Part shown: positions 1 through 64,000 of the stretch, in pieces | How positions within the stretch are numbered: position 1 is the stretch's first letter | Layout: every line of letters begins with the position of its first letter | Assembly: GCA_002840905.1 (NCBI GenBank) | Contig: PHDD01000005.1 | Coordinates: forward strand, 67,012-131,011 | Reading direction: 5' to 3' | Source of the DNA: Bacteroidetes bacterium HGW-Bacteroidetes-4 | Lineage (GTDB): Bacteria > Bacteroidota > Bacteroidia > Bacteroidales > SZUA-534 | Length of the DNA stretch: 64,000 nt | The notes under the pieces: generated by a model | What the model saw: only the letters and a program-made list of their open reading frames with translations | Told to the model about the DNA's origin: nothing | The model's database searches: none | Made by a program: the position numbers and the translations under genes

Positions 1-193
1 AACCAAAGCCAGCTTATTTACCAATACCATTCCCCTGTTTACTGCATTGTTTGCTTACCTAAAGTTTGGAGAAACACTAACCGCATACAAATACCTTGGA
101 ATAATCGTTGTTTTGATAGGATTATACTTAGGGCAAACAAAACGAACATCATTGATCCAAAACAAAAAGAAAAAAAACATGACATTCAAATAA
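1..193 (+). CDS. EamA/DMT family transporter, C-terminal end (partial)
   Basis: The window opens inside this gene; the reading frame starts at base 2 and stops with TAA at 191-193, leaving about 63 codons. The visible part has two hydrophobic stretches separated by the short motif KFGETLTAYKYLG, followed by a lysine-rich cytoplasmic tail. This is the usual end of an EamA (drug/metabolite transporter superfamily) inner-membrane protein: the penultimate helix, the GE-x-L motif and the last helix. The substrate cannot be told. A second, complete EamA protein lies at 15152-16069 on the other strand. The family call rests on a short fragment. Confidence 0.7.
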   Translation, partial: TKASLFTNTIPLFTALFAYLKFGETLTAYKYLGIIVVLIGLYLGQTKRTSLIQNKKKKNMTFK

Positions 194-316
194 ATTCATT
201 GCCGTTACTTAACATGAATATTTTTTATTGTGCTGGAACTTACTTAATTTAGTTCTATATTTACGGAAAGCAAGCATCAAAATATTTCATCGATAAAGTT
301 AATCGATTTCCATAAT

Positions 317-3300
317 ATGGAAGAGTCGTCAAAACAGCTGAACAAGGTTGAGCAGGAACTCGCAGGAGCATTAAAAACCATCGATACTCTAACGGATTCG
401 AACCAAAAATATGCACTTTTACTAAATCACGTCAACGATTTTATTTGGGTAATGAACAAGCATTTTGACATTACCTGGGTTAGCCCTTCGGCAAATCGCA
501 TTTTAGGCTTTACCGACAAAATGCTGTTAAAAAAATCGCTTTCCTCATTTTGTCCGCCAACCACTCTCGATTTAATTCAAAAAGCCATTCATACGCGTAT
601 GGCCGACAAAAACAATAAAACAGAAAAAAGATGGGAATTTGAGGTTTTCAATAGCACGGGAGCTACGGTTATTCTTGAAACAATTACAACACCTTACTTT
701 ACAGGTGAAGGTCATTTTGATGGTATAGTGGGAGTTTCGCGGAACATTACCGAACGCAAAAACTTTGAACGACAACTTAGTGAACACGAAGCCAGCTTAA
801 ACGCTCAAATCAATAACACATCAGACGTTATTTGGTCGATAGACACCAATTACCGAATTAAAACCATGAACGACAACTTTAAGCAACAATTTAAAATTGC
901 TTATGGGATTGACTTAAAAATTGGTTCTGAAATCATCAAATGTGTTCCCGTAACCCTCCGTCCCATGTGGAAAGAACGTTACGACAGGGCACTTAAAGGA
1001 GAGCGCTTTACTATAACCGATCATTTTAATTTTGAAAATGTAGCACAATATGTTGAAATCCGTTTTAACCCCATTCGGGTTGGCGATGAAATGGTTGGAG
1101 TGGCTATTTTTTCGAGAGATGTAACCCAGCAAACCCTGGCTGAAATCCAGCTAAGCGAAAACGAAGCAAACCAAAGGGCCCTGCTTGAAAACACCGACGC
1201 CCGCATTTGGTCGGTCGATTCTGATCTGAATATTATTTTGGCAAACAAAAACTTTGTCGACGATTTTAAACGGGCTTTTGATGTGAACCTGGCGAAAGGA
1301 GTATATGCCCTAAAAAATGTGTCAGACCCCCAGAATAAAATATGGGAAGACCGTTATCGACGAGCCCTGAACGGTGAAAAATTTTCACTGGTCGATGAAT
1401 TTAATTACAAAGGAGTTCCCCGTTTTACCAAAACTCATTTCAACCCAATAATAAGAGACAGCAAAATTACCGGAGTAAGTTGCTTATCGCAAGACATTAC
1501 GCAACAAATTATCAGCGAAAAAAACACGCATGAAAGTGAAGAGCGTTTTAAATTTTTAAGCAAGGCCTCCATTGAATTATTGCAATTAAAAACGGAAGAA
1601 CAAATTCTTAATTATGTAACTCAAAAACTACAAACCAAACTTGAAAATAGTATTGTATTGGCTCTTAAATTAAACGACGTGGCCAACACAATAAACATAG
1701 TAAGCATAAGCGGAATTTCAGAAGAAAATAAAAAAAACATACAATCGATTCTGGGTTTTGAATTGACCGAAACTTTACTAGAGCTACCAACAAAAACGGT
1801 TGAATTGCTTCGGAACGGAAAGTTCACCTACTTTAAAAACGGTTTGTCTGATTTTAAACCCAACAATATAAAAAATGAAGCAATTGAAGCGCTGCAAAAG
1901 AAATTCCAGATTAGTAATGTTTACACCGTTGGATTAAAACAGAACAATAATTTGTTTTTAGCACTTCAGATTATCGGGACAAAGGGAACCCTCATTGATG
2001 ATTCCAGTTTTATTGAATCGTACGCCAATTTAATCAACCTTGTGCTACAACAAAAACAGCTGGTACAATCGCTTTACTTTAGCCAGGAAAAATTTCAGAA
2101 CATATTTCAGCATTCAAACGCTGCCATAAGCATTCAAACCAATAACCGTTTTCTATTGATGAACAGAGCCTGGGTAGAAATTACAGGATATAGCATAGAA
2201 GAAGGCTTAAGCATTAATCCGGAAAACCTGCTACATCCAAATTTTAAAAATACCATCCTCGATTTTTCGATGAAACAGATAAAAGGAGAATTACCTATAT
2301 CGAACTATCAGGTTTGCATAATCTGTAAAAACAAGCAGGAAAAATGGCTTGACATTTCCACATCACTCATGAACTTTGAGGGACAAAAAGCAATTCTGGT
2401 AATTGGTAGCGATATTACAGACCGGAAAAATAAAGAATTAAGATTAAACCAGCTTTCGGCCGGTATTACTAATACGCCAATGAGTATTGTAATTACCAAT
2501 AATAAAGGCATTATTGAATATGTAAATCCCTATTTTTGCCAGGTAACCGGATATTCAGAAACCGAGGCACTTGGAAAAAATCCGCGTATATTAAAATCGG
2601 GAAATACGCCAAAAGAAACCTTTTCAGAACTTTGGAATACCATTTTAACCGGGAAAGTTTGGATGGGGGAATTACAGAACAGAAAAAAAGACGGTACCCA
2701 ATATTGTGAAAAAGTGCGTATTGCTCCCATATTCTCCGACGATGGAACAATTACCCATTTTATATCGATAAAAGAAGATATTACCAAACAAAAACAAAAC
2801 CTGAATAAAATTGAAGATTCAGAAAGAAAACTCATTAAACTAAATGCACAAAAAGACAAATTCTTTTCGATAATTGCGCACGACCTTCGCTCCCCGTTTT
2901 CAGGATTAGTTGGTTTGGCCGATATGCTTCATCACGATTTTAAAAAACTCGATCAAAATACCCTTGAAAACTACCTGGGTTTACTTTCAAACTCGAGCCA
3001 CCAGGTATTAAAACTGGTCGAAAACCTGCTTGCCTGGGCTCGCACCCAAACCGGGCGCATTGAATTTAAACCGCAACCCTTAAATGTTAAAAACTACATT
3101 ACCGATGTTTTTGAGGTACAGTCGCTGGCAGCCAAAAACAAACAAATAAACCTTATCGACAAAAGCCCTGAAGACATATTTGTTAAAGCTGATGCCAACA
3201 TGCTTTTAACTATTTTGCGAAATTTAATTTCGAATGCCATAAAATATACCCATAAATCCGGTATTGTTTCAATAGAAACAAGCATTAAACTTTATAACAA

Positions 3301-3538
3301 AACTCCTTTTGCTGTAATTAGCATAAGCGACACCGGTGTTGGAATACCCCTTGAAAAACAAGACAAGCTATTTAAAATTGAAGAAAACTACACGACCATT
3401 GGTACCGAAAAAGAAAAAGGAAATGGTTTGGGATTAATTCTTTGCAAAGAATTTGTTGAAATGCACGGAGGCAAAATTTGGTGCTCAAGCATTGAGGGAA
3501 GCGGCAGCTCATTCTTTTTTTCGCTACCGCTACCATAA
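317..3538 (+). CDS. Multi-PAS sensor histidine kinase (soluble, orphan)
   Basis: This 1073-residue protein has no signal peptide or membrane segment, so it should sense a cytoplasmic cue. In order: a short coiled start (1-30); PAS domains at about 31-150, 155-272 and 280-395; a GAF-like region (about 405-560); two more PAS domains (about 570-690 and 700-815); a HisKA dimerization/phosphoacceptor domain with His855 in FFSIIAHDLRSPF; and a HATPase_c domain with an N box (NLISNAIKYTH), a G1 box (DTGVGIP) and a G2 box (GNGLGL). Several PAS units end in the PAC-like ITERK/ITDRKN pattern. PAS2 and PAS3 resemble each other closely and may be an internal duplication. No receiver domain is fused and no response regulator is adjacent, so the partner and signal are unknown. 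Confidence 0.92.
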   Translation: MEESSKQLNKVEQELAGALKTIDTLTDSNQKYALLLNHVNDFIWVMNKHFDITWVSPSANRILGFTDKMLLKKSLSSFCPPTTLDLIQKAIHTRMADKNNKTEKRWEFEVFNSTGATVILETITTPYFTGEGHFDGIVGVSRNITERKNFERQLSEHEASLNAQINNTSDVIWSIDTNYRIKTMNDNFKQQFKIAYGIDLKIGSEIIKCVPVTLRPMWKERYDRALKGERFTITDHFNFENVAQYVEIRFNPIRVGDEMVGVAIFSRDVTQQTLAEIQLSENEANQRALLENTDARIWSVDSDLNIILANKNFVDDFKRAFDVNLAKGVYALKNVSDPQNKIWEDRYRRALNGEKFSLVDEFNYKGVPRFTKTHFNPIIRDSKITGVSCLSQDITQQIISEKNTHESEERFKFLSKASIELLQLKTEEQILNYVTQKLQTKLENSIVLALKLNDVANTINIVSISGISEENKKNIQSILGFELTETLLELPTKTVELLRNGKFTYFKNGLSDFKPNNIKNEAIEALQKKFQISNVYTVGLKQNNNLFLALQIIGTKGTLIDDSSFIESYANLINLVLQQKQLVQSLYFSQEKFQNIFQHSNAAISIQTNNRFLLMNRAWVEITGYSIEEGLSINPENLLHPNFKNTILDFSMKQIKGELPISNYQVCIICKNKQEKWLDISTSLMNFEGQKAILVIGSDITDRKNKELRLNQLSAGITNTPMSIVITNNKGIIEYVNPYFCQVTGYSETEALGKNPRILKSGNTPKETFSELWNTILTGKVWMGELQNRKKDGTQYCEKVRIAPIFSDDGTITHFISIKEDITKQKQNLNKIEDSERKLIKLNAQKDKFFSIIAHDLRSPFSGLVGLADMLHHDFKKLDQNTLENYLGLLSNSSHQVLKLVENLLAWARTQTGRIEFKPQPLNVKNYITDVFEVQSLAAKNKQINLIDKSPEDIFVKADANMLLTILRNLISNAIKYTHKSGIVSIETSIKLYNKTPFAVISISDTGVGIPLEKQDKLFKIEENYTTIGTEKEKGNGLGLILCKEFVEMHGGKIWCSSIEGSGSSFFFSLPLP

Positions 3539-3715
3539 GGCTAAAAAAATTAACAGCGGTATTTTAAAATCAAAACACAGCGTAGACTTGATATAAATAA
3601 GCACAAAAAATTATGCTTCGCTTAAGGCCGGCTTCTTACCATATAATATTTTATTATCTTTACCCGTTGTTTTTCAGCAAACAAACCATCTATAAGAATT
3701 AAATATTTCGAAAGA

Positions 3716-4864
3716 ATGCACGATAATTATACCAGAGGTTGCCCTTTAAAATATATTGATCCGGAAATAACGTCGAACCTAAAAATTGCCTATTCAGGAA
3801 AGCTCAACATCTTTAATTGGCTAAACGAAATTCCCAAAGGAATTAAAAAAGAAGAACTGTACGAAGTCCGCTTTAAAAACACACGAAAAGGTTATTTCTA
3901 TAATTCGAGCGATTTGCGATTAAACACCGGCGACATTGTTGCCGTTGAAGCATCGCCGGGGCACGACATTGGAATCATCTCCCTTAAAGGCCCCCTGGTA
4001 TTGTACCAACTGAAAAAATTGCGTATTTCTCCCGACGAAGCCTTTAAGGTTATTTACCGTAAAGCAAAACCCAACGACATTGAAAAATGGAAAGAAGCCA
4101 TTGAAATGGAAGAGGAAACCATGATTGCTTCGCGCCAAATAAGCAGCGATTTAAAACTGGAGATGAAAATTGGCGATGTGGAATATCAAGGCGACAAAAC
4201 CAAAGCCATTTTCTATTATATTGCCGACGAACGGGTCGATTTCAGGCAACTGATTAAAGTACTTGCCGACCGCTTTAAAATTCGGGTTGAGATGCGCCAG
4301 ATTGGAGCCCGGCAGGAAGCAGGCCGCATAGGTGGAATTGGTTCCTGCGGACGTGAGCTTTGCTGTTCGACCTGGATTAGCAATTTTATCTCGGTTACCA
4401 CCAACGCTGCCCGCTATCAGGAACTGTCGTTAAACCCGCAAAAACTGGCTGGCCAGTGCGGAAAACTCAAATGCTGCCTGAATTACGAAATTGATTCATA
4501 CATGGACGAGCGTAAAAATTTTCCTCCAACTGAGGTAACACTAAATACCAATTTAGGCCGGGCAAACTATGTTAAAACCGATGTATTTCGCCATATTATG
4601 TGGTACGCGCTCGAAGGAGGTAATGGAATAATTCCATTAGCCGTAGAAAAAATTCATGACATTATTGAACAAAATAAAAACGGAAAAACCGCTGAGGTAA
4701 CTATTATTAAAACCCAGGCACCGGCCGATCCAACCAGTCTCGATTTTTCGAATGTAGTGGGACAGGAAAGCCTTACCCGTTTTGATAAAGGTAAAGTGAA
4801 AAATAAAAAATCGAACCGTCGCAAAAAACCCTTTAAACGTCGCGATAATCCGACAAACACATAA
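3716..4864 (+). CDS. PSP1/RicT (YaaT)-like protein
   Basis: This 382-residue cytoplasmic protein has the PSP1 C-terminal domain, with the core signature running from residue ~165 to ~260. Six cysteines fall in two clusters: Cys211, Cys216 and Cys217 (SCGRELCC) and Cys248, Cys253 and Cys254 (QCGKLKCC). In Bacillus the RicT/YaaT relative joins RicA and RicF in a complex that carries iron-sulfur clusters and affects RNA maturation and phosphorelay signalling; whether that holds in Bacteroidota is not established. The last ~35 residues are very lysine/arginine rich (KVKNKKSNRRKKPFKRR), suggesting nucleic-acid contact. It lies 15 bp upstream of gldH and probably shares its transcript. Confidence 0.82.
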   Translation: MHDNYTRGCPLKYIDPEITSNLKIAYSGKLNIFNWLNEIPKGIKKEELYEVRFKNTRKGYFYNSSDLRLNTGDIVAVEASPGHDIGIISLKGPLVLYQLKKLRISPDEAFKVIYRKAKPNDIEKWKEAIEMEEETMIASRQISSDLKLEMKIGDVEYQGDKTKAIFYYIADERVDFRQLIKVLADRFKIRVEMRQIGARQEAGRIGGIGSCGRELCCSTWISNFISVTTNAARYQELSLNPQKLAGQCGKLKCCLNYEIDSYMDERKNFPPTEVTLNTNLGRANYVKTDVFRHIMWYALEGGNGIIPLAVEKIHDIIEQNKNGKTAEVTIIKTQAPADPTSLDFSNVVGQESLTRFDKGKVKNKKSNRRKKPFKRRDNPTNT

Positions 4865-4879
4865 ATTATTTATATCAAA

Positions 4880-5365
4880 ATGAATGAATCGGCACCAATG
4901 AAAATTCTTAATATAATTGCTTTTATAATTATGGTCGCATTGGCATTTGCCTGCGACAGCAACAGGCTGTATGAGCAAAATGTTGATTTTACCAACGAAA
5001 CCTGGCACAAAGACAGTGTTTTACAGTTCGATGTGGAGATTGTTGATTCAACAGCCGTTTACAATGTGTACATAAACAACCGCATTAGCGGGCAGTACAA
5101 ATACAGCAATATGTTCTTTTTTATTACCACCAACTTACCATACAATAACACCCTCCGCGATACGCTGGAATGTATTCTGGCCGAACCTAACGGAAAATGG
5201 CTGGGAAAAGGATTCGGAAATATATGGTCGAACAAAATACCCTATCGTAAAAACATAAAATTTCCCTACTCGGGGAAATACACCTTTTATTTGGAACAGG
5301 CCATGCGCGACAATGAACTTAAACACGTAGCAAGCGCCGGAATACGTATTGAAAGAGCAAAATAA
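4880..5365 (+). CDS. gldH: Gliding motility lipoprotein GldH
   Basis: This small outer-membrane lipoprotein precursor belongs to the GldH family, needed for gliding in Flavobacterium johnsoniae and found in many Bacteroidota with the SprA-type secretion system. A hydrophobic segment ends in the lipobox LAFAC (Cys25 from the first Met). The mature part contains the family-typical run of Tyr/Phe-rich strands (YKYSNMFFFITT, GKYTFYLEQAMRDNEL). The ATG at 4898 gives a more standard signal peptide (MKILNIIAF) than the ATG at 4880 and may be the true start. sprA lies about 9 kb away, so at least two gliding/T9SS-associated genes share this window. The exact function of GldH is not known. Confidence 0.85.
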   Translation: MNESAPMKILNIIAFIIMVALAFACDSNRLYEQNVDFTNETWHKDSVLQFDVEIVDSTAVYNVYINNRISGQYKYSNMFFFITTNLPYNNTLRDTLECILAEPNGKWLGKGFGNIWSNKIPYRKNIKFPYSGKYTFYLEQAMRDNELKHVASAGIRIERAK

Positions 5366-5377
5366 CAACTACAAATT

Positions 5378-6088
5378 GTGGGAAAAGGAAAACTGAAAAA
5401 ATTTCAGGACAATGCACGTTTTGAGCATGTAATTGAGCCTGAAGTAAAAGGTCATGTAGCCAATGATCATCCTTTAAAAGGAAACTGGAATACTGTTTTT
5501 TTTAAAAACAAGCAACCTTTAGTACTTGAGTTGGGGTGCGGAAAAGGAGAATACTCGGTAGGCCTGGCACGAATGTTTCCTGAAAAAAACTTTATCGGAG
5601 TCGATATAAAAGGAGCGCGCATCTGGAAAGGAGCAAAAACAAGTTTTGAAGAAGGACTAAAAAATGTGGCTTTTCTTCGAACCCGAATTGAAGTTATCAA
5701 TTCGTTTTTTGCTCCCAACGAGGTCGATGAAATCTGGGTAACCTTCCCTGACCCACAAATGAAAAAAAGACGGGCCAAAAAGCGGCTGACGTCGTCGGGG
5801 TTTTTAACCCGATACCAAAAATTTATTAAAAATAACGCCCTGGTTCATTTAAAAACCGACAGTACTTTTTTGTATGAATATACCAACGAAGTAGTGCGGG
5901 TTAACCAGTTAAAAGTGATAAAAAACACCCCCAATTTATACAGCGAATCGTGGACCGATCAAATTCTGTCGATTCAAACGCATTACGAACAAATTCATAT
6001 CGACGAAGGCGATCGCATCAATTATATTGTGTTTGAATTACCACAGAACCAGGTTTTAATTGAACCGGAATTCGATGGCGAAGATTGA
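5378..6088 (+). CDS. trmB: tRNA (guanine-N7-)-methyltransferase TrmB
   Basis: This 236-residue SAM-dependent enzyme forms 7-methylguanosine at position 46 in the tRNA variable loop. The SAM-binding motif LELGCGKGEYS lies near residues 48-58 with the acidic follow-up GVDIKG, and the family signature WVTFPDPQMKKRRAKKRL is clear (the PDPW.KKRH.KRR block in other bacteria). The start is GTG at 5378, 12 bp after gldH; no in-frame ATG precedes the conserved N-terminal part. The end overlaps the next gene by 14 bp, which indicates translational coupling. Confidence 0.95.
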   Translation: MGKGKLKKFQDNARFEHVIEPEVKGHVANDHPLKGNWNTVFFKNKQPLVLELGCGKGEYSVGLARMFPEKNFIGVDIKGARIWKGAKTSFEEGLKNVAFLRTRIEVINSFFAPNEVDEIWVTFPDPQMKKRRAKKRLTSSGFLTRYQKFIKNNALVHLKTDSTFLYEYTNEVVRVNQLKVIKNTPNLYSESWTDQILSIQTHYEQIHIDEGDRINYIVFELPQNQVLIEPEFDGED

Positions 6089-6425
6089 AAATGATTTCTT
6101 TGAACGGGTTTATCAGGTAGTACGGCTAATTCCACCCGGACGGGTGACCTCCTATGGTGCCATAGCAAGGTTTCTGGGCTCGGCACAATCGTCGCGCATG
6201 GTAGGTTATGCCATGAACAGCTCGCATGCTCAGGCGGTTTATGTTCCGGCACATCGGGTGGTTAACCGAAAGGGAATGCTTACCGGAAAACATTTTTTTG
6301 GCGGCCCAAACACCATGCAGGAACTTTTAGCAAGCGAAGGAATTTCGATTTTAGACGACACCATTACCAATTTTCAGGAACTATTCTGGGACCCAAATAA
6401 AGAATTGATGAAAGGCTTTGAATAA
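6075..6425 (+). CDS. Alkyltransferase-like (ATL/MGMT family) DNA-binding protein
   Basis: This small protein (116 residues from the ATG at 6075) matches the DNA-binding half of O6-alkylguanine-DNA alkyltransferase: IPPGRVTSYGAIA, the SSRMVGYAMNSS helix with the arginine finger, then VPAHRVVN. In active MGMT the last motif is PCHRV, with Cys accepting the alkyl group; here Cys is replaced by Ala, so methyl transfer is not possible. Proteins of this type bind O6-alkylguanine and hand it to nucleotide excision repair. I chose ATG 6075 over an upstream in-frame TTG (6060) because MAKIENDFF fits the family start. It overlaps the trmB end by 14 bp and is followed by a strong terminator. Confidence 0.88.
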   Translation: MAKIENDFFERVYQVVRLIPPGRVTSYGAIARFLGSAQSSRMVGYAMNSSHAQAVYVPAHRVVNRKGMLTGKHFFGGPNTMQELLASEGISILDDTITNFQELFWDPNKELMKGFE

Positions 6426-6433
6426 CATAAAAA

Positions 6434-6467
6434 AAGCCGGGCAAACACCCGGCTTATTGTTTTTTTT
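6434..6467. terminator. Bidirectional intrinsic terminator
   Basis: Perfect 8-bp stem AAGCCGGG/CCCGGCTT (6434-6441 with 6448-6455) with a 6-nt loop, followed by a T-rich run on the plus side and preceded by seven A on the other. It can end transcripts from both converging genes, the ATL gene (+) and gcvH (-). Confidence 0.9.
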
Positions 6468-6477
6468 AATAGTATAA

Positions 6478-6855
6478 CTAACCTATCGTTTCTGTATAGG
6501 CTGCTGCCGATAACAAGTCAGCCAAATCGTCCTGATTTTCTATCTTAATTTTAATCATCCAACCATCACCGTAAGGATCGCTATTTACAATTTCCGGAGT
6601 TGATTCCAATTTTGGGTTTATTTCAAGCACTTCGCCAGCAACTGGCATGAATAAGTCAGAAACTGTTTTAACGGCCTCAATGGTTCCAAAAGTGTCGCCT
6701 TTAGCTAACGATTCACCTTCAGTTTCAATCTCAACAAAAACCACATCGCCCAATTGTTGTTGTGCGTACTCTGTTATACCTATAAAGGCTTCATCACCAT
6801 TAACTTTGATCCATTCGTGATCTTCAGTGTACTTTAAATTTTCGGGAACATTCAT
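6478..6855 (-). CDS. gcvH: Glycine cleavage system H protein
   Basis: This 125-residue lipoyl-carrier protein shuttles the aminomethyl group between the P, T and L proteins of the glycine cleavage complex. The lipoylated residue is Lys63 in TIEAVKTVSDL, flanked by the usual hydrophobic and acidic residues; full length matches the family. The P, T and L genes are not in this window. It sits directly downstream of sprA, an arrangement seen in many Bacteroidota. It has its own -7 box about 40 bp upstream of the ATG, within the ~120-bp gap after sprA, so it can be expressed independently. Confidence 0.97.
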   Translation of the reverse strand: MNVPENLKYTEDHEWIKVNGDEAFIGITEYAQQQLGDVVFVEIETEGESLAKGDTFGTIEAVKTVSDLFMPVAGEVLEINPKLESTPEIVNSDPYGDGWMIKIKIENQDDLADLLSAAAYTETIG

Positions 6856-6895
6856 ATCGATATTATTTTAGCTGTTTGGTTTTATTTAATAGTTA

Positions 6896-6903
6896 CAAAA
6901 TTA
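6896..6903 (-). promoter_or_regulatory. -7 box of gcvH promoter
   Basis: Reading the minus strand gives TAATTTTG, a perfect fit to the Bacteroidota -7 consensus TAnnTTTG, about 40 bp before the gcvH ATG. No clear -33 TTTG is visible at the usual distance. Confidence 0.45.
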
Positions 6904-6975
6904 ATGGTTTTTTGGAATAAACGAGGTAAAGCAACCAGAATACCCCTTATTTTTCAAATTGTTTTTAAGCATCAA

Positions 6976-9900
6976 CTACAAATTCGCCAGCGTAAACTGG
7001 AAACGGAATCCAAATTCGGTAACCACAGTCTTAAACGAACCAACCTTAGGATTGGTAAGCGTTCGGTCGTAATAAGCCTGAAAGTTCAGGTTGTCGCTCA
7101 GCCGGTAATCAGCCGATATTTTTGTAGTTACTACCTTTTGACCCTGTGTTGCCTGGGGATTATTCTGCGACAAATCGTGCGTAATGCTGATGTTATCGCG
7201 GATACTCACATCGGCTCGCAGGTTCAAATCGCTTACAATGGGTTTCTGATTTACAATTATTTTTAGTTTATCGAAACGATAACCACTTCCGATGGTATAT
7301 TCCCAGGAATAAACCTCAACCATTTGGTTATTCACAAGACTCATGGTCAGATTCCGGGTTTTTTTGTATTCAAAGCGGGTCAAAATGTTGTTCTTCCAGG
7401 TAACATCGATACCGAACAAAGGAATAAACTGCTCGGTAGCTGCAAAACTCGAAATATCGTACTGCGATACAAACAAGGCCGAATCGGTTCCCCCAACAGC
7501 CCACGACATGCCAATGTCCGGATCATTAGCATCGTCAAAGTTGTAAGCCAGGTTTGTTTTAAAACCACCTACGGTAAAAGCTGCATTATACCCATGCGAC
7601 AAGGAAATATTTTTAAAATATTTGGCCAGGAAATCAATGTTTTTTAATCCATCGTATTTCACCCGCCACGAAGGACGGAAAAAGGCCCAGGAATAAAAAT
7701 TCAATTTAACATTTGATGCGCTCACATTGGTATAGGCCGCCAGAAATGCAGGCAAGGCCACATCGGGATTGGTACTGTTGAAACCCTGGGGGAAAATCGA
7801 ATCAGAATAAACCGGTGCATAGTCATAGCCCAGATTTTGCTCCATATTATTTTGTACCCTGGCGGCAGCTAAGCGATTAGCAACAGCATACAGATTCTTT
7901 TTGTATTGTAAAAAAGCCTCCGATTGTAAATTATCCAAATCGGGTTTTTTGGCAAAAGCCGAACCCAGCATCCAGATATTGGTATTGTACGAACCGCTTT
8001 GCATCCTGTCCTGACGCACCGGATCGCTCTCCCCTTGAGGTAAATAATATTCTGACATAATTTCGGTTTCGCTTCGCTGACCGGTAAAATCGATGCGCAA
8101 ATCGCGAACCGGCTGGTAAGTGGTTTTAAAGTTCCAGGCTATATTGTCGGTCATGGTATAAGGTGAAACCAAACGGGCATCGTTAATTATCCCGTCGTTT
8201 AAAGCTGTTTTCATGGCAAAGCCCTCATCCTGCCAGCCAAAAATAAAGGGCAATCCAGGATCCTTATAAAGCGCATCAAAACTATGCTCTTTGGTGTATC
8301 CATAAAGCGCTGTACCACGGGTTTGGGTAAACGTACCGGAAACCTGCTTAACGCCGGTTACTCCAAGAACAATATGCTCCAAACCTACAACAAACAGGTT
8401 ATCGTGTTTCTCTTTTTTTCCGGTAACTTCAATGGTTACATCTTCGGCATCGCGCTCCAGCGTGACCGACACCCGGTTTTCGCTTAGAATTTCAACATCG
8501 GCTTTAACCTCTTTTCCGCCGGCTACTTTGGCTTTAACCACAATATTATCCTGAGTTCCCAGGTTGTGGCTAATGCGTCGTGCGGTACCGCCCTTAAAAC
8601 GAACCCCTTCCTGAACATATTTAACGTTTTCAATGGTTGGTTTTTTACGTTGCTGCTTTGGGCGTTTGTATTTTTTATCAATCTTATCGATAAAACCCAC
8701 CTTGTTGTATAGCCGATCCATATTAAACTGCCCGTTAAGGGTTGTTTGCTGGGTGTTTTTTATGGTATTGCCCAAATCGCCTTCCTTAAGCGTTGCTCCA
8801 ACTTTCCAATCGTAAGTAGCTGCATAGCGTGCGTTGGCCGAAACAAAATCGAGAAGCGGTATTTTATTTATGGGTAAAGTGTAGGTAGCATCAAACTTTT
8901 GATTGTAAGTATTGGGTGCACCAAAACTTCGGATGGACTGCCAAACTTTCTTTTTGTATTCGTCGTAGGTTTCTTTTAAAATGAGACCGTCGGGTTCTTC
9001 AATAAGTGCGTTGGTGTTGGTGGTAAAGGTAAACTTCAATCCTCTTGAGAAATTGTATTTAATGTCGAACTGATTGTTCCAATAAAAGTTTTTATCGTAG
9101 GTAGGAATAAAAAACTGTTCGGGATTATTCAGGTTCCTCAATTGGGTTTCGCTGTATTTCCGGTTCATGGTCGATCGGAATGAAAGCTGCTGGGGGGCCA
9201 GATAAAAATTAAAATCGCCGATGAGTTTAAAGGTTGGTTTATTTAGCAGTTTCACCTTTTTAAAGGGCACGTAGTTTTTGGGCTGATTGTTATAAACATA
9301 ATTCAGCGCACCCATGTAAGTCTTTATGGTATTGTATTTAACCCCAACGTCGCGGTGAGCCAGCTCGCTGTATGCATAAGTTGCACTAAGATTTGAGGGA
9401 GAGTAAAAGCGCGTTTTGCCTTTTCCGGAACGGCCAATGCCCACATTGGTAAAATTCAAGCTTTTGCGTTCGGTTAAGTCCTGAACCTGTTTAACCAATT
9501 CTTCTTTTTCAGCTTTTGTTAAGCTCTCGTCCTTCAGGGTTGTTTCAAGTTTCACATCCTGGTCCAGTGGATTGTATTCGGGATTGATGGCAGTACGGGA
9601 ATAACCCAAAAACATAGGGATTCGCACATTGGCCTCTTTGGGGAAAAATTTACCCAGTTCAAGATTGGTAGCCACATCTATCTGATTGGTTTCTTCTTTG
9701 GCGCGTTCCTGCCCGCTTTGTTCAATGCTACCGAACCCGGGTTGGGTGGTGCTTCCGGCAACCGATAACGTTCCAAAATCGGCCAGACGGGCGCTTACTC
9801 TTCCCGTTGCAGCCCAACCGCCTTTTTCATCGAAATCGGTCAAACGCAATTCATTCACCCATACTTCAACCGATTTTTCACTCCGGTCGTCAACCAGGTT

Positions 9901-12900
9901 ATTGAACTTGGCTTTGGGGTTTTTTATACCTATCATCAGGGTATTCACATTGGCCAGGTTTGGATTTCCTTTCACAATAATACGTTTGCCTGAATTGGTA
10001 TAATATGTGTATGCATCAACATATGAAACCTCTGAATTTCCTCTGCGCATGGCTTTATTCCGGTCGAGTTTTGCATTTACCAGTTCTTCAAAAACAATTA
10101 CCAGGTTATTTTCAACAGGCCAAACATCTTCACGACTCCTACTACCCCAGGGAGTGAGTCGTAAGGGAACTTCGTATTCATAATAATTGTCGGTAAAGTC
10201 GGCGCCTAAACGCACAAAACACGAAACATCGAAATCATTTACAGCGCGGAAATCGTCGAACATGCTTTCGGCATGAACATACATTTGTAACTTACCGTAA
10301 TCACGCATATCCATATTCAGGGTTTTGTAAACGGCTTTGGCATAACCATCCTCAAGCCCGGTAACTTTTAGGGCCATCGATTGCTCATTCAGTTTTTGCA
10401 GTTGTGGGTTTGAAGGATCCTGCTGCCGATCAACACCGGGTGGAAGCACATAAGGAACGGGTGCGCGATTGCCGTTTTCTTCAATATTAACGGTTGAAAC
10501 GGTAAATGGAATGATATTTGGATCATGACTTTCGTCGCCACCACCAATTGATTCGCCTCCCTCCCTAATAGCATAATCATATTTTCGCCATTCGCTGCGT
10601 ACCAGTTCCAAAGCACCAAAACGCAGTACCACATCTTCGCTCCATTCATTCAAAAACATACGAATAAATCGGATGGATTTAAAATCCTGTATGGTTCCCA
10701 CTTTAAAATCGGGGTTATTAATGGGTATTTTAAACTGATACCAGGTAACTTCTTTGCGAAGGCCATTTTCCATTTCAACTGTCGAGGTAAGCGCATCGGT
10801 TACAAAACCGCTACCTACTTTAAGGTTTTCTTTTCTTAAATCGATGGTATAATGAAAATACGATTCCCCTTCGCTTAGGGTAAAATCGCCGTTAATATCT
10901 TCCACATCGGGATTTACCTGCCCTGTGGTGGTGTATTCCACATTGGCGTTATTGTTTACCGGTGTATTGCCTTCGGAATTGCTGAATTTTTTATAGCGCT
11001 CCAAAATGTCAGGTTCTTCCGAGTCGTATTCTGCACCACGAAAATAACGAAAATCATCAGCTGCAGGGTCGGCTATTATGTTGGCCTTCTGCGTTTCGTC
11101 AGTTACGTTTTGATTGATGTAATTCAGATAAACAGCATGAAATTCCTGCTCGTCAGTCATGCCGGTCGCTTCATTGATTATCGTTCCACTCAGCCCGTCG
11201 AAACCTACATCCTGGCGAATGCGCAGGTCAGCATCCTGAACAAATTCGGTAGTTACCGCCTGAAATGCAGGAACCCTTCCCCATTGTGTTTCAATGTATG
11301 AATCAGCAGCAGGGGGATTTCCGGTAGGTAGTCCGTTTTCATAACTTTTCCGGCCGTCTTTTAAAATATCTTCCGATATATTTCCCAGGTTAAAGTTTAG
11401 TTTCCCTCCCGGATTTAGCGTGTCGCCTTCCACAAAAGGATCCATCATCCAAAACATGATGTATTCCACATTTTGCGCTTCAAAATCTTTGGTGTTTAAT
11501 TCCCGCATAATTCCAGCCCACCGCGTTTCCGGATTGTTCAGTTTTCCTTCGTTATTAAGACCCGCAGAATGAACAGTTGGTTCAGTATCAAAATTATACG
11601 GCCCTCTTTCTTCAGGATAAAAAGCCAAATCGAGAGTAGTAATTTCAGTAGGCTGTCCGCTGGGCGTATCACGATTTGGATAAATCTCCCGTTCGTTTAC
11701 CCGGTAAACCTGTAAACTGGAAAGTTGATCATCATTTACGTTTTCTGTAGAAGTGGAACGGAAAAATATGGGATCAATCTGATACCAGGCCAAAAGCGCC
11801 CGGTTGTATCCCGAACTTAATCCACTAAAATCGTCCGATTCTGGAAAAACTTCTTTATCGTGCGGAATACTGGATAAAACCCAGCCTACCCGGCTGCGTA
11901 AATCGATACTGGATTCACTGCCTTCAAAATCGTCGATAAAAGCATTACCATTGGCACCAATGGCTTTGTTGTGCCCCGGTATTAAATGGGCAAACTCGCC
12001 TTCAACCGTAATCGATGACATTTCTTTGGTTTCAAGAAAAGGCAGACGATCAATCATTCGGGTAAGAAAAGGAACGTCGGTACGATAGGAGCCGTTTAAA
12101 CCCCAAATGGTATTGTTTATGGGTTCGTCGCCCATATTTACTTTTTGAGTAAGTGGCCGCTCGGTAAGATTCATGATGGTAGCTCCCAGATTAAAATCGC
12201 TGTTAAAACGATAATCGAAATGGGTTCCCATCAGGGTTTTGCTTTGAATGCTAAACAGAGCATTGCTTTCGAGCGAAATTTTCAAAGGTGTGCCCGAAGC
12301 CAGGTAACTCTCGTTCAGGATTTTTACCCGACCCAGATTGTAATCGACCGAATAATCAAGATTTTCCTGCAGCACAATACCCCCGGCGGTTACTTTTACT
12401 GAACCCTGGGGAATATTAAATGAGTTTAAAAATATTTCGGAGCCCCCCGACGATTTGTAGTCGCCACTCAGAAAGAACTTATTTTTTGAGGTAATTTGTT
12501 TGGCCTTAAATTGGGTGGAATCGTACAAAGCCTGGTAGGCCAGTCTTTCAGCTAAATCATTGTCATCAATAAGTTGATACAGATAACGGCCAAAAGGTTC
12601 CACCACGGGAAAAATAATACGCCCGGTTTGTGATAAAATAGTTACTCCTTCCACAAAATCAAAAACTCCATCACCAGTTTCTAAATAATTGCCTTGCGAA
12701 TTCAGATTATCGAGGTTCATGTGACGAATAAATTTTTCGTTCCGCATGGAATCGGAAAGCACCCGTTTCCGATCAGGAATATTTAAAACCCGGGTTCCAA
12801 TGTTGTCGTCGTAATACTCCACCTCAAAGCGAAAATCCTCCTGACTCAACTGATATCCGCCAATGGAATACACGTTTTTCATCATTAGTTTCCAGTTAGG

Positions 12901-14406
12901 CAGCAGGGGATTAAAATTAGTTCCCTTTAAAAGTTTTGTTACCAATACATCGGGATGAATGATACCATCTTGCGAAAACTCACCCACCTTATAAGTATCA
13001 CCATTGGCGGTGTATTCATAAGCAACGGCCAAAACCTCGTCGCTGTTGAGCGACAAATTCAGCGAAATGTAACCCAGCCTTTCGTTAAGGGTAAACTCAT
13101 TGGGCCCCAGCTTACGTGCGTATTCTACTTTTTCGTAGTGTTTTCCGCCTTCAAAATTTAAACTGTTTAAAATACGCGAAACCATGTTTATGTTTCGGAT
13201 ACCCGGATTTGCCTGTGTGTCGGCAACCTGCTGGTACAAACTGTTGGCTTTATTTGTAGGGTACTTGCTATTGTAAGTAGTTATAGCAGGATCAAGCAAT
13301 ACAAATTCGTTGTTGTTATAAAAATTTTGCTCTGCTTTTTCTTCACCCAAATCCATAAAGGCCATAATATTTCGTGCCCCGGAGGTTTCTTTTTTGGAAT
13401 TGGTCACCCAAACTTCAATTTTTGTGATGTTGATGGGCGAATTTATCATAGGCAGGTTGGCCAGCCACTCATCGTAATGGGTGCGGAAATAATGCGATAA
13501 AAAGAAGTGTCGGTTTCGGTCGTAATCAATGGCTGAAAGGTTGTAGCTGCTTTTTTGGGCCCCGCCTTCAACCATAATGGTTTTGGTTTCGCCTTCCTGC
13601 TGCGAAAAAATACTGGTAATGTAGAGGTTCCCAAACTTCATCTCGGTTAATATACCGAACAAACTTTGGCTCCCCGATATCAGAGAGGTAGAAAGCGGCA
13701 TGCTTACATCGCCCGCTTCTATTTTCTGCAGAATATCGTCTTCTTTACCCTGATAACGCAGATTCATGGTATTATCGAAATCGAACTGGCTCTCGGTATC
13801 ATAACTAACGCGCATCTCCAGGTTGTCGCCAATTTTACCCACCACACTCATCTGAATTTCTTCTTTAAAATCGAAGGTGGTATTTCGGCGTAAATCGACA
13901 TGCTGGTTGGGGTTTTCGGAATTAGTAATTTTTATCCCGAATTTTAATGCCGCCGAACCGCTGGGTTTAATGTCGATGGTATTACTTCCGAAAATGGTTT
14001 CGAAAGCTTCGCTCCCGATGTTAATTTTGGGAATAAGCGACGACTGATGCTCAAACGATTCGCTTTTGTAGCGCTGATCCCAGTACTTTTTTAGATTTTG
14101 CTGTACATTGTATTGCTGAAACTCGTCAAAATTCATGGTATAAGGAGCACCCAAAACAACGTTTCCAATTTTTTTCTGAACTATGTATTGATTGGTTTTC
14201 ACATCGTACACAATCTCGGTGGTAATTAGTTCGTCGGTTTTAAAATCGATATTTGACGAAGGCCTTCGGGTATCGTAGGGGTTTTGGCTTTGCGGCGTAA
14301 GGGTATAAGGTAACTTTATGGAATCGGCTTCAGTTTGTGCCCAACCAGTTAAAAAGTTCCCGGCAAAAAAAAGTGTTATTGCTATTGTTAGGTATTGTCT
14401 TTTCAA
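6976..14406 (-). CDS. sprA: SprA, giant outer-membrane translocon of the type IX secretion system
   Basis: At 2476 residues this has the expected size of SprA, the single-chain 36-strand outer-membrane barrel through which T9SS cargo leaves the cell. A Sec signal peptide (MKRQYLTIAITLFFAGNFLTGWAQ) is followed by the conserved start DSIKLPYTLTPQ and long stretches of alternating beta strands; the C-terminus ends in the aromatic strand FGFRFQFTLANL. The start is TTG at 14406: no in-frame ATG occurs until about codon 91, which would remove the signal peptide. It lies 18 bp after ruvA and was probably transcribed with it. It is relevant to the PUL here because two PUL proteins (35303-38176 and 43218-45599) carry T9SS C-terminal sorting domains and would exit through this channel. 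Confidence 0.96.
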   Translation of the reverse strand: MKRQYLTIAITLFFAGNFLTGWAQTEADSIKLPYTLTPQSQNPYDTRRPSSNIDFKTDELITTEIVYDVKTNQYIVQKKIGNVVLGAPYTMNFDEFQQYNVQQNLKKYWDQRYKSESFEHQSSLIPKINIGSEAFETIFGSNTIDIKPSGSAALKFGIKITNSENPNQHVDLRRNTTFDFKEEIQMSVVGKIGDNLEMRVSYDTESQFDFDNTMNLRYQGKEDDILQKIEAGDVSMPLSTSLISGSQSLFGILTEMKFGNLYITSIFSQQEGETKTIMVEGGAQKSSYNLSAIDYDRNRHFFLSHYFRTHYDEWLANLPMINSPINITKIEVWVTNSKKETSGARNIMAFMDLGEEKAEQNFYNNNEFVLLDPAITTYNSKYPTNKANSLYQQVADTQANPGIRNINMVSRILNSLNFEGGKHYEKVEYARKLGPNEFTLNERLGYISLNLSLNSDEVLAVAYEYTANGDTYKVGEFSQDGIIHPDVLVTKLLKGTNFNPLLPNWKLMMKNVYSIGGYQLSQEDFRFEVEYYDDNIGTRVLNIPDRKRVLSDSMRNEKFIRHMNLDNLNSQGNYLETGDGVFDFVEGVTILSQTGRIIFPVVEPFGRYLYQLIDDNDLAERLAYQALYDSTQFKAKQITSKNKFFLSGDYKSSGGSEIFLNSFNIPQGSVKVTAGGIVLQENLDYSVDYNLGRVKILNESYLASGTPLKISLESNALFSIQSKTLMGTHFDYRFNSDFNLGATIMNLTERPLTQKVNMGDEPINNTIWGLNGSYRTDVPFLTRMIDRLPFLETKEMSSITVEGEFAHLIPGHNKAIGANGNAFIDDFEGSESSIDLRSRVGWVLSSIPHDKEVFPESDDFSGLSSGYNRALLAWYQIDPIFFRSTSTENVNDDQLSSLQVYRVNEREIYPNRDTPSGQPTEITTLDLAFYPEERGPYNFDTEPTVHSAGLNNEGKLNNPETRWAGIMRELNTKDFEAQNVEYIMFWMMDPFVEGDTLNPGGKLNFNLGNISEDILKDGRKSYENGLPTGNPPAADSYIETQWGRVPAFQAVTTEFVQDADLRIRQDVGFDGLSGTIINEATGMTDEQEFHAVYLNYINQNVTDETQKANIIADPAADDFRYFRGAEYDSEEPDILERYKKFSNSEGNTPVNNNANVEYTTTGQVNPDVEDINGDFTLSEGESYFHYTIDLRKENLKVGSGFVTDALTSTVEMENGLRKEVTWYQFKIPINNPDFKVGTIQDFKSIRFIRMFLNEWSEDVVLRFGALELVRSEWRKYDYAIREGGESIGGGDESHDPNIIPFTVSTVNIEENGNRAPVPYVLPPGVDRQQDPSNPQLQKLNEQSMALKVTGLEDGYAKAVYKTLNMDMRDYGKLQMYVHAESMFDDFRAVNDFDVSCFVRLGADFTDNYYEYEVPLRLTPWGSRSREDVWPVENNLVIVFEELVNAKLDRNKAMRRGNSEVSYVDAYTYYTNSGKRIIVKGNPNLANVNTLMIGIKNPKAKFNNLVDDRSEKSVEVWVNELRLTDFDEKGGWAATGRVSARLADFGTLSVAGSTTQPGFGSIEQSGQERAKEETNQIDVATNLELGKFFPKEANVRIPMFLGYSRTAINPEYNPLDQDVKLETTLKDESLTKAEKEELVKQVQDLTERKSLNFTNVGIGRSGKGKTRFYSPSNLSATYAYSELAHRDVGVKYNTIKTYMGALNYVYNNQPKNYVPFKKVKLLNKPTFKLIGDFNFYLAPQQLSFRSTMNRKYSETQLRNLNNPEQFFIPTYDKNFYWNNQFDIKYNFSRGLKFTFTTNTNALIEEPDGLILKETYDEYKKKVWQSIRSFGAPNTYNQKFDATYTLPINKIPLLDFVSANARYAATYDWKVGATLKEGDLGNTIKNTQQTTLNGQFNMDRLYNKVGFIDKIDKKYKRPKQQRKKPTIENVKYVQEGVRFKGGTARRISHNLGTQDNIVVKAKVAGGKEVKADVEILSENRVSVTLERDAEDVTIEVTGKKEKHDNLFVVGLEHIVLGVTGVKQVSGTFTQTRGTALYGYTKEHSFDALYKDPGLPFIFGWQDEGFAMKTALNDGIINDARLVSPYTMTDNIAWNFKTTYQPVRDLRIDFTGQRSETEIMSEYYLPQGESDPVRQDRMQSGSYNTNIWMLGSAFAKKPDLDNLQSEAFLQYKKNLYAVANRLAAARVQNNMEQNLGYDYAPVYSDSIFPQGFNSTNPDVALPAFLAAYTNVSASNVKLNFYSWAFFRPSWRVKYDGLKNIDFLAKYFKNISLSHGYNAAFTVGGFKTNLAYNFDDANDPDIGMSWAVGGTDSALFVSQYDISSFAATEQFIPLFGIDVTWKNNILTRFEYKKTRNLTMSLVNNQMVEVYSWEYTIGSGYRFDKLKIIVNQKPIVSDLNLRADVSIRDNISITHDLSQNNPQATQGQKVVTTKISADYRLSDNLNFQAYYDRTLTNPKVGSFKTVVTEFGFRFQFTLANL

Positions 14407-14424
14407 GGCAATGGTAACAGTTAA

Positions 14425-15006
14425 TTAAAACGATTTTAAAGCTTGCTTCACCAGCTCCTCAACACTGGCTTTGGGATTTGCCTGCAACAGCTTATCAAGT
14501 ATTTTTTCGACGCTGCTCTTTACAAAACCCAACATCACTAATGCAGATAACGCTTCTTCGCGGTTTGTATTGCTTTGTGTCTGGAAAAATTCTCCCGTAA
14601 GATTCGATTTACCCACTTTATCTTTTAAATCAACAATAATGCGCTGTGCCGTTTTGGCTCCTACGCCTTTTATATTATTCAAGAGTTTAACATTGCCTGA
14701 AAGAATGGCTTCTTTAATTTCATCGGGGCTGAGCGACGAAAGAATCATCCGTGCCGTGTTTGAACCAATTCCTGAAACAGAAATTAACTGACGAAAAATT
14801 TCACGCTCGCTTTTATTAAAGAAACCATACAACAGATGTGCATCATCGCGTACCACCTGATGAACAAAAACAACGGCCTGCTCTTTACCTGATAAGGCCG
14901 AATAGGTATTTAACGAAATCTGAATGTGATAACCGACACCCTGGTTATCGATAACTACAGTGGCAGGAGTAAGTTCTGCTATGGTACCTTGTATGTATTC
15001 GTACAT
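14425..15006 (-). CDS. ruvA: Holliday junction branch-migration protein RuvA
   Basis: This 193-residue protein forms the tetrameric DNA-junction scaffold that loads the RuvB motor. The N-terminal OB fold (MYEYIQGTIAELTPATVVID) precedes two helix-hairpin-helix motifs (LISVSGIGSNTARMIL and LLNNIKGVGAKTAQRII), a variable linker (~135-145) and the small C-terminal domain III that contacts RuvB (EEALSALVMLGF...). All parts are present and the length is normal. It is the first gene of the ruvA-sprA unit. ruvB is not in this window. Confidence 0.97.
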   Translation of the reverse strand: MYEYIQGTIAELTPATVVIDNQGVGYHIQISLNTYSALSGKEQAVVFVHQVVRDDAHLLYGFFNKSEREIFRQLISVSGIGSNTARMILSSLSPDEIKEAILSGNVKLLNNIKGVGAKTAQRIIVDLKDKVGKSNLTGEFFQTQSNTNREEALSALVMLGFVKSSVEKILDKLLQANPKASVEELVKQALKSF

Positions 15007-15034
15007 AGATTTTTAACTTTGGCTTACAATCGGG

Positions 15035-15066
15035 CAAAACTACAAAAAATGAGCTACAAACCTCAA
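15035..15066 (-). promoter_or_regulatory. Promoter of ruvA-sprA
   Basis: On the minus strand, TTG (15066-15064), a 21-bp spacer and TAGTTTTG (15042-15035, perfect TAnnTTTG) lie about 29 bp upstream of the ruvA ATG. This matches the Bacteroidota -33/-7 promoter layout. Confidence 0.6.
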
Positions 15067-15151
15067 GCTTTTTGGCTAAAAGTAAATGCGATGTTTTAAA
15101 ACCGTAAAGCACCGAAGCTACAATCGTCTGAATCAGTTCTTGTGAAATGCC

Positions 15152-16069
15152 TTATATAAAAAAAAGGGCTACGCCTCCCACGGTAATTACCGCACCCAAC
15201 ACCTCTTTTAAAGTTACTTTTTCCTTATAAAGCAGAATTGCCGGAGGAATTATTAGTACCGGGATAATTGACATAATGGTTGATGCAATGCCTACCGAAG
15301 TGAATTTAACCGAAAGCAGTGAGAGGTAAACTCCGATAAAGGGCCCAAAAACTGCACCAATGGCCATAAAGCGGAGGGCTTTACCGTCTTTTACGGCAGC
15401 GGTAACGCGTGGCCACCGGTTTATTAAAGTAATTAGAATTACAAAACCCACACTACCTGTAATTACCCGAATGTGTGTAGCAGCAAAAACATTGTAATCG
15501 CCCATACCGTATTTGCTTAACACCAGGCCGCTGGCCTGACCAATGGTTCCCAGCAGAGCAAAAACCAATCCCTTGGGCGAAAACGAAAATTGCAAGCCTT
15601 TTTTCTTTCCCATTTTTTCGTCATCCAGTTTTTTCTTTTCGGTAACCACTAATACAATCCCCGAAAGGGTAACAGCCATTGCCAGCATCGCCTGAAAACT
15701 CAGGGTTTCGCCCAGGGCAATCCAACTGATAAAAGCGGCAAAGGGAGGACTCAGCGACATAACCAGCATAGAGATGCGCGCACTGATGTATTCGTAAGAC
15801 TTAAACAAAAAATAATCGCCAAACACAAAACCTACCAGGCCTGAAATACTCAACCAAATCCAGTTAAAGCCTGAAGCATCGGTAGGAAAGAAACGCCCGC
15901 GCAGAAACCACGAAACTACCGCATAAATTACAAAAGCCATCAGCAAACGAATAAGGTTTACCGACAAGGAACCCGTCCGGCGAGTGGCCTGCTGAAAAGC
16001 CAGTCCGGTTACCGTCCAGCAAACGGCTGTACCCAATGCTATCAGCTCCCCAAGATGTGATTGAATCAT
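15152..16069 (-). CDS. DMT superfamily (EamA) inner-membrane transporter
   Basis: This 305-residue protein consists of two EamA repeats (about 8-145 and 165-304) and about ten predicted membrane helices. A basic cytoplasmic linker, KKKLDDEKMGKKKG, separates the halves. The first repeat carries the family's IALGETLSFQA motif; the second ends LLYKEKVTLKEVLGAVITVGGVALFFI. Members export or import small metabolites such as amino acids or nucleosides; the substrate cannot be inferred from sequence. It is a single-gene unit, divergent from the aspartase gene, with its own -7 box. Confidence 0.92.
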   Translation of the reverse strand: MIQSHLGELIALGTAVCWTVTGLAFQQATRRTGSLSVNLIRLLMAFVIYAVVSWFLRGRFFPTDASGFNWIWLSISGLVGFVFGDYFLFKSYEYISARISMLVMSLSPPFAAFISWIALGETLSFQAMLAMAVTLSGIVLVVTEKKKLDDEKMGKKKGLQFSFSPKGLVFALLGTIGQASGLVLSKYGMGDYNVFAATHIRVITGSVGFVILITLINRWPRVTAAVKDGKALRFMAIGAVFGPFIGVYLSLLSVKFTSVGIASTIMSIIPVLIIPPAILLYKEKVTLKEVLGAVITVGGVALFFI

Positions 16070-16085
16070 TCCATAAAAATTTGCT

Positions 16086-16114
16086 CAAAAGTAGAAAAAT
16101 AAATACAGCCCAAA
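16086..16114 (-). promoter_or_regulatory. Promoter of the EamA transporter gene
   Basis: Minus strand: TTTG (16114-16111), a 17-bp spacer and TACTTTTG (16093-16086), ending about 17 bp before the ATG. The -7 box is a perfect consensus; the spacer is slightly short. Confidence 0.5.
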
Positions 16115-16172
16115 CTACATTAAGCAAAAAATATCAAGCCCAATAAGCCTTTAAAAAGCCTATAAATATGTG

Positions 16173-16203
16173 TTGTAAAGTACATTTTTATATGATACTT
16201 TTG
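16173..16203 (+). promoter_or_regulatory. Promoter of the cNMP-domain aspartase gene
   Basis: TTG at 16173-16175, a 20-bp spacer and TACTTTTG at 16196-16203 give an almost ideal Bacteroidota promoter. The expected transcript start near 16208 leaves a leader of about 55 nt before the ATG at 16264. Confidence 0.7.
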
Positions 16204-16263
16204 CTTGGGCAGTTTTAAAAAAAGAATCACATTCGCCCAACAAAAAGTAAAAACATCAACATT

Positions 16264-18132
16264 ATGGACAAGCAAAAAATATCGAGCTTTATTACTGAGG
16301 TTCAACTGTTTGACTCACTCAACACCGACGAAATAGATTTATTGGCCGCCAAGTTCAGCGAAAAAGCAATCAAACAAGGAGCCTACCTTTTTAAAGAAGG
16401 TTCAGAACGCGAAGCTATCTTTGTTATTTACGATGGCGAGGTAGAGCTTTTTACACGCACCCCCTTTGGCGAAGAACGCCGTTTATCGTTTTTCCAGAAG
16501 TACGATTTTATTGGTGAAGGATCGTTAATCGACAATTCGCCCCACTCAACCACTGCAAGAGCTATGACCGACGTAACGGTGTTGTCGCTGAGCCGGAAAA
16601 CCCTGCAGGAACTGTTCGACGATAATAAAGAACTGGCCGCTAAAGTATATCGCTACCTGGCCAAACTGGTTGCCCGCCGTATGAACCAGGCCAATGCCCA
16701 CCTCACCAACGCCGGAGCCCAATACGTTTCAGGACGCACGCGCAGCGAACACGATTTGCTGGGCGATCGCGATGTCCCGGCTGAAGCCTACTACGGGGTG
16801 CAAACCCTGCGAGCCATGGAAAACTTTAATATTAGCGGGGTAACCTTAAACTTTTATCCGGTTTTTGTGCAGGCGCTGGCCATGGTGAAACTTGCTGCTG
16901 CCAAAGCAAACAATGACCTGGGCCTTTTGAACAACACTCTTACCGATGCCATTGTGGCCGCCTGCGACGAAGTTATTAAGGGAAAATTTCACAAAAACTT
17001 TGCAGTTGATATGATTCAGGGCGGTGCCGGAACCTCAACCAATATGGCAGCCAATGAGGTTATTGCCAACCGTGCTCTGGAAATTCTGGGTCACAAAAAA
17101 GGCGAATACCAATATTGCCACCCGAACAATCATGTAAACCTAAGTCAATCGACCAACGATGCTTATCCAACCGCGGTTAAAATTGCGCTTATTTTAAATA
17201 ATGCCCGTTTTATCGAGGTACTTAAGGACCTAATAGAATCGTTTTATACCAAGGCACGCGATTTTCGCGACGTTATCAAGATGGGCCGTACCCAGTTACA
17301 GGACGCAGTTCCCATGACTTTGGGACAAGCTTTTGAAGCCTATGCAGTAACCCTTTCGGAAGAGATTGAACGGCTGGAACAAAACGTACAGCTATTTCTT
17401 GAAGTAAACATGGGCGCCACAGCCATTGGAACCGGTATTAATTCGGAACCCGGTTACAGCGATCTTTGCATCAAACATTTAAGAGAAGTTACCGGACTCG
17501 ACATTAAGCTGGCGGGAAACCTGATTGAAGCCACCCAGGATACCGGAGCCTTTATTATGTATTCGTCGGCAATTAAACGCCTGGCGGTAAAACTATCGAA
17601 AATCAGCAACGACCTGCGCCTGCTTTCATCGGGGCCACGCACCGGTTTTAACGAGATAAACCTGCCCCCCATGCAGCCCGGCTCTTCGATAATGCCCGGA
17701 AAAGTAAACCCGGTAATTCCCGAAGTGGTAAATCAGATTGCCTTTAAAGTAATTGGTAACGACCTCACGGTAACCCTTGCTTCCGAGGCCGGACAACTGG
17801 AATTGAACGTGATGGAACCGGTGATTACGCAAAGTATTTTTGAAAGTGTGGAGATGCTTAAAAATGGTATGGAAGTTTTACGCTTCCGCTGCATCGACGG
17901 CATAACCGCCAACGAAGAACGTTGCCGCGAACTGGTACAAAACAGCATTGGGCTGGTAACTGCCTTAAATCCCGCATTGGGATATGAGGTGTGCAGCAAA
18001 CTGGCCAAGGAAGCCTTAAAAAACAACCGAAGCGTTTACGATTTGGTACTGGAACAAAACCTGCTCTCGAAAGAGGAACTTGATAACATTCTTACTCCTG
18101 AAAACATGATTCGCCCGCGGAAAATGCATTAA
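16264..18132 (+). CDS. aspA: Aspartate ammonia-lyase with N-terminal cyclic-nucleotide-binding domain
   Basis: The 622 residues combine two modules. Residues ~1-150 form a CRP/FNR-type cyclic-nucleotide-binding beta roll (AIFVIYDGEVELFTR, GEGSLIDNSPHSTTARAMTDVTVLSLS) followed by a helix. Residues ~155-622 are a complete fumarase/aspartase superfamily lyase, beginning RTRSEHDLLGDRDVPAEAYYGVQTLRA-like and carrying the signature GSSIMPGKVNP (about 473-483). Aspartase deaminates L-aspartate to fumarate and ammonia; the sequence is closer to aspartase than to class II fumarase in its start. The effector module has no DNA-binding domain, so it may act as an allosteric or oligomerization domain; that is inference. 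It is a single-gene unit with its own promoter and terminator. Confidence 0.9.
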   Translation: MDKQKISSFITEVQLFDSLNTDEIDLLAAKFSEKAIKQGAYLFKEGSEREAIFVIYDGEVELFTRTPFGEERRLSFFQKYDFIGEGSLIDNSPHSTTARAMTDVTVLSLSRKTLQELFDDNKELAAKVYRYLAKLVARRMNQANAHLTNAGAQYVSGRTRSEHDLLGDRDVPAEAYYGVQTLRAMENFNISGVTLNFYPVFVQALAMVKLAAAKANNDLGLLNNTLTDAIVAACDEVIKGKFHKNFAVDMIQGGAGTSTNMAANEVIANRALEILGHKKGEYQYCHPNNHVNLSQSTNDAYPTAVKIALILNNARFIEVLKDLIESFYTKARDFRDVIKMGRTQLQDAVPMTLGQAFEAYAVTLSEEIERLEQNVQLFLEVNMGATAIGTGINSEPGYSDLCIKHLREVTGLDIKLAGNLIEATQDTGAFIMYSSAIKRLAVKLSKISNDLRLLSSGPRTGFNEINLPPMQPGSSIMPGKVNPVIPEVVNQIAFKVIGNDLTVTLASEAGQLELNVMEPVITQSIFESVEMLKNGMEVLRFRCIDGITANEERCRELVQNSIGLVTALNPALGYEVCSKLAKEALKNNRSVYDLVLEQNLLSKEELDNILTPENMIRPRKMH

Positions 18133-18154
18133 ACCAATACTAATTTCATTAGAG

Positions 18155-18186
18155 AAAGCCTGAATACAAATAATCGGGCTTTTTTA
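18155..18186 (+). terminator. Intrinsic terminator after aspA
   Basis: Stem AAAGCCTGA (18155-18163) with TCGGGCTTT (18174-18182), one G-T pair, 10-nt loop, then a T run. It begins 23 bp after the aspA stop. Confidence 0.8.
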
Positions 18187-18280
18187 TACAACGTTGTGCG
18201 CAGATAAGCCGAATAAAGAACCCTCTGTGGTCCCTTTTCAAAAAAATAAAAAATTCCGCATCAAAGTGGTTGGTTGGCTA

Positions 18281-19504
18281 TTACAAATAGGTTAAGGTTG
18301 AAAGCTGTCGGTAATCGTAAACCTCATTGGCTACTTCAATCAATTGTTGGGCAGTAAGCTGTTGTATTTTTGCGTATACCGCATCCAATGAATCCACCTT
18401 ACCAAAGAGCAGGTAGCTTCGTCCGATATTCAACATCAATCCCGAAAGGTTTTCGGCTCCAATGGCCATTTGACCAATCATTTGTTTTTTTGCCCGCTCC
18501 AATTGGAGAATTCCCAGCGTGTTGGTCTGAAGTTTCTGAATCTCCGATTTAATTATTTTTAAGCTTTTTTCCACCTTTTCGGGTTCTGTTCCAAAGTAGA
18601 TGCCCACTATTCCGGTGTCGCTGTATGGATTATAAAACGATTCCACATTATAGGTATAGCCATGGCGTTCGCGTAAGGCCAGGTTAAGGCGCGAATTCAT
18701 ACCCGGCCCGCCCAGGATATTATTTAGCAGCTCTAAAGGCAGCCGGTTCTTATGATCAATGGAATAAGCCCGGTTACCGGTGATGCAATGCGCCTGAAAC
18801 GTATCTTTTTTAATAACTTTTTGTTCGGGCTTGTAGCCATTGAGTACCAGTCGCCGCTCTTTCCTGAGGTTGGCCTTAACCTGACCAAAATACTTTTCGG
18901 CCCAGCGCTTTAACAGGTTAAAATTGACATCGCCCACCGAGCAAATAACCATTTGGTCGGTATGGTAATTTTCGGCAATAAAGTGCAATAAATCGGTCTG
19001 CTTATATGTGTTCAGCAGGTTGGGTTCGCCCAGAATATTCCGCCCTATGGGATGGCCGTCGAAAATCTGCTCTTCAAAATCGTCGAAAATAAGTTCAGCC
19101 GGACTGTCTTTGTAAGAATTTATTTCGTCAAGAATTACTTCTTTTTCTTTTTCAAGTTCCTTTACCGGAAACGATGCGTTAAAGACAATGTCGGAAAAAA
19201 GCTCCATTGTCCGGCTGGAATACTCTTTCAGAAACGACGCATAGATGCAGGTTTCTTCTTTGGTAGTGTAGGCGTCAATTTCGCCCCCCACATCTTCGAG
19301 CCGGCTAATTACATGATACGCCTTCCGCTTGTGGGTTCCTTTAAAAATAACGTGCTCAATAAAATGGGCAATTCCATGCTGATTAGCAGCTTCGTCGCGC
19401 GAACCCGTATTGATGATAATCCCCAAATGAGCAACCTTGCCGGCACTTTGTTGGTGTATCAGCCGAATGCCATTGGCTAAAGTATATAATTCGTATCCCT
19501 TCAT
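18281..19504 (-). CDS. M16 family zinc peptidase (processing-peptidase-like)
   Basis: This 407-residue protein belongs to peptidase family M16B. The inverted zinc motif HxxEH is present as His47-Phe-Ile-Glu50-His51 and the third ligand as Glu127 in VILDEI, exactly 76 residues after His51 as in active members. The second half carries the M16C-type domain with the arginine/tyrosine substrate-binding segment (LALRERHGYTYNVESFY). No signal peptide is seen, so the enzyme is cytoplasmic. Its substrate is unknown. It is a single-gene unit preceded by a perfect -7 box. Confidence 0.93.
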   Translation of the reverse strand: MKGYELYTLANGIRLIHQQSAGKVAHLGIIINTGSRDEAANQHGIAHFIEHVIFKGTHKRKAYHVISRLEDVGGEIDAYTTKEETCIYASFLKEYSSRTMELFSDIVFNASFPVKELEKEKEVILDEINSYKDSPAELIFDDFEEQIFDGHPIGRNILGEPNLLNTYKQTDLLHFIAENYHTDQMVICSVGDVNFNLLKRWAEKYFGQVKANLRKERRLVLNGYKPEQKVIKKDTFQAHCITGNRAYSIDHKNRLPLELLNNILGGPGMNSRLNLALRERHGYTYNVESFYNPYSDTGIVGIYFGTEPEKVEKSLKIIKSEIQKLQTNTLGILQLERAKKQMIGQMAIGAENLSGLMLNIGRSYLLFGKVDSLDAVYAKIQQLTAQQLIEVANEVYDYRQLSTLTYL

Positions 19505-19529
19505 GTCAGTTACGTCAAAATCAGGAGGG

Positions 19530-19537
19530 CAAAAGTA
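19530..19537 (-). promoter_or_regulatory. -7 box of the M16 peptidase gene
   Basis: TACTTTTG on the minus strand, a perfect TAnnTTTG box, 26 bp upstream of the ATG. The -33 element is not clear. Confidence 0.45.
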
Positions 19538-19594
19538 TAAAATAAAGCGGAACTAAACAGGGTAAACTACTTGTTTTTAGCAATTAACCCGGTT

Positions 19595-20065
19595 TTACTT
19601 CCAGGTGCTAAAAGGATGGTTACTTAAATATGAATTGTAATAGCGCGGGTTGTTGGTCACTTCCTGTCCAATCCAATCGGGCAGGGAGCATTCCTCTGCT
19701 GTGGATGAAAGCTCAACTTCGGCAAGCAAAAGACCCTGATTGGCTCCCTGGAATTCATCAATTTCAAAAACATGATCTTCGTACTCGACCACATAACGGG
19801 TTTTTTCAATAAGGTGAGGAAGGCAAAGTTTCAATAACCCTTTAGCATCGCCCAGCGAAATTTCCTGTTCCCACTCAAAACGACTCATGCCCGAAGCATC
19901 ACTGGGCCCTTTTATGGTAAGAAATCCTTTTTTTGAAGTTATGCGAACTCGTACGGTACGCTCCGGATCGATTGAAAGATATCCTTGTTTTATCTCAAAT
20001 TTTCCTGCAGCCATTAACCTAAAATCGCCCTGTACTAAAAATTTGCGTTCAATCTCGCGTGTCAT
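19595..20065 (-). CDS. CYTH domain protein (triphosphate tunnel metalloenzyme family)
   Basis: About 156 residues from ATG 20065. The open frame extends 26 codons further upstream, but MTREIERKF at this start places the diagnostic ExExK motif (Glu4-Ile-Glu6-Arg-Lys8) at the N-terminus as in nearly all CYTH proteins. Alternating basic and acidic strands follow (TVRVRITSKKGFLTIKG, YVVEYEDHVFEIDEF, LLLAEVEL), the eight-stranded tunnel that holds a triphosphate and metal ions. Bacterial members hydrolyse inorganic triphosphate or make cAMP (class IV cyclases); which applies is not decided by the sequence. It is cytoplasmic and stands alone. Confidence 0.9.
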   Translation of the reverse strand: MTREIERKFLVQGDFRLMAAGKFEIKQGYLSIDPERTVRVRITSKKGFLTIKGPSDASGMSRFEWEQEISLGDAKGLLKLCLPHLIEKTRYVVEYEDHVFEIDEFQGANQGLLLAEVELSSTAEECSLPDWIGQEVTNNPRYYNSYLSNHPFSTWK

Positions 20066-20355
20066 CTTTTCTTGTCTCATCCGTAACCGGTCAAATTTCA
20101 TAACTTTAAAACTTAAATAACTGAATAACAGCCCGTAAATCACAAGCTGTTTTAATTCCGCAGCGCAACAAATTTACTTACTTCCATTGGGTATTGCAAG
20201 CCAATCAAAGCGGTATGTTTTTTAGCTCATGCGTTTTTTATTTTTCTCTGAAAATAGCTACTACTTTTATAGCCAACAAAAAAATAGGAGAAAAAACTGT
20301 TGATAAAAGTATTTTATCGACAGGCAAAAAATTCATTAACGTAAATTCAAAATAG

Positions 20356-22404
20356 ATGAAAAAAATTGGACTGGCCACTCTGGTACTGATGCTTTTTGCA
20401 GCCTGCAATCCATCAACTGAAAAAAAACCAGATGATGTGGCCAACATTTCAGCAGAAGTAGTTGACCAAACCATTGAACTTTTGCAAAAGGCTCATACCG
20501 ATTGCGATGCCCAACTCATAGCAAAGGGGGTAAAACATGCCGCATCGTTATGGCGCCAAACCGATGGCGACGAAGTATACTTTCAACAGTTTTGCCTTGA
20601 CAATTACCTGAAAACCCACGAAGAAAAATCGCTGGTGTTTTCAAAACTTGAACATTATTTTGAAACTCTGACGGGTAACTTCACTAAAATGGGCGTGGGT
20701 CTAAACCTGAACCTGACTTTGGATAATGGACCGCTGCACGAAATCGACAGAATGTTTGGTGCATACAATCCAAGTGCCCACCTGAGCGACGATTTGTACA
20801 CAAACAAAATTGCCTTTGTAATTGCCCTGAATTTTCCTTATTTCACTTTAAGCGAAAAAGAAACACTGGGAACCGAATGGAGCAACAAACATTGGGCCTG
20901 GGCTCGACTGGGCGACCAATTTGCTGCCCGTGTTCCCGCACAACTGAAACAGCAATATTCCAACGCAAATACCAATGCCGATATTTATATTTCAGCCTAC
21001 AATATTTACATGGGGAGTTTACGTAATGCGGAAAATGAGCAGTTGTTTACCGACGATATGATTCTGTTAAGTCACTGGAACCTGCGCGACGAAATAAAAT
21101 CAAACTATGGCGATGCACAAAAGGGCTATGAAAAACAACAAATGGTTTATCAGGTTATGAAGCGGATTATCGACCAAAGTATTCCAAGGGAAGTAATAAA
21201 TTCAGGCAAATACCAATGGAATCCTTACGAAAATACACTTTTTGATCAGGATCAACTGGTTTCGTTTACTCCCGAAAACACCGACCGCTACCAGCAAATT
21301 ATCAACAGTTTTAAAGCCCTGCAGGCCATGGATGCCTATTACCCGGCAATGAATACTTATATTGAGCGAAGTTTTTCAGGAAACATGGAAATTGCTCAGC
21401 CCGAGGTAGAACAATTGTTTCATGAATTCTTAAGTGCTCCCCAGGTAAAAAAGGTGGCTGAATTAATTAAAGCCCGTCTGGGACGTGACTTACAGGCTTA
21501 TGACATTTGGTACGACGGATTTAAAGCCCGCAGCAGCATTTCGGCCGACATACTCAACAATAAAACTCAAAAAAAATACCCTGATGCCAAAGCTTTTGAA
21601 GCCGACATGCCCAACATGCTGGTTAAACTGGGATGGGATAAAGAGCGGGCTAAATTCCTGGCTTCAAAAATTACTGTTCAGGCAGCCCGTGGTTCAGGCC
21701 ATGCGTTGGGCGCTGAAATGCACGACATGTATTCGTACCTGCGAACCCGTGTTCCTGAAACCGGAATGAACTACAAAGGATACAACATTGCGGTTCATGA
21801 GTTTGGACACAATGTGGAACAGACCATTTCGCTGCACAGAGTTCCTTATTATATGCTGCATGGAGTTCCCAATACGGCATTTACCGAAGCCCTGGCTTTT
21901 ATTTTCCAGAGTCGCGACTTAAAATTGCTGGATATGAACGACCCCAATCCCAACAAGGAAGCCCAAAAAACATTGGATACTTTTTGGAGCATCTATGAAA
22001 TTATGGGCGTAAGTATGGTTGATATGAAAGTTTGGAAATGGCTTTATGCCAATCCCAATGCTGATGCCGAACAACTGAAAAAAGCAACTCTTGCCATTGC
22101 CAACGAATTGTGGAACCTATATTACGCCGAAGTTTTCGGTTTAAAAGACGAGCCGGTTTTGGCTATCTACTCACACATGATTGCTTATCCGCTTTACTTG
22201 TCAGCATATTCATTTGGCCATTTAATCGACTTTCAGATTGAGCAATATTTAAAAGGAAAAGATCTGGCAACTGAGGTAGAACGAATGTTTAGTCAGGGTC
22301 GTCTTACTCCGCAAACCTGGATGAAACGGGCTACTGGCCATGTTATTTCAAATGAACCCATTTTAACTGCCGTTGATGAAGCACTATCCAAAATAAAACA
22401 GTAA
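20356..22404 (+). CDS. Putative lipoprotein zinc metallopeptidase (gluzincin type)
   Basis: This 682-residue protein has an N-terminal signal ending in the lipobox LFAAC (Cys17), so it should be anchored in a membrane and face the periplasm or surface. The catalytic motif HEFGH lies at His481-His485, and Glu511 in FTEALAF, 26 residues later, fits the third zinc ligand of the HExxH + Glu (gluzincin) clan, as in families M2 and M3. The N-terminal ~450 residues are mostly helical, consistent with a deep-cleft peptidase. I do not recognise the exact family. It ends one base before the converging purN. A weak -7-like TACTTTTA lies at 20262-20269. Confidence 0.75.
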   Translation: MKKIGLATLVLMLFAACNPSTEKKPDDVANISAEVVDQTIELLQKAHTDCDAQLIAKGVKHAASLWRQTDGDEVYFQQFCLDNYLKTHEEKSLVFSKLEHYFETLTGNFTKMGVGLNLNLTLDNGPLHEIDRMFGAYNPSAHLSDDLYTNKIAFVIALNFPYFTLSEKETLGTEWSNKHWAWARLGDQFAARVPAQLKQQYSNANTNADIYISAYNIYMGSLRNAENEQLFTDDMILLSHWNLRDEIKSNYGDAQKGYEKQQMVYQVMKRIIDQSIPREVINSGKYQWNPYENTLFDQDQLVSFTPENTDRYQQIINSFKALQAMDAYYPAMNTYIERSFSGNMEIAQPEVEQLFHEFLSAPQVKKVAELIKARLGRDLQAYDIWYDGFKARSSISADILNNKTQKKYPDAKAFEADMPNMLVKLGWDKERAKFLASKITVQAARGSGHALGAEMHDMYSYLRTRVPETGMNYKGYNIAVHEFGHNVEQTISLHRVPYYMLHGVPNTAFTEALAFIFQSRDLKLLDMNDPNPNKEAQKTLDTFWSIYEIMGVSMVDMKVWKWLYANPNADAEQLKKATLAIANELWNLYYAEVFGLKDEPVLAIYSHMIAYPLYLSAYSFGHLIDFQIEQYLKGKDLATEVERMFSQGRLTPQTWMKRATGHVISNEPILTAVDEALSKIKQ

Positions 22405-22405
22405 A

Positions 22406-22975
22406 TTATTCAGAAAGTATCGTGCGCTCTATTATTGAAGGAAAAAACTCATACTCGAGCGCATGAACTTTTTTAGCTACCATTTCAGGGGTGTCGGTGG
22501 GCAAAACCGGCACCTTTTTTTGTTCAATAATTGCTCCCTGATCATACAGATCGTTTACAAAATGAACGGTAATGCCTGTTTCGGTTTCACCATTGGCTAC
22601 CACGGCCTGGTGCACCCGATCGCCATACATACCTTTGCCCCCAAACTTGGGTAACAAGGCTGGGTGAATATTAATTATCCGCTTGGGGAAAGCCTGAATC
22701 AATTGGTGGGGTACCAACCATAAAAATCCGGCCAACACAATCCAATCTATTTCAAAATCGTTTAGTTGCTTTAACACCCATTCGGAATCGTAAAACTGGC
22801 TTCGGTTAAAAACCACCGACGGGAGTTCCAGCTTTTTGGCCCGTTCCAGAACGTAGGCATTGGCATTGTTCGAGAACACTGCAGCTACTTCAATAGCAGC
22901 ATGGCTTGAAAAATACCGGGCTATATTTTCAACATTGGTTCCTGAACCGGAGGCAAAAAGTGCAATTTTAATCAT
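22406..22975 (-). CDS. purN: Phosphoribosylglycinamide formyltransferase
   Basis: This enzyme transfers a formyl group from 10-formyl-THF to GAR in purine synthesis. About 189 residues from ATG 22975 (MIKIALFASGSGTN), preferred over a TTG two codons upstream. Seen: the phosphate-binding GSGTN loop, the catalytic block NIHPALLPKFGGKGMYG with the Asn-x-His pair, and the conserved HFVNDLYDQGAII with the acidic residue that completes the site. Length and motifs are normal. It converges on the metallopeptidase gene with a single base between the stops. Confidence 0.96.
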   Translation of the reverse strand: MIKIALFASGSGTNVENIARYFSSHAAIEVAAVFSNNANAYVLERAKKLELPSVVFNRSQFYDSEWVLKQLNDFEIDWIVLAGFLWLVPHQLIQAFPKRIINIHPALLPKFGGKGMYGDRVHQAVVANGETETGITVHFVNDLYDQGAIIEQKKVPVLPTDTPEMVAKKVHALEYEFFPSIIERTILSE

Positions 22976-23028
22976 GAGCAAGTATTCAGATAAGCTTGTG
23001 TTTTAACTTATCAAAGATACAAAATACT

Positions 23029-23508
23029 TTAAAACAGCATTCCTTCAGCTTCTCCACTCTCATAAGCATTATCAATCTGGAGAATATTCTTTTTAGAGGC
23101 TTCAACGGCCAGATAGTCACAGCGTTCGTTTCCGGGATTTCCCGCATGGCCTTTTACCCAGTTAAATACTACTTTGTGTTTTTTATAAACCAGCAAAAAA
23201 CGTTTCCACAAATCGGCATTTTTTTTCTTCTTAAACGATGTTTTTACCCAATTTTGCAGCCAGCCTTTTTCAACGGCATCAATCACATACTTCGAATCGG
23301 AATAAATAGTAACCTCACAACCGGGAGTTTTTAAGGCCTCCAAACCTACTATTACTGCCAATAGTTCCATCCGGTTGTTGGTGGTCATGCGGTAGCCTTC
23401 CGACAAATCTTTGCGGTGGTTTCCTGAAATCAGTACGACTCCGTATCCACCCGGGCCGGGATTTCCGCTTGCAGCACCATCGGTATACATGGTAATTTTT
23501 GTTGCCAT
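23029..23508 (-). CDS. rnhA: Ribonuclease HI
   Basis: This 159-residue cytoplasmic enzyme cuts the RNA strand of RNA-DNA hybrids. The catalytic acidic residues are all present: Asp10 (MYTDGAASGNPGPGG), Glu48 (NNRMELLA), Asp71 (IYSDSKYV) and Asp131 (NERCDYLA), plus the active-site-loop His121 (VKGHAGN). The basic protrusion is present as KTSFKKKKNADLWKR. It is divergent from dusB with a 71-bp gap that must hold both promoters. Confidence 0.97.
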   Translation of the reverse strand: MATKITMYTDGAASGNPGPGGYGVVLISGNHRKDLSEGYRMTTNNRMELLAVIVGLEALKTPGCEVTIYSDSKYVIDAVEKGWLQNWVKTSFKKKKNADLWKRFLLVYKKHKVVFNWVKGHAGNPGNERCDYLAVEASKKNILQIDNAYESGEAEGMLF

Positions 23509-23512
23509 AATG

Positions 23513-23520
23513 CAAAAGTA
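23513..23520 (-). promoter_or_regulatory. -7 box of rnhA
   Basis: TACTTTTG on the minus strand ends only 5 bp before the rnhA ATG, so the transcript would start at or within a few bases of the start codon (very short leader or leaderless). No clear -33. Confidence 0.4.
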
Positions 23521-23551
23521 GACTTAAATTTTAGAAATAGATTCGGGTAAT

Positions 23552-23559
23552 GTATTTTT
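23552..23559 (+). promoter_or_regulatory. -7 box of dusB
   Basis: TATTTTTG is a perfect TAnnTTTG box. It overlaps the first possible ATG (23550) of the dusB frame, which argues that translation starts at 23574 or 23580. Confidence 0.45.
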
Positions 23560-23579
23560 GTGGCCGAAAACTGATGCGT

Positions 23580-24560
23580 ATGAAAATTGGGACTATTGAT
23601 TTGGGCGAGCGGCCGGTGTTTTTTGCACCCATGGAAGATGTGAGTGATCCTTCGTTTCGCAGGCTTTGCAAAGAATTTGGCGCCGACATGATGTACACCG
23701 AGTTCATTTCGTCCGATGGCCTTATCCGCGATGCTGAAAAAAGCGTACGCAAGCTCGACATTGCCGATTACGAGCGCCCCGTTGGAATCCAGATTTATGG
23801 GAAAAACCCGGAAGCTATGGTTGAAGCCGCCTTACGCTGCGAAGAAGCCCAACCCGATTTAATCGACCTGAATTTTGGTTGTCCCGTAAAACGGGTTGCC
23901 GGCAAAGGAGCCGGAGCCGGTTTGTTGCAAAACATTCCCCTGATGCTTGAAATTACAGCCAGAGTGGTAAAAGCCGTTAAAATTCCGGTAACGGTAAAAA
24001 CCCGCCTGGGTTGGGACGAAAACAACCTGCCCATTGTAAGCCTGGCCGAACAATTGCAGGATGTGGGCATAGCCGCACTTACCGTTCACGGACGCACCCG
24101 CAAACAAATGTACAAGGGCGAAGCCGACTGGACGCTGATTGGAGCCATAAAAGAAAATTCCCGAATGACCATACCCATAATTGGAAACGGCGATGTGAGC
24201 AGTCCCGAAATTGCCCTGCAAAAGTTTACCAATTACAGTGTTGATGCCATTATGATTGGACGTGCTGCCATTGGAAAACCATGGCTCTTTAAAGAGGTAA
24301 AACACTTCCTGCAAAACGGCGAACTGCTCCCGCCCATTACCATTCCCGAAAAGGTTGAACTGGCCAAACGGCACCTGAGCTATTCACTCGAACGGAAAGG
24401 CGATATTACCGGCGTGTTTGAAATGCGTCAGCATTTTTCGAATTATTTTAAAGGCCTGCCAAACTTTAAAGAAACCCGCATACGCCTGGTTACTGAAACC
24501 AATCCCAACACCATCCATTCCATTTTGGATGAGATAGCTGCCCAATGGGGCGATTATTAA
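23580..24560 (+). CDS. dusB: tRNA-dihydrouridine synthase DusB
   Basis: This FMN enzyme reduces uridine to dihydrouridine in the tRNA D-loop. From the ATG at 23580 it has ~326 residues: start MKIGTIDLGERPVFFAPMEDVSDPSFR, active-site Cys101 in LNFGCPVKRVAGKGAGAGLL, the FMN-phosphate-binding end of the barrel (GNGDVSSPE, MIGRAAIGKPW), and a C-terminal helical RNA-binding domain (EMRQHFSNYFKGLPNFKETR). In-frame ATGs at 23550 and 23574 exist; the first overlaps the promoter box and is unlikely. A 681-bp region without intact genes follows. Confidence 0.95.
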   Translation: MKIGTIDLGERPVFFAPMEDVSDPSFRRLCKEFGADMMYTEFISSDGLIRDAEKSVRKLDIADYERPVGIQIYGKNPEAMVEAALRCEEAQPDLIDLNFGCPVKRVAGKGAGAGLLQNIPLMLEITARVVKAVKIPVTVKTRLGWDENNLPIVSLAEQLQDVGIAALTVHGRTRKQMYKGEADWTLIGAIKENSRMTIPIIGNGDVSSPEIALQKFTNYSVDAIMIGRAAIGKPWLFKEVKHFLQNGELLPPITIPEKVELAKRHLSYSLERKGDITGVFEMRQHFSNYFKGLPNFKETRIRLVTETNPNTIHSILDEIAAQWGDY

Positions 24561-24641
24561 ACAATAACAAATGTTACTTTCGGTGTTTTTTTTCGACCTT
24601 TGCTTATTTAAAAATAAAAAAACCCTTAAAAACATTGAATT

Positions 24642-24906
24642 ATGAACAAACCTCTTTTGCTTACCCTGCTTTTAGCTCTGGAATTTTTTTTGTAACCTCT
24701 TTATGCATAGCTTAAACATCGATGAAGAAAGTTAAACCCCTACTATTCAATCGAAAATACTGAATGAGGAACGTATTATAATGATGCAATTACCCAAGGG
24801 CTATGCCATGAATAAAGCAAATTACCCGATACATTTTTTGCTCGATGAAATATTTGGCAAGGTGGTTCTATGCAAAAATTGTAGGCATACTTTACAGCAA
24901 TATTAG
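24642..24906 (+). pseudogene. Truncated and frameshifted esterase remnant
   Basis: A 17-codon frame at 24642-24695 (MNKPLLLTLLLALEFFL) looks like a signal peptide start that runs straight into a stop. In another frame, 24736-24906 reads ...SKILNEERIIMMQLPKGY and then MNKANYPIHFLLDEIFGK before losing similarity and stopping. That pattern (S-x-L-x-EER, LP-x-GY, YP-x-x-x-LLD) matches the start of the putative esterase family (COG2819, IroE/esterase-D-like alpha/beta hydrolases: LPEGY...YPVLYLLDG). The nucleophile Ser region and everything after it are missing. I infer a secreted esterase gene destroyed by frameshift and deletion. Confidence 0.55.
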
Positions 24907-24915
24907 TATAAAAAT

Positions 24916-24962
24916 TACTGAAACAGAATCCCCAAAAGCCTTCGGGGCCCTGAGGAACAGTC
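24916..24962 (-). repeat. Degenerate tRNA-Asn-derived repeat, copy A
   Basis: This contains CTTCGGGGCCCTGAGGAACA followed by GTC, the most diverged of three copies of the block seen at 25077-25155 and 25838-25879. It keeps the GCCTTCGGGGCC core and the ...AACAGTC end that matches the anticodon arm of the tRNA-Asn at 25932-26005. It lies just after the esterase remnant. Confidence 0.45.
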
Positions 24963-25076
24963 TTCCAAAATTAATCATATAAAAGGTAAATAACCGGTGT
25001 AACTATTCGGATTAACCCTTTGCTTTTGCCATAAAATAAAAAAAACTTCACAATAATTTGTAAGTGCTTTATCTTG

Positions 25077-25155
25077 TTGGGCTCCCCTTTCGCACCCTTT
25101 CGGAAGGGACTTGAACCAACCCAGAAAGCTTTCGGGGCCCTGATGAACAGCTGTC
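25077..25155 (-). repeat. Degenerate tRNA-Asn 3'-half fragment, copy B
   Basis: Read on the minus strand this copy follows the tRNA-Asn from anticodon loop to 3' end: CTGTTCATCAGGG (tRNA: CTGTTAATCAGGG), then TTGGTTCAAGTCC (identical to the T-arm) and finally GGGGAGCCCA (identical to the tRNA end plus flank). Two insertions rich in GAAAG interrupt it: CCCCGAAAGCTTTCTGGG in the variable region and a ~20-nt stretch with CCGAAAGGG and GCGAAAGG in the T-arm/acceptor. It lacks the D-arm and the 5' acceptor strand and cannot be a functional tRNA. Confidence 0.6.
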
Positions 25156-25208
25156 TTTAGCTATATATTTTAGGGGTTTATGCAACAAGTAAAGAATTAT
25201 AAACTTTT

Positions 25209-25237
25209 TTGAAAAAGTAATAAATATATTACCTTTA
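25209..25237 (+). promoter_or_regulatory. Promoter of hicAB
   Basis: TTG at 25209-25211 (within TTTTTTG), an 18-bp spacer and TACCTTTA at 25230-25237 (7 of 8 to TAnnTTTG). The box ends 4 bp before the hicA ATG, so the mRNA would be leaderless or nearly so. Confidence 0.5.
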
Positions 25238-25241
25238 CGCC

Positions 25242-25439
25242 ATGAAATACAACGACCTTTTTAAACTGTTAAAGAACCATGGTTGGGTTGAAGTCCGGCA
25301 AAAAGGAAGTCACGTTATTTTGCATCATCCCGAAAAGGAAATACAATTAACAGTACCCTACCATGCAGGCAAAGAGGTTAAAAAAGGATTGCTAAACGCA
25401 ATTTTAAAACAAGCTGCAATTAAAACCAAAAAGCGATGA
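25242..25439 (+). CDS. hicA: HicA-family toxin (mRNA interferase)
   Basis: This 65-residue protein has the double-stranded-RNA-binding-like fold of HicA: helix 1 (YNDLFKLLKNHGWVEVRQ), then the catalytic His in KGSHVILHHP, the strand IQLTVPYHAG and the C-terminal helix VKKGLLNAILKQA. HicA toxins cleave mRNA and are inactivated by binding HicB. The stop overlaps the hicB start (4-bp ATGA-type overlap at 25436-25439), the usual coupling of the pair. It lies between two tRNA-Asn-derived repeats and next to a broken gene, so it was probably acquired. Confidence 0.93.
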   Translation: MKYNDLFKLLKNHGWVEVRQKGSHVILHHPEKEIQLTVPYHAGKEVKKGLLNAILKQAAIKTKKR

Positions 25440-25822
25440 AAAAGAAAAAAATCCATTTAGAAGTTGTAAAAGAAAATACCGGATACAGCGCTACCGGAAC
25501 TATTGAAAATAATTTTATTGCCACTGAGGCCGAAAGCTTTACAGACCTTCAAAAAAATGCAGTTGAGGCCATAAATCTGGCTTTTGATAGTGAGGAATAT
25601 ACCCTTAATGACATACAATTTGCCTACGACCTTAAAAGCTTTTTTGATTTTTATAAGGTAATAAACGCAAAGGCTTTAAGTGAGCGTATAGGGATGAACC
25701 AAAGTTTAATGGCACAATACATAAAAGGCAGCAAGAAACCCTCAACCAGCCAGTTAAAAAGGATTTTACATGGAGTACAACAAATTGGTCGCGAATTATC
25801 GGAGGCCCGTTTTTTAATGTAG
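25436..25822 (+). CDS. hicB: HicB-family antitoxin with C-terminal helix-turn-helix
   Basis: This 128-residue protein has an N-terminal degraded RNase-H-like HicB fold (about 1-60: VVKENTGYSATGTIENNFIATEAESFTDLQKNAVEAINLAF) and a C-terminal XRE-type helix-turn-helix (about 75-128: ALSERIGMNQSLMAQYIKGSKKPSTSQLKRILHGVQQIGREL). The first part neutralises HicA; the second should bind the hicAB promoter for autorepression. Long HicB forms with an HTH of this kind are known. A tRNA-derived repeat begins 15 bp after the stop. Confidence 0.92.
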   Translation: MKKKKIHLEVVKENTGYSATGTIENNFIATEAESFTDLQKNAVEAINLAFDSEEYTLNDIQFAYDLKSFFDFYKVINAKALSERIGMNQSLMAQYIKGSKKPSTSQLKRILHGVQQIGRELSEARFLM

Positions 25823-25837
25823 CCTTTCAAAATGAAC

Positions 25838-25879
25838 CTGAACCAAGCCCGAAAGCTTTCGGGGCCTTGATTAACAGTC
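25838..25879 (-). repeat. tRNA-Asn-derived repeat with palindrome, copy C
   Basis: The minus strand reads GACTGTTAATCA (identical to the tRNA-Asn anticodon stem-loop), then AGGC, the perfect 16-bp palindrome CCCGAAAGCTTTCGGG (25848-25863), then CTTGGTTCAG (T-arm, first 9 bases identical). The D-arm and both acceptor strands are absent. It lies between hicB and the terminator of the intact tRNA gene. Confidence 0.6.
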
Positions 25880-25880
25880 A

Positions 25881-25917
25881 TAAAACAAAAAAGCCTTTGC
25901 AAAAAATCTGCAAAGGC
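25881..25917 (-). terminator. Intrinsic terminator of tRNA-Asn
   Basis: On the minus strand a perfect 9-bp stem GCCTTTGCA/TGCAAAGGC (25917-25909 with 25901-25893) is followed by TTTTTTGTTTTA. It begins 15 bp beyond the tRNA 3' end. Confidence 0.85.
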
Positions 25918-25931
25918 CTTATTTTACTGGG

Positions 25932-26005
25932 CTCCCCCTCTTGGACTTGAACCAAGGACCCCCTGATTAACAGTCAGGTGCTCTAACCAACTGAGCTAAG
26001 GAGGA
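25932..26005 (-). tRNA. tRNA-Asn (anticodon GTT)
   Basis: This 74-nt cloverleaf reads 5' TCCTCCTTAGCTCAGTTGG... on the minus strand. The acceptor stem TCCTCCT pairs with AGGGGGA (one T-G pair). The D-arm holds GCTC/GAGC, the anticodon arm CCTGA-CTGTTAA-TCAGG with anticodon GTT (Asn), and the T-arm CTTGG-TTCAAGT-CCAAG. The discriminator is G; the genome continues CCC, so CCA is added post-transcriptionally. An ideal promoter lies 45 bp upstream and a strong terminator just downstream. The three fragments toward lower coordinates are copies of its 3' part. Confidence 0.96.
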
Positions 26006-26049
26006 AGAACGCTCACAACCTGAGTAAATCCGTTTCTCAAATTGCGTGG

Positions 26050-26080
26050 CAAAAATAAGCGCATCTTTTGAATCTGCAAA
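26050..26080 (-). promoter_or_regulatory. Promoter of tRNA-Asn
   Basis: Minus strand: TTTG (26080-26077), exactly 19 bp spacer, TATTTTTG (26057-26050). This is the full Bacteroidota consensus TTTG-N19-TAnnTTTG, about 45 bp before the tRNA 5' end. Confidence 0.8.
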
Positions 26081-26217
26081 ATATTTAACCAATTTTTTTA
26101 CCCCCCCCTGCAACTTTAAAGTTTCTATTGTGACTGTCAATTAATTGCGATATTATTTTTTTATTCTTTAAATTTAGAGTTATTTCGCAACGTTTTTTGA
26201 ATTTTTGAACCAATACA

Positions 26218-27186
26218 ATGGATAAGATTTTAGGAATGGGCAACGCCCTGGTCGATGTAATGACTAAGTTAAACAACGACAGCACACTAACCGAATTAAA
26301 CCTGCCCAAAGGAAGCATGCAATTGGTGGATGCCAATTTCAGCAAGCAGGTAATTGAAAGTACACATCACCTGAATCAGGTAATGACATCAGGGGGTTCG
26401 GCAGCAAATACCATACACGGACTGGCTCGTTTGGGCATTGAATCCGGTTTTGTAGGTAAAGTTGGCGCCGATCCGCTGGGTGTTTTTTTTAAAGAAGATC
26501 TGGAGGAAGCCGGTATTGAACCTTTTCTTTTGCTGAGCGAGACCCCGACCGGAAAAGCCGTAGCTTTGGTTTCACCCGATTCGGAACGCACCTTTGCTAC
26601 TTATCTGGGAGCGGCGGTTGAATTGTGCGCTTCCGATATCAATCCGGGTATTTTCGAAGGGTATCAATACTTTCATATCGAAGGATATCTGGTTCAAAAC
26701 CATGAACTGATTGAAACTGCGGTTAAAATTGCCAAAGAAAAAGGTTTGAAAGTTTCACTCGATTTGGCCAGCTACAATGTGGTAGAAGAAAACAAAGATT
26801 TTCTGCACCGGATTGTTCGCGATTTTGTGGATATAATTTTTGCCAACGAAGAAGAAGCCCGCGCTTTTACCGGAAAAAATCCGGAAGAATCGCTGAACGA
26901 ACTGGCTAAACTTTGCGAATACGCTGTAGTAAAAATCGGTAAACAGGGTTCTTTAATCAAACACGGAACCGATGAAGCCCGGGTTGGTATTATTGGTATT
27001 GATGCTTTTGATACTACCGGAGCTGGTGACCTTTACGCTGCCGGATTTTTATACGGAATGGTTCTTAACCTGTCGTTAAGCAAATGCGGAAAGATGGGAG
27101 CCCTCCTTTCGGGAAAGGTTATTGAAAACTTAGGGGCTAAAATATCTGAAAAAGGATGGGCATTTATTAAAGAACATCTGGAATAG
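26218..27186 (+). CDS. PfkB/ribokinase-family kinase, adenosine-kinase-like
   Basis: This 322-residue cytoplasmic sugar or nucleoside kinase has the N-terminal PfkB motif as GGSAANTIHGLARLG with the nearby GKVGADPLG, and the C-terminal signature DAFDTTGAGDLYAAGF, in which Asp271 is the catalytic base and GAG forms the anion hole. The opening MGNALVDVM and the overall length resemble bacterial adenosine-kinase-like proteins common in Bacteroidota; fructokinase or ribokinase activity is also possible. The closely following minus-strand mannan locus makes a hexokinase-like role tempting, but it is transcribed in the opposite sense with a shared terminator and nothing else links them. Confidence 0.88.
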   Translation: MDKILGMGNALVDVMTKLNNDSTLTELNLPKGSMQLVDANFSKQVIESTHHLNQVMTSGGSAANTIHGLARLGIESGFVGKVGADPLGVFFKEDLEEAGIEPFLLLSETPTGKAVALVSPDSERTFATYLGAAVELCASDINPGIFEGYQYFHIEGYLVQNHELIETAVKIAKEKGLKVSLDLASYNVVEENKDFLHRIVRDFVDIIFANEEEARAFTGKNPEESLNELAKLCEYAVVKIGKQGSLIKHGTDEARVGIIGIDAFDTTGAGDLYAAGFLYGMVLNLSLSKCGKMGALLSGKVIENLGAKISEKGWAFIKEHLE

Positions 27187-27197
27187 TGAATCGCTTT

Positions 27198-27244
27198 AAT
27201 AACAAGGCGGTCTGGAATTATAATATCCAGGCCGCCTTGTTATT
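27198..27244. terminator. Strong bidirectional terminator
   Basis: 19-bp stem AATAACAAGGCGGTCTGGA with TCCAGGCCGCCTTGTTATT (one T-G pair), 9-nt loop, T/A-rich on both flanks. It separates the kinase gene (+) from the end of the mannan locus (-). Confidence 0.92.
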
Positions 27245-27259
27245 TTCAAAAACTCCGGT

Positions 27260-29893
27260 CTATTCAAATAAAACCGCCCGGGTTAAAACCTGAGTGGTTT
27301 CAGCGTGATAACCTTTCTGATAGGGTGCTTTCCCGCCTACAGAAATTTCAAAAACTCCGGTTTCGTTTTTAGCACAGCCTTCATCGTCGAACACTACAAG
27401 TTGTTCCGATGTCAGCGTAAAGCTAACCATTTTTGATTCCCCGGGATTAAGGTGAATGCGCTGCACCCCCTGCAACGAAACCAAAGGAACGGTTACTGAA
27501 GCTTCAACATCCTTTACATAAAGTTGTACCACTTCGTCGCCAGCAAATTTTCCGGTATTGGTGACTTTTACATTTATTATTAAAGGTTGGGTAAAGGATG
27601 CCGTTTTTGGTAATATAAAATCGGTGTATTCAAACTGTGTGTAACTCAATCCATGTCCAAACGAAAATAAGGGTTCACCAGTAAAAAAGCGGTAGGTACG
27701 TCCCTTCATGGCATAATCTTCAAAATAGGGAAGTTGATATACGCTTTGGTAGAAAGTTACTGGCAAGCGTCCGGCTGGATTGTAATCGCCAAACAACACA
27801 TCGGCAATGGCTGCACCTCCGGCTTGTCCCGGATACCAGGCTTCCATTATGGCCGGAATATGTTCTGTTTCCCAATTAATGGCCAGCGCACTTCCATTCA
27901 ACAGAACAAGAACAATAGGCCGTCCTGTGGCATGAATTTTTCTGATGAGCTTCGTCTGCGTTTCGGGCAGTCCTAATGTGAGCCGGTCGCCTCCTTTAAA
28001 TCCCTCAACATCTACATCCATTTCTTCGCCTTCGAGTTGCGGCGACAAACCCATGCAAAGAACTACCACTTCTGACTTTTTTGCAAGCTCAATGGCTTCC
28101 TGTTCCAAATTTATTCCCGTACGGGCCCAAACAAGTTTCATCATGGCCGAACGGGTTAAGTGGGTATAATCAACCTGTAATTGATATGGTTTCCCTTTTT
28201 CCAGCTTTATTTTTTTATAACGACTTTGGTTCCGATGATACCCGTGATAATTCACCAGCTCTTCGCCATCAATCCATATCCGGTAGCCATCTTTTCCGTC
28301 GCCACCCAGGTAGTATTCCCCAGTAAGTTCGGGAACCAGCCATCCGCTCCAGCGGATGCTAAAACTATCGACCGGAACCTGCGGAACGGGAGCATTTCCC
28401 TGCCAGTTAAAATTAATTTGCGAATGCGTATCGGTAAACACCGCATCGCCGGAACAATTTATATTATTATAATATGAAGCGGCTAATCCCGAAGAAGTTT
28501 TTTGCGCATCGAGATAAAAATTTTCGGCAGGAATGGCCTGAAGGTGAGGCAATTTTTCGGCCAAATCGCAACCCTGGGCATACCGTACTTCCGCTGTTTT
28601 TCCAACTTTATCGATGATTCCCTGCAAAGGAGTAATCGCTTTCTCGGGATGCCCGTTGTAATTGCCCAAAAGCATTTCTTCGTCGTTCGCATTGGGCCCA
28701 ATTACAGCAATGGTTTTTAAGTTTTTTGAAAGAGGAAGTACGTTTTGTTCGTTTTTTAGCAAGACCATACTTTTTTGTGCCGAAAGCAAAGCGGCTTCTT
28801 TATGCTTATCAGAATTCACCACATCGTAGGGAATCTGTGCAAAAGGAACCATCGATTCGGGATCGAACATGCCCAATTTAAAACGGGCACGCAATAAACG
28901 CCGAAGCGATTCATCGACAAAACTTTCGTCGACCAGTCCTTTGTTTAATGCTTCAACCAAAGAAGGATAAACGCTGCCACAATTCAAATCAGTTCCTGAT
29001 TTTAAAGCCATTGCTGCTGCTTCAGCTTCAGTATCCACCACCTGATGGTTTTTGTAGAAATCGACCAGTGCCCAGCAATCAGAAACCACATATCCCTTAA
29101 ATCCCCATTGTTCACGTAACAAATTGTTTAATAAGTATCCGCTTCCACAACAGGGTTCGCCGTCGAGCCGGTTGTAAGCACACATGAACGACTCAACCTG
29201 CGCCTCGTCGATGGTTCGCTTGAAATGCGGAGCATAAGTCTCAAAAAAGTCACGTTTGTTTACTTGGGCATCAAAAGTATGGCGGTTGTATTCGGGCCCG
29301 CTGTGAACCACAAAATGTTTTGAGGTAGCTACCAGCTTCAGGTATTTCTCATTGCTACCCTGTAAGCCTTTTATAAACTCAACCGCCAATTCCCCCGTTA
29401 AAAAGGGATCTTCGCCATAGGTTTCCATACCTCGACCCCAGCGGGGATCGCGAAAAATATTAATGTTAGGTGTCCAAAAGGTTAGTCCCTGATAAATTCC
29501 CCGTTGACCGTTACGAGCGGCTTCGTGATGTTTGGCACGGGCCTCGTCGGAAATAATTACGGCATTGGCAAACATTTGTTCTTTATCGAACATGGCAGCC
29601 ATTCCTATGGCCTGTGGAAAAACCGTGGCTAATCCGGCACGCCCCACCCCGTGTAAGCATTCGTTCCACCAGTTGTACTGAGGAATGCCCAGGCGTTCAA
29701 TAGCCGGCGACTCATAAACCAGTTGCGATACCTTTTCTTCAGGGGTCATGCGTTTCAGCAGGTCATCAATACGCTCTTCAACCGAAAGTTTCGGATTCTG
29801 AAAAGGGTATTCATACGAAGGATTGCATGCAGACAGCATCCATAAAAAAACCAGCAGTAACAGTTTGTAAAATATTTGTACAGCCTTTTTCAT
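27260..29893 (-). CDS. GH3 glycosidase lipoprotein with PA14 domain (probable beta-glucosidase/xylosidase type)
   Basis: About 877 residues from ATG 29893 (a TTG two codons upstream is also in frame). The signal ends in LSAC (Cys23). Next come the GH3 N-terminal barrel (NWWNECLHGVGR, GMETYGEDPFL, KHFVVHSGPEYNR, and nucleophile Asp in KGYVVSDCW), the GH3 C-terminal domain, an inserted PA14 carbohydrate-binding domain (about 445-590; LTGEYYLGGDGKDGYRIWID), and a C-terminal fibronectin-III-like domain. In a mannan locus the expected job is removing terminal beta-linked glucose (or mannose) from glucomannan oligosaccharides; the subfamily also includes xylosidases. It is the last gene of the locus, 135 bp after a GH5 gene. 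Confidence 0.9.
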   Translation of the reverse strand: MKKAVQIFYKLLLLVFLWMLSACNPSYEYPFQNPKLSVEERIDDLLKRMTPEEKVSQLVYESPAIERLGIPQYNWWNECLHGVGRAGLATVFPQAIGMAAMFDKEQMFANAVIISDEARAKHHEAARNGQRGIYQGLTFWTPNINIFRDPRWGRGMETYGEDPFLTGELAVEFIKGLQGSNEKYLKLVATSKHFVVHSGPEYNRHTFDAQVNKRDFFETYAPHFKRTIDEAQVESFMCAYNRLDGEPCCGSGYLLNNLLREQWGFKGYVVSDCWALVDFYKNHQVVDTEAEAAAMALKSGTDLNCGSVYPSLVEALNKGLVDESFVDESLRRLLRARFKLGMFDPESMVPFAQIPYDVVNSDKHKEAALLSAQKSMVLLKNEQNVLPLSKNLKTIAVIGPNANDEEMLLGNYNGHPEKAITPLQGIIDKVGKTAEVRYAQGCDLAEKLPHLQAIPAENFYLDAQKTSSGLAASYYNNINCSGDAVFTDTHSQINFNWQGNAPVPQVPVDSFSIRWSGWLVPELTGEYYLGGDGKDGYRIWIDGEELVNYHGYHRNQSRYKKIKLEKGKPYQLQVDYTHLTRSAMMKLVWARTGINLEQEAIELAKKSEVVVLCMGLSPQLEGEEMDVDVEGFKGGDRLTLGLPETQTKLIRKIHATGRPIVLVLLNGSALAINWETEHIPAIMEAWYPGQAGGAAIADVLFGDYNPAGRLPVTFYQSVYQLPYFEDYAMKGRTYRFFTGEPLFSFGHGLSYTQFEYTDFILPKTASFTQPLIINVKVTNTGKFAGDEVVQLYVKDVEASVTVPLVSLQGVQRIHLNPGESKMVSFTLTSEQLVVFDDEGCAKNETGVFEISVGGKAPYQKGYHAETTQVLTRAVLFE

Positions 29894-30028
29894 TGTCAAA
29901 GTGTTAAATGCAATATGGTCTATATCAAGGACTCTACCTCCTTATACTCTTAAAACTAAATAACAGGTATTTATAAATTTTATAAGCAAAAGAGCCTGGT
30001 ATTCAGTAAAAGTTTGAATAAAATTACA

Positions 30029-31087
30029 TCATTTTTTGTAAGTGTCTTTACAAAATTGTCCGAATTCTGTAGGGGTAAATGTTTCCCACGATTCAATCAT
30101 GTTGGGATGCCATTCGGGATCGAAAACCCACCAAAGCCAGCTAATACCGTTAGCATTCAAATAATCGATGATGCGTTTGCCATAATCTTCATTATCTTTT
30201 AATCCGGAATTACCCAGCACAAAACCAATTTCGGTGGCTATTACCGGATACTCCCAGGCAGCAAAACCAAATGCTTCCTCCCATTTTGGCTCCCAGGGCT
30301 GTGAACGCTTATGACCGTAAGGATGGGTAACGTATCCTATTCCTTCGCGGGAAACCGGTTCAAGGCGGAGTGGCGTCAGATCATAAGCCCAGTCGAATCC
30401 GGCTACCAGGGGAATGGTTTCTTTATCGAAAGCCCGAATAACATCAATAACTTCTTCCATCATAGTTTTCCAAGTGCTCCACGAAATGGTACCCAACTGT
30501 TTACGATAAGTGGTGGGTTCGTTAAAAAGTTCATAAAAGGCAACGGTGTTGTGACCCCCATAACGAATTGCCATGGTACGCCAAAACATGCAGGTTTCGC
30601 TAAAAGAAGTAATGTACATGGGATTCTGAAAAAGCTCTGTTTTCAGGTTCCCGATGGAATGCCAATCGATTATTACATAAATTCCCAATTCGGTACACCA
30701 GTTTACCGCCTGATCGAGCAATTTCAAGTAACCAGCTGGGGTTCGCTCGCGCCAGGCAACCGGATGAACGGGAATACGAACCAGTTCAATTCCCCAGGCT
30801 TTTATTACTTCAAAATATTTTTTGTTCCATTGTCCCTGATTGGCTATTTTATCGGGATCGGAAATGGACACTCCTTTAAAGAAGAGTGTTTCGCCCTGCT
30901 CATTTACAAACTTGTTTTTTTCAACCTTCACTAAGGGCAATTTCTTTTGATTCGATGCTTTTAAAGGCTCATTCAGATGACTTTCGTGCCACCATTCATG
31001 ATAATCCGGATTGCCCTGTGCCTGAACTGTTACTGCACCAACAGTAAGTACGAATGCTACGAACAGATTCTTTAATGTTTTTTTCAT
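30029..31087 (-). CDS. GH5 family endo-glycanase (cellulase/mannanase clan), secreted
   Basis: About 352 residues from ATG 31087; the signal peptide ends TVQAQ. It is a single GH5 (beta/alpha)8 barrel with acid/base Glu190 in YELFNEP, nucleophile Glu286 in VIATEIGF, the conserved RIPVHP arginine, IDWHS and THPYGH. Substrate is endo-beta-1,4-mannan or -glucan by context; the subfamily is not certain. It is separated from the upstream esterase gene by a terminator and a ~230-bp region with repeats resembling those before the first gene of the locus, so it has its own regulated promoter and probably co-transcribes GH3. Confidence 0.87.
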   Translation of the reverse strand: MKKTLKNLFVAFVLTVGAVTVQAQGNPDYHEWWHESHLNEPLKASNQKKLPLVKVEKNKFVNEQGETLFFKGVSISDPDKIANQGQWNKKYFEVIKAWGIELVRIPVHPVAWRERTPAGYLKLLDQAVNWCTELGIYVIIDWHSIGNLKTELFQNPMYITSFSETCMFWRTMAIRYGGHNTVAFYELFNEPTTYRKQLGTISWSTWKTMMEEVIDVIRAFDKETIPLVAGFDWAYDLTPLRLEPVSREGIGYVTHPYGHKRSQPWEPKWEEAFGFAAWEYPVIATEIGFVLGNSGLKDNEDYGKRIIDYLNANGISWLWWVFDPEWHPNMIESWETFTPTEFGQFCKDTYKK

Positions 31088-31141
31088 TGAGGTATTTTTT
31101 TTGTGATACAAACCGAAAATAATACGCTTTGCTTTTATTGT

Positions 31142-31178
31142 CTTTTAGAAATGTACCCTTTTCTATAATTATGGAATC
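31142..31178. promoter_or_regulatory. Candidate operator repeats upstream of GH5 gene
   Basis: Two sites, TTTTAGAAATGTACCC (31143-31158) and CTATAATTATGGAATC (31163-31178), lie 20 bp apart. They match the repeats at 56785-56841 at 12/16 (to the first) and 11/16 (to the third), in the same orientation relative to the downstream minus-strand gene. By hand alignment only. Confidence 0.35.
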
Positions 31179-31240
31179 TACCCACTAATTTATTGATACT
31201 TCGGGCACAGAAACACAAAATGTTTGATAATTTACAGCTA

Positions 31241-31278
31241 AAAAAATGGAAGCCATAACGTTTTCTCACGGCTTCCAT
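31241..31278 (-). terminator. Intrinsic terminator after the SASA esterase gene
   Basis: Minus strand: ATGGAAGCC (31278-31270) pairs with GGCTTCCAT (31254-31246) around a ~15-nt loop, followed by TTTTTT. It ends the GH5-to-esterase transcription unit. Confidence 0.82.
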
Positions 31279-31320
31279 CTTTATATTTTTTCAAAATGCT
31301 TTTTAAATAACTTACAAATA

Positions 31321-33312
31321 TTATGGCTGTGTAATGCCTCTCCAATTGTCGGTTCTGAAAGGAGAAGTTGGTAATCCGGCACTATTAACCAAGTTGCACT
31401 CAGGATTACTTGACCAGGCATAACGTACGGCTACAGGCTCTAGAACTTTAGCGGAGCTAACCATTACTTTATTTCCATTAATTTTTGCCTCGGCCCAATA
31501 GAATTTTTTGTCGGCCCCGGCAATAGCAAAACCGGTAAGTTTTCTGCCGTCTGAAGTGGATAAGCCTTCATAAACAAAATCAAAAGAAAGCTCAAAACTG
31601 TTACCTTTAATTTCGTGCGACTGATACATGGGACCGGAATAAGGAATTTCCATTCTGTAAGTTTTTGCCAGGGCATTTAATGCCAGTCGTTTTCCAACAT
31701 CCTGTTTGTTACCCGGGTGAATGTCTTTGGCATCACCAATATCAATGGTAACCGCCATTCCGGTATTGGGTAGTTCAAGGGCCAGGGTTTGAGCTTCGCG
31801 TAACTCGGCCCACGTATCATCAATGGGATTTTCGTTACGCGGCATGTAACTGGCTAATTGAACAAAATAAAATGGAAAATCGCCTTGATTCCAGTTGCTT
31901 CGCCAATCCTGAATCATGGTTTTAAATAAATCGCGATACTGAAAAGCACGTCCGGCATTGCTTTCGCCCTGGTACCATATGGCTCCCTGAATGGTATAAG
32001 GAATAAGCGGATGTATCATGGCATTATATAAAACGGTCGGCTGATTGGGATCGAACAAGGAAACCGGACGGGTTGCAATATCTTCAAAATCGAAGCCTTT
32101 TTTAGCTTTCCAACCTTTTGCCAGGGAAATGGAAATTCCCTTATCAGAAACCAGCTGGTAATCTTTGGGTTCGCCCATAAAACCACCACCGCCGGTATAA
32201 TCGTACACGCGCAAAGTGATAACATTTTTACCTACTCTGGCTACCCCTTTAGGAATTTTATAAACCCTTTGTTTTCCCCACTCTTTGTTCTCACCCACTT
32301 TTACACCGTTAAACCAGGCTTCGTCGTAATCGTCGGGAGCACCGTAATACAAGGTTAATTCACTTTCGGCTACAGCCACAGTTAGCATTATGGTCTTGCG
32401 GAACCAGCCTGAGCCATCGTAATTTCCCAGCCCGGTTTCTTCCCAAAGTTTTGGAAAATCGATGGGCATCCAATTGGAATCGTCCAAATCGGGGGCGGCA
32501 AATCGAACATTGGTTCCTTCGAATCCGGGATCGGCAGCTGCTATTTCCTGCATCATTTTGCGGGTATCAGCTTCAAACTTTTTCATAAGGCTGTCGCGAG
32601 AAGCATCGAGACTACTAATTTTTTCCACTTGTTCTGCAAAATCGGGCATTTGCAACAAAGCTTGCTTGCTGGTCCATGCCTCGGCCACTGTCCCCCCCCA
32701 CGAGGTGTGAATTAAACCAATGGGAACATCCAGTTTTTTATGCAGTTTGCGGCCAAAGAAATAAGCTGTTGCCGAGAAATCTTTTACCGTATTCGAATCG
32801 CAAACCTGCCAACCTTGGGTACCTATGGTGTCAATTTGATTAAAGGCAATATTTTTTTGAACCGTAAACAATCGAATGGCCGGATAATCAGCTGTCGCTG
32901 CTTCCTGCTCGGCATTGTTTACATGTGCCCAGTTTCCCAACAAAGGCATTTCCATATTCGACTGGCCGGAACAAACCCACACTTCACCCAACATCAGGTT
33001 GGTAAAAGTTCTGTTTATTTTACCTGAAGATATGCTCAGTTCATAAGGACCGCCTGCTTCGGTTGTGGCTAATTTGGCAAGCCATTTTCCTGATTTGTCA
33101 GCGCTGCAGCTTGTTTGGCTTCCCCAAGATCCTTTTATAGTAAGCTTAGCTCCTGGATCAGCTATTCCCCAAATATTTACTTTTGAATTTTGCTGAAGTA
33201 CCAGATTATCGGTAAATAACTGGTCGGGTTCAACAAAAGTTGTTTTGGTGCAACTTGAAGCTATCATTAAGGTGACAGCAAACATTCCAATGAGTAATCG
33301 TTTTGATTTCAT
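31321..33312 (-). CDS. Sialate O-acetylesterase-like (SASA/SGNH) carbohydrate esterase lipoprotein
   Basis: This 663-residue lipoprotein (lipobox IASSC, Cys21) has the SASA/DUF303 architecture. A small beta domain at the start leads into GEVWVCSGQSNMEM with nucleophile Ser118. A GH2-like galactose-binding sandwich is inserted (about 280-395; LTLYYGAPDDYDEAWFNGVKVGE), then the esterase fold resumes (GAIWYQGESNAGRA) up to the catalytic DIHPGNK His. Members remove O-acetyl groups from sugars, and relatives act on acetylated mannan or xylan. Here, among mannanases, acetyl-mannan is the likely substrate. It lies 93 bp after the CE2-like gene and just before a terminator. Confidence 0.88.
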   Translation of the reverse strand: MKSKRLLIGMFAVTLMIASSCTKTTFVEPDQLFTDNLVLQQNSKVNIWGIADPGAKLTIKGSWGSQTSCSADKSGKWLAKLATTEAGGPYELSISSGKINRTFTNLMLGEVWVCSGQSNMEMPLLGNWAHVNNAEQEAATADYPAIRLFTVQKNIAFNQIDTIGTQGWQVCDSNTVKDFSATAYFFGRKLHKKLDVPIGLIHTSWGGTVAEAWTSKQALLQMPDFAEQVEKISSLDASRDSLMKKFEADTRKMMQEIAAADPGFEGTNVRFAAPDLDDSNWMPIDFPKLWEETGLGNYDGSGWFRKTIMLTVAVAESELTLYYGAPDDYDEAWFNGVKVGENKEWGKQRVYKIPKGVARVGKNVITLRVYDYTGGGGFMGEPKDYQLVSDKGISISLAKGWKAKKGFDFEDIATRPVSLFDPNQPTVLYNAMIHPLIPYTIQGAIWYQGESNAGRAFQYRDLFKTMIQDWRSNWNQGDFPFYFVQLASYMPRNENPIDDTWAELREAQTLALELPNTGMAVTIDIGDAKDIHPGNKQDVGKRLALNALAKTYRMEIPYSGPMYQSHEIKGNSFELSFDFVYEGLSTSDGRKLTGFAIAGADKKFYWAEAKINGNKVMVSSAKVLEPVAVRYAWSSNPECNLVNSAGLPTSPFRTDNWRGITQP

Positions 33313-33405
33313 AATATGTGATGCGTTTGTTTTTTACGAAAATGCTAATTTATTGAATTCTTTTCAATCTTATTACATCTGGTTTTGAAACCAAACACAT
33401 AAAAA

Positions 33406-35256
33406 TTACCAATTCATCAATTGCTTAATAAATGGTTCCAGTTCGTTGGCAACCTGTTGATGTTCTTCCATGCTTGGGTGTGAGTCACATCCGCTATTCA
33501 AATTGTAACTTAAAGCCAGCATGTGAACTTTTACATCGCCTTGTTCGTGGCAATAAGCCACAATTCCGGTCAAATACTTATCGAGGGCATTAAACAAATA
33601 GTTGTCGGCCATTGGACTGGTTAAACAAACTATTTGAGCTTGTGGATACTTTGAACGGACGCTTGCAATAAAGTTTACATAAGCACTGCAAAAACTGGCA
33701 GAATCCTGCACACCATCGTTTTGTCCCAGGCAAATGGTAACCACATCGGCCGGGTATTTGGTAAAATCCCAGGGATAATCGCCTGTTGTCATGTTAACCG
33801 AATGATAAATGTCGGGCATCTCGTAGGTAATATCGCAGCAACTGTGAATCATTCCAATACCGGAAACAGAAGTAAGCATCCATTGTGCATTTAATCGACG
33901 AGCCACTTCGGGACCATAAGAACGGAAAGCGTTGTGCTGATCGTACCATTCGGCAGTATTACAGGCAATCTGACTATCGTCGACTCCATATCCGCAGGTA
34001 ATGGAGTTTCCGATAAATTCTATCCGACGTTCCGGCATTGGGTCGGGCACCAACAGCTCATCGCAGCGAAATCCGGCCAGTTCCAGATATCCAATGCCTG
34101 CTTCGGTATCTTTAAAAATCATGAGGGTATGTTCCCCCTCGGGTAATTCTTTAGCCAGGTCGATGGTGTTTTTTTTATCGCTTGTTTGTATGCGTGTTGG
34201 AACGCCATCAATAACCACCTGAATGTAATTATGATAGGTGCCATATCGTACCTGATCGTTTAGCAGAACCTGGCAATAAGTTCCCCTGAATTTGACTATA
34301 AAACCGGTTCCGGCAGCAAAGAAACGAGGTGCCAGCGGATTGGCAAAATCAACCCGACCCAGGTATTGAATCTTTTGATTCGTGGGTTTTATCACTTCTT
34401 CAATAACATAAACCCGCCAGTTTTTTACGGAATTGATTGGGGTAGTTAGCCGGTAATCAACATAGCCGGTTTCGGAAAAGTCGACAGCATCACCCGAAGC
34501 TGGTTCAATGGCCGCTTCATCGGAAACCTCAATTTCTGGAACCACTGACGTAAGATTGTAGTCGGCTGGAACTTCGATAGTGATGGTGGCATTGTTAAAA
34601 ACAGAATGCCCCGATTGGTTAGGAATGGTGTAACTGATTATATCTGCATTGTAAACTTTTTCTGTAGTTACGCTAACTGCCCAGTTCTTTTGGCTCTCAT
34701 TTTCAGCTGTAACCACGTAATTAACAGGCCCCTGACTAAAGTCAACCGATTCGCCCGATTCAGGAATAATAACCGCTTTGGGTGAGATTTGAATCTCAGG
34801 GGCTAAAGAAGTCAAGTCGGTTCCTAACTTTACTTCGATGGTTATAGTAGAATCGCTAATTACGGCGGGTTTATTTTGACGTTTCAGATAAAATGCCAGA
34901 ATTTCGGCCGCATTACTTTTCTGATGTTCAATGGTGGCTTTCCAGATTTCCGAAGAATTGTCTTCGGCAGTAACGGTATAGCTTACCGGACTTTTACTAA
35001 AATCGACCACCTGCCCTGATGCCGGATTTATTTGAGCTTTTTCTGATACCGTTATTTCAGGAGCAACCGCGTTTAAGGAAATGGTACTATCAACCCAAAT
35101 CTGAATGGTGGATTCTTCAGGGTTTATGTTGGTTTCTTGTACCTGTCCTTCGACCAGAAATGAAAGAATCTTTTTTTCGCTGTTTGCTTCGTTTGCATCA
35201 GTGCATGAAAAAAAGCTAACAAAAGCCAAAAGCACTATAAATTTTAATACATTCAT
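33406..35256 (-). CDS. CE2-like acetylesterase lipoprotein with three N-terminal repeat domains
   Basis: This 616-residue protein (lipobox FFSC, Cys18) has three ~85-residue repeats at about 29-112, 113-200 and 201-286, each with a block like APEI.(V/I)S..A.I.P.SG..VDFS...Y.VTAE and a Trp near its end; they look like DUF5018-type domains. A CE2-type jelly roll follows (about 293-400), then an SGNH hydrolase with Ser418 in FIGNSITCGYG, CLGQNDG and a terminal DSHPS. CE2 enzymes deacetylate plant polysaccharides, including mannan. The repeats probably extend the catalytic part from the membrane or bind glycan. It is co-oriented with the GH5-SGNH fusion gene, 46 bp downstream of it. Confidence 0.87.
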   Translation of the reverse strand: MNVLKFIVLLAFVSFFSCTDANEANSEKKILSFLVEGQVQETNINPEESTIQIWVDSTISLNAVAPEITVSEKAQINPASGQVVDFSKSPVSYTVTAEDNSSEIWKATIEHQKSNAAEILAFYLKRQNKPAVISDSTITIEVKLGTDLTSLAPEIQISPKAVIIPESGESVDFSQGPVNYVVTAENESQKNWAVSVTTEKVYNADIISYTIPNQSGHSVFNNATITIEVPADYNLTSVVPEIEVSDEAAIEPASGDAVDFSETGYVDYRLTTPINSVKNWRVYVIEEVIKPTNQKIQYLGRVDFANPLAPRFFAAGTGFIVKFRGTYCQVLLNDQVRYGTYHNYIQVVIDGVPTRIQTSDKKNTIDLAKELPEGEHTLMIFKDTEAGIGYLELAGFRCDELLVPDPMPERRIEFIGNSITCGYGVDDSQIACNTAEWYDQHNAFRSYGPEVARRLNAQWMLTSVSGIGMIHSCCDITYEMPDIYHSVNMTTGDYPWDFTKYPADVVTICLGQNDGVQDSASFCSAYVNFIASVRSKYPQAQIVCLTSPMADNYLFNALDKYLTGIVAYCHEQGDVKVHMLALSYNLNSGCDSHPSMEEHQQVANELEPFIKQLMNW

Positions 35257-35302
35257 TTGATGTCCTTTTATTGATTCATTTTATGCTAATAATTGATAAG
35301 GC

Positions 35303-38176
35303 TTAAAGTAAAATTATGTGCTTTGTTAATGAATTTCCATTAACAATAACCCGAATAAAATACACCCCCGGTTCCTGGGTAAATTTCCTGATATTAATTG
35401 ACCTGTTTTGGTCATTTAAAACATTGTAGTATTTTTCAAATGACCCCATTTTTTTACCCAAAATTGAAAATAATTCTATGTGTAATTGTTCACCTTCAAA
35501 TGCATCAACATCGAAAAAAACCGTTCCATTTGTGGGATTAGGAAAAACTATCAGGGCATCGGTTTTTTGGGGTTTTTCTGAATAAATTTCAGTATATCCT
35601 TCTTTTGCAATCACATTAATGTAGCTTTTTTCACTGTATTCCATGCTATCGAACACCACCAGACTAAAAGTATAGGTGCCTTCTACATCAAATCTTATTT
35701 GAGGGCGAACAAGGGTGGTTCCCATTAATTCTGCGGTGCTTGTTTCCGGTGACGATTCCAGATTCCATTGGTAGCTAAGTGGGTCGTTGTCGGCATCGTA
35801 GCTTGCTGATGCATCGAATCTAAAATACTTATTGGTGGCACTCATGGTATCGCGTCCGGCAACAGCAACGGGTTTGTTGTTGAACGAGCGAATATCAAGC
35901 GTTTTATATGCGGGAACACTTTGGTTAAAACCAGAACCAACGGTTAAACTAATCAGGTATGTTCCTGCCAAATCAGGAGTAAATGTTGCCATTACCTGGT
36001 CAGCACTTTGAATGACCGAAGCACTTCCGTCGGGTTTTTCTTCAATAAGCCATAGATACGTTTCAATTGCTTCTCCATCGGGATCGAAACTGTTGGAACC
36101 ATCAAGTTCAAGCGTTTTATCAATGAGGCCTTTTTGGTGGTTCGCGGTAATTGCAATGGGCGCAGCGGATCCAATATTGCCGGCTACCAGCAGACGGCTT
36201 ATCTGCACAAAGTGTCCCTGGGTGCTGGTTTCCTCTGTTGAACGTATGTGAACGGTGTGCTCTCCATCGCTGAGTTCCTCCTGTATAAGAGCAAAAGCAT
36301 ACCGGGTACCCCAGTCTTCATTCATATATGCATCAATCACTATCCTTTCGCCGTCGTCCACCCACAATTCAGCTTTGCCCCGCTGGTCGCTGTCGTTTTG
36401 TGTAAAAACAACAGAAAAAGCATTGCCCATTAACTTAAAATCAATTTGATTACCAGACATTTCAGATGTCCATCCCGATTCGGTGAGTTCCCAACCTTGA
36501 TTGAATAAAGGAATAATGTTATTGGTAAAAAACTGAAACGTATTAGCATAAGTATCTGTTACCAGCGGTGCTGGCAGCCGGGTGTTCACCTGGGGCAGAT
36601 CTTCAGCATCTTGCATTTGCAGGTAAAGACTATCGAGTTGCTGGTTGATAAACTGTGCGATATATGCCATTCCAGGATCGTTTGGATGCAATCCGTCGAC
36701 AAAAATGCTGTTCAGTGTTACTCCATCCTCAGCAACTTGGGCATCAATTAAACCGGCAAAATTTATCAATGGAATATTGTAATGTTCCGCCACAGTTTTA
36801 TGACTTTTGAGCGCTGTAGAACCATTTTCCTGCTTTAATGCCAATATCATGATACCCGGAGCATTTTCATCTAAAATAATTTGCTGTACCAATCCTTCCA
36901 TCATTTTAGTTGCATGAAGGCCTTCAGTGTCGTTAACAGCAAATTCAACAACAATAAAATCGGGGTTTTTTGACAACAAATCATCATATACCCGATGGAC
37001 TCCAATGTCGGAACCCGTACCTCCCCAACCTGCATTGATAAGTTGTACCTTACTCTCCGGAAAAGTTGTTTTCCACCAGTCGGCCACCAGATTTGCCCAT
37101 CGTTTACTTTCGGTACTGGCTGCATGTCCTGCTGTTATAGAACCTCCTATCACCCCGATAGTAATATCCTGTCCTAAGCGGCCTTTCTCCATAGCTTTAA
37201 ATATGCGCGCAGGTTCATAACTGTAATGATATTTTTGAAAAAGGCCACGAATGTATTGTCCCCACTCCTTTAAATCGGTTTGAGTCCAAGAGCCGTTTGA
37301 AGATGCAGAGGGATAAAGTGCGGCGCTGGTTTCGTTTTTGTCTGATATTGACCAGCAAAACCAGCTGATTTGTTTTTGTTCCATCCATTGCACGTATGTG
37401 TTCCACGATTCATAATCAATGGGACCATCGCCGGAAGCCAAACAACCTGCTGATTCGGACACAAAAATTGGAATTCCGGCCTCCATGGCGGCATCGCATC
37501 GGTCGCGTAACCAACTGCCATGTGTTCCGGCATAAAAGTGCAAGGTATACATGAGGTTCTGATAACCTGTGATAGGGTCAGCAGCCACTAAATGTAAATC
37601 CTGATCCCAATGGGGTGAACCTACTAAAATAATGTTGTCGGGATCAACAGCCCTGATAGCTGTGATTACCTCAACTGAATAGGCTTTTACCTGCTCCCAG
37701 GTATAATTATCATCGGGTTCGTTGTATATTTCATAGATTACATGAGGATATTGTCCGTAAGTTTCGGCCATTAGTGTAAAATACGCTTTTGCCTGATCCA
37801 AAAGCAAGCCATGGCTGTGCCAATCAATAATTACGTAAATCTCGGCGGCAATAGCTGCATCGACTACTGCTTTTATTTTTTGAACTGATGCCGCCGAATC
37901 GGTCAGATAACCACCATAAGGTTCAACACCCATGGCAGCACGAACCGCATCAACTTTCCAGTCAGATACTAACCAATTTACCACCTCTTGATTATAAAAA
38001 CGCGGCCACCAATTGTGCCAGCCAAAGCTCATACCACGCAATACTATCGGGTTTCCTGTTGAATCACAAAGTTGGGTTCCTTCTACACTTAATACACCGT
38101 ATTTTTTTACCGGTTGAGCCCAGCTAATTGCAATTGAAAGAGTAATTAGGGTAAATAAAACGAATCTCCTTTTCAT
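35303..38176 (-). CDS. GH5 endo-glycanase / SGNH esterase fusion with PKD domains and T9SS sorting signal
   Basis: This 957-residue secreted multidomain enzyme has a signal peptide (AISWAQ); a GH5 barrel (25-320) with Glu153 in YEIYNEP and nucleophile Glu241 in FVSESAG; an SGNH hydrolase (335-515) with Ser346 in IGGSITAG, EFAVND and Asp494/His497 in VDGLHPND; a beta-sandwich (~530-675); two PKD domains (about 680-770 and 772-860; SFDPDG, DADNDPLSYQWNL); and a type A T9SS C-terminal sorting domain (from VFPNPTNGTV). The GH5 part resembles subfamily 2 cellulases, so it may cut glucomannan at glucose. Cleavage and deacetylation are thus on one chain, exported through the SprA machinery and anchored or released at the surface. 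Confidence 0.92.
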   Translation of the reverse strand: MKRRFVLFTLITLSIAISWAQPVKKYGVLSVEGTQLCDSTGNPIVLRGMSFGWHNWWPRFYNQEVVNWLVSDWKVDAVRAAMGVEPYGGYLTDSAASVQKIKAVVDAAIAAEIYVIIDWHSHGLLLDQAKAYFTLMAETYGQYPHVIYEIYNEPDDNYTWEQVKAYSVEVITAIRAVDPDNIILVGSPHWDQDLHLVAADPITGYQNLMYTLHFYAGTHGSWLRDRCDAAMEAGIPIFVSESAGCLASGDGPIDYESWNTYVQWMEQKQISWFCWSISDKNETSAALYPSASSNGSWTQTDLKEWGQYIRGLFQKYHYSYEPARIFKAMEKGRLGQDITIGVIGGSITAGHAASTESKRWANLVADWWKTTFPESKVQLINAGWGGTGSDIGVHRVYDDLLSKNPDFIVVEFAVNDTEGLHATKMMEGLVQQIILDENAPGIMILALKQENGSTALKSHKTVAEHYNIPLINFAGLIDAQVAEDGVTLNSIFVDGLHPNDPGMAYIAQFINQQLDSLYLQMQDAEDLPQVNTRLPAPLVTDTYANTFQFFTNNIIPLFNQGWELTESGWTSEMSGNQIDFKLMGNAFSVVFTQNDSDQRGKAELWVDDGERIVIDAYMNEDWGTRYAFALIQEELSDGEHTVHIRSTEETSTQGHFVQISRLLVAGNIGSAAPIAITANHQKGLIDKTLELDGSNSFDPDGEAIETYLWLIEEKPDGSASVIQSADQVMATFTPDLAGTYLISLTVGSGFNQSVPAYKTLDIRSFNNKPVAVAGRDTMSATNKYFRFDASASYDADNDPLSYQWNLESSPETSTAELMGTTLVRPQIRFDVEGTYTFSLVVFDSMEYSEKSYINVIAKEGYTEIYSEKPQKTDALIVFPNPTNGTVFFDVDAFEGEQLHIELFSILGKKMGSFEKYYNVLNDQNRSINIRKFTQEPGVYFIRVIVNGNSLTKHIILL

Positions 38177-38250
38177 TATCTATAAGTTAAAATCTTTTTA
38201 TCTTTTTCCGATGCTCCAGCATATTCAGAATGCCAAAAAATAACAGATGG

Positions 38251-39471
38251 TTAGTTTTTACTTTTTTTCAAACGATACATCAATACATCATGTCCTGGAA
38301 TTACGGTTTTAAGAGACTTTTGAGTATTACCATCAGATTTGCTTTCCCAAATATTAAATAAAGCATAAACTTCCATATCAAAGTTTGCGCTTTGTTGGCT
38401 ATATTCATCGTTAAAAGGATTATTTTTCCAGTCAAAAACAATGCTTGCCGGTTCAACGCTTCGGTTAAGGAAACAAACGGCAAATTCATTGTTGATAAGG
38501 GGTTTTACCCAAACATCGACATTACTGACCACACCGTGCTTGTAGCCTTGTATACCCAGGGCATCCTGGTTTATGGCAATGGCATGTGGGTTGGTCAAAA
38601 TTTCCAAAGTAGGAAGGTTTATTTTTCGTAAGTCGTTCCCGGCAATTAAAGGAGCTGCCAACATACACCACATACTGAAGTGTGCCCGATCTTCGTTTAC
38701 CGACATCCCGTTGCCTACTTCCATCATGTCGGGATCGTTCCAATGACCAGGACCTGCAACTTTGCGCAGCATACTATTATCGCGCATGTCAAGAATCTGC
38801 AATACCCCCCAGGAATTCCAGGTGCCGTGATCATACACACAGTCGAAACAGTTATAAATGTCGCCGGTAGTTCGCCACAAATGACCAATATCTTTTGCCC
38901 ATTCCCAGGGTTGGTTGTCGCCCCACTCGCAAATGCTTAAAACCATTGGACGACCCGCTTGATAAATGGCATCACGAATGGTAAGGTAAGCTCCCTCGGC
39001 ATTAAGTCCGGTGGTATTGCACCAATCGTATTTCAGATAGTCAATCCCCCATTTAGCATATTGCAGAGCATCCTGATATTCGTAACCACGGCTTCCGGAA
39101 CACCCGCCACAGGTTTTCCATCCTGCATCGGAATAAATACCCAGTTTTAACCCTTTACTATGTATATAGTCAGCCAAAGCTTTCATACCACTGGGAAATC
39201 GTGTTTTGTCAGGGTGTATAAAGCCCAGACTATCGCGTAAGCCCTGCCAGCAATCGTCGATATTTATGTATTCGTAACCAGCATCATTCATACCTGAAGA
39301 TACCATTGCATCAGCCATTTCACGAACGATTGTTTCGTTAATGTCGCAGGCAAAATGATTCCAGCTGTTCCAACCCATAGGCGGCGTTAAAGCCAGGTTT
39401 TCGAACTTTTGCGCAAAGGAAGACAGACTAAGGAAAAAAAGTATCAGGAATAAATGCTTTTTTAGGTTCAT
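38251..39471 (-). CDS. GH27 alpha-galactosidase
   Basis: This 406-residue secreted enzyme (signal peptide ending SSFAQ) removes alpha-1,6-galactose side chains from galactomannan. Seen: the GH27 start LTPPMGWNSWNHF, YINIDDCW, nucleophile Asp149 in YLKYDWC, and acid/base Asp204 in WRTTGDI, 55 residues later as in characterised plant enzymes. The C-terminal beta-sandwich is present (about 310-400). Catalytic residue assignment is by family comparison. The gene sits between the GH26 mannanase and the GH5-SGNH fusion, with gaps of 50 and 74 bp. Confidence 0.95.
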   Translation of the reverse strand: MNLKKHLFLILFFLSLSSFAQKFENLALTPPMGWNSWNHFACDINETIVREMADAMVSSGMNDAGYEYINIDDCWQGLRDSLGFIHPDKTRFPSGMKALADYIHSKGLKLGIYSDAGWKTCGGCSGSRGYEYQDALQYAKWGIDYLKYDWCNTTGLNAEGAYLTIRDAIYQAGRPMVLSICEWGDNQPWEWAKDIGHLWRTTGDIYNCFDCVYDHGTWNSWGVLQILDMRDNSMLRKVAGPGHWNDPDMMEVGNGMSVNEDRAHFSMWCMLAAPLIAGNDLRKINLPTLEILTNPHAIAINQDALGIQGYKHGVVSNVDVWVKPLINNEFAVCFLNRSVEPASIVFDWKNNPFNDEYSQQSANFDMEVYALFNIWESKSDGNTQKSLKTVIPGHDVLMYRLKKSKN

Positions 39472-39521
39472 GGAATTTCTGTTTATTTATAAAAAATAGA
39501 GTACTGCTTTATTGTTAGCTG

Positions 39522-40583
39522 CTAAAATCCCCTCATTTTAAGGACCTCGTCGGCTGTGAGAACATTTTTTGCATTAAATATTTTGTTCAACTCCTGACTG
39601 GAATTTTCTTTAGTACCCAAATCGGACCAAAGCATGAACCACGCATAGCCCGATTGAATATTAAGTTCATTAGCCGATGGCATCCGGCTGCATTCTCCAA
39701 CGGCAAAGGGGCGAGCTCCTGCAATTTCTTTTATATCGTTGTACCACTCCTGCCGAAATACTACGTTAGTGTCCCGTTCGGGATAAATATCCAGCGAAAC
39801 CAAATCAACAAATTCATCGCCCGGATAAAATTCCTTTAATCCGTGCCAGGGCTTATCGGGACTCCATACCCAAATCAGGTTATTTAACTGATGGGTGTCG
39901 GTATAATAATGATAGAGCATTTTCCACAGGGCAATAAACCCATCATCTCCGGGTCGACCACCCCACCAAAACCATTTGCCGTTCATTTCATGATACGGAC
40001 GGAATAAAACCGGTATCTGTAATTGTTTAAGTTGTTTCAGTTCATGAGCCAAGCGATCGACGTAAATTTTCCAGGTTTGGTTTATTTCAGTTCCATCGGT
40101 AAGCAATTCTTGCCATTGTTGGTCGGATAATGTAGTTTGCACGCCACCAACAAAAGGACAAGGTTCGCCAATGGTTGGGTCGGCCTGGTGATAGGTGAGG
40201 GTAATAAGACTTCCCCTTTTGTGTTGTTTTAAAATTTCAGGAACCAACAATGGGCGGTATTTTATATTGTCGATGTCGTGGGTAGAATCGGCAAAACCAT
40301 AATCGCCTCCCCAAAGACCCGGATATTTGCCGGTTATTTGAAAAAGGGTGTCGCTGTAAACCGACATTCTACCCAGGTAGTTGTGCTGCCCCGCGATGAT
40401 ATATTTCCCATGAATTTCATAAATAAACTCCAACAAACGCTTTGCTTCGTTGTTTGCGTTGGGATTAACGGGTAAGGGCGAGGCTGCGTTTTCGGTAAAT
40501 TTGGTGTTATTTCCTGTATTACAGGCTATCGCCAAAAGGATTAGAAATAAATAAATCCACGGATATTTTTTTGTTTTTAGCAT
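39522..40583 (-). CDS. GH26 beta-1,4-mannanase lipoprotein
   Basis: This 353-residue lipoprotein (lipobox LAIAC, Cys21) has the GH26 barrel with acid/base Glu199 in FRPYHEMNGKWFWWG and nucleophile Glu297 in FAVGECSR. VWSPD and the DIYPE motif are also typical. GH26 is predominantly beta-mannanase; the lipid anchor suggests the outer membrane or periplasm, though orientation cannot be told from sequence alone. It follows the epimerase gene by 12 bp. A second GH26 is at 55623-56729, so two enzymes with different product patterns (endo versus mannobiose-releasing) may divide the work. Confidence 0.94.
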   Translation of the reverse strand: MLKTKKYPWIYLFLILLAIACNTGNNTKFTENAASPLPVNPNANNEAKRLLEFIYEIHGKYIIAGQHNYLGRMSVYSDTLFQITGKYPGLWGGDYGFADSTHDIDNIKYRPLLVPEILKQHKRGSLITLTYHQADPTIGEPCPFVGGVQTTLSDQQWQELLTDGTEINQTWKIYVDRLAHELKQLKQLQIPVLFRPYHEMNGKWFWWGGRPGDDGFIALWKMLYHYYTDTHQLNNLIWVWSPDKPWHGLKEFYPGDEFVDLVSLDIYPERDTNVVFRQEWYNDIKEIAGARPFAVGECSRMPSANELNIQSGYAWFMLWSDLGTKENSSQELNKIFNAKNVLTADEVLKMRGF

Positions 40584-40595
40584 AAATCAATCTGT

Positions 40596-41810
40596 TTACA
40601 AAATCTGTAATTCGTTATTAACCTTCATTCGCTCAACAATTTCCATACAAGCCCGACCATTATGGTAAGGGCATTTCCAAAAACCGGCTTTTTCGTCATT
40701 CTCATACGTGATTCCCTGTTTATTAACCCGCCAAAACCACTCGCCATGTTTCTTGTCAACAATATAATTTTTTATAAAATTCCATGATGCAAGAGCTTGT
40801 TTGGCAAAGAGTTCATCTCCCGAAAGCTGATAGGCATTATAAAAACCAACCAAAGCTTCAGCCTGAGGCCACCAGTGCTTATCGGTATCGGTGCTGTTGC
40901 TGGCTGGTTTATGTTCATTATACAAACCTCCATCGGAATCAATGGCTGGCAAAACAGCTTTAGCCATAGCAATAGAAAGCGATTTAACCTTAGCTATCAA
41001 CGAAGCATCACCCAAAACTTCGGCTGCTTCATACAAAAGCCACGAACACTCAATGTCGTGACCATACGAAATATGATCTCCTTTTAATTTCCAGTCATCG
41101 TCAAAAAAGAGATTTAAGTGAAAGTTTTTATTTATAAATTTATCTAAAAACAATTCGATTAAGTTTTTCAAGGCTTGCTGCACCCGTTGGTTTTTATAAA
41201 CCCGGAATAAATGGGTGTAGGCTTCTAAAACATGCAGGTGGGTGTTCATGGTTTTACTTTCGTTGGCATCTTTATCGCTCAGACGCATGTCGGAAAGCGG
41301 TTGCCAACTGCGTGATAAGGCTTCAAAATAACCATTTTTTTCTTTATCGAAACTGTGTTTTTCAATTAAAGAAAACAGGTTAATGGCTTCTTTTAACGCT
41401 TGCTCTTCGCCGCTGGCCCGATAGTATTCAACCAATCCGTACAAGGCAAACGAAAGGGCATAAATTTGTTTGCGCGTATTAACCGGTTCGCCGGTGTGAG
41501 AAAGTTCCCAGAACACACCTCCAAATTGTTTATCGATAAAATAATCAATTAAATAATTGTAGGCCCGTTTCGCAGTATCGTAGTAATTCTGTTTGTTTGT
41601 GTGCCTGAAAGCTGCTGAAAATGTCCATAATATTCGGGCATTTAAAACAGCACCTTTGGGGGCTTCAGGTATAGGTTTATTAAAAAAATCGATACCTCCA
41701 ACAAATCCGCCGTAATTGGTATCAAAGGAATGTTGCAACCAGTAATGCAGAATGTTTTGATTCAGTTCATTGCCGAGTTCTTTTCTCAATATATTTAATT
41801 CCTGATTCAT
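40596..41810 (-). CDS. AGE-family 2-epimerase, probable mannobiose/cellobiose 2-epimerase
   Basis: This 404-residue protein has no signal peptide, so it is cytoplasmic. It is the (alpha/alpha)6 barrel of the N-acylglucosamine 2-epimerase superfamily: NARILWTFSAAFR, SFALYGLVEYYRAS, MNTHLHVLEAYTHLFR with a conserved His, GHDIECSWLL and, near the end, HGEWFWRVN and CPYHNGRACMEI. Beside GH26, GH5 and GH130 genes the best call is the enzyme that turns mannobiose (Man-beta-1,4-Man) into Man-beta-1,4-Glc, the substrate of mannosylglucose phosphorylase, as described for the Bacteroides fragilis mannan pathway. It lies 10 bp after the GH5 mannanase gene. Confidence 0.9.
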   Translation of the reverse strand: MNQELNILRKELGNELNQNILHYWLQHSFDTNYGGFVGGIDFFNKPIPEAPKGAVLNARILWTFSAAFRHTNKQNYYDTAKRAYNYLIDYFIDKQFGGVFWELSHTGEPVNTRKQIYALSFALYGLVEYYRASGEEQALKEAINLFSLIEKHSFDKEKNGYFEALSRSWQPLSDMRLSDKDANESKTMNTHLHVLEAYTHLFRVYKNQRVQQALKNLIELFLDKFINKNFHLNLFFDDDWKLKGDHISYGHDIECSWLLYEAAEVLGDASLIAKVKSLSIAMAKAVLPAIDSDGGLYNEHKPASNSTDTDKHWWPQAEALVGFYNAYQLSGDELFAKQALASWNFIKNYIVDKKHGEWFWRVNKQGITYENDEKAGFWKCPYHNGRACMEIVERMKVNNELQIL

Positions 41811-41820
41811 TTTATTAGGG

Positions 41821-43131
41821 TCAGCGGTTAAATAACTGGTTATACTTAAGAATGATGCGCATGGTTGAAGAATCGCCAGGATAAACAGAATTTAGGCCTT
41901 GCTCTTCCTGGGGCGGATCACCCGAATAGGGATCGCCTGGTTTCCAGTAGTTTTGCTCTTTAACGGGTTGAGTAAAACCTCCAAATGTCCAAAAATTGGC
42001 ACCTGCTAATACTCCGTTTTCAGCAACGCTTTGGGCAATCTGGTTAAAGCAGAAATCATAATAGGCATCACGTAAAGTGGTGGGTGTACCAGGTCCGAAC
42101 ATTTCCTGATCGCGTGCCATTCCAAACTCTTCAAGCACCATGGGTTTATTTAGTTTTTTAGCGATTGCAACATGGTCGTCAAAATATTTCTGAACCAGTT
42201 GCAAAGCTTGCGGAAAGGTTGAGTCGGCATTTTGATGCTGATACCAGCCCCAGTTCTTTATCCAGATATGGAAAGTTATATAATCGATGGAGGGAAAAGC
42301 ATGAATGGTCTCAAATAATTCAATGGATTCGGAACACCCTTTTTCCCCTTCGTTTCCGGTGGTAACTAAATGATTTGGATCAAGCTTCTTAATAAACGCT
42401 GAGGTGTTTTTAATCCATTGAATAAATGGTTCAAAATTATCGGTTGCCATGGGTCGGGGTTCGTTGGCCAACTCCCAGGCCATAATGGTTGGATCGTCGG
42501 CATATTTTATCCCGGTAATGGAGTTAGTCCGGGTAATTATGGTTTCAATGTAATGGTTTACCTGCGAAATGCAAGGCTGACAGCTGTAAAACTGTTTCTG
42601 ATAATTATAAAAGTCGTTCCAGGAATATTGTTCCAAATTGGGATTTACATATTCGCCGTAACCATTCCAATTCAGGTATTGTGCCATACCGCCCGACCAT
42701 TCCCAGTTGTTGGTAAAATAAAGCACAGCACACATGTTACGGAGTTGCATTTGATGAAGTAAATAATCGAGCCCTTTGAGCAGTTTGGGGCTGTATACAC
42801 CTGGTTCTTTAACCAAGGCCGGAGTAACGCGGAAAGGCTGAAAGTCGGGACCTTCGGCGCCAACCATAATGCGCAGGTTGTCTATTCCAATTGCTTTTAA
42901 AAAATCGAGTTCACGGATAAGTCTTGTACGATTGCCTCCAAGTGTGTCGGAACCCAGAATAGCACCATACCAATAATTGGTTCCAATAAAATAGTACGGT
43001 TTGTTATTTTTAATAAACTGACCGTTTTGAACGGTAATAAATTCAACATTCTTTTTTACATCAGTATTGCATTGAAAAAACAGCAAGCAGACTAAGAAGC
43101 TGCAAAGCCATAACGAGTAAGTTCTAATCAT
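41821..43131 (-). CDS. GH5 beta-mannanase (GH5_7 type) lipoprotein
   Basis: About 436 residues from ATG 43131; this start gives a signal MIRTYSLWLCSFLVCLLFFQC with a lipobox at Cys21, whereas the 22 extra upstream codons would not. Catalytic Glu224 in WELANEPRPM and nucleophile Glu335 in LEEFGMARD are the pattern of subfamily 7 beta-mannanases; GTNYWYG and the FHIWIKNWGW block near the active site also fit. It probably cuts mannan at the cell surface or in the periplasm. First gene after a terminator, it begins the unit GH5-epimerase-GH26-GH27-fusion-CE2-SASA. Confidence 0.92.
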   Translation of the reverse strand: MIRTYSLWLCSFLVCLLFFQCNTDVKKNVEFITVQNGQFIKNNKPYYFIGTNYWYGAILGSDTLGGNRTRLIRELDFLKAIGIDNLRIMVGAEGPDFQPFRVTPALVKEPGVYSPKLLKGLDYLLHQMQLRNMCAVLYFTNNWEWSGGMAQYLNWNGYGEYVNPNLEQYSWNDFYNYQKQFYSCQPCISQVNHYIETIITRTNSITGIKYADDPTIMAWELANEPRPMATDNFEPFIQWIKNTSAFIKKLDPNHLVTTGNEGEKGCSESIELFETIHAFPSIDYITFHIWIKNWGWYQHQNADSTFPQALQLVQKYFDDHVAIAKKLNKPMVLEEFGMARDQEMFGPGTPTTLRDAYYDFCFNQIAQSVAENGVLAGANFWTFGGFTQPVKEQNYWKPGDPYSGDPPQEEQGLNSVYPGDSSTMRIILKYNQLFNR

Positions 43132-43166
43132 ACATAGAATAGTATAAGGTAAGTTAATCCTTATAG

Positions 43167-43201
43167 GAAAAAAATAGTGCAGGAACAATTCCTGCACTAT
43201 T
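43167..43201 (-). terminator. Intrinsic terminator after the SusCD-surface protein unit
   Basis: Perfect 13-bp stem AATAGTGCAGGAA/TTCCTGCACTATT (43173-43185, 43189-43201) with a 3-nt loop, followed on the minus strand by a T run. It lies 17 bp past the stop of the CBM9-like gene and should limit read-through into the downstream glycosidase genes. Confidence 0.88.
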
Positions 43202-43217
43202 CTTAAAAATTAATGAA

Positions 43218-45599
43218 TTATTTTTTATTAAACTTAGCAATAGCAATTTTACCTTTAGCATCGGTTGCTTTTACAATATAAACGCCTGTTTTAAGCGATG
43301 AAACATCGAGCCAATTGCTGTGGTTCATTTTAGTATTAAGTACCTGGGCACCTAAAATATTATAAACCTCAACCTTGTCCAAATTATTCATAGCAATATT
43401 CAGGTAATTATCGGCAGGGTTCGGGTAAACTGAAAGCGATCTGGTAGCTATTTTATTCAAGATACCTTCCGGGCCACCTTTCAAGCTGACCTGTCCCCAG
43501 AATTCGGTAGTTTCATATGCTTTATCTTCACCGGTGTTATTTGCCCAATTCATAATTGACTTACGTACATCAACTGCACTGGCGTCCAATAAAGAAACTT
43601 CGAAAGCAATTTTTTTATTATTGAATACTCCTGTGGCTGCATCAGCAACGGCTTGTTTGTTATCATCTTGGGCACTTGTTCTAAAGAATGTTGCCCATGG
43701 AATAGCCATTTCAATAGCGTAACCGTTTGATCCTTTCACAATGGCATATTGAATGTTGGTTGTATCGTTCACACCAAAGAAATTAGGCATACCGAGTGCA
43801 GTAATACCTGCATCATCATCACTACCATGTGCCGGGCCTTCAGTTCCCACATTAAAACGGAACTGATGTTGTTGACCGTCGATACGATCCCAACCCACAT
43901 AGCGGCGGTCTTTAATGTCGATAAAAACTTCAACACCGTCGTTATTCCAGGGAGATTCACTAGTACCTAAATCAACCGGATCGTTGTCGTTAACATCGAT
44001 GTAGATATAGAAATTATCCAAATCGAACACACTGTACCAGTAGGCATAACTGTCGGAGTTTTCATCAACTTCAACACCTTCTGCAGCAGCAACACCATCT
44101 ACTGAACCCAGAGCTACACGGTTAATCAAATTTTCGGTTGAATTATCATAGGCATCATCGTACAATCCATTAACATCAACGGTCAACTCAGTAAAAACAA
44201 TATCGGTTGTGTTAGGAGGCGTAACGGGTTCCAGTTCCACAAAAGAAGCAATTATTTTACCCAGATAGATTTCAGCACCTGCTACCGTTGGCCATGAGCC
44301 TTCGTCTTGCTGTACAAAAAACTGTAAGGTATTAACGGTTGTTGCCGGAGTAATCATTGCATCAACATCAGTAAAATCAGTTGGAGAGGGACGCAATTTA
44401 ATTTCAGCAACATTTCCTTCAACACCTGCAGTTTGAATATTAACAACCGTTTGTGCATGCTCGGCTGTAAGACCGCTTGTTCCGGCAGCCCATTTTATGT
44501 TTGTGATAACCGTATTATAAATATCGGTATTGTAATCATCTATCGCTAAAGTATGCGTCCAACTATCTTCACTGGTTACTTTCAGGTATTTGGTGCCTTC
44601 AATATCAACAATTTCCATTCCTGAAGTAAGTTCACCAGTGAAAGTTGCCGGGTCAAACAATACGGTGTTATCATATTTATAAGCTGTAACCTTTCCTAAA
44701 TAAAGAAAATCACCAGTCAACTCTGTCCAGTTAGTTTTCTCCTGACCTGCAACCTGAATTGCCGTTACATCGCCACCCTGAGTTGTAATATCGGCTGAGT
44801 ATTCCGTAAATGTAGCGCTGCTGGTTGCTTCAATTTTTCCAAAGGTAGCCCAGGGATCACCATGTGCCAACTGAACAAAAGTGTTGATGTTATCGAGAGC
44901 AAAACCTGATGTTCCCACTTCATATTTTGCAACGGCACTAAACATATTGTAGTCATCTTCTAAAATGGTGGAAGAAACCTGAAATACTGAATTCCAACCA
45001 GCCAATTCCACTTTTAGGTATTTCTCCCCTTCGATGGTAACAATATTCATTGCATCGCTTCCCTGGAATTGTCCTTCAGCATACATTGCCGGATCGAAAA
45101 TCAGATGGGGATCATAAGCAATAATAGCTCCAACAAAAAGAGTGTCGCCAACAACACCATCCCAATCCACCTTGTTCTGACCGGCAAGCTGAACATTGGT
45201 AATGGTTGCTTCTGGAATTAAAATGTCGCTGGAATAATTTGAAACTTCGGCTGTACTGGCTTCTTTTATAAGAGCAGCTTCGGCCCAACCTGATGTACTG
45301 TTATCAACCAGTTTTATAAAACTCAACACCTGGCTTAAGGTAAAACCTGAAGTTCCTTCTTTAAACATGGCTGTTGCTTTAAACTTGGTAATGTTAGCAC
45401 CCAAGGTAACCGCTGGAACAGCAAACGAGGTTTCCCATCCATTAAGCGGGCATTTCAGGTATTTAACCCCATCAATGGTTACAATGGAGGCTCCGGTTGG
45501 TAACTCTCCCGTGTGTGTTGCGGGATCGAAAATTACCTGTGCCTGAGAATACCCAAACACAAGTAAACTCATCAAAAGAGTAAAGATTAGTTTTCTCAT
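43218..45599 (-). CDS. T9SS-sorted surface protein with three repeats and a CBM9-like domain
   Basis: This 793-residue protein has a signal peptide (VFGYSQAQ) and three ~145-residue repeats (about 22-167, 168-315, 316-460), each starting (V/L)(I/L)FDPA.(H/Y/F)...G and ending near QVAGQ/W...GD.L(Y/F)(L/V)G. A CBM9-like domain follows (about 465-700; AYWYSVFDLDNFYIYIDVND, NNDGVEVFIDIKD, YAIEMAIPW), then a type A T9SS sorting domain (SVYPNPADNYLNIAM ... GVYIVKATDAKGKIAIAKF). No catalytic residues are recognised. It occupies the slot after susD normally held by the SusE/SusF or SGBP glycan-binding lipoprotein, so I infer a mannan-binding role. The repeats may each bind sugar. Confidence 0.85.
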   Translation of the reverse strand: MRKLIFTLLMSLLVFGYSQAQVIFDPATHTGELPTGASIVTIDGVKYLKCPLNGWETSFAVPAVTLGANITKFKATAMFKEGTSGFTLSQVLSFIKLVDNSTSGWAEAALIKEASTAEVSNYSSDILIPEATITNVQLAGQNKVDWDGVVGDTLFVGAIIAYDPHLIFDPAMYAEGQFQGSDAMNIVTIEGEKYLKVELAGWNSVFQVSSTILEDDYNMFSAVAKYEVGTSGFALDNINTFVQLAHGDPWATFGKIEATSSATFTEYSADITTQGGDVTAIQVAGQEKTNWTELTGDFLYLGKVTAYKYDNTVLFDPATFTGELTSGMEIVDIEGTKYLKVTSEDSWTHTLAIDDYNTDIYNTVITNIKWAAGTSGLTAEHAQTVVNIQTAGVEGNVAEIKLRPSPTDFTDVDAMITPATTVNTLQFFVQQDEGSWPTVAGAEIYLGKIIASFVELEPVTPPNTTDIVFTELTVDVNGLYDDAYDNSTENLINRVALGSVDGVAAAEGVEVDENSDSYAYWYSVFDLDNFYIYIDVNDNDPVDLGTSESPWNNDGVEVFIDIKDRRYVGWDRIDGQQHQFRFNVGTEGPAHGSDDDAGITALGMPNFFGVNDTTNIQYAIVKGSNGYAIEMAIPWATFFRTSAQDDNKQAVADAATGVFNNKKIAFEVSLLDASAVDVRKSIMNWANNTGEDKAYETTEFWGQVSLKGGPEGILNKIATRSLSVYPNPADNYLNIAMNNLDKVEVYNILGAQVLNTKMNHSNWLDVSSLKTGVYIVKATDAKGKIAIAKFNKK

Positions 45600-45665
45600 A
45601 ATTAAAAAATTTAGTTAATAATTGATTGTTTATTGTTTTTAGTGAATCGTATTCCAATTCCTGTA

Positions 45666-47414
45666 TTACTTCCATCCATTATATTGTACCAAACCCGTTG
45701 CCTTTTGCATCTCACGCGCGGGAATGGGGAAAAACTCGTGCTTCCCTTTTTCAAAATTTACAACCAAACCCTCGCCCATTGAGGCAAGCGTTATTCCGTT
45801 CATATATTTTTCAGCCAGATTCCATCGCACCAAATCGAACAGGCGATGCGGTTCCATGGCCAATTCCAAACGCCGTTCGTGAACGATATCTTCAAAAGTA
45901 ATGGCAGGCAAATCCTCAGGATATCCGGTTTCACCCGATAAGCGGGCACGGGTGCGTACCTGATTTACATAGCCCAGGGCTTTGGGCGCATCACCCGATT
46001 TATATGCGGCTTCGGCAGCCATTAATACTACATCGGCATAACGAATTAAACGAATGTTCATGGGGCCTTCGCCATAGGTGTCGTTGGCTCCAAATGTAAA
46101 ATCATCGGGCGAGCATTCGTACTTACGACTTATGGTTCCTGTAGGTAAATTGCTAAAGGCCATTTTGTACCATTTTTTTGAACCATTCATATTTGCCAAC
46201 AGGGTATCACCTTCGCGTCCAATGGTGGTTGAAAAACGAGGATCCAAAGCGGGATCAACGGCCAAGGAATTCAACCCTGTTTCACGGGTATCGCTATTTC
46301 CAAAAGCCTCGATCAAATATTTTGATGGCAAATTAAAGCTCCAACCATAATCGGTGCTTAAGGTAGAATCGTTAATGAATAACTTACGCACAGTGGTATA
46401 AATGGTAATGTAGCTACCACGGGTATAACACCAACCGGCCCGGTCCTGAACGTTTTGTATTTCCCAAACCGACTCATCACAATTGTCACCATCAAGGGTA
46501 AAAATCCATCGATAGGCTCCAATTTGTCCACCAAGTGGAGCTCTCCATGAATCAAAGCGTTCCCCGCCTATTCCAACCAATCCATATTCGCCCGAAGTGA
46601 TTACATCTTCAGCATAGCCTAATGCTAAATCGTAATGTTGTTCACAACCTTCAAAGCGTTCATCTCCGGAATAATTTTCGGCATACGACGACTCATACAA
46701 ATAAGCTTTGGCTAAAAGTGCCTGTGCAGATCCTTTGGTAACCCGCCCTACATCAGCGCCCTGTTCACTTTTCAGTTTTAAAATTGGAATGGCTAATAAC
46801 AATTCATCCTGAATAAAATGCAAAACTTCAGCTATTTTGTTACGCGGTACATTAAATTGTTCGGGATCAACAATAAAATCGATGATGGGAACTCCACCAT
46901 ATATTTGTAGTAAAGTGAAATGATAAAACGCACGCATGAAATGCATTTCGGCGGCACGCAAATTCATCAGTTCAAGTCTGGCCTGGGCATCGGCCTCCGA
47001 TTTAGCTTTTTTAACTTCGATTTCTTTAACTGCTTCATAGCGGGTTAAATACTCGTTTGCCATGCGAATTCCTTTGTAAGGATAGCCCCACATGATGTGA
47101 ATATTTGCTTCGCTTGGCGTATGTGTTAAACGATCGATGCGCTGAAACTCAGGCCAATCGTTAATGTTTTCACCGCCCACCTCCACATCGTCCGACGCGC
47201 TTTGATAACCAATGGAGTACATAATATCAAAAACCGACATTGATGCCAACATGCCATAGGCTGATGTTGCTGTATAATCGAGGCTTTCGAAACTGGTATA
47301 AAACGATTCTGTAGTATCTAAAGCTATGGGATTATTTTCCAGAAAATCGTCGCTGCATGCTACCAAAAATACCGTTAAGGCGATTACCAGTATATATTTT
47401 GTTTTACTTAACAT
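45666..47414 (-). CDS. susD: SusD/RagB-family glycan-binding lipoprotein
   Basis: This 582-residue outer-membrane lipoprotein (lipobox FLVAC, Cys20) forms the lid of the SusC channel. The N-terminal CSDDFLENNPIALDTTESFYTS and the TPR-like helical core (AEMHFMRAFYHFTLLQIYGGVPI; KGSAQALLAKAYLYE) are typical, as are RLIRYADVVLMAAEAAYKSGD and the C-terminal HERRLELAMEPHRLFDLVRW block. Length fits. By context it binds mannan oligosaccharides; the sequence does not show ligand specificity. It lies 19 bp after susC. Confidence 0.97.
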   Translation of the reverse strand: MLSKTKYILVIALTVFLVACSDDFLENNPIALDTTESFYTSFESLDYTATSAYGMLASMSVFDIMYSIGYQSASDDVEVGGENINDWPEFQRIDRLTHTPSEANIHIMWGYPYKGIRMANEYLTRYEAVKEIEVKKAKSEADAQARLELMNLRAAEMHFMRAFYHFTLLQIYGGVPIIDFIVDPEQFNVPRNKIAEVLHFIQDELLLAIPILKLKSEQGADVGRVTKGSAQALLAKAYLYESSYAENYSGDERFEGCEQHYDLALGYAEDVITSGEYGLVGIGGERFDSWRAPLGGQIGAYRWIFTLDGDNCDESVWEIQNVQDRAGWCYTRGSYITIYTTVRKLFINDSTLSTDYGWSFNLPSKYLIEAFGNSDTRETGLNSLAVDPALDPRFSTTIGREGDTLLANMNGSKKWYKMAFSNLPTGTISRKYECSPDDFTFGANDTYGEGPMNIRLIRYADVVLMAAEAAYKSGDAPKALGYVNQVRTRARLSGETGYPEDLPAITFEDIVHERRLELAMEPHRLFDLVRWNLAEKYMNGITLASMGEGLVVNFEKGKHEFFPIPAREMQKATGLVQYNGWK

Positions 47415-47433
47415 AGTACTTTATTTTAATCGA

Positions 47434-50400
47434 TTAAAAAGTTACATTAATACCAACAGTGTACATTCGTGCCACAGGATATGCTGCTTTATCAATACCT
47501 TCAGATAAAGGATCGGATTTGCCGCTTTCGTTTCGGGTAGTTCCTACCTCTGGATCTTGACCGGAATACTTGGTCCAGGTAAACAGGTTTTTAGCGCCCA
47601 TATAAAGACGTACTTTTTCAATTCCTACTGTCTCGGTAATAGGACTGGCAAAGGTGTATCCAATTTCGAGGTTCTTTAAACGCAAATAGGAAGCATCTTC
47701 AATATAAAAGTCGGATAACTGGGTAAAGTTTTCATTGGCCCCCAGCGGATCGATTCTTGGGTATTTGGCATTTTCTTTAGCTGGTGTTACTAAAGCATTG
47801 TTTCGGTCATAAAGCTCTACTGTATAATGGTTTTTAGCATAATCAGCGCTCCAGTTAAATGCTCCATCGGTATTAAACAGATAAAATTTAGTTGCATTAA
47901 AAACCTTATTTCCGTAAGCACCCTGAAAGAAGGCTTTAATATCCACATCGCCCCAGTTTCCTGGTAGCTTATACTCGGCAAAAAAGTTAAATGCATAAGT
48001 GAATTTAGGATGGGGGCTTCCTAAAGCCACCATATCCTTATCATCAATTTTGCCATCGTTATTAATATCTTTGTACCTAAAATCGCCGGGGCGTGCTTTG
48101 GGTTGCGAATACAAGGTGTCGCCATCGGGGTTTAGTGTATAAGGCTGATTGGTTACCACTCCACTGGCGTTGGGCAAATCGGCCGAAGTAAAAATACCAT
48201 CGGTAACAAAACCATAAAAAGGTAAAAATTCCTGCCCCTGGATGGTACGGGTTAAGTAATCGCTAATCCCTTTGGTGTTATTTCTATAAAGGGTGTCGGG
48301 GTTAATATCGCCCACCATTGTTTTTATAAACGCCATGTTCAGGCTTGCTCCGTAATTTAACGGACCTCGCTGCTCTTTCCAGTTGGCTGAAAATTCAATT
48401 CCTCTGTTATTAAATTCTCCGACGTTTTTAAAAGGATCGGAAACGCCCCCTTCCTGATAGGGATTTTCAACTATCCAACCCGCTAACCATGCCGATTCAA
48501 CCACCATAAGCATACCCACATTATGCCTTTCAAAATAATCGATGTTAGCTGACAAACGATTGTTCAAAAAGCCCAAATCTACTCCTACATTGCTGGTTAT
48601 AACATCTTCCCAGTGAACCGAGCGGTTTACAAACAAATTAGGACTCGCTCCGGTACTTGAAGTTGCGGTATTGTTAAAAGAATACCCGTAAACATTTTCG
48701 AAAGCCACCGTTGAATAATACTGATAAGGAGTAATGGAATTATTACCCGCTTTACCCCATCCATACCGCAACTTACCGAAATTCATAAAGGGTAAATTAT
48801 TCCTGACAACGTCAAGTTCAGAAAACTTGAACCCTGCAGAAAATGAGGGGAAATTACCATCCCGATAATTGGGACCAAACAATGAGGAATAATCCTTGCG
48901 GAAATTAAACTGACCTAATATTATCCCTTTATAATCATAATTAATACGACCCAGGTAGGAATACCCCGATTGTTCCTGAGCATTACCAAAAGGTAATTGA
49001 GAAAGAAACTCATTATTGGTACTGGCATCGAAATACCACATTTCAGGAGTCTGGTTAATTAAGTCGTAGCGTGTTGCCGACATGGTTTCACTTTTCCCAA
49101 ATCCTGATTCATAACCAGCCATCAGACTTATATTATGAACATCGAAAAGGGTTTTATTAAAGGTGATAAGGTTTTGCCAATTCCATCCCTGATAAAAGCC
49201 AACTCCTTTATTGATGGAACTGTTTGTGTTTTGCAACGACCCCGAAATATAAAAGATGGGTTCAAAGTTATAGTTATTATTAAATGCTGCGTTGCCCGTT
49301 AAACGGCTTTCCAACTTAAGTCCTTCGATGGGCGAAATTGCTGCAAAGAAAGTACCCGACAGGTTTTGTGTGGTCGATTTGCGATGCTTCATGCTGATGG
49401 TTGACAATGGGTTTTGTGTATTTCCCAGTGGGGTGTACGACCATCCCTTATCGTATTCCGAATCCGTTTCTTTTGTTCCATAGGGAGCTACAAACGAATG
49501 ATAGGTTAAAGCCTGTAAAATAGGATTAGCATATTCATTTTTCAATTCCCATTCTTCAAAACCACCGGTTTCCTGTCTCGAATAAGAAGAATTCAATCCA
49601 ACTGTTAACCAATCGTTGGCTTTGTGTTCACCGTTCATGCGAACCGTAATTTTGTTGTAATCGGTGCTCTTCAAAATCCCTTCCTGATTAAGGTAACCTA
49701 TACCCATATAGAATGTCGACTTTTCGTTACCGCCCGAAACCCCAATATCGTAATTCTGCATCATGGCTTCCCTAAAAACCATATCCTGATAATTATACGT
49801 TTGAAATGTGTCTGGTTCCAGGGTTAAATACCTGCGGGCCGGTGCATTGGCTAACACCTGGTATTCGTGATACATATTGGCAAAATCGACCCCATTGGCT
49901 ACATCGATGGTTTTTGTAATCTTTTGCCAGCCCATATAAGAATTAAAGGTTACTTTGGTATCGCCGGCCTTTCCTTTTTTGGTAGTAACCAAAACTACAC
50001 CACTGGCAGCATTAGCACCATAAATAGCTGCCGATGAAGCATCTTTTAAAATTTCCATCGATTCAATATCCGAAGCGTTTACCGTATTGGGATCAGTAAC
50101 CACTCCATCGACCACCCAAAGCGGATCGGTACCATTTATTGACGTGACACCTCTTATCTTAATGCTAACGTTTGAACCCGGTGCTCCGGTGTTGCTGGAA
50201 ACCTGAACACCAGCAGCACGCCCCTGCAGTGCTTCTGAAATATTTGCTGCCCGGGCTTGTTCCAAATCGGCAGCAGATACCGAGGCAACAGAACTGGTAA
50301 GATCAGATTTCTTTTGTGTTCCATAACCAATAACAACAACTTCTGAAAGTTCTGCAATATCTTCTTTCATGGTGAAGTTTACTATCATGGTTTTTCTGTT

Positions 50401-50676
50401 GGTTAAATCGACCAACCTGGTTTCATTATTAAAACCAATAAAGCTGGCAACCAACTCTAACCTTTCGTTTGGAAGGTTGATTATTGAGTAGTTTCCATCT
50501 AAATCGGAAACAGTTCCCTGAGTTGTGCCTTTTATTACAATGTTCACCCCAATCAGCGGTTCTCCTTTTGAATCGGTAATTTTACCAGTGATACTGGCAT
50601 TTTGTGCCAAAATTCCCAAAGGAAACATGAGTATGATGACCATCTGCACGAATTTTATAGGTGTAGATTTTTTCAT
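47434..50676 (-). CDS. susC: SusC/RagA-family TonB-dependent transporter
   Basis: This 1080-residue outer-membrane transporter has a signal peptide (FPLGILAQ), an N-terminal carboxypeptidase-regulatory-like domain (about 27-105; GKITDSKGEPLIGVNIVIKGT), a short linker with a TonB-box-like ELSEVVVIGYG, a plug (about 120-225, ending GVVLVTTKKGKAGD) and a 22-strand barrel that ends in GINVTF. It imports oligosaccharides captured by SusD, using TonB energy. No SusR or anti-sigma STN domain is attached. It follows the GH130 gene by 11 bp, so the phosphorylase and transporter are on one transcript. Confidence 0.97.
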   Translation of the reverse strand: MKKSTPIKFVQMVIILMFPLGILAQNASITGKITDSKGEPLIGVNIVIKGTTQGTVSDLDGNYSIINLPNERLELVASFIGFNNETRLVDLTNRKTMIVNFTMKEDIAELSEVVVIGYGTQKKSDLTSSVASVSAADLEQARAANISEALQGRAAGVQVSSNTGAPGSNVSIKIRGVTSINGTDPLWVVDGVVTDPNTVNASDIESMEILKDASSAAIYGANAASGVVLVTTKKGKAGDTKVTFNSYMGWQKITKTIDVANGVDFANMYHEYQVLANAPARRYLTLEPDTFQTYNYQDMVFREAMMQNYDIGVSGGNEKSTFYMGIGYLNQEGILKSTDYNKITVRMNGEHKANDWLTVGLNSSYSRQETGGFEEWELKNEYANPILQALTYHSFVAPYGTKETDSEYDKGWSYTPLGNTQNPLSTISMKHRKSTTQNLSGTFFAAISPIEGLKLESRLTGNAAFNNNYNFEPIFYISGSLQNTNSSINKGVGFYQGWNWQNLITFNKTLFDVHNISLMAGYESGFGKSETMSATRYDLINQTPEMWYFDASTNNEFLSQLPFGNAQEQSGYSYLGRINYDYKGIILGQFNFRKDYSSLFGPNYRDGNFPSFSAGFKFSELDVVRNNLPFMNFGKLRYGWGKAGNNSITPYQYYSTVAFENVYGYSFNNTATSSTGASPNLFVNRSVHWEDVITSNVGVDLGFLNNRLSANIDYFERHNVGMLMVVESAWLAGWIVENPYQEGGVSDPFKNVGEFNNRGIEFSANWKEQRGPLNYGASLNMAFIKTMVGDINPDTLYRNNTKGISDYLTRTIQGQEFLPFYGFVTDGIFTSADLPNASGVVTNQPYTLNPDGDTLYSQPKARPGDFRYKDINNDGKIDDKDMVALGSPHPKFTYAFNFFAEYKLPGNWGDVDIKAFFQGAYGNKVFNATKFYLFNTDGAFNWSADYAKNHYTVELYDRNNALVTPAKENAKYPRIDPLGANENFTQLSDFYIEDASYLRLKNLEIGYTFASPITETVGIEKVRLYMGAKNLFTWTKYSGQDPEVGTTRNESGKSDPLSEGIDKAAYPVARMYTVGINVTF

Positions 50677-50687
50677 AAAATCAGTTA

Positions 50688-51854
50688 TTAATTTTTATTT
50701 ATCAGCTCAATAATGGTGTTTACCGATGCTGCACTTCTCAATTGATCAGCCGGGGTGTTCATGCAGTAATCAACAAGTTGATTTATTGACGAAGTTGCCA
50801 CGTGTAGTCGGGTATCGGACGATGCATAATAGATATAAACCGTTCCATCATCATCACATATCCAACCGTTCGAGAAAACAACATTCGAAACATCGCCAAT
50901 TCTTTCTTCGTTTTTCGGTGCTATAAAATGTCCGCCGGGTTTATAAATAATTTTGGTTATATCATTCAAATCTGTCATAAACATATAAAGCACATAGCGT
51001 AATCCGGCTGCGGTATTTCTAACACCATGTGCCAAATGCAACCAGCCTTTTTCTGTTTTAATAGGAGCTGGTCCCAGTCCGTTTTTTACTTCATAAACCG
51101 TATGGTAAGTTTTGTAATCGAGAATGATTTCATTTTTTACTTCTGCCTGTTCCATGGAGTCGGTTAATCCAAAGCCTATACCACCACCAGAACCAGTGTC
51201 AATAAATCCATCCTGTGGACGAGTATAAAGCGCGTACTTTCCGGTTACAAATTCGGGATGAAGCACCACATTCCGTTGTTGGCCCGAATAGGTAATTAAG
51301 TCAGGTAGTCTTTCCCATGTTTTTAAGTCTTTGGTACGGGCAATACCACATTGGGCTACTGCCGAGGAGGTGTCGCCCTTAGGCGCTTTATGATCTTTTC
51401 GCTCGGTACAAAATAACCCGTATATCCAGCCATCTTTATGCTGAACCACACGCATGTCATAAACATTGGTATCAGGTTCGCTGGTTTCAGCCATTTGTAT
51501 GGGATAATCCCAGAATTTGAAATTATCAATACCATTTGGGCTCTCGGCCACAGCAAAAAAGGACTTCCGGTCGTTTCCTTCAACACGGGCTACAACCAGG
51601 TATTTTCCGTTTAGTTTTATAGCTCCGGCGTTGAAAACTGCGTTAATACCAATTCGCTCCATCAAAAAAGGGTTCGACTGTGAATTCAGATCATACCTCC
51701 AGGTTAACGGTGCATGAGCATTTGTTAACACCGGATATTTATAGCGATAGAAAATCCCATTGTAATCGCTTTTAACTTTTTTGTTTTTCCGATTAAGCAA
51801 TTTTCTGTGCTCTTTTTCCAGTTTCGACAGCCGTTTAGTAATGTCAATTTTCAT
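50688..51854 (-). CDS. GH130 mannosylglucose / mannooligosaccharide phosphorylase
   Basis: This 388-residue cytoplasmic protein is a five-bladed propeller of family GH130, with [35 protein letters not shown] (Asp133 corresponds to the proton donor in the B. fragilis enzyme), [34 protein letters not shown] and the end [15 protein letters not shown]. The length and the N-terminal helical extension fit GH130_1, 4-O-beta-D-mannosyl-D-glucose phosphorylase. It would split the epimerase product into mannose-1-phosphate and glucose, saving one ATP. It is the first gene of the GH130-susC-susD unit, preceded by a 174-bp gap that probably holds a promoter. Confidence 0.93.
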
Positions 51855-51886
51855 TGGTAAAATTTGAATTTTAAAATTACAAAATA

Positions 51887-51911
51887 TTTAGTGTATTTTT
51901 AACACATTAAA
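51887..51911. promoter_or_regulatory. Imperfect dyad upstream of GH130
   Basis: The 25-bp stretch TTTAGTGTATTTTTAACACA plus TTAAA has twofold symmetry of the form TTTAnTGTnTT...AAnACAnTAAA, 32 bp before the GH130 ATG in the 174-bp gap after the sulfatase-like gene. It could be an operator, but the AT-rich context makes chance plausible. No clear TAnnTTTG box is seen nearby. Confidence 0.3.
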
Positions 51912-52028
51912 TGTTTTTTACAAGTTTTTTTTCTCTTTTTTTGTAAAGTTTATCGTAAATACATATAATAAATTATTTATAAATCAACTTATAGACTTTA
52001 GGCACCAGCTGATGTTTAATTTAAATGT

Positions 52029-53771
52029 TTAATTTACACTTATTAGATTTAATTCTACCGCTACAATTTCTATTGTTGAAGCAGTATCTCTTTCCATTTT
52101 TAAAACCAAATCGTTAATTCCTTTTTTTAAATTGAGCTGTCCTGCTTTAAAAACCTTCCGGTTGATTGAATCGGTATTCCTGGTAATTTCTCCATTCGCT
52201 GAATTTGGATACTCAGAAAAGTCCTCACTTTGCAGTGTAAAACATAAAGTATCCTTCCCCATTGAAAGTTCATAGTTAGAAACCACAGGATTGGTTGGCC
52301 AATTACACATAACCAACACTTCGTAATTGCCGTCGTTTTGAATGGTTAATTCCCAATAAATGGAATCGTCTGAAAGATTTGTTTTGGCGGCATTGTTTTT
52401 CAGCTCCTCTCCCGAAATCATTCTTAACTTCCAAAACGCTTCATCGACTGCTAATTTTACCCGGGTTGAATGGTTAATAGTGTCAGAATTGGTATTGTTT
52501 ATATGGGCTTTTGACAACCATTGATTATAGTTTTCAAATAATCTGTTGGCTTCTTCCTGATAACTATTTATAGCGTTCTTCCGTTGGTATTTATCTGAAA
52601 TTATATTGTAAAATTGTTGATTCTGATTGTTTATTACCAGCAGAAAGCTGTCAGAACGAACGGCTCCCCAATTATTACCAGCGGTATTGTTTTGAATATA
52701 TTCATACAAATATCGATTGGGAAACTCTTTTTTGTTTTCTTTTAGCCAGGGAACCAGACTTATTCCATCAAATAGTTCTTCCCTGAAAGGAATTTTCAAT
52801 AAATGGAGCAAAGTGGGCGCCAAATCAACATGTGCTGCACTAATTGTATAAACCACTTGGTTTGTAAGGTTACCTTTGGGAAACGACAGAATAAACGGAG
52901 AACGCATGCCGCCCTCGTTAACTTCGGCTTTCCGTCCTTTTAAACCGGCATTATAGCGCAAATAAGCAGGACCATTATCGCTCAAAAAAACAACAATGGT
53001 ATTTTCTACGAGGTCAAGATGCTCCAATAGATGGATAATTCGGTTAAAGTTGAAATCAATATTCTCGCACATTCCATAAATGGTAGAAGTATGGTGGTCT
53101 AAAGAAAGTGCTTTGTATTTTTGGTAATAAAAATCAGGAACCTGATATGGTTCATGAGGAGTACTATAAGCTACAAAAGTCAAAAAAGGCTGTTTTTTAT
53201 TTCGTTGAATAAAGGCCAACGTTGAATCAGTAAGTACATCAGTTATGTACCCCTTACTTTGAGCAGGAATACCATTGTATTCCAATTTCACATCAAAATG
53301 GCTGCTAGTTCTATCCTTAAAGCCAAAGAAATAATCAAATCCTTGTTCACGAGGGTTTTTGTTTTTATTTAAACCGTTTTGCCATTTCCCAAAATAGGCG
53401 GTTTGGTAACCGAAATTTTTTAACCATTCCGCTATATTTTGTTCATTTGAAGACTCCCCTTGGTTTTGTTGCGCTGTTAATAAACCATCGGAATCAATCT
53501 GATATTTTCCGGTAAGTAAACTGGCAAGGCTTTGGGATCCCAATGGCGACACATAAAACCTATCGATAACTACTCCGTTTTTTGCCAGCGAATCAAGCGT
53601 TGGAGTCTGGATCATTTGATTTCCATTAAAACCTACATCACCATATCCCATATCGTCGGTAAGCACAATAAGAATATTTGGTTTAGCTCCTTTAATGTTA
53701 TCTAATGAAAAGAAAAGCATTAGGGTGGCAAAAAAAATAAGTCCAATTATATATAGGTGTATTTTTTTCAT
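52029..53771 (-). CDS. Sulfatase-like protein lacking the formylglycine residue
   Basis: This 580-residue protein with a hydrophobic N-terminal signal has the S1 sulfatase/alkaline-phosphatase fold. Metal-ligand features are kept (Asp39-Asp40 in LTDDMGYGD, Asp265-Asn266 in LSDNGPA, His206 in STPHEPY, GLKGRK). But the maturation motif (C/S)xPSR is replaced by GSQSL: Gly78 stands where Cys or Ser must become formylglycine, and the GKWHLG block reads GKWQNG (His lost). The first change is visible in the DNA (codon GGA). Sulfate hydrolysis is therefore unlikely. The C-terminal ~140 residues form a separate beta-rich domain. It lies between the symporter gene (0 bp gap) and the GH130 gene. Confidence 0.85.
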   Translation of the reverse strand: MKKIHLYIIGLIFFATLMLFFSLDNIKGAKPNILIVLTDDMGYGDVGFNGNQMIQTPTLDSLAKNGVVIDRFYVSPLGSQSLASLLTGKYQIDSDGLLTAQQNQGESSNEQNIAEWLKNFGYQTAYFGKWQNGLNKNKNPREQGFDYFFGFKDRTSSHFDVKLEYNGIPAQSKGYITDVLTDSTLAFIQRNKKQPFLTFVAYSTPHEPYQVPDFYYQKYKALSLDHHTSTIYGMCENIDFNFNRIIHLLEHLDLVENTIVVFLSDNGPAYLRYNAGLKGRKAEVNEGGMRSPFILSFPKGNLTNQVVYTISAAHVDLAPTLLHLLKIPFREELFDGISLVPWLKENKKEFPNRYLYEYIQNNTAGNNWGAVRSDSFLLVINNQNQQFYNIISDKYQRKNAINSYQEEANRLFENYNQWLSKAHINNTNSDTINHSTRVKLAVDEAFWKLRMISGEELKNNAAKTNLSDDSIYWELTIQNDGNYEVLVMCNWPTNPVVSNYELSMGKDTLCFTLQSEDFSEYPNSANGEITRNTDSINRKVFKAGQLNLKKGINDLVLKMERDTASTIEIVAVELNLISVN

Positions 53772-55613
53772 TTAGCTTGCTTTATCGTTTTCTGCGGGTA
53801 ATTTGTCCCACCATGTTTTTTTCATAATAACTCCACAAACCAGAATAATTCCAATAGAAATAAGAAGGGGAAAGGGCTGACGCAATACAATGTAAATAGG
53901 GAAAATCACCAATGCGGTTTGTGCAATTGTACCAATTCCCACATTAAACATGTCGCGCCAAAAATTTTCGTTCCTTTTAAACCCGGGGTTTTCAGCCAGC
54001 ACTTTATCGTGAATGGGTTTCCAAAATCCCCAGGGACGAACGTTTTTATAGAACCTTTTCAATGTTTCATCATCAGTTGGAGGGGCCAAATAGGTTCCTA
54101 TAACACAACCAGCCACTGAAATTAGCAGAATCAGCGGAAAATAATAGAGATCGAGCGTTTGTGTAAAAATCAAAGGGAAAATAAGCGCCGGAATAATACC
54201 CGCAAGCATGCCTGCAAAAAATCCGGTTCCGTTGAATCGCCACCAATACCATTTTAGCATGTTCGATGCCACATAGCTTCCAAAAAGGGCCGATACTATC
54301 CACTGCAAAATGGAATTTACATCGAGTGCAAAAACTCCAAACACAATACTTATAGCCACCACAAGAATTCCGGTAACATAATTGGTGCGGTTTACCTGCT
54401 TGTTTGTAGCCGCGGGTTTAATGTATTTCAGGTAAATATCGTTAACAATATAAGCCTGCGCAGCATTTAGTGTTCCGGCAAAAGTTGACATAAAAGCAGC
54501 CAACAATCCAGCAAGTAAAAGACCCATAAATCCGACAGGAACAAACTGATTTATGGCTGAAGGTAAAATCTGTTCAAAATCAATACGTCCTCCTACCAAA
54601 AGGTTCAGCTTGTCGTAATACAGTATAGCCAATACTGCGAAACCTGCAATCATAAAATAGCGGGCTGGCATTAAAACCACCGAAACAAAACCCGACATTT
54701 TTGCTGCATCGCGTGGCGATCGGGTGGAAAGAATTTTTTGCATATCATAATTCGGTGCCGGACCTGCAGCACTAACTAAAATACCTTTAAAAAGCATCAT
54801 GCTAAAAAAGATACTGAACAAAGAATAACCATCGCTGGCAATTTTTGTATTCACCTCGTCGATAATTCCTGACCAGTCCATATTTAATTTAGCACCAAAA
54901 AACGGGCTCATCCAATCTTCAGGAACATTAAGCGCTTCAAATTCCAGGGCCTTCATGGCTATAACCCCAATTACCACCGCCGAGACGGTCATAATTAAAT
55001 ATTGTACCACATCGGCCCAAACAATGCTGGTCATTCCTCCTAAAATGGCATAGAACATGGCAAAGAGGGTGAAAACTATTCCATAAATATGAGGAATATA
55101 GGTTTCGGGAACTTCAAAAGGAATGTAGCCGGCAAACAATTCCCAGGGAATAAAGATCTGCACAAATTTTCCCAGGCCAATAAACCCATATGCCAAAAAA
55201 CCAAGACAACTTATTAATGCAAAAACTACAACTATTCCATGCGAGAGTTTCCCGTCTTTTCCGGTTCCAAACCGGGTTGTCATCCATTCGGCTCCCGTAG
55301 TTGCATTTGAACGGCGTAGCCAGATTGATAAAAACACCATTAAAAACACTTGATTAAAAACCGGCCACAACCAGGGTATCCAAATACTTTTTAAACCATA
55401 AACAAAAGCTAAGGTTACCAGCCACATGGTTCCCGAGATGTCGAACATTCCTGATGCATTCGACAAACCCAGCAAATACCAGGGAAGTTTATTCCCACCC
55501 AACATATAGGCTGTTTTGTCTTTTTGAGCACGCTTTTTTAATACCAAACCAATAATTATAGTTGAGAGTAAATAAATGGCAATAATGGTTAAATCAAATG
55601 CAGTTAATCTCAT
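53772..55613 (-). CDS. Sodium/solute symporter (SSS family), probable mannoside importer
   Basis: This 613-residue inner-membrane protein has about 13-14 predicted helices and the SSS family features: TAYMLGGNKLPWYLLGLSNASGMFD with the early helix break, GAEWMTTRFG, SIVWADVVQYLIM, and LLAGLLAAFMSTFAGTLNAAQAYIVNDIY in the Na+-site region. In the B. fragilis mannan operon a similar symporter carries mannobiose or mannosylglucose from the periplasm into the cytoplasm; the neighbours here (GH26, GH130, epimerase) support the same role. It is 9 bp downstream of the GH26 gene. Confidence 0.92.
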   Translation of the reverse strand: MRLTAFDLTIIAIYLLSTIIIGLVLKKRAQKDKTAYMLGGNKLPWYLLGLSNASGMFDISGTMWLVTLAFVYGLKSIWIPWLWPVFNQVFLMVFLSIWLRRSNATTGAEWMTTRFGTGKDGKLSHGIVVVFALISCLGFLAYGFIGLGKFVQIFIPWELFAGYIPFEVPETYIPHIYGIVFTLFAMFYAILGGMTSIVWADVVQYLIMTVSAVVIGVIAMKALEFEALNVPEDWMSPFFGAKLNMDWSGIIDEVNTKIASDGYSLFSIFFSMMLFKGILVSAAGPAPNYDMQKILSTRSPRDAAKMSGFVSVVLMPARYFMIAGFAVLAILYYDKLNLLVGGRIDFEQILPSAINQFVPVGFMGLLLAGLLAAFMSTFAGTLNAAQAYIVNDIYLKYIKPAATNKQVNRTNYVTGILVVAISIVFGVFALDVNSILQWIVSALFGSYVASNMLKWYWWRFNGTGFFAGMLAGIIPALIFPLIFTQTLDLYYFPLILLISVAGCVIGTYLAPPTDDETLKRFYKNVRPWGFWKPIHDKVLAENPGFKRNENFWRDMFNVGIGTIAQTALVIFPIYIVLRQPFPLLISIGIILVCGVIMKKTWWDKLPAENDKAS

Positions 55614-55622
55614 AAAGGTTAT

Positions 55623-56729
55623 TTAATGAATATCGTTTAAAAACAGGGTTAAAGGATGATTTTTAAAGGTTATAAAATCAGGGACACTGGTATGTCCGGG
55701 ATAAGGAGCATAAAAATGATCGGGTCGAGCGTTACGCCACAGTAACACCCACAATGGTTTGGTTTGTAATTTGCTGGTGGCAATCACGGGCAATAAAACT
55801 TCTGAAAACCACAAACTGTCGGATAAAGTTTCAAAGCCCGTTTCCGATAAAGTATAAAGTTTATTTTTTTCTGAGGCCAGTTTTGAAATTATAGATAGGC
55901 AATTGATGGTTTTATCCAAAGTTTCGCGACTTTTGATTCCCTTGTAATCATCTACGCCAAGAATGTCAACATAGTCATCGCCGGGATAGAATTCAAGGTA
56001 TTCAGCTGCTGTTTCATATACATCGGTCGAATAGCTATAAACCAATTGATGCATCTGCTTCTTTTCTCTGAAATAATCGACCGTAAAACGAAAGAGGTTT
56101 TTATATTCATCGGCAGTGCACGATTTGGTTCCCCACCAAAACCAGTGCCCATTCATTTCGTGATACGGACGAAAAATTACCGGGATTAACTTGCCTTCAC
56201 TATCGGTTAATGCATTAAAAAATTCAGCAAGTAAATCGAGTTTTTGTAAAAAAACTTCATGCTTTTCTCCGCCTGGAAGCAAATCAGGAATGTTTGTGTT
56301 CAAATCCCACGAACTTGCACCAGTATGCATATTTCGCGCATGCCAACTATAAGTATTTATTCCTCCTTTTTGATGAACTATACTTGCCCAGTAAAGCATC
56401 CGTTCAAACGACACGCCATCAATATTTATTGAATCACCTATATGCCCTAAATCCCAACCAAAAACTGCCGGAAAATCGCCACAAACATCATTTATATCGG
56501 ATCGAAAATCAGAGCCTTCCCAGCCAATTCCATAAGCTACAGCATCCTGATGCCCCAGCATGCTTCCTTTTCTACTAAGCATCTCCAGTTTTGCAAACAA
56601 AGCCAATGATTCTGGCGAAGCTGATTTATCACTGTGACGGAACTGAGAATCAAAATTTGATTCATTATTACAGGACAGGATTAAACCAGCTAAAGCCAAA
56701 ACCACAAATAAACCTAAACATCTAATCAT
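55623..56729 (-). CDS. GH26 beta-mannanase lipoprotein (possible mannobiohydrolase)
   Basis: This 368-residue lipoprotein (lipobox LILSC, Cys20) has the GH26 motifs SMLGHQDAVAYGIGW, VFGWDLGHIG, NTYSWHARN, acid/base Glu191 in RPYHEMNGHWFWWG and nucleophile Glu296 in LSETGFE. The GWDLGHI/WHARN layout resembles the Bacteroides GH26 enzymes that release mannobiose. It is the first gene of the locus (GH26-symporter-sulfatase-like) and has its own consensus -7 box with three direct repeats upstream. The other GH26 (39522-40583) is only distantly similar. Confidence 0.94.
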   Translation of the reverse strand: MIRCLGLFVVLALAGLILSCNNESNFDSQFRHSDKSASPESLALFAKLEMLSRKGSMLGHQDAVAYGIGWEGSDFRSDINDVCGDFPAVFGWDLGHIGDSINIDGVSFERMLYWASIVHQKGGINTYSWHARNMHTGASSWDLNTNIPDLLPGGEKHEVFLQKLDLLAEFFNALTDSEGKLIPVIFRPYHEMNGHWFWWGTKSCTADEYKNLFRFTVDYFREKKQMHQLVYSYSTDVYETAAEYLEFYPGDDYVDILGVDDYKGIKSRETLDKTINCLSIISKLASEKNKLYTLSETGFETLSDSLWFSEVLLPVIATSKLQTKPLWVLLWRNARPDHFYAPYPGHTSVPDFITFKNHPLTLFLNDIH

Positions 56730-56755
56730 GAAAAAAAATTACATAATTGCACAAC

Positions 56756-56790
56756 CAAAACTACAAACAAGCGCCTGTAGCCCGTTTCAA
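56756..56790 (-). promoter_or_regulatory. Promoter of the first mannan-locus unit
   Basis: Minus strand: TTG (56790-56788), 24-bp spacer, TAGTTTTG (56763-56756), a perfect -7 box, 27 bp before the GH26 ATG. The spacer is longer than the usual 19-21, consistent with a promoter that needs an activator; the direct repeats start at the -33 position. Confidence 0.55.
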
Positions 56791-56841
56791 CTATGTACCC
56801 AAATCGTTTAGCTATGTATCATCGCTTTCAATTATGTAACC
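56785..56841. promoter_or_regulatory. Three direct repeats at 20-21 bp spacing (candidate operator)
   Basis: 16-mers TTTCAACTATGTACCC (56785), GTTTAGCTATGTATCA (56806) and TTTCAATTATGTAACC (56826) share the core (C/T)TATGTA. Repeat 3 matches repeat 1 at 14/16 and repeat 2 at 11/16. Spacing of 21 and 20 bp puts them on the same helix face. They overlap and extend upstream from the -33 region of the GH26 promoter, where an AraC-type or hybrid two-component activator would bind. Confidence 0.6.
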
Positions 56842-57185
56842 GGCTCCTTTTACTTTGGTAACACAAAACAACCCATTGTGCTGATTAAATGCGGTTTAAT
56901 GCACAAGAAATAAAACACCTGTTTTAAACATGATTTATGAATACTTAAAAATTTCAGAAAAGTCTATCAATATAAAGAAGACGACAAAAAGGAATCTTAT
57001 AAAAAAACAACAAGCCCACTACGGTTAATTTCAGAATAAAATGCATTTGGAAATAAAATGTGACAACAGTTATAAAAAAACATTTGATTTTGATACATTT
57101 CTATAACTCCTCAGCATTAGCTATTCGTTATTTTACCCTATAATAAAAACATTTTACGCCCAATGGTTTTCACAGTCGTTAAAAA

Positions 57186-59849
57186 ATGAAAAACATAACA
57201 AATTTTGGTTATTCTATTGTACTGATATGCACTGTATGCGCAAACCTACATGCTCAGGATAATACATCCGGGCGGGTAACTGCTACTTTTAAAAATACCC
57301 CGTTAACCATTGTATTAAAAAAATTATCGGATCAAACACAGAAAAAAATTTATTTTAAAGAAGCCTGGTTCCAAGACATTAATTTTACAGGAAACTTTAA
57401 AGACATGCCGCTCTATATTGTTCTCGATAAAATTCTTGATAAAACTCCGCTACTGCATATTGAAATAAACCAGATTTTTTATATAGTTCCACGCGAGTTG
57501 GTTGCCCAACATTTGAAAGAACTCAACCAACTTGGCAGCAACTATTCAGGAGATGATTTTATAAATTATATAATTATTGGAAAAGCCAGCGATATTGGAA
57601 AATATAAAATTAACCGGATTACAGGAGTAGTGAAAGATGGTGCCACTGGCGAATCGTTGGTTGGAGCTACCGTTCAGGTTCTCAATTCGCCCGAATATGG
57701 GGTTTCGGGTTATACCGGAAAATATGCCCTTGAACTACCCGCAGGAACCTACCAGATTAAAACGTCGAGTGTGGGATTCGAAAGCCAGCTATCGACCATT
57801 AAAATATTAGGACCAGGAAAACTCGACTTAGAATTGTTCGAAGAAACGCATGCCCTTACCGAAGTTACTATACTCTCAGATAAACTCAACAAAAACGTTA
57901 GTCGCGACCAAATGAGTATTGTTGAGATGAGTGCTAAAGATATAAAGCAATTACCTTCGCTTATTGGCGAACGCGATATTATTAAAAGCTTTACTACTAT
58001 GCCGGGAGTAAAAACTGCCGGTGAATTTGGTTCGGGTATCAATGTGCGGGGTGGCGGCGAAGATCAAAACCTATACCTGCTCGAAAACGCTCCACTTTTT
58101 AACACCTCACATGTAATGGGCCTTTTGTCGGCCGTTAATCCCGATGCAGTAACCCAAGTTACCTTATATAAAGGACACATACCATCGAACTATGGTGAGC
58201 GGGTTTCGTCGGTTATGGACATTAATTTTAATGGAACTAATATTTCCAAAGCATCGGCAAAAGGGGGAATCGGTATATACAGCAGCCGATTAATGGCTGA
58301 ACTGCCCTTTTTTAAAAACAAAGTGACGTTGAAGCTGGGAGGTCGTGCCAGCTATTCCGACTGGCTTTTAACAAAATTACCCGATTATTACCTGCAAAAC
58401 AGTGCTGCATCATTTGCCGATCTAAATGGTGTACTCTTCATAAATTTAAAGAAAAACCCCATCACGCTTTTTGCTTACTTCAGCAACGATAAGTTTGAAT
58501 ATGCAAAAATTCAATCGTACCAATACGGAAATAAGTTGCTTTCGGCACGCTGGCAACATATTTTTGGGCCAAATATAAATACAACTGTAAATCTGGCATA
58601 CAGCAACTATGCCGTAACAAACCAAAATTATGAAACGAAACTTTTTTCGAATCAGGTACAATCGGATATAACTTATTTAAGCGGAAAAATTAAAACGGAA
58701 TACCGTGGCTTATACAACCAAAACCTGATACTGGGAATTCAGGGAATTCAATACCAAATAAATCCGGGAGAAATTACCCCCATTGGTGATGCTCAGGTTG
58801 TACCTTTTAGCACCCGAAAAGAATTGGGTCGCGAATTTTCCGTTTTTATTAATGATGTCCTTACTCTTAGCCCAAAAATCACCCTCCAGGTTGGGCTGCG
58901 TTTTACCCTTTATCAGTACCTACTTACATCAACCAACATTGAATTAAAGCGCTATCAGGGTCTTGAACCACGGGCTTCGTTTAAATATCAGCTAACAGAA
59001 AACAATTCAGTAAAGGCCAGTTTTAACCGAAACCAACAATTTATAACCCTGCTTTCATACACATCGATAAGCACTCCCGATGATGTATGGAAACTGGCTG
59101 ACCCCGATTTAAAACCTGTTATTGCAGACCAGGTTGCCCTTGGTTATTACCAAAACTTTCACAATAATACCCTTGAATTCTCGGCTGAATTATATTACAA
59201 AAAGCTGCAGCACCTTAGTGACTATAAAAATGGAGCTGTCTTAAAGCTTAACAATCAGGTTACTTCAGAATTACTCCATGTTCAGGGAAAAAACTACGGC
59301 TTGGAAATTATGCTAAAAAAATCATCGGGTAACCTGTTTGGTTCTGTAGCTTATACGTTTTCAAGAGCCTTGCGGGCAACCGATGGTGAAAGCTTTCAGG
59401 AACAAATAAACAACAATCAGTCCTATCCTTCGCAGTTCGATATTCCCCACGATTTAAACTTAAACCTTAACTATAAAATCAATCGGAGGCTGCGATTTGG
59501 CCTTAATTTTTTATACGCCACTGGAAGGCCGGTTACGCTTCCGGAATATACGTACAACCTGGGAAATAAAGATCTGGTATATTTTTCCGATCGAAATAAA
59601 TACCGATTACCCGATTACCACCGTTTGGATATTTCAATGAGCATTGATGAAAGCCTGAAAATAAAGAAAAAATGGAAAGGTATCTGGACGTTTTCGCTAC
59701 TAAATGTTTATGCCCGAAAAAATGCTTATTCCATTGTTTATAAAAAAGACACCCCTACACCTGAAAATAATTACCAAGTTTTTAGTTTGTATAAAATGTA
59801 TTTAATAGGTGTACCATTTCCAACCGTAACTTATAATTTTATTTTCTAA
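57186..59849 (+). CDS. TonB-dependent receptor with N-terminal STN domain
   Basis: This 887-residue outer-membrane protein has a signal peptide ending NLHAQ; an STN (secretin/TonB short N-terminal) domain at about 28-95 (KNTPLTIVLKKLSDQTQKKIYF, LDKILDKTPLLHIE); a carboxypeptidase-regulatory-like domain (about 145-215; ITGVVKDGATGESLVGATVQV); a plug (about 240-350; INVRGGGEDQNLYLLENAPLF); and a barrel ending in FPTVTYNFIF. An STN domain often means signalling through an anti-sigma factor, but no FecR or ECF gene is beside it. It is not SusC-like, and the following gene encodes a DUF4249 protein rather than SusD. Ligand unknown. Confidence 0.9.
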   Translation: MKNITNFGYSIVLICTVCANLHAQDNTSGRVTATFKNTPLTIVLKKLSDQTQKKIYFKEAWFQDINFTGNFKDMPLYIVLDKILDKTPLLHIEINQIFYIVPRELVAQHLKELNQLGSNYSGDDFINYIIIGKASDIGKYKINRITGVVKDGATGESLVGATVQVLNSPEYGVSGYTGKYALELPAGTYQIKTSSVGFESQLSTIKILGPGKLDLELFEETHALTEVTILSDKLNKNVSRDQMSIVEMSAKDIKQLPSLIGERDIIKSFTTMPGVKTAGEFGSGINVRGGGEDQNLYLLENAPLFNTSHVMGLLSAVNPDAVTQVTLYKGHIPSNYGERVSSVMDINFNGTNISKASAKGGIGIYSSRLMAELPFFKNKVTLKLGGRASYSDWLLTKLPDYYLQNSAASFADLNGVLFINLKKNPITLFAYFSNDKFEYAKIQSYQYGNKLLSARWQHIFGPNINTTVNLAYSNYAVTNQNYETKLFSNQVQSDITYLSGKIKTEYRGLYNQNLILGIQGIQYQINPGEITPIGDAQVVPFSTRKELGREFSVFINDVLTLSPKITLQVGLRFTLYQYLLTSTNIELKRYQGLEPRASFKYQLTENNSVKASFNRNQQFITLLSYTSISTPDDVWKLADPDLKPVIADQVALGYYQNFHNNTLEFSAELYYKKLQHLSDYKNGAVLKLNNQVTSELLHVQGKNYGLEIMLKKSSGNLFGSVAYTFSRALRATDGESFQEQINNNQSYPSQFDIPHDLNLNLNYKINRRLRFGLNFLYATGRPVTLPEYTYNLGNKDLVYFSDRNKYRLPDYHRLDISMSIDESLKIKKKWKGIWTFSLLNVYARKNAYSIVYKKDTPTPENNYQVFSLYKMYLIGVPFPTVTYNFIF

Positions 59850-59867
59850 TCCCTGGCAAACAAACCA

Positions 59868-61073
59868 ATGAAAAAACTCGTTTTGCAACATACTAATAAT
59901 CTCTTAAAGCTGCTGATTGTAACAGCTGCCCATTGTTCCTTTCTGTTTTTATACCAATGCCAGGCTCCCTATGAAAATGAATATTTAGCTGCTGATAAAC
60001 AAATTCCCGTTGTAAATGGAATATTTAGTAGCTTAAATAGCATACAAAGTTTTGAACTTTACTATGCAAGACCATACTCATCAAGGGGTACCAGAAAAAT
60101 TTCAGGAGCACAGGTGACTCTTATTGAGGACAATAATCTACAAATTTCATTAAATGAGGTCTCAGACGGTAATTACCAATTAACAGAGACTTTCATTCCA
60201 CAATCGGGCAAAATTTACCATATTGAGGTTTTACTCCCCAATGGAACATTGCTTGCATCGGAAAAAACCCTAATGCCCGATACCATCGGAATAAATAGCA
60301 TTTTTTACGATTTTAATAACCACATTACCCTTGTAAAAGATCAGCAGGGAAATTACAGTGAGGTAGTTCAGCAGGGAATCTTTGTTAATCTGAGGTTAAA
60401 CAAACCCTTGCAGCCCAAGGCCTATTACCGGACCAAAGGCGATTATTACGTTCATTCACAAAAATGGAAAAACACCTCACGAATGTTTACGGTTGAGGGT
60501 CCTGTTTACGACTACAACTATCAAATACGCTACGATACCCTTTTTGATATTATTGAGGGATTTAGTAACACCGAATTTCCAATAATTGGATCGCTCGATG
60601 CAAGCATTAATTATTCTCCAGCCGATTTAACCCTTTCAACAATTTTTCTGCCGGCCGACCAGGAATGTGTTAATTTTAGTCTTTATACCAGCAATACTTT
60701 TGTGCAATGGATTTTTCCGGTCGATTTAATTACTACTTCTAAAACTTCTTTCGATTATTATACTAATGCACTGGAACAATGGGAAGCTGCTCAACGCATT
60801 TACGACCCCATTCCTGAACAATTAACAGGAAATATGTTTTCACCGGAACAACCGGAACAAGCCGTTTTGGGTTTATTCGATGTGGTTTCGGTAAGCCGGA
60901 GGTATTATGCGGTTTATGTTCACGAGAGCTTTGGATACCGATCTTATCAGGGTCGATTTTTTCAGGATACCGTTTTCCATGGAGGAAGCTATGTAAACCA
61001 GTACCGGGTCGACACGATATTTATCGATTCAACCCTGCACAACGCAGGTAAAATAGATTCAACATATTTTTAG
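59868..61073 (+). CDS. DUF4249-family lipoprotein
   Basis: This 401-residue protein has a long hydrophobic N-terminus with a lipobox-like LYQC (Cys31). The mature part begins with the beta-sandwich typical of DUF4249 (PVVNGIFSSLNSIQSFELYYARPY, ISGAQVTLIEDN, YQLTETFIPQSGKIYHIEVLLPNGTLLASEKTLMP). Such proteins commonly follow a TonB-dependent receptor with an N-terminal STN or CarboxypepD domain and are thought to be its surface partner, analogous to SusD; function is not proven. It is 18 bp after the receptor gene. Confidence 0.82.
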   Translation: MKKLVLQHTNNLLKLLIVTAAHCSFLFLYQCQAPYENEYLAADKQIPVVNGIFSSLNSIQSFELYYARPYSSRGTRKISGAQVTLIEDNNLQISLNEVSDGNYQLTETFIPQSGKIYHIEVLLPNGTLLASEKTLMPDTIGINSIFYDFNNHITLVKDQQGNYSEVVQQGIFVNLRLNKPLQPKAYYRTKGDYYVHSQKWKNTSRMFTVEGPVYDYNYQIRYDTLFDIIEGFSNTEFPIIGSLDASINYSPADLTLSTIFLPADQECVNFSLYTSNTFVQWIFPVDLITTSKTSFDYYTNALEQWEAAQRIYDPIPEQLTGNMFSPEQPEQAVLGLFDVVSVSRRYYAVYVHESFGYRSYQGRFFQDTVFHGGSYVNQYRVDTIFIDSTLHNAGKIDSTYF

Positions 61074-61083
61074 CATCGAACCC

Positions 61084-62718
61084 ATGAAGATTTTATTTTT
61101 CCCAGTCCGACCTATTGCAGCATTTTTTTTGCTGATGTTTTTTTGTAAGCTACTGTTTGCAGAAACTCCTCCGGCCGAAAAAGTTTGGGTACATCTCAAT
61201 AAAAAAGTACTAATTACCGGTACGCTTCTCAAGTATAAAGTGTACTTAACAACCAATCAACCCTTAGGCAATAAAAAAACAGTAATTTACTTTGAGTTAG
61301 TAAACAATAAAAACCAAACCTGTTTAAGCTGGAAAAGTCAGGCCACAGACAAAGGGCTGGCGGGCGCCTATCAAATTCCTGAGAACCTAACTCCCGGAAT
61401 CTATATCTTTAAGGTTTTCACCAACTCCTCTCGTAAAAATTCTTATGCAACAAAATTACTCATACAGGATATCGCCAGCGATCCTATTACCAATTTTACT
61501 AAAATCAAAGATTACCGGTTGTTTGATGCATCAACTGCAGAAAAAAAGTTTTTACAATTCTGTATTGATAATGATTCTATTCAGCAAACAACCAGCGTAA
61601 AAATTGAATCAATAGCAGAAATAAATTTGCCTCTACTTACGGTTTCAATTACCGAAATTACGCCTTTCGACTCAATGTTAGCTACTCCGGTATTAATAGC
61701 TGAAACAAACCAACCACCTGAACAGTATGTACCTGAAAGAGATTTTACCTTACTTGCCGGGAAAGTCTGTGATACAATGGGTTATCCTATAAAAAACCAA
61801 ACGGTTTACGCGTCGCTAAGCAGCAATTGGGTTCATTTTTGCTATACGAATACCGACAGCTTGGGCCGGTTTTGGTTTGTTTTTGATTCAACATACAATA
61901 ACCGGCAGGTATTAATTCAGGCAGAACCAGCTAAAAACCAAACCGCTGTTTTAAGCCTCGATAAAAAAAGCATTAACCTTGTTCAATCTGAAACAGATAC
62001 TTTACCCGCTAATACAGCACAGATAAATTACACGCTGGCCCTGCAAAAGCGTGAATTGGTGCATCGGATTTTTACCCCGTTAAATCAATTAAAACCAAGT
62101 GAGAAGGCGGATTCCACAAAAGAAAACTTTTTCTATCGGCCCCGTTACACCATTTACCCAAACGAGTATGAATTACTGAACAACTTTGTTGAAATAGCCA
62201 ATAATATTATTCCAACCCTCCGGTTTAAGAAAACTAACAACTCCTACGAACTAGGTATAGTACTCGACAATCAACAGGTTTATTACAATCAGGTACTGGT
62301 TTGCCTTAACGGCCACCCATTTTTTAACCTGAACGTAATTGCTGAACTTTCGTCGAAAAACATTGAACGCATTGATGTTTTTAATGCCATAACCCTTTGG
62401 GGCGAAAAAACTTATAATGGCATTTTGGCCGTTTATACCAAAAAAGTTGATGTGACCTTCGAAAACTTCAACCCCGCGTTTGCTGTATTTGACAACAGTT
62501 TTTACGAACCGCTGTTTTTAACGGCAAACCAAAACGATTCCACGTCACCCCTGGTACTACCCGACATCTATTGGAACGATGGGGTTAGCCTTACCCAAAA
62601 CAAGCCTTTTGAAATTAAACTTAATAAAATTGATTTGGGTAAAAATTACCGGCTCCGAATTACTGGCATCAGAAATGACACCTTTATTGATGAACAATTT
62701 TTGTTAGAGTTAAACTGA
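61084..62718 (+). CDS. Secreted protein with macroglobulin-like start and plug-like end
   Basis: This 544-residue protein has a signal peptide (CKLLFAE). An MG2-type macroglobulin domain is suggested at ~26-120 (EKVWVHLNKKVLITGTLLKYKVYL; GAYQIPENLTPGIYIFKVF). The middle includes a CarboxypepD-like stretch (GKVCDTMGYPIKNQTVYASL). The last ~150 residues (IVLDNQQVYYNQVLVCLNGHPFF, LSSKNIERIDVFNAITLWGEKTYNGILAVYTKK) resemble a TonB-receptor plug without a barrel. Proteins with this MG2-plus-plug layout are uncharacterised and are found next to DUF4249 genes in Bacteroidota. It is 10 bp after the DUF4249 gene. Confidence 0.65.
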   Translation: MKILFFPVRPIAAFFLLMFFCKLLFAETPPAEKVWVHLNKKVLITGTLLKYKVYLTTNQPLGNKKTVIYFELVNNKNQTCLSWKSQATDKGLAGAYQIPENLTPGIYIFKVFTNSSRKNSYATKLLIQDIASDPITNFTKIKDYRLFDASTAEKKFLQFCIDNDSIQQTTSVKIESIAEINLPLLTVSITEITPFDSMLATPVLIAETNQPPEQYVPERDFTLLAGKVCDTMGYPIKNQTVYASLSSNWVHFCYTNTDSLGRFWFVFDSTYNNRQVLIQAEPAKNQTAVLSLDKKSINLVQSETDTLPANTAQINYTLALQKRELVHRIFTPLNQLKPSEKADSTKENFFYRPRYTIYPNEYELLNNFVEIANNIIPTLRFKKTNNSYELGIVLDNQQVYYNQVLVCLNGHPFFNLNVIAELSSKNIERIDVFNAITLWGEKTYNGILAVYTKKVDVTFENFNPAFAVFDNSFYEPLFLTANQNDSTSPLVLPDIYWNDGVSLTQNKPFEIKLNKIDLGKNYRLRITGIRNDTFIDEQFLLELN

Positions 62719-62724
62719 TACACC

Positions 62725-63420
62725 ATGCGATTTATTATAAACAGTTGCTTTTTTCTGATACTCACATTAAATTTAGCAAGTTCTGGATTGTGGGCACAAC
62801 AAAACGCAGAACTAACTTACGCTAATGCAGCTAAACAAACTGAAGAACAGGCTATTGCTGCTACTTATTACATTAATGAATATCCGCTAAAGAAAGACCA
62901 GTTTTTTAACGACTGGGCTTTAGGCACGGTGTATTTTACCAATGGTAAAAAAGCCAGCCGGGTTCGTTTGCGCTATAACGGTTGGAAAGATGAAATGCTT
63001 TGGTTACGCGAAACGGATTTTAAAACCGGACAAATCATAAAGGGAACCATTAATAAAGTTATTCTGAATAATTCCGGTTTTTCTGACTCCTTGGTCTTTA
63101 TCCGGTATGTTGATTCCAGTACATTTCAAAAACAGCAGATTTTGTTACAGGAAATTGCCCGGGGTTATGTATCGGTTTATTGCCACCGAAAAGTTGTTTT
63201 GGTTAAAGGCTCCGATAAATTTGTTCAAAAACATCAATACTATCTGCAAATTGGTGAAAATACACCCACCAAATTCAACCGACACAAAAAAACGTTAATC
63301 TCTGGTTTTTCGGCCGAACAACAGGAACAGGTAAGGCAGACTTTAAAACATAATAAAACCCGTTTAAAAACCGATGCGGGTCTGGCAAAAGCCATTCATT
63401 TCATCAATCAAAGTTTTTAA
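62725..63420 (+). CDS. Uncharacterised secreted protein
   Basis: 231 residues with a signal peptide ending GLWAQ. I do not recognise a family. The mature part has a strand-rich first half (FNDWALGTVYFTNGKKASRVRLRYNGWKDEMLW) that resembles repeated Bacteroidota sequences in which a structural protein segment ends in a basic helix (EQQEQVRQTLKHNKTRLK). It starts 6 bp after the macroglobulin-like gene and is the last gene of the four-gene operon, so it may belong with the receptor. Confidence 0.6.
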   Translation: MRFIINSCFFLILTLNLASSGLWAQQNAELTYANAAKQTEEQAIAATYYINEYPLKKDQFFNDWALGTVYFTNGKKASRVRLRYNGWKDEMLWLRETDFKTGQIIKGTINKVILNNSGFSDSLVFIRYVDSSTFQKQQILLQEIARGYVSVYCHRKVVLVKGSDKFVQKHQYYLQIGENTPTKFNRHKKTLISGFSAEQQEQVRQTLKHNKTRLKTDAGLAKAIHFINQSF

Positions 63421-63449
63421 ACTACATTATTAACTTTTATTGAGGAATT

Positions 63450-64000
63450 TTATTTTCTGTTAATTTTTGATCTTTCGGCAAATTCTGAAGGAGAAACTTC
63501 AAAATGCTCTTTAAAACAGATGGTAAAATACGAGGGCGAATTAAAGCCCACCTGATAACTCACCTCAGAAACCGATTTATTGTTTTGAACCAACAAGTGA
63601 GCCGCTTCGTTCAAACGGACCAAACGCACAAATTCGCTGGGACTTTTTCCAGTCAGTAGTTTAATCTTTCGGTAAAGATGCCCCCGGCTAATTCCAATAT
63701 CACGGCTAAGCGATTCTATATTAAGCTCCGAATCGTCGATATTCTTCATAATCATATCGGTAATTTTTTTCAGGAACACATCTTCCACTTCCATTGAGGG
63801 TGAATCTTTCGATTCGAAATGTGCCGAAAACTTATGCTTAAGTACCTCACGCAATTCTATCAGTTTTTTTACCCGGGCTCTTAAATGGCTGGGATGAAAA
63901 GGCTTGGGAATGTAAGAATCGGCTCCGTGTTCAATTCCCTCAATCCGCTGTTCAATTGAAGTTCGCGCGGTTAAAAGTATTACCGGAATATGATTGGTAA
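63450..64000 (-). CDS. Hybrid two-component or AraC-type response regulator, C-terminal part (partial)
   Basis: The frame is open from 63450 to the right edge (about 183 codons visible). At the edge, IPVILLTARTSIEQRIEG and HGADSYIPKPF are the end of a receiver domain (conserved Thr/Ala and Lys). A linker (VKKLIELREVLKHKF) leads to an AraC-type double helix-turn-helix (IESLSRDIGISRGHLYRKIKLLTGKSPSEFVRLVRLNEA, YQVGFNSPSYFTICFKEHFEVSPSEF). The combination is the C-terminus of hybrid two-component regulators that control polysaccharide loci, or of a plain AraC response regulator; the sensor part lies outside. It converges on the TonB operon with 29 bp between the stops. Target unknown. Confidence 0.85.
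   Translation of the reverse strand, partial: TNHIPVILLTARTSIEQRIEGIEHGADSYIPKPFHPSHLRARVKKLIELREVLKHKFSAHFESKDSPSMEVEDVFLKKITDMIMKNIDDSELNIESLSRDIGISRGHLYRKIKLLTGKSPSEFVRLVRLNEAAHLLVQNNKSVSEVSYQVGFNSPSYFTICFKEHFEVSPSEFAERSKINRK

Follow-up and report, generated by a model that had tools for sequence, protein, structure and literature searches.

The 64,000-nucleotide stretch of Bacteroidetes bacterium HGW-Bacteroidetes-4 analyzed here (the window) holds a single tRNA gene, an intact tRNA-Asn on the reverse strand. Downstream of it, and on the same strand, lie three degenerate copies of its 3′ part, designated C, B, and A, with a HicAB toxin-antitoxin pair between C and B and a broken esterase-like frame beyond A. 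The features of the locus are as follows.

25928-26005, reverse strand: intact tRNA-Asn(GTT), the sole tRNA of the window
25887-25923, reverse strand: terminator-like hairpin (inverted repeat I5) immediately 3′ of the tRNA-Asn, kept in relatives G002 and G008
25823-25881, reverse strand: copy C, tRNA-Asn 3′ part (positions ~31 to 65) with a palindrome, by alignment
25848-25863, no strand: palindrome CCCGAAAGCTTTCGGG in C
25436-25822, forward strand: presumed HicB antitoxin ORF, from its position after HicA and a sub-threshold HTH
25242-25439, forward strand: HicA toxin ORF (PF07927, E 2e-23)
25120-25137, no strand: palindrome CCCAGAAAGCTTTCGGGG in B, with one mismatch
25095-25108, no strand: second palindrome CCCTTTCGGAAGGG in B, between the T loop and the acceptor end
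25078-25153, reverse strand: copy B, tRNA-Asn 3′ part (~34 to the 3′ end) with two palindromes, by alignment
24930-24947, no strand: degenerate palindrome in A
24918-24964, reverse strand: copy A, the most degenerate of the three, by its match to B and to a Flavobacterium copy
24700-24905, forward strand: broken esterase-like frame beyond A, a neighbor outside the unit, by a match to an IroE-like hydrolase

Previously, the initial annotation had placed three degenerate 3′-part copies downstream of the intact tRNA-Asn, and alignment confirms them. The tRNA-Asn scored 43.5 against B, 36.5 against C, and 22 against A (gapped alignment, on the tRNA's strand), with a maximum of 28.5 among ~3000 random window pieces; the match of A to the tRNA alone is not significant. 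Copy A is instead recognized through B, to which it is 87% identical over 31 nt, and through a palindromic tRNA-Asn copy of Flavobacterium tistrianum. The latter scored 69, 66, and 43.5 against C, B, and A, respectively, where the window's own tRNA as reference gave 35, 42.5, and 21 and random pieces reached at most 25. The tRNA 3′ end, TGGGCTCCCC, said earlier to be present in B, is indeed there, and B is the only copy that reaches it. An Rfam scan returned no weak tRNA matches for A, B, or C, and a search of the organism's own genome found no second tRNA-Asn. The flank beyond C is hicB; beyond B, where a second terminator was sought, lies an AT-rich stretch with no clear hairpin.

As in the initial annotation, HicAB lies between B and C, HicA being clear from its domain and HicB assigned by position, and inspection of the ORFs of 20 to 31 kb found no integrase. 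The esterase beyond A is weakly supported, with a match to IroE-like hydrolases (E 0.004) and none in Pfam.

Palindromic inserts and the locus in relatives

All three copies carry one palindromic insert, CCCGAAAGCTTTCGGGG, which has no counterpart in tRNA-Asn and had been missed in the initial annotation. It sits between the anticodon arm and the T loop in the form CCCGAAAGCTTTCGGG(G), degenerate in A. At up to two mismatches, GAAAGCTTTCGGGGCC occurs three times in the window, every time in a copy, against 0.04 expected; in the rest of the genome, the palindrome is absent apart from one near-match. Since one derived insert is common to A, B, and C, the copies descend from a common altered ancestor rather than from three independent att duplications, and the earlier proposal of a separate integration for each copy is not borne out. 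Nor are the copies a dispersed repeat, as the genome holds three of them, all here, besides the palindrome near-match. Searches of 60 relatives with the exact motif of the window, and of 247 genomes of the order with a looser form, found it in the organism's own genome only, or returned nothing.

The same locus, in which tRNA-Asn neighbors a PfkB kinase gene, differs among relatives. Genomes G002, G006, and G008 have no copies there, and G001 has none in the visible part of a contig that stops at the tRNA. In G004, of the same family, an ORF for a GIY-YIG nuclease lies downstream of the tRNA, and upstream of it lies a full-length tRNA-Asn copy whose anticodon arm is replaced by CCCGATGATTATCGGG. 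Thus, presence at this one locus is patchy. In relatives, dusB does not adjoin the tRNA; therefore, the dusB-PfkB interval there is uninformative as an empty site. In G002, of the same genus, the tRNA-Asn/PfkB locus (387.6 kb) and dusB (520.3 kb) are ~132 kb apart on one contig (C34), so one of the two lineages has been rearranged at the point where dusB meets the tRNA in the window.

GIY-YIG nuclease units at tRNA genes of Bacteroidota

A scan of 84,980 species genomes for 3′ halves of tRNA-Asn that are expanded in the middle returned 26 contigs. Fourteen belong to Bacteroidota (Labilibaculum, Marinifilum, Flavobacterium, Ulvibacter, Pollutibacter, Flammeovirgaceae, and others) and carry a palindrome of the CCCGA..TCGGG type at exactly that place, the rest being seemingly ordinary tRNAs or chance matches. 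Several of the fourteen have a small ORF between an intact tRNA-Asn and the palindromic copy. The five such ORFs tested, together with that of G004, encode GIY-YIG nucleases of 80 to 104 aa (PF01541, E 1e-11 to 4e-17), and in F. tistrianum palindromic copies flank a GIY-YIG nuclease gene of ~96 aa. The unit ORFs of relatives share an invariant Tyr, Tyr, Arg, and Glu (catalytic Tyr, Arg, and Glu), whereas the window has no such ORF, and no obvious separate DNA-binding domain accompanies them.

Across the phylum, the recurrent order is tRNA, terminator, GIY-YIG ORF, 3′ part of that tRNA with a palindrome, and a second terminator. A complete unit measures ~350 to 450 bp and its ORF 80 to 105 aa, the frame often running into the tRNA copy; several ORFs stop inside the copied anticodon arm, at ...PDC stop or ...SDC stop (GAC TGT TAA). 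Units occur at tRNAs for Asn, Val, Met, Phe, Leu, His, Pro, Thr, Asp, and Ser, often in tandem. The organism's own genome has a complete one at tRNA-His (L223, 1380-1821; G000:C9, ~51.2 to 51.6 kb), made up of the tRNA, a terminator, a 90 aa GIY-YIG ORF, a palindromic tRNA-His copy (TCCCGATTC..GAATCGGGA), and the terminator again. The C terminus of this ORF is encoded by the tRNA-His copy, with the stop inside the palindrome. Elsewhere in the same genome, just upstream of tRNA-Arg(CCG), a broken GIY-YIG piece occurs twice around an N run (L225, 1500-2006; G000:C23), possibly another decayed or misassembled unit.

The set drawn from 69 relatives comprises 70 distinct small GIY-YIG ORFs. For 19 of these, a tRNA on the same strand lies upstream at no more than 260 bp (0.1 expected by chance, a rough estimate from ~50 tRNAs in 4 Mb). 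Four more have a tRNA downstream, and none has one on the opposite strand. In ~24 of the 35 ORFs tabulated, a recognizable copy of that tRNA follows, mostly reaching into a duplicated terminator. Where small GIY-YIG ORFs lie away from tRNAs, dispersed palindromes (GTCATTCCG..CGGAATGAC type) often border them, on one or both sides at L231, L233, L240, L355, and L375 and on one side at L221 and L237.

The palindrome replaces one or two arms of the copied tRNA. Its sites are the anticodon arm, the variable region, or the T arm, and in some copies also the D arm; no acceptor-stem palindrome was seen among the copies read, except that the second palindrome of B reaches towards this stem. In some units, the anticodon arm is replaced and the T loop is intact. 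The general pattern of a palindrome followed by a T loop was found in 28 of 395 genomes of the phylum, a few of the matches (e.g., G358 and G506) resembling ordinary tRNAs, and the reversed control gave 0.

Arrays of palindromic copies with no ORF are common. In mirrored arrays (L263, L265, L268, L279, L280, and L249), copies downstream retain the 3′ part of the tRNA and the terminator, and copies upstream retain the upstream flank and the 5′ part, with the 3′ end lost. The up- and downstream copies read have a common core, from the anticodon side to the T loop and including the palindrome. At L272, an array of tRNA-Thr 3′ copies with the palindrome CCCGATAGAATCGGG lies downstream of tRNA-Thr and includes no GIY-YIG ORF; another palindromic repeat, GCCTGCGAAGGCAGGC, occurs in the longer of its spacers. 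At L107, ARAGORN calls tRNA-Asn genes in two full-length copies with a variable-region palindrome (3358-3441 and 3487-3570). Palindromic copies are thus sometimes taken for genuine tRNA genes, which affects annotation and is a likely source of misannotation.

The GIY-YIG ORFs are under purifying selection, with dN/dS of 0.06 to 0.28 in pairs with an estimable dS, some dS being close to saturation. When 38 tRNA-linked GIY-YIG proteins were placed on a tree and labeled by tRNA type, the Asn label required 5 changes against 12.5 when shuffled (0 of 500), and all labels together required 13 against 15.7 (2 of 200), part of the clustering being taxonomic. Switches are also seen, such as a Val unit paired with an Asn unit and Met and Phe units lying inside an Asn clade. 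This suggests tRNA specificity with occasional retargeting.

Against 50,697 phage records, 72,556 plasmids, and viral contigs, a unit protein used as the one query had no match. Matches of the pattern in viral contigs were ordinary phage tRNAs, with no GIY-YIG gene nearby where checked.

Origin of the copies

The three copies of the window are probably relics of a homing-endonuclease-like GIY-YIG unit that copies itself beside tRNA genes. HMM and tblastn searches of the window found no GIY-YIG remnant; hence, this reading rests on the copies. Judging by their architecture and patchy distribution, the units are probably mobile. The nuclease would cut the tRNA gene between the anticodon arm and the T loop, and a unit-bearing locus would serve as the repair template. 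A functional tRNA would thereby be rebuilt, and a terminator, the ORF, and a palindrome-marked copy gained; the palindrome would deprive the extra copy of its cut site. Cutting of the rebuilt tRNA would remain possible, and repeated rounds would produce tandem units; loss of the ORF would leave palindromic copies as scars. In the window, three scars remain, and the nuclease ORF has presumably been lost. The weak point of the homing model is that the rebuilt tRNA keeps an intact site, and protection from re-cutting is not accounted for. Also against it are the lack of an obvious separate DNA-binding domain in the ORFs, the intact T loop of units whose anticodon arm is replaced, and the occurrence of similar palindromes at a distance from tRNAs in some genomes.

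The place of HicAB bears on a further form of the proposal. In F. tistrianum (L117), the order is tRNA, 42 bp, copy, GIY-YIG ORF, copy; that of the window is tRNA, 47 bp, C, HicAB, B. HicAB thus occupies the place of the nuclease gene, but on the opposite strand, and may either have been carried in or be a later arrival. Among HicB homologues elsewhere, no palindromic tRNA-Asn copy was noted (L096 scored 42.7). In this further form, the palindrome-marked core would be more than a dead scar and would act within a mobile unit of a new kind: a nuclease of ~95 aa and the palindrome would jointly copy tRNA pieces up- and downstream, with HicAB-like cargo replacing the nuclease, so that such loci would be integron-like cassettes on tRNA genes. 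We hold this idea to be unlikely.

The initial annotation had seen remnants of several nested insertions, and part of this view stands. The copies do look like insertion scars, being absent from G002, G006, G008, and the visible part of G001 and not dispersed in the genome, but they do not behave as integrase duplications. Nested islands placed by integrases at the 3′ end of the tRNA, each copy being a displaced att half, would fit copies that retain the 3′ part downstream on the same strand (with the 3′ end included in B), the foreign-looking HicAB in between, and the lower GC over 24.5 to 26 kb. However, the copies have in common a palindrome that is not of tRNA origin and that recurs beside GIY-YIG genes in other genera. 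Furthermore, no integrase is present among the ORFs inspected at 20 to 31 kb, mirrored 5′ copies lie upstream of tRNAs in other genomes, and none of the copies repeats the tRNA 3′ end exactly, as an attachment site would: B alone reaches that end, and every copy has the insert. Equivalent copies elsewhere belong to GIY-YIG nuclease units, which require no integrase. We consider such islands improbable here.

It is equally doubtful that the palindrome-marked copies act as RNA and are retained for that role, e.g., as decoys for a GIY-YIG enzyme that cuts tRNA or as its regulators. Some full-length copies (L107 and L249) could be transcribed as tRNA-like RNA, and the ORF and its copy share a strand. 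Nevertheless, the window copies fold no better than shuffled sequences (z 0.51 and -1.32), and many copies are merely half tRNAs. To our knowledge, the GIY-YIG enzymes described so far cut DNA.

Plain tandem duplication of the tRNA followed by decay, with palindromes arising by replication template switching in tRNA hairpins, could account for the tandem intact tRNA-Asn copies present in relatives and for the fact that palindromes replace natural hairpin arms. In contrast, it does not lead one to expect near-identical palindromes at one place across different orders, an adjoining GIY-YIG ORF conserved under selection, or duplicated terminators, and we give it very little credence. Finally, the palindromes could be a REP-like mobile repeat in its own right, with tRNA-like hairpins as insertion sites and the GIY-YIG gene as a neighbor. 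This is highly improbable despite the similar palindromes away from tRNAs at some loci, since in the organism's own genome the palindrome is confined to the tRNA copies and one near-match and the linkage to tRNA-adjacent GIY-YIG ORFs is strong.

If true, the reading as a GIY-YIG unit would account for a recurrent class of odd tRNA pseudogenes, and for tandem arrays, in Bacteroidota and phylum neighbors. The unit would also be a selfish element of very small size, with a single gene of ~95 aa, whose spread involves the breakage and rebuilding of essential genes. Since the likely target is present in each unit both intact and, next to it, disrupted, recognition by the nuclease would be directly testable.

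Comparison with known systems

In the open-licence literature, we found no published description of these chromosomal units; an earlier description elsewhere is possible. Among the systems compared, the small GIY-YIG proteins of the UPF0213 family fall in the same length class and include the closest solved sequences (PDB 1zg2 and 1ywl, E 2e-5 and 0.03). We know of no link between this family and tRNA copies. Intron-encoded GIY-YIG homing endonucleases of the I-TevI type have the same catalytic domain as the unit ORFs, and the ORFs match TIGR01453 weakly (E 3.5e-4 and 1.6e-3, far below the cut-off). The units, in contrast, have no visible intron or recognizable DNA-binding part, and they lie beside, not inside, the functional gene.

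In tyrosine-integrase islands at tRNA genes, a tRNA gene is likewise targeted and rebuilt and a displaced 3′ part left behind. The units differ from them in having no integrase, in a displaced part altered by a palindrome, in their size of ~350 to 450 bp, and in the mirrored copies upstream. REP and CGTC-tagged palindromic repeats are also short GC-rich palindromes spread in genomes (PMC3733652), whereas the palindromes of the window are confined to tRNA pieces and, elsewhere, are tied to a GIY-YIG gene. No dedicated transposase was reported for CGTC-tagged palindromes in a 2013 survey (PMC3733652), and a candidate for that role is a GIY-YIG nuclease.

The closest known system, and the nearest precedent by experiment, is SegB of phages T4 and T6, a free-standing GIY-YIG homing endonuclease (PMC13096335; Brok-Volchanskaya 2008 as cited there). 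The motif at which SegB cuts tRNA genes, RAWTSGAAC, is a T-loop sequence in reverse complement, and through recombination SegB causes tRNA and segB to be amplified in tandem (PMC13096335). As in the units of relatives, a GIY-YIG nuclease gene adjoins tRNA genes. Unlike SegB, the units reside in bacterial chromosomes and encode a protein of just 80 to 105 aa, and their copies carry palindromes in the tRNA arms, with a functional tRNA beside a marked partial copy. If our reading is true, they would be a chromosomal counterpart of the tRNA-targeting homing endonucleases of phages.
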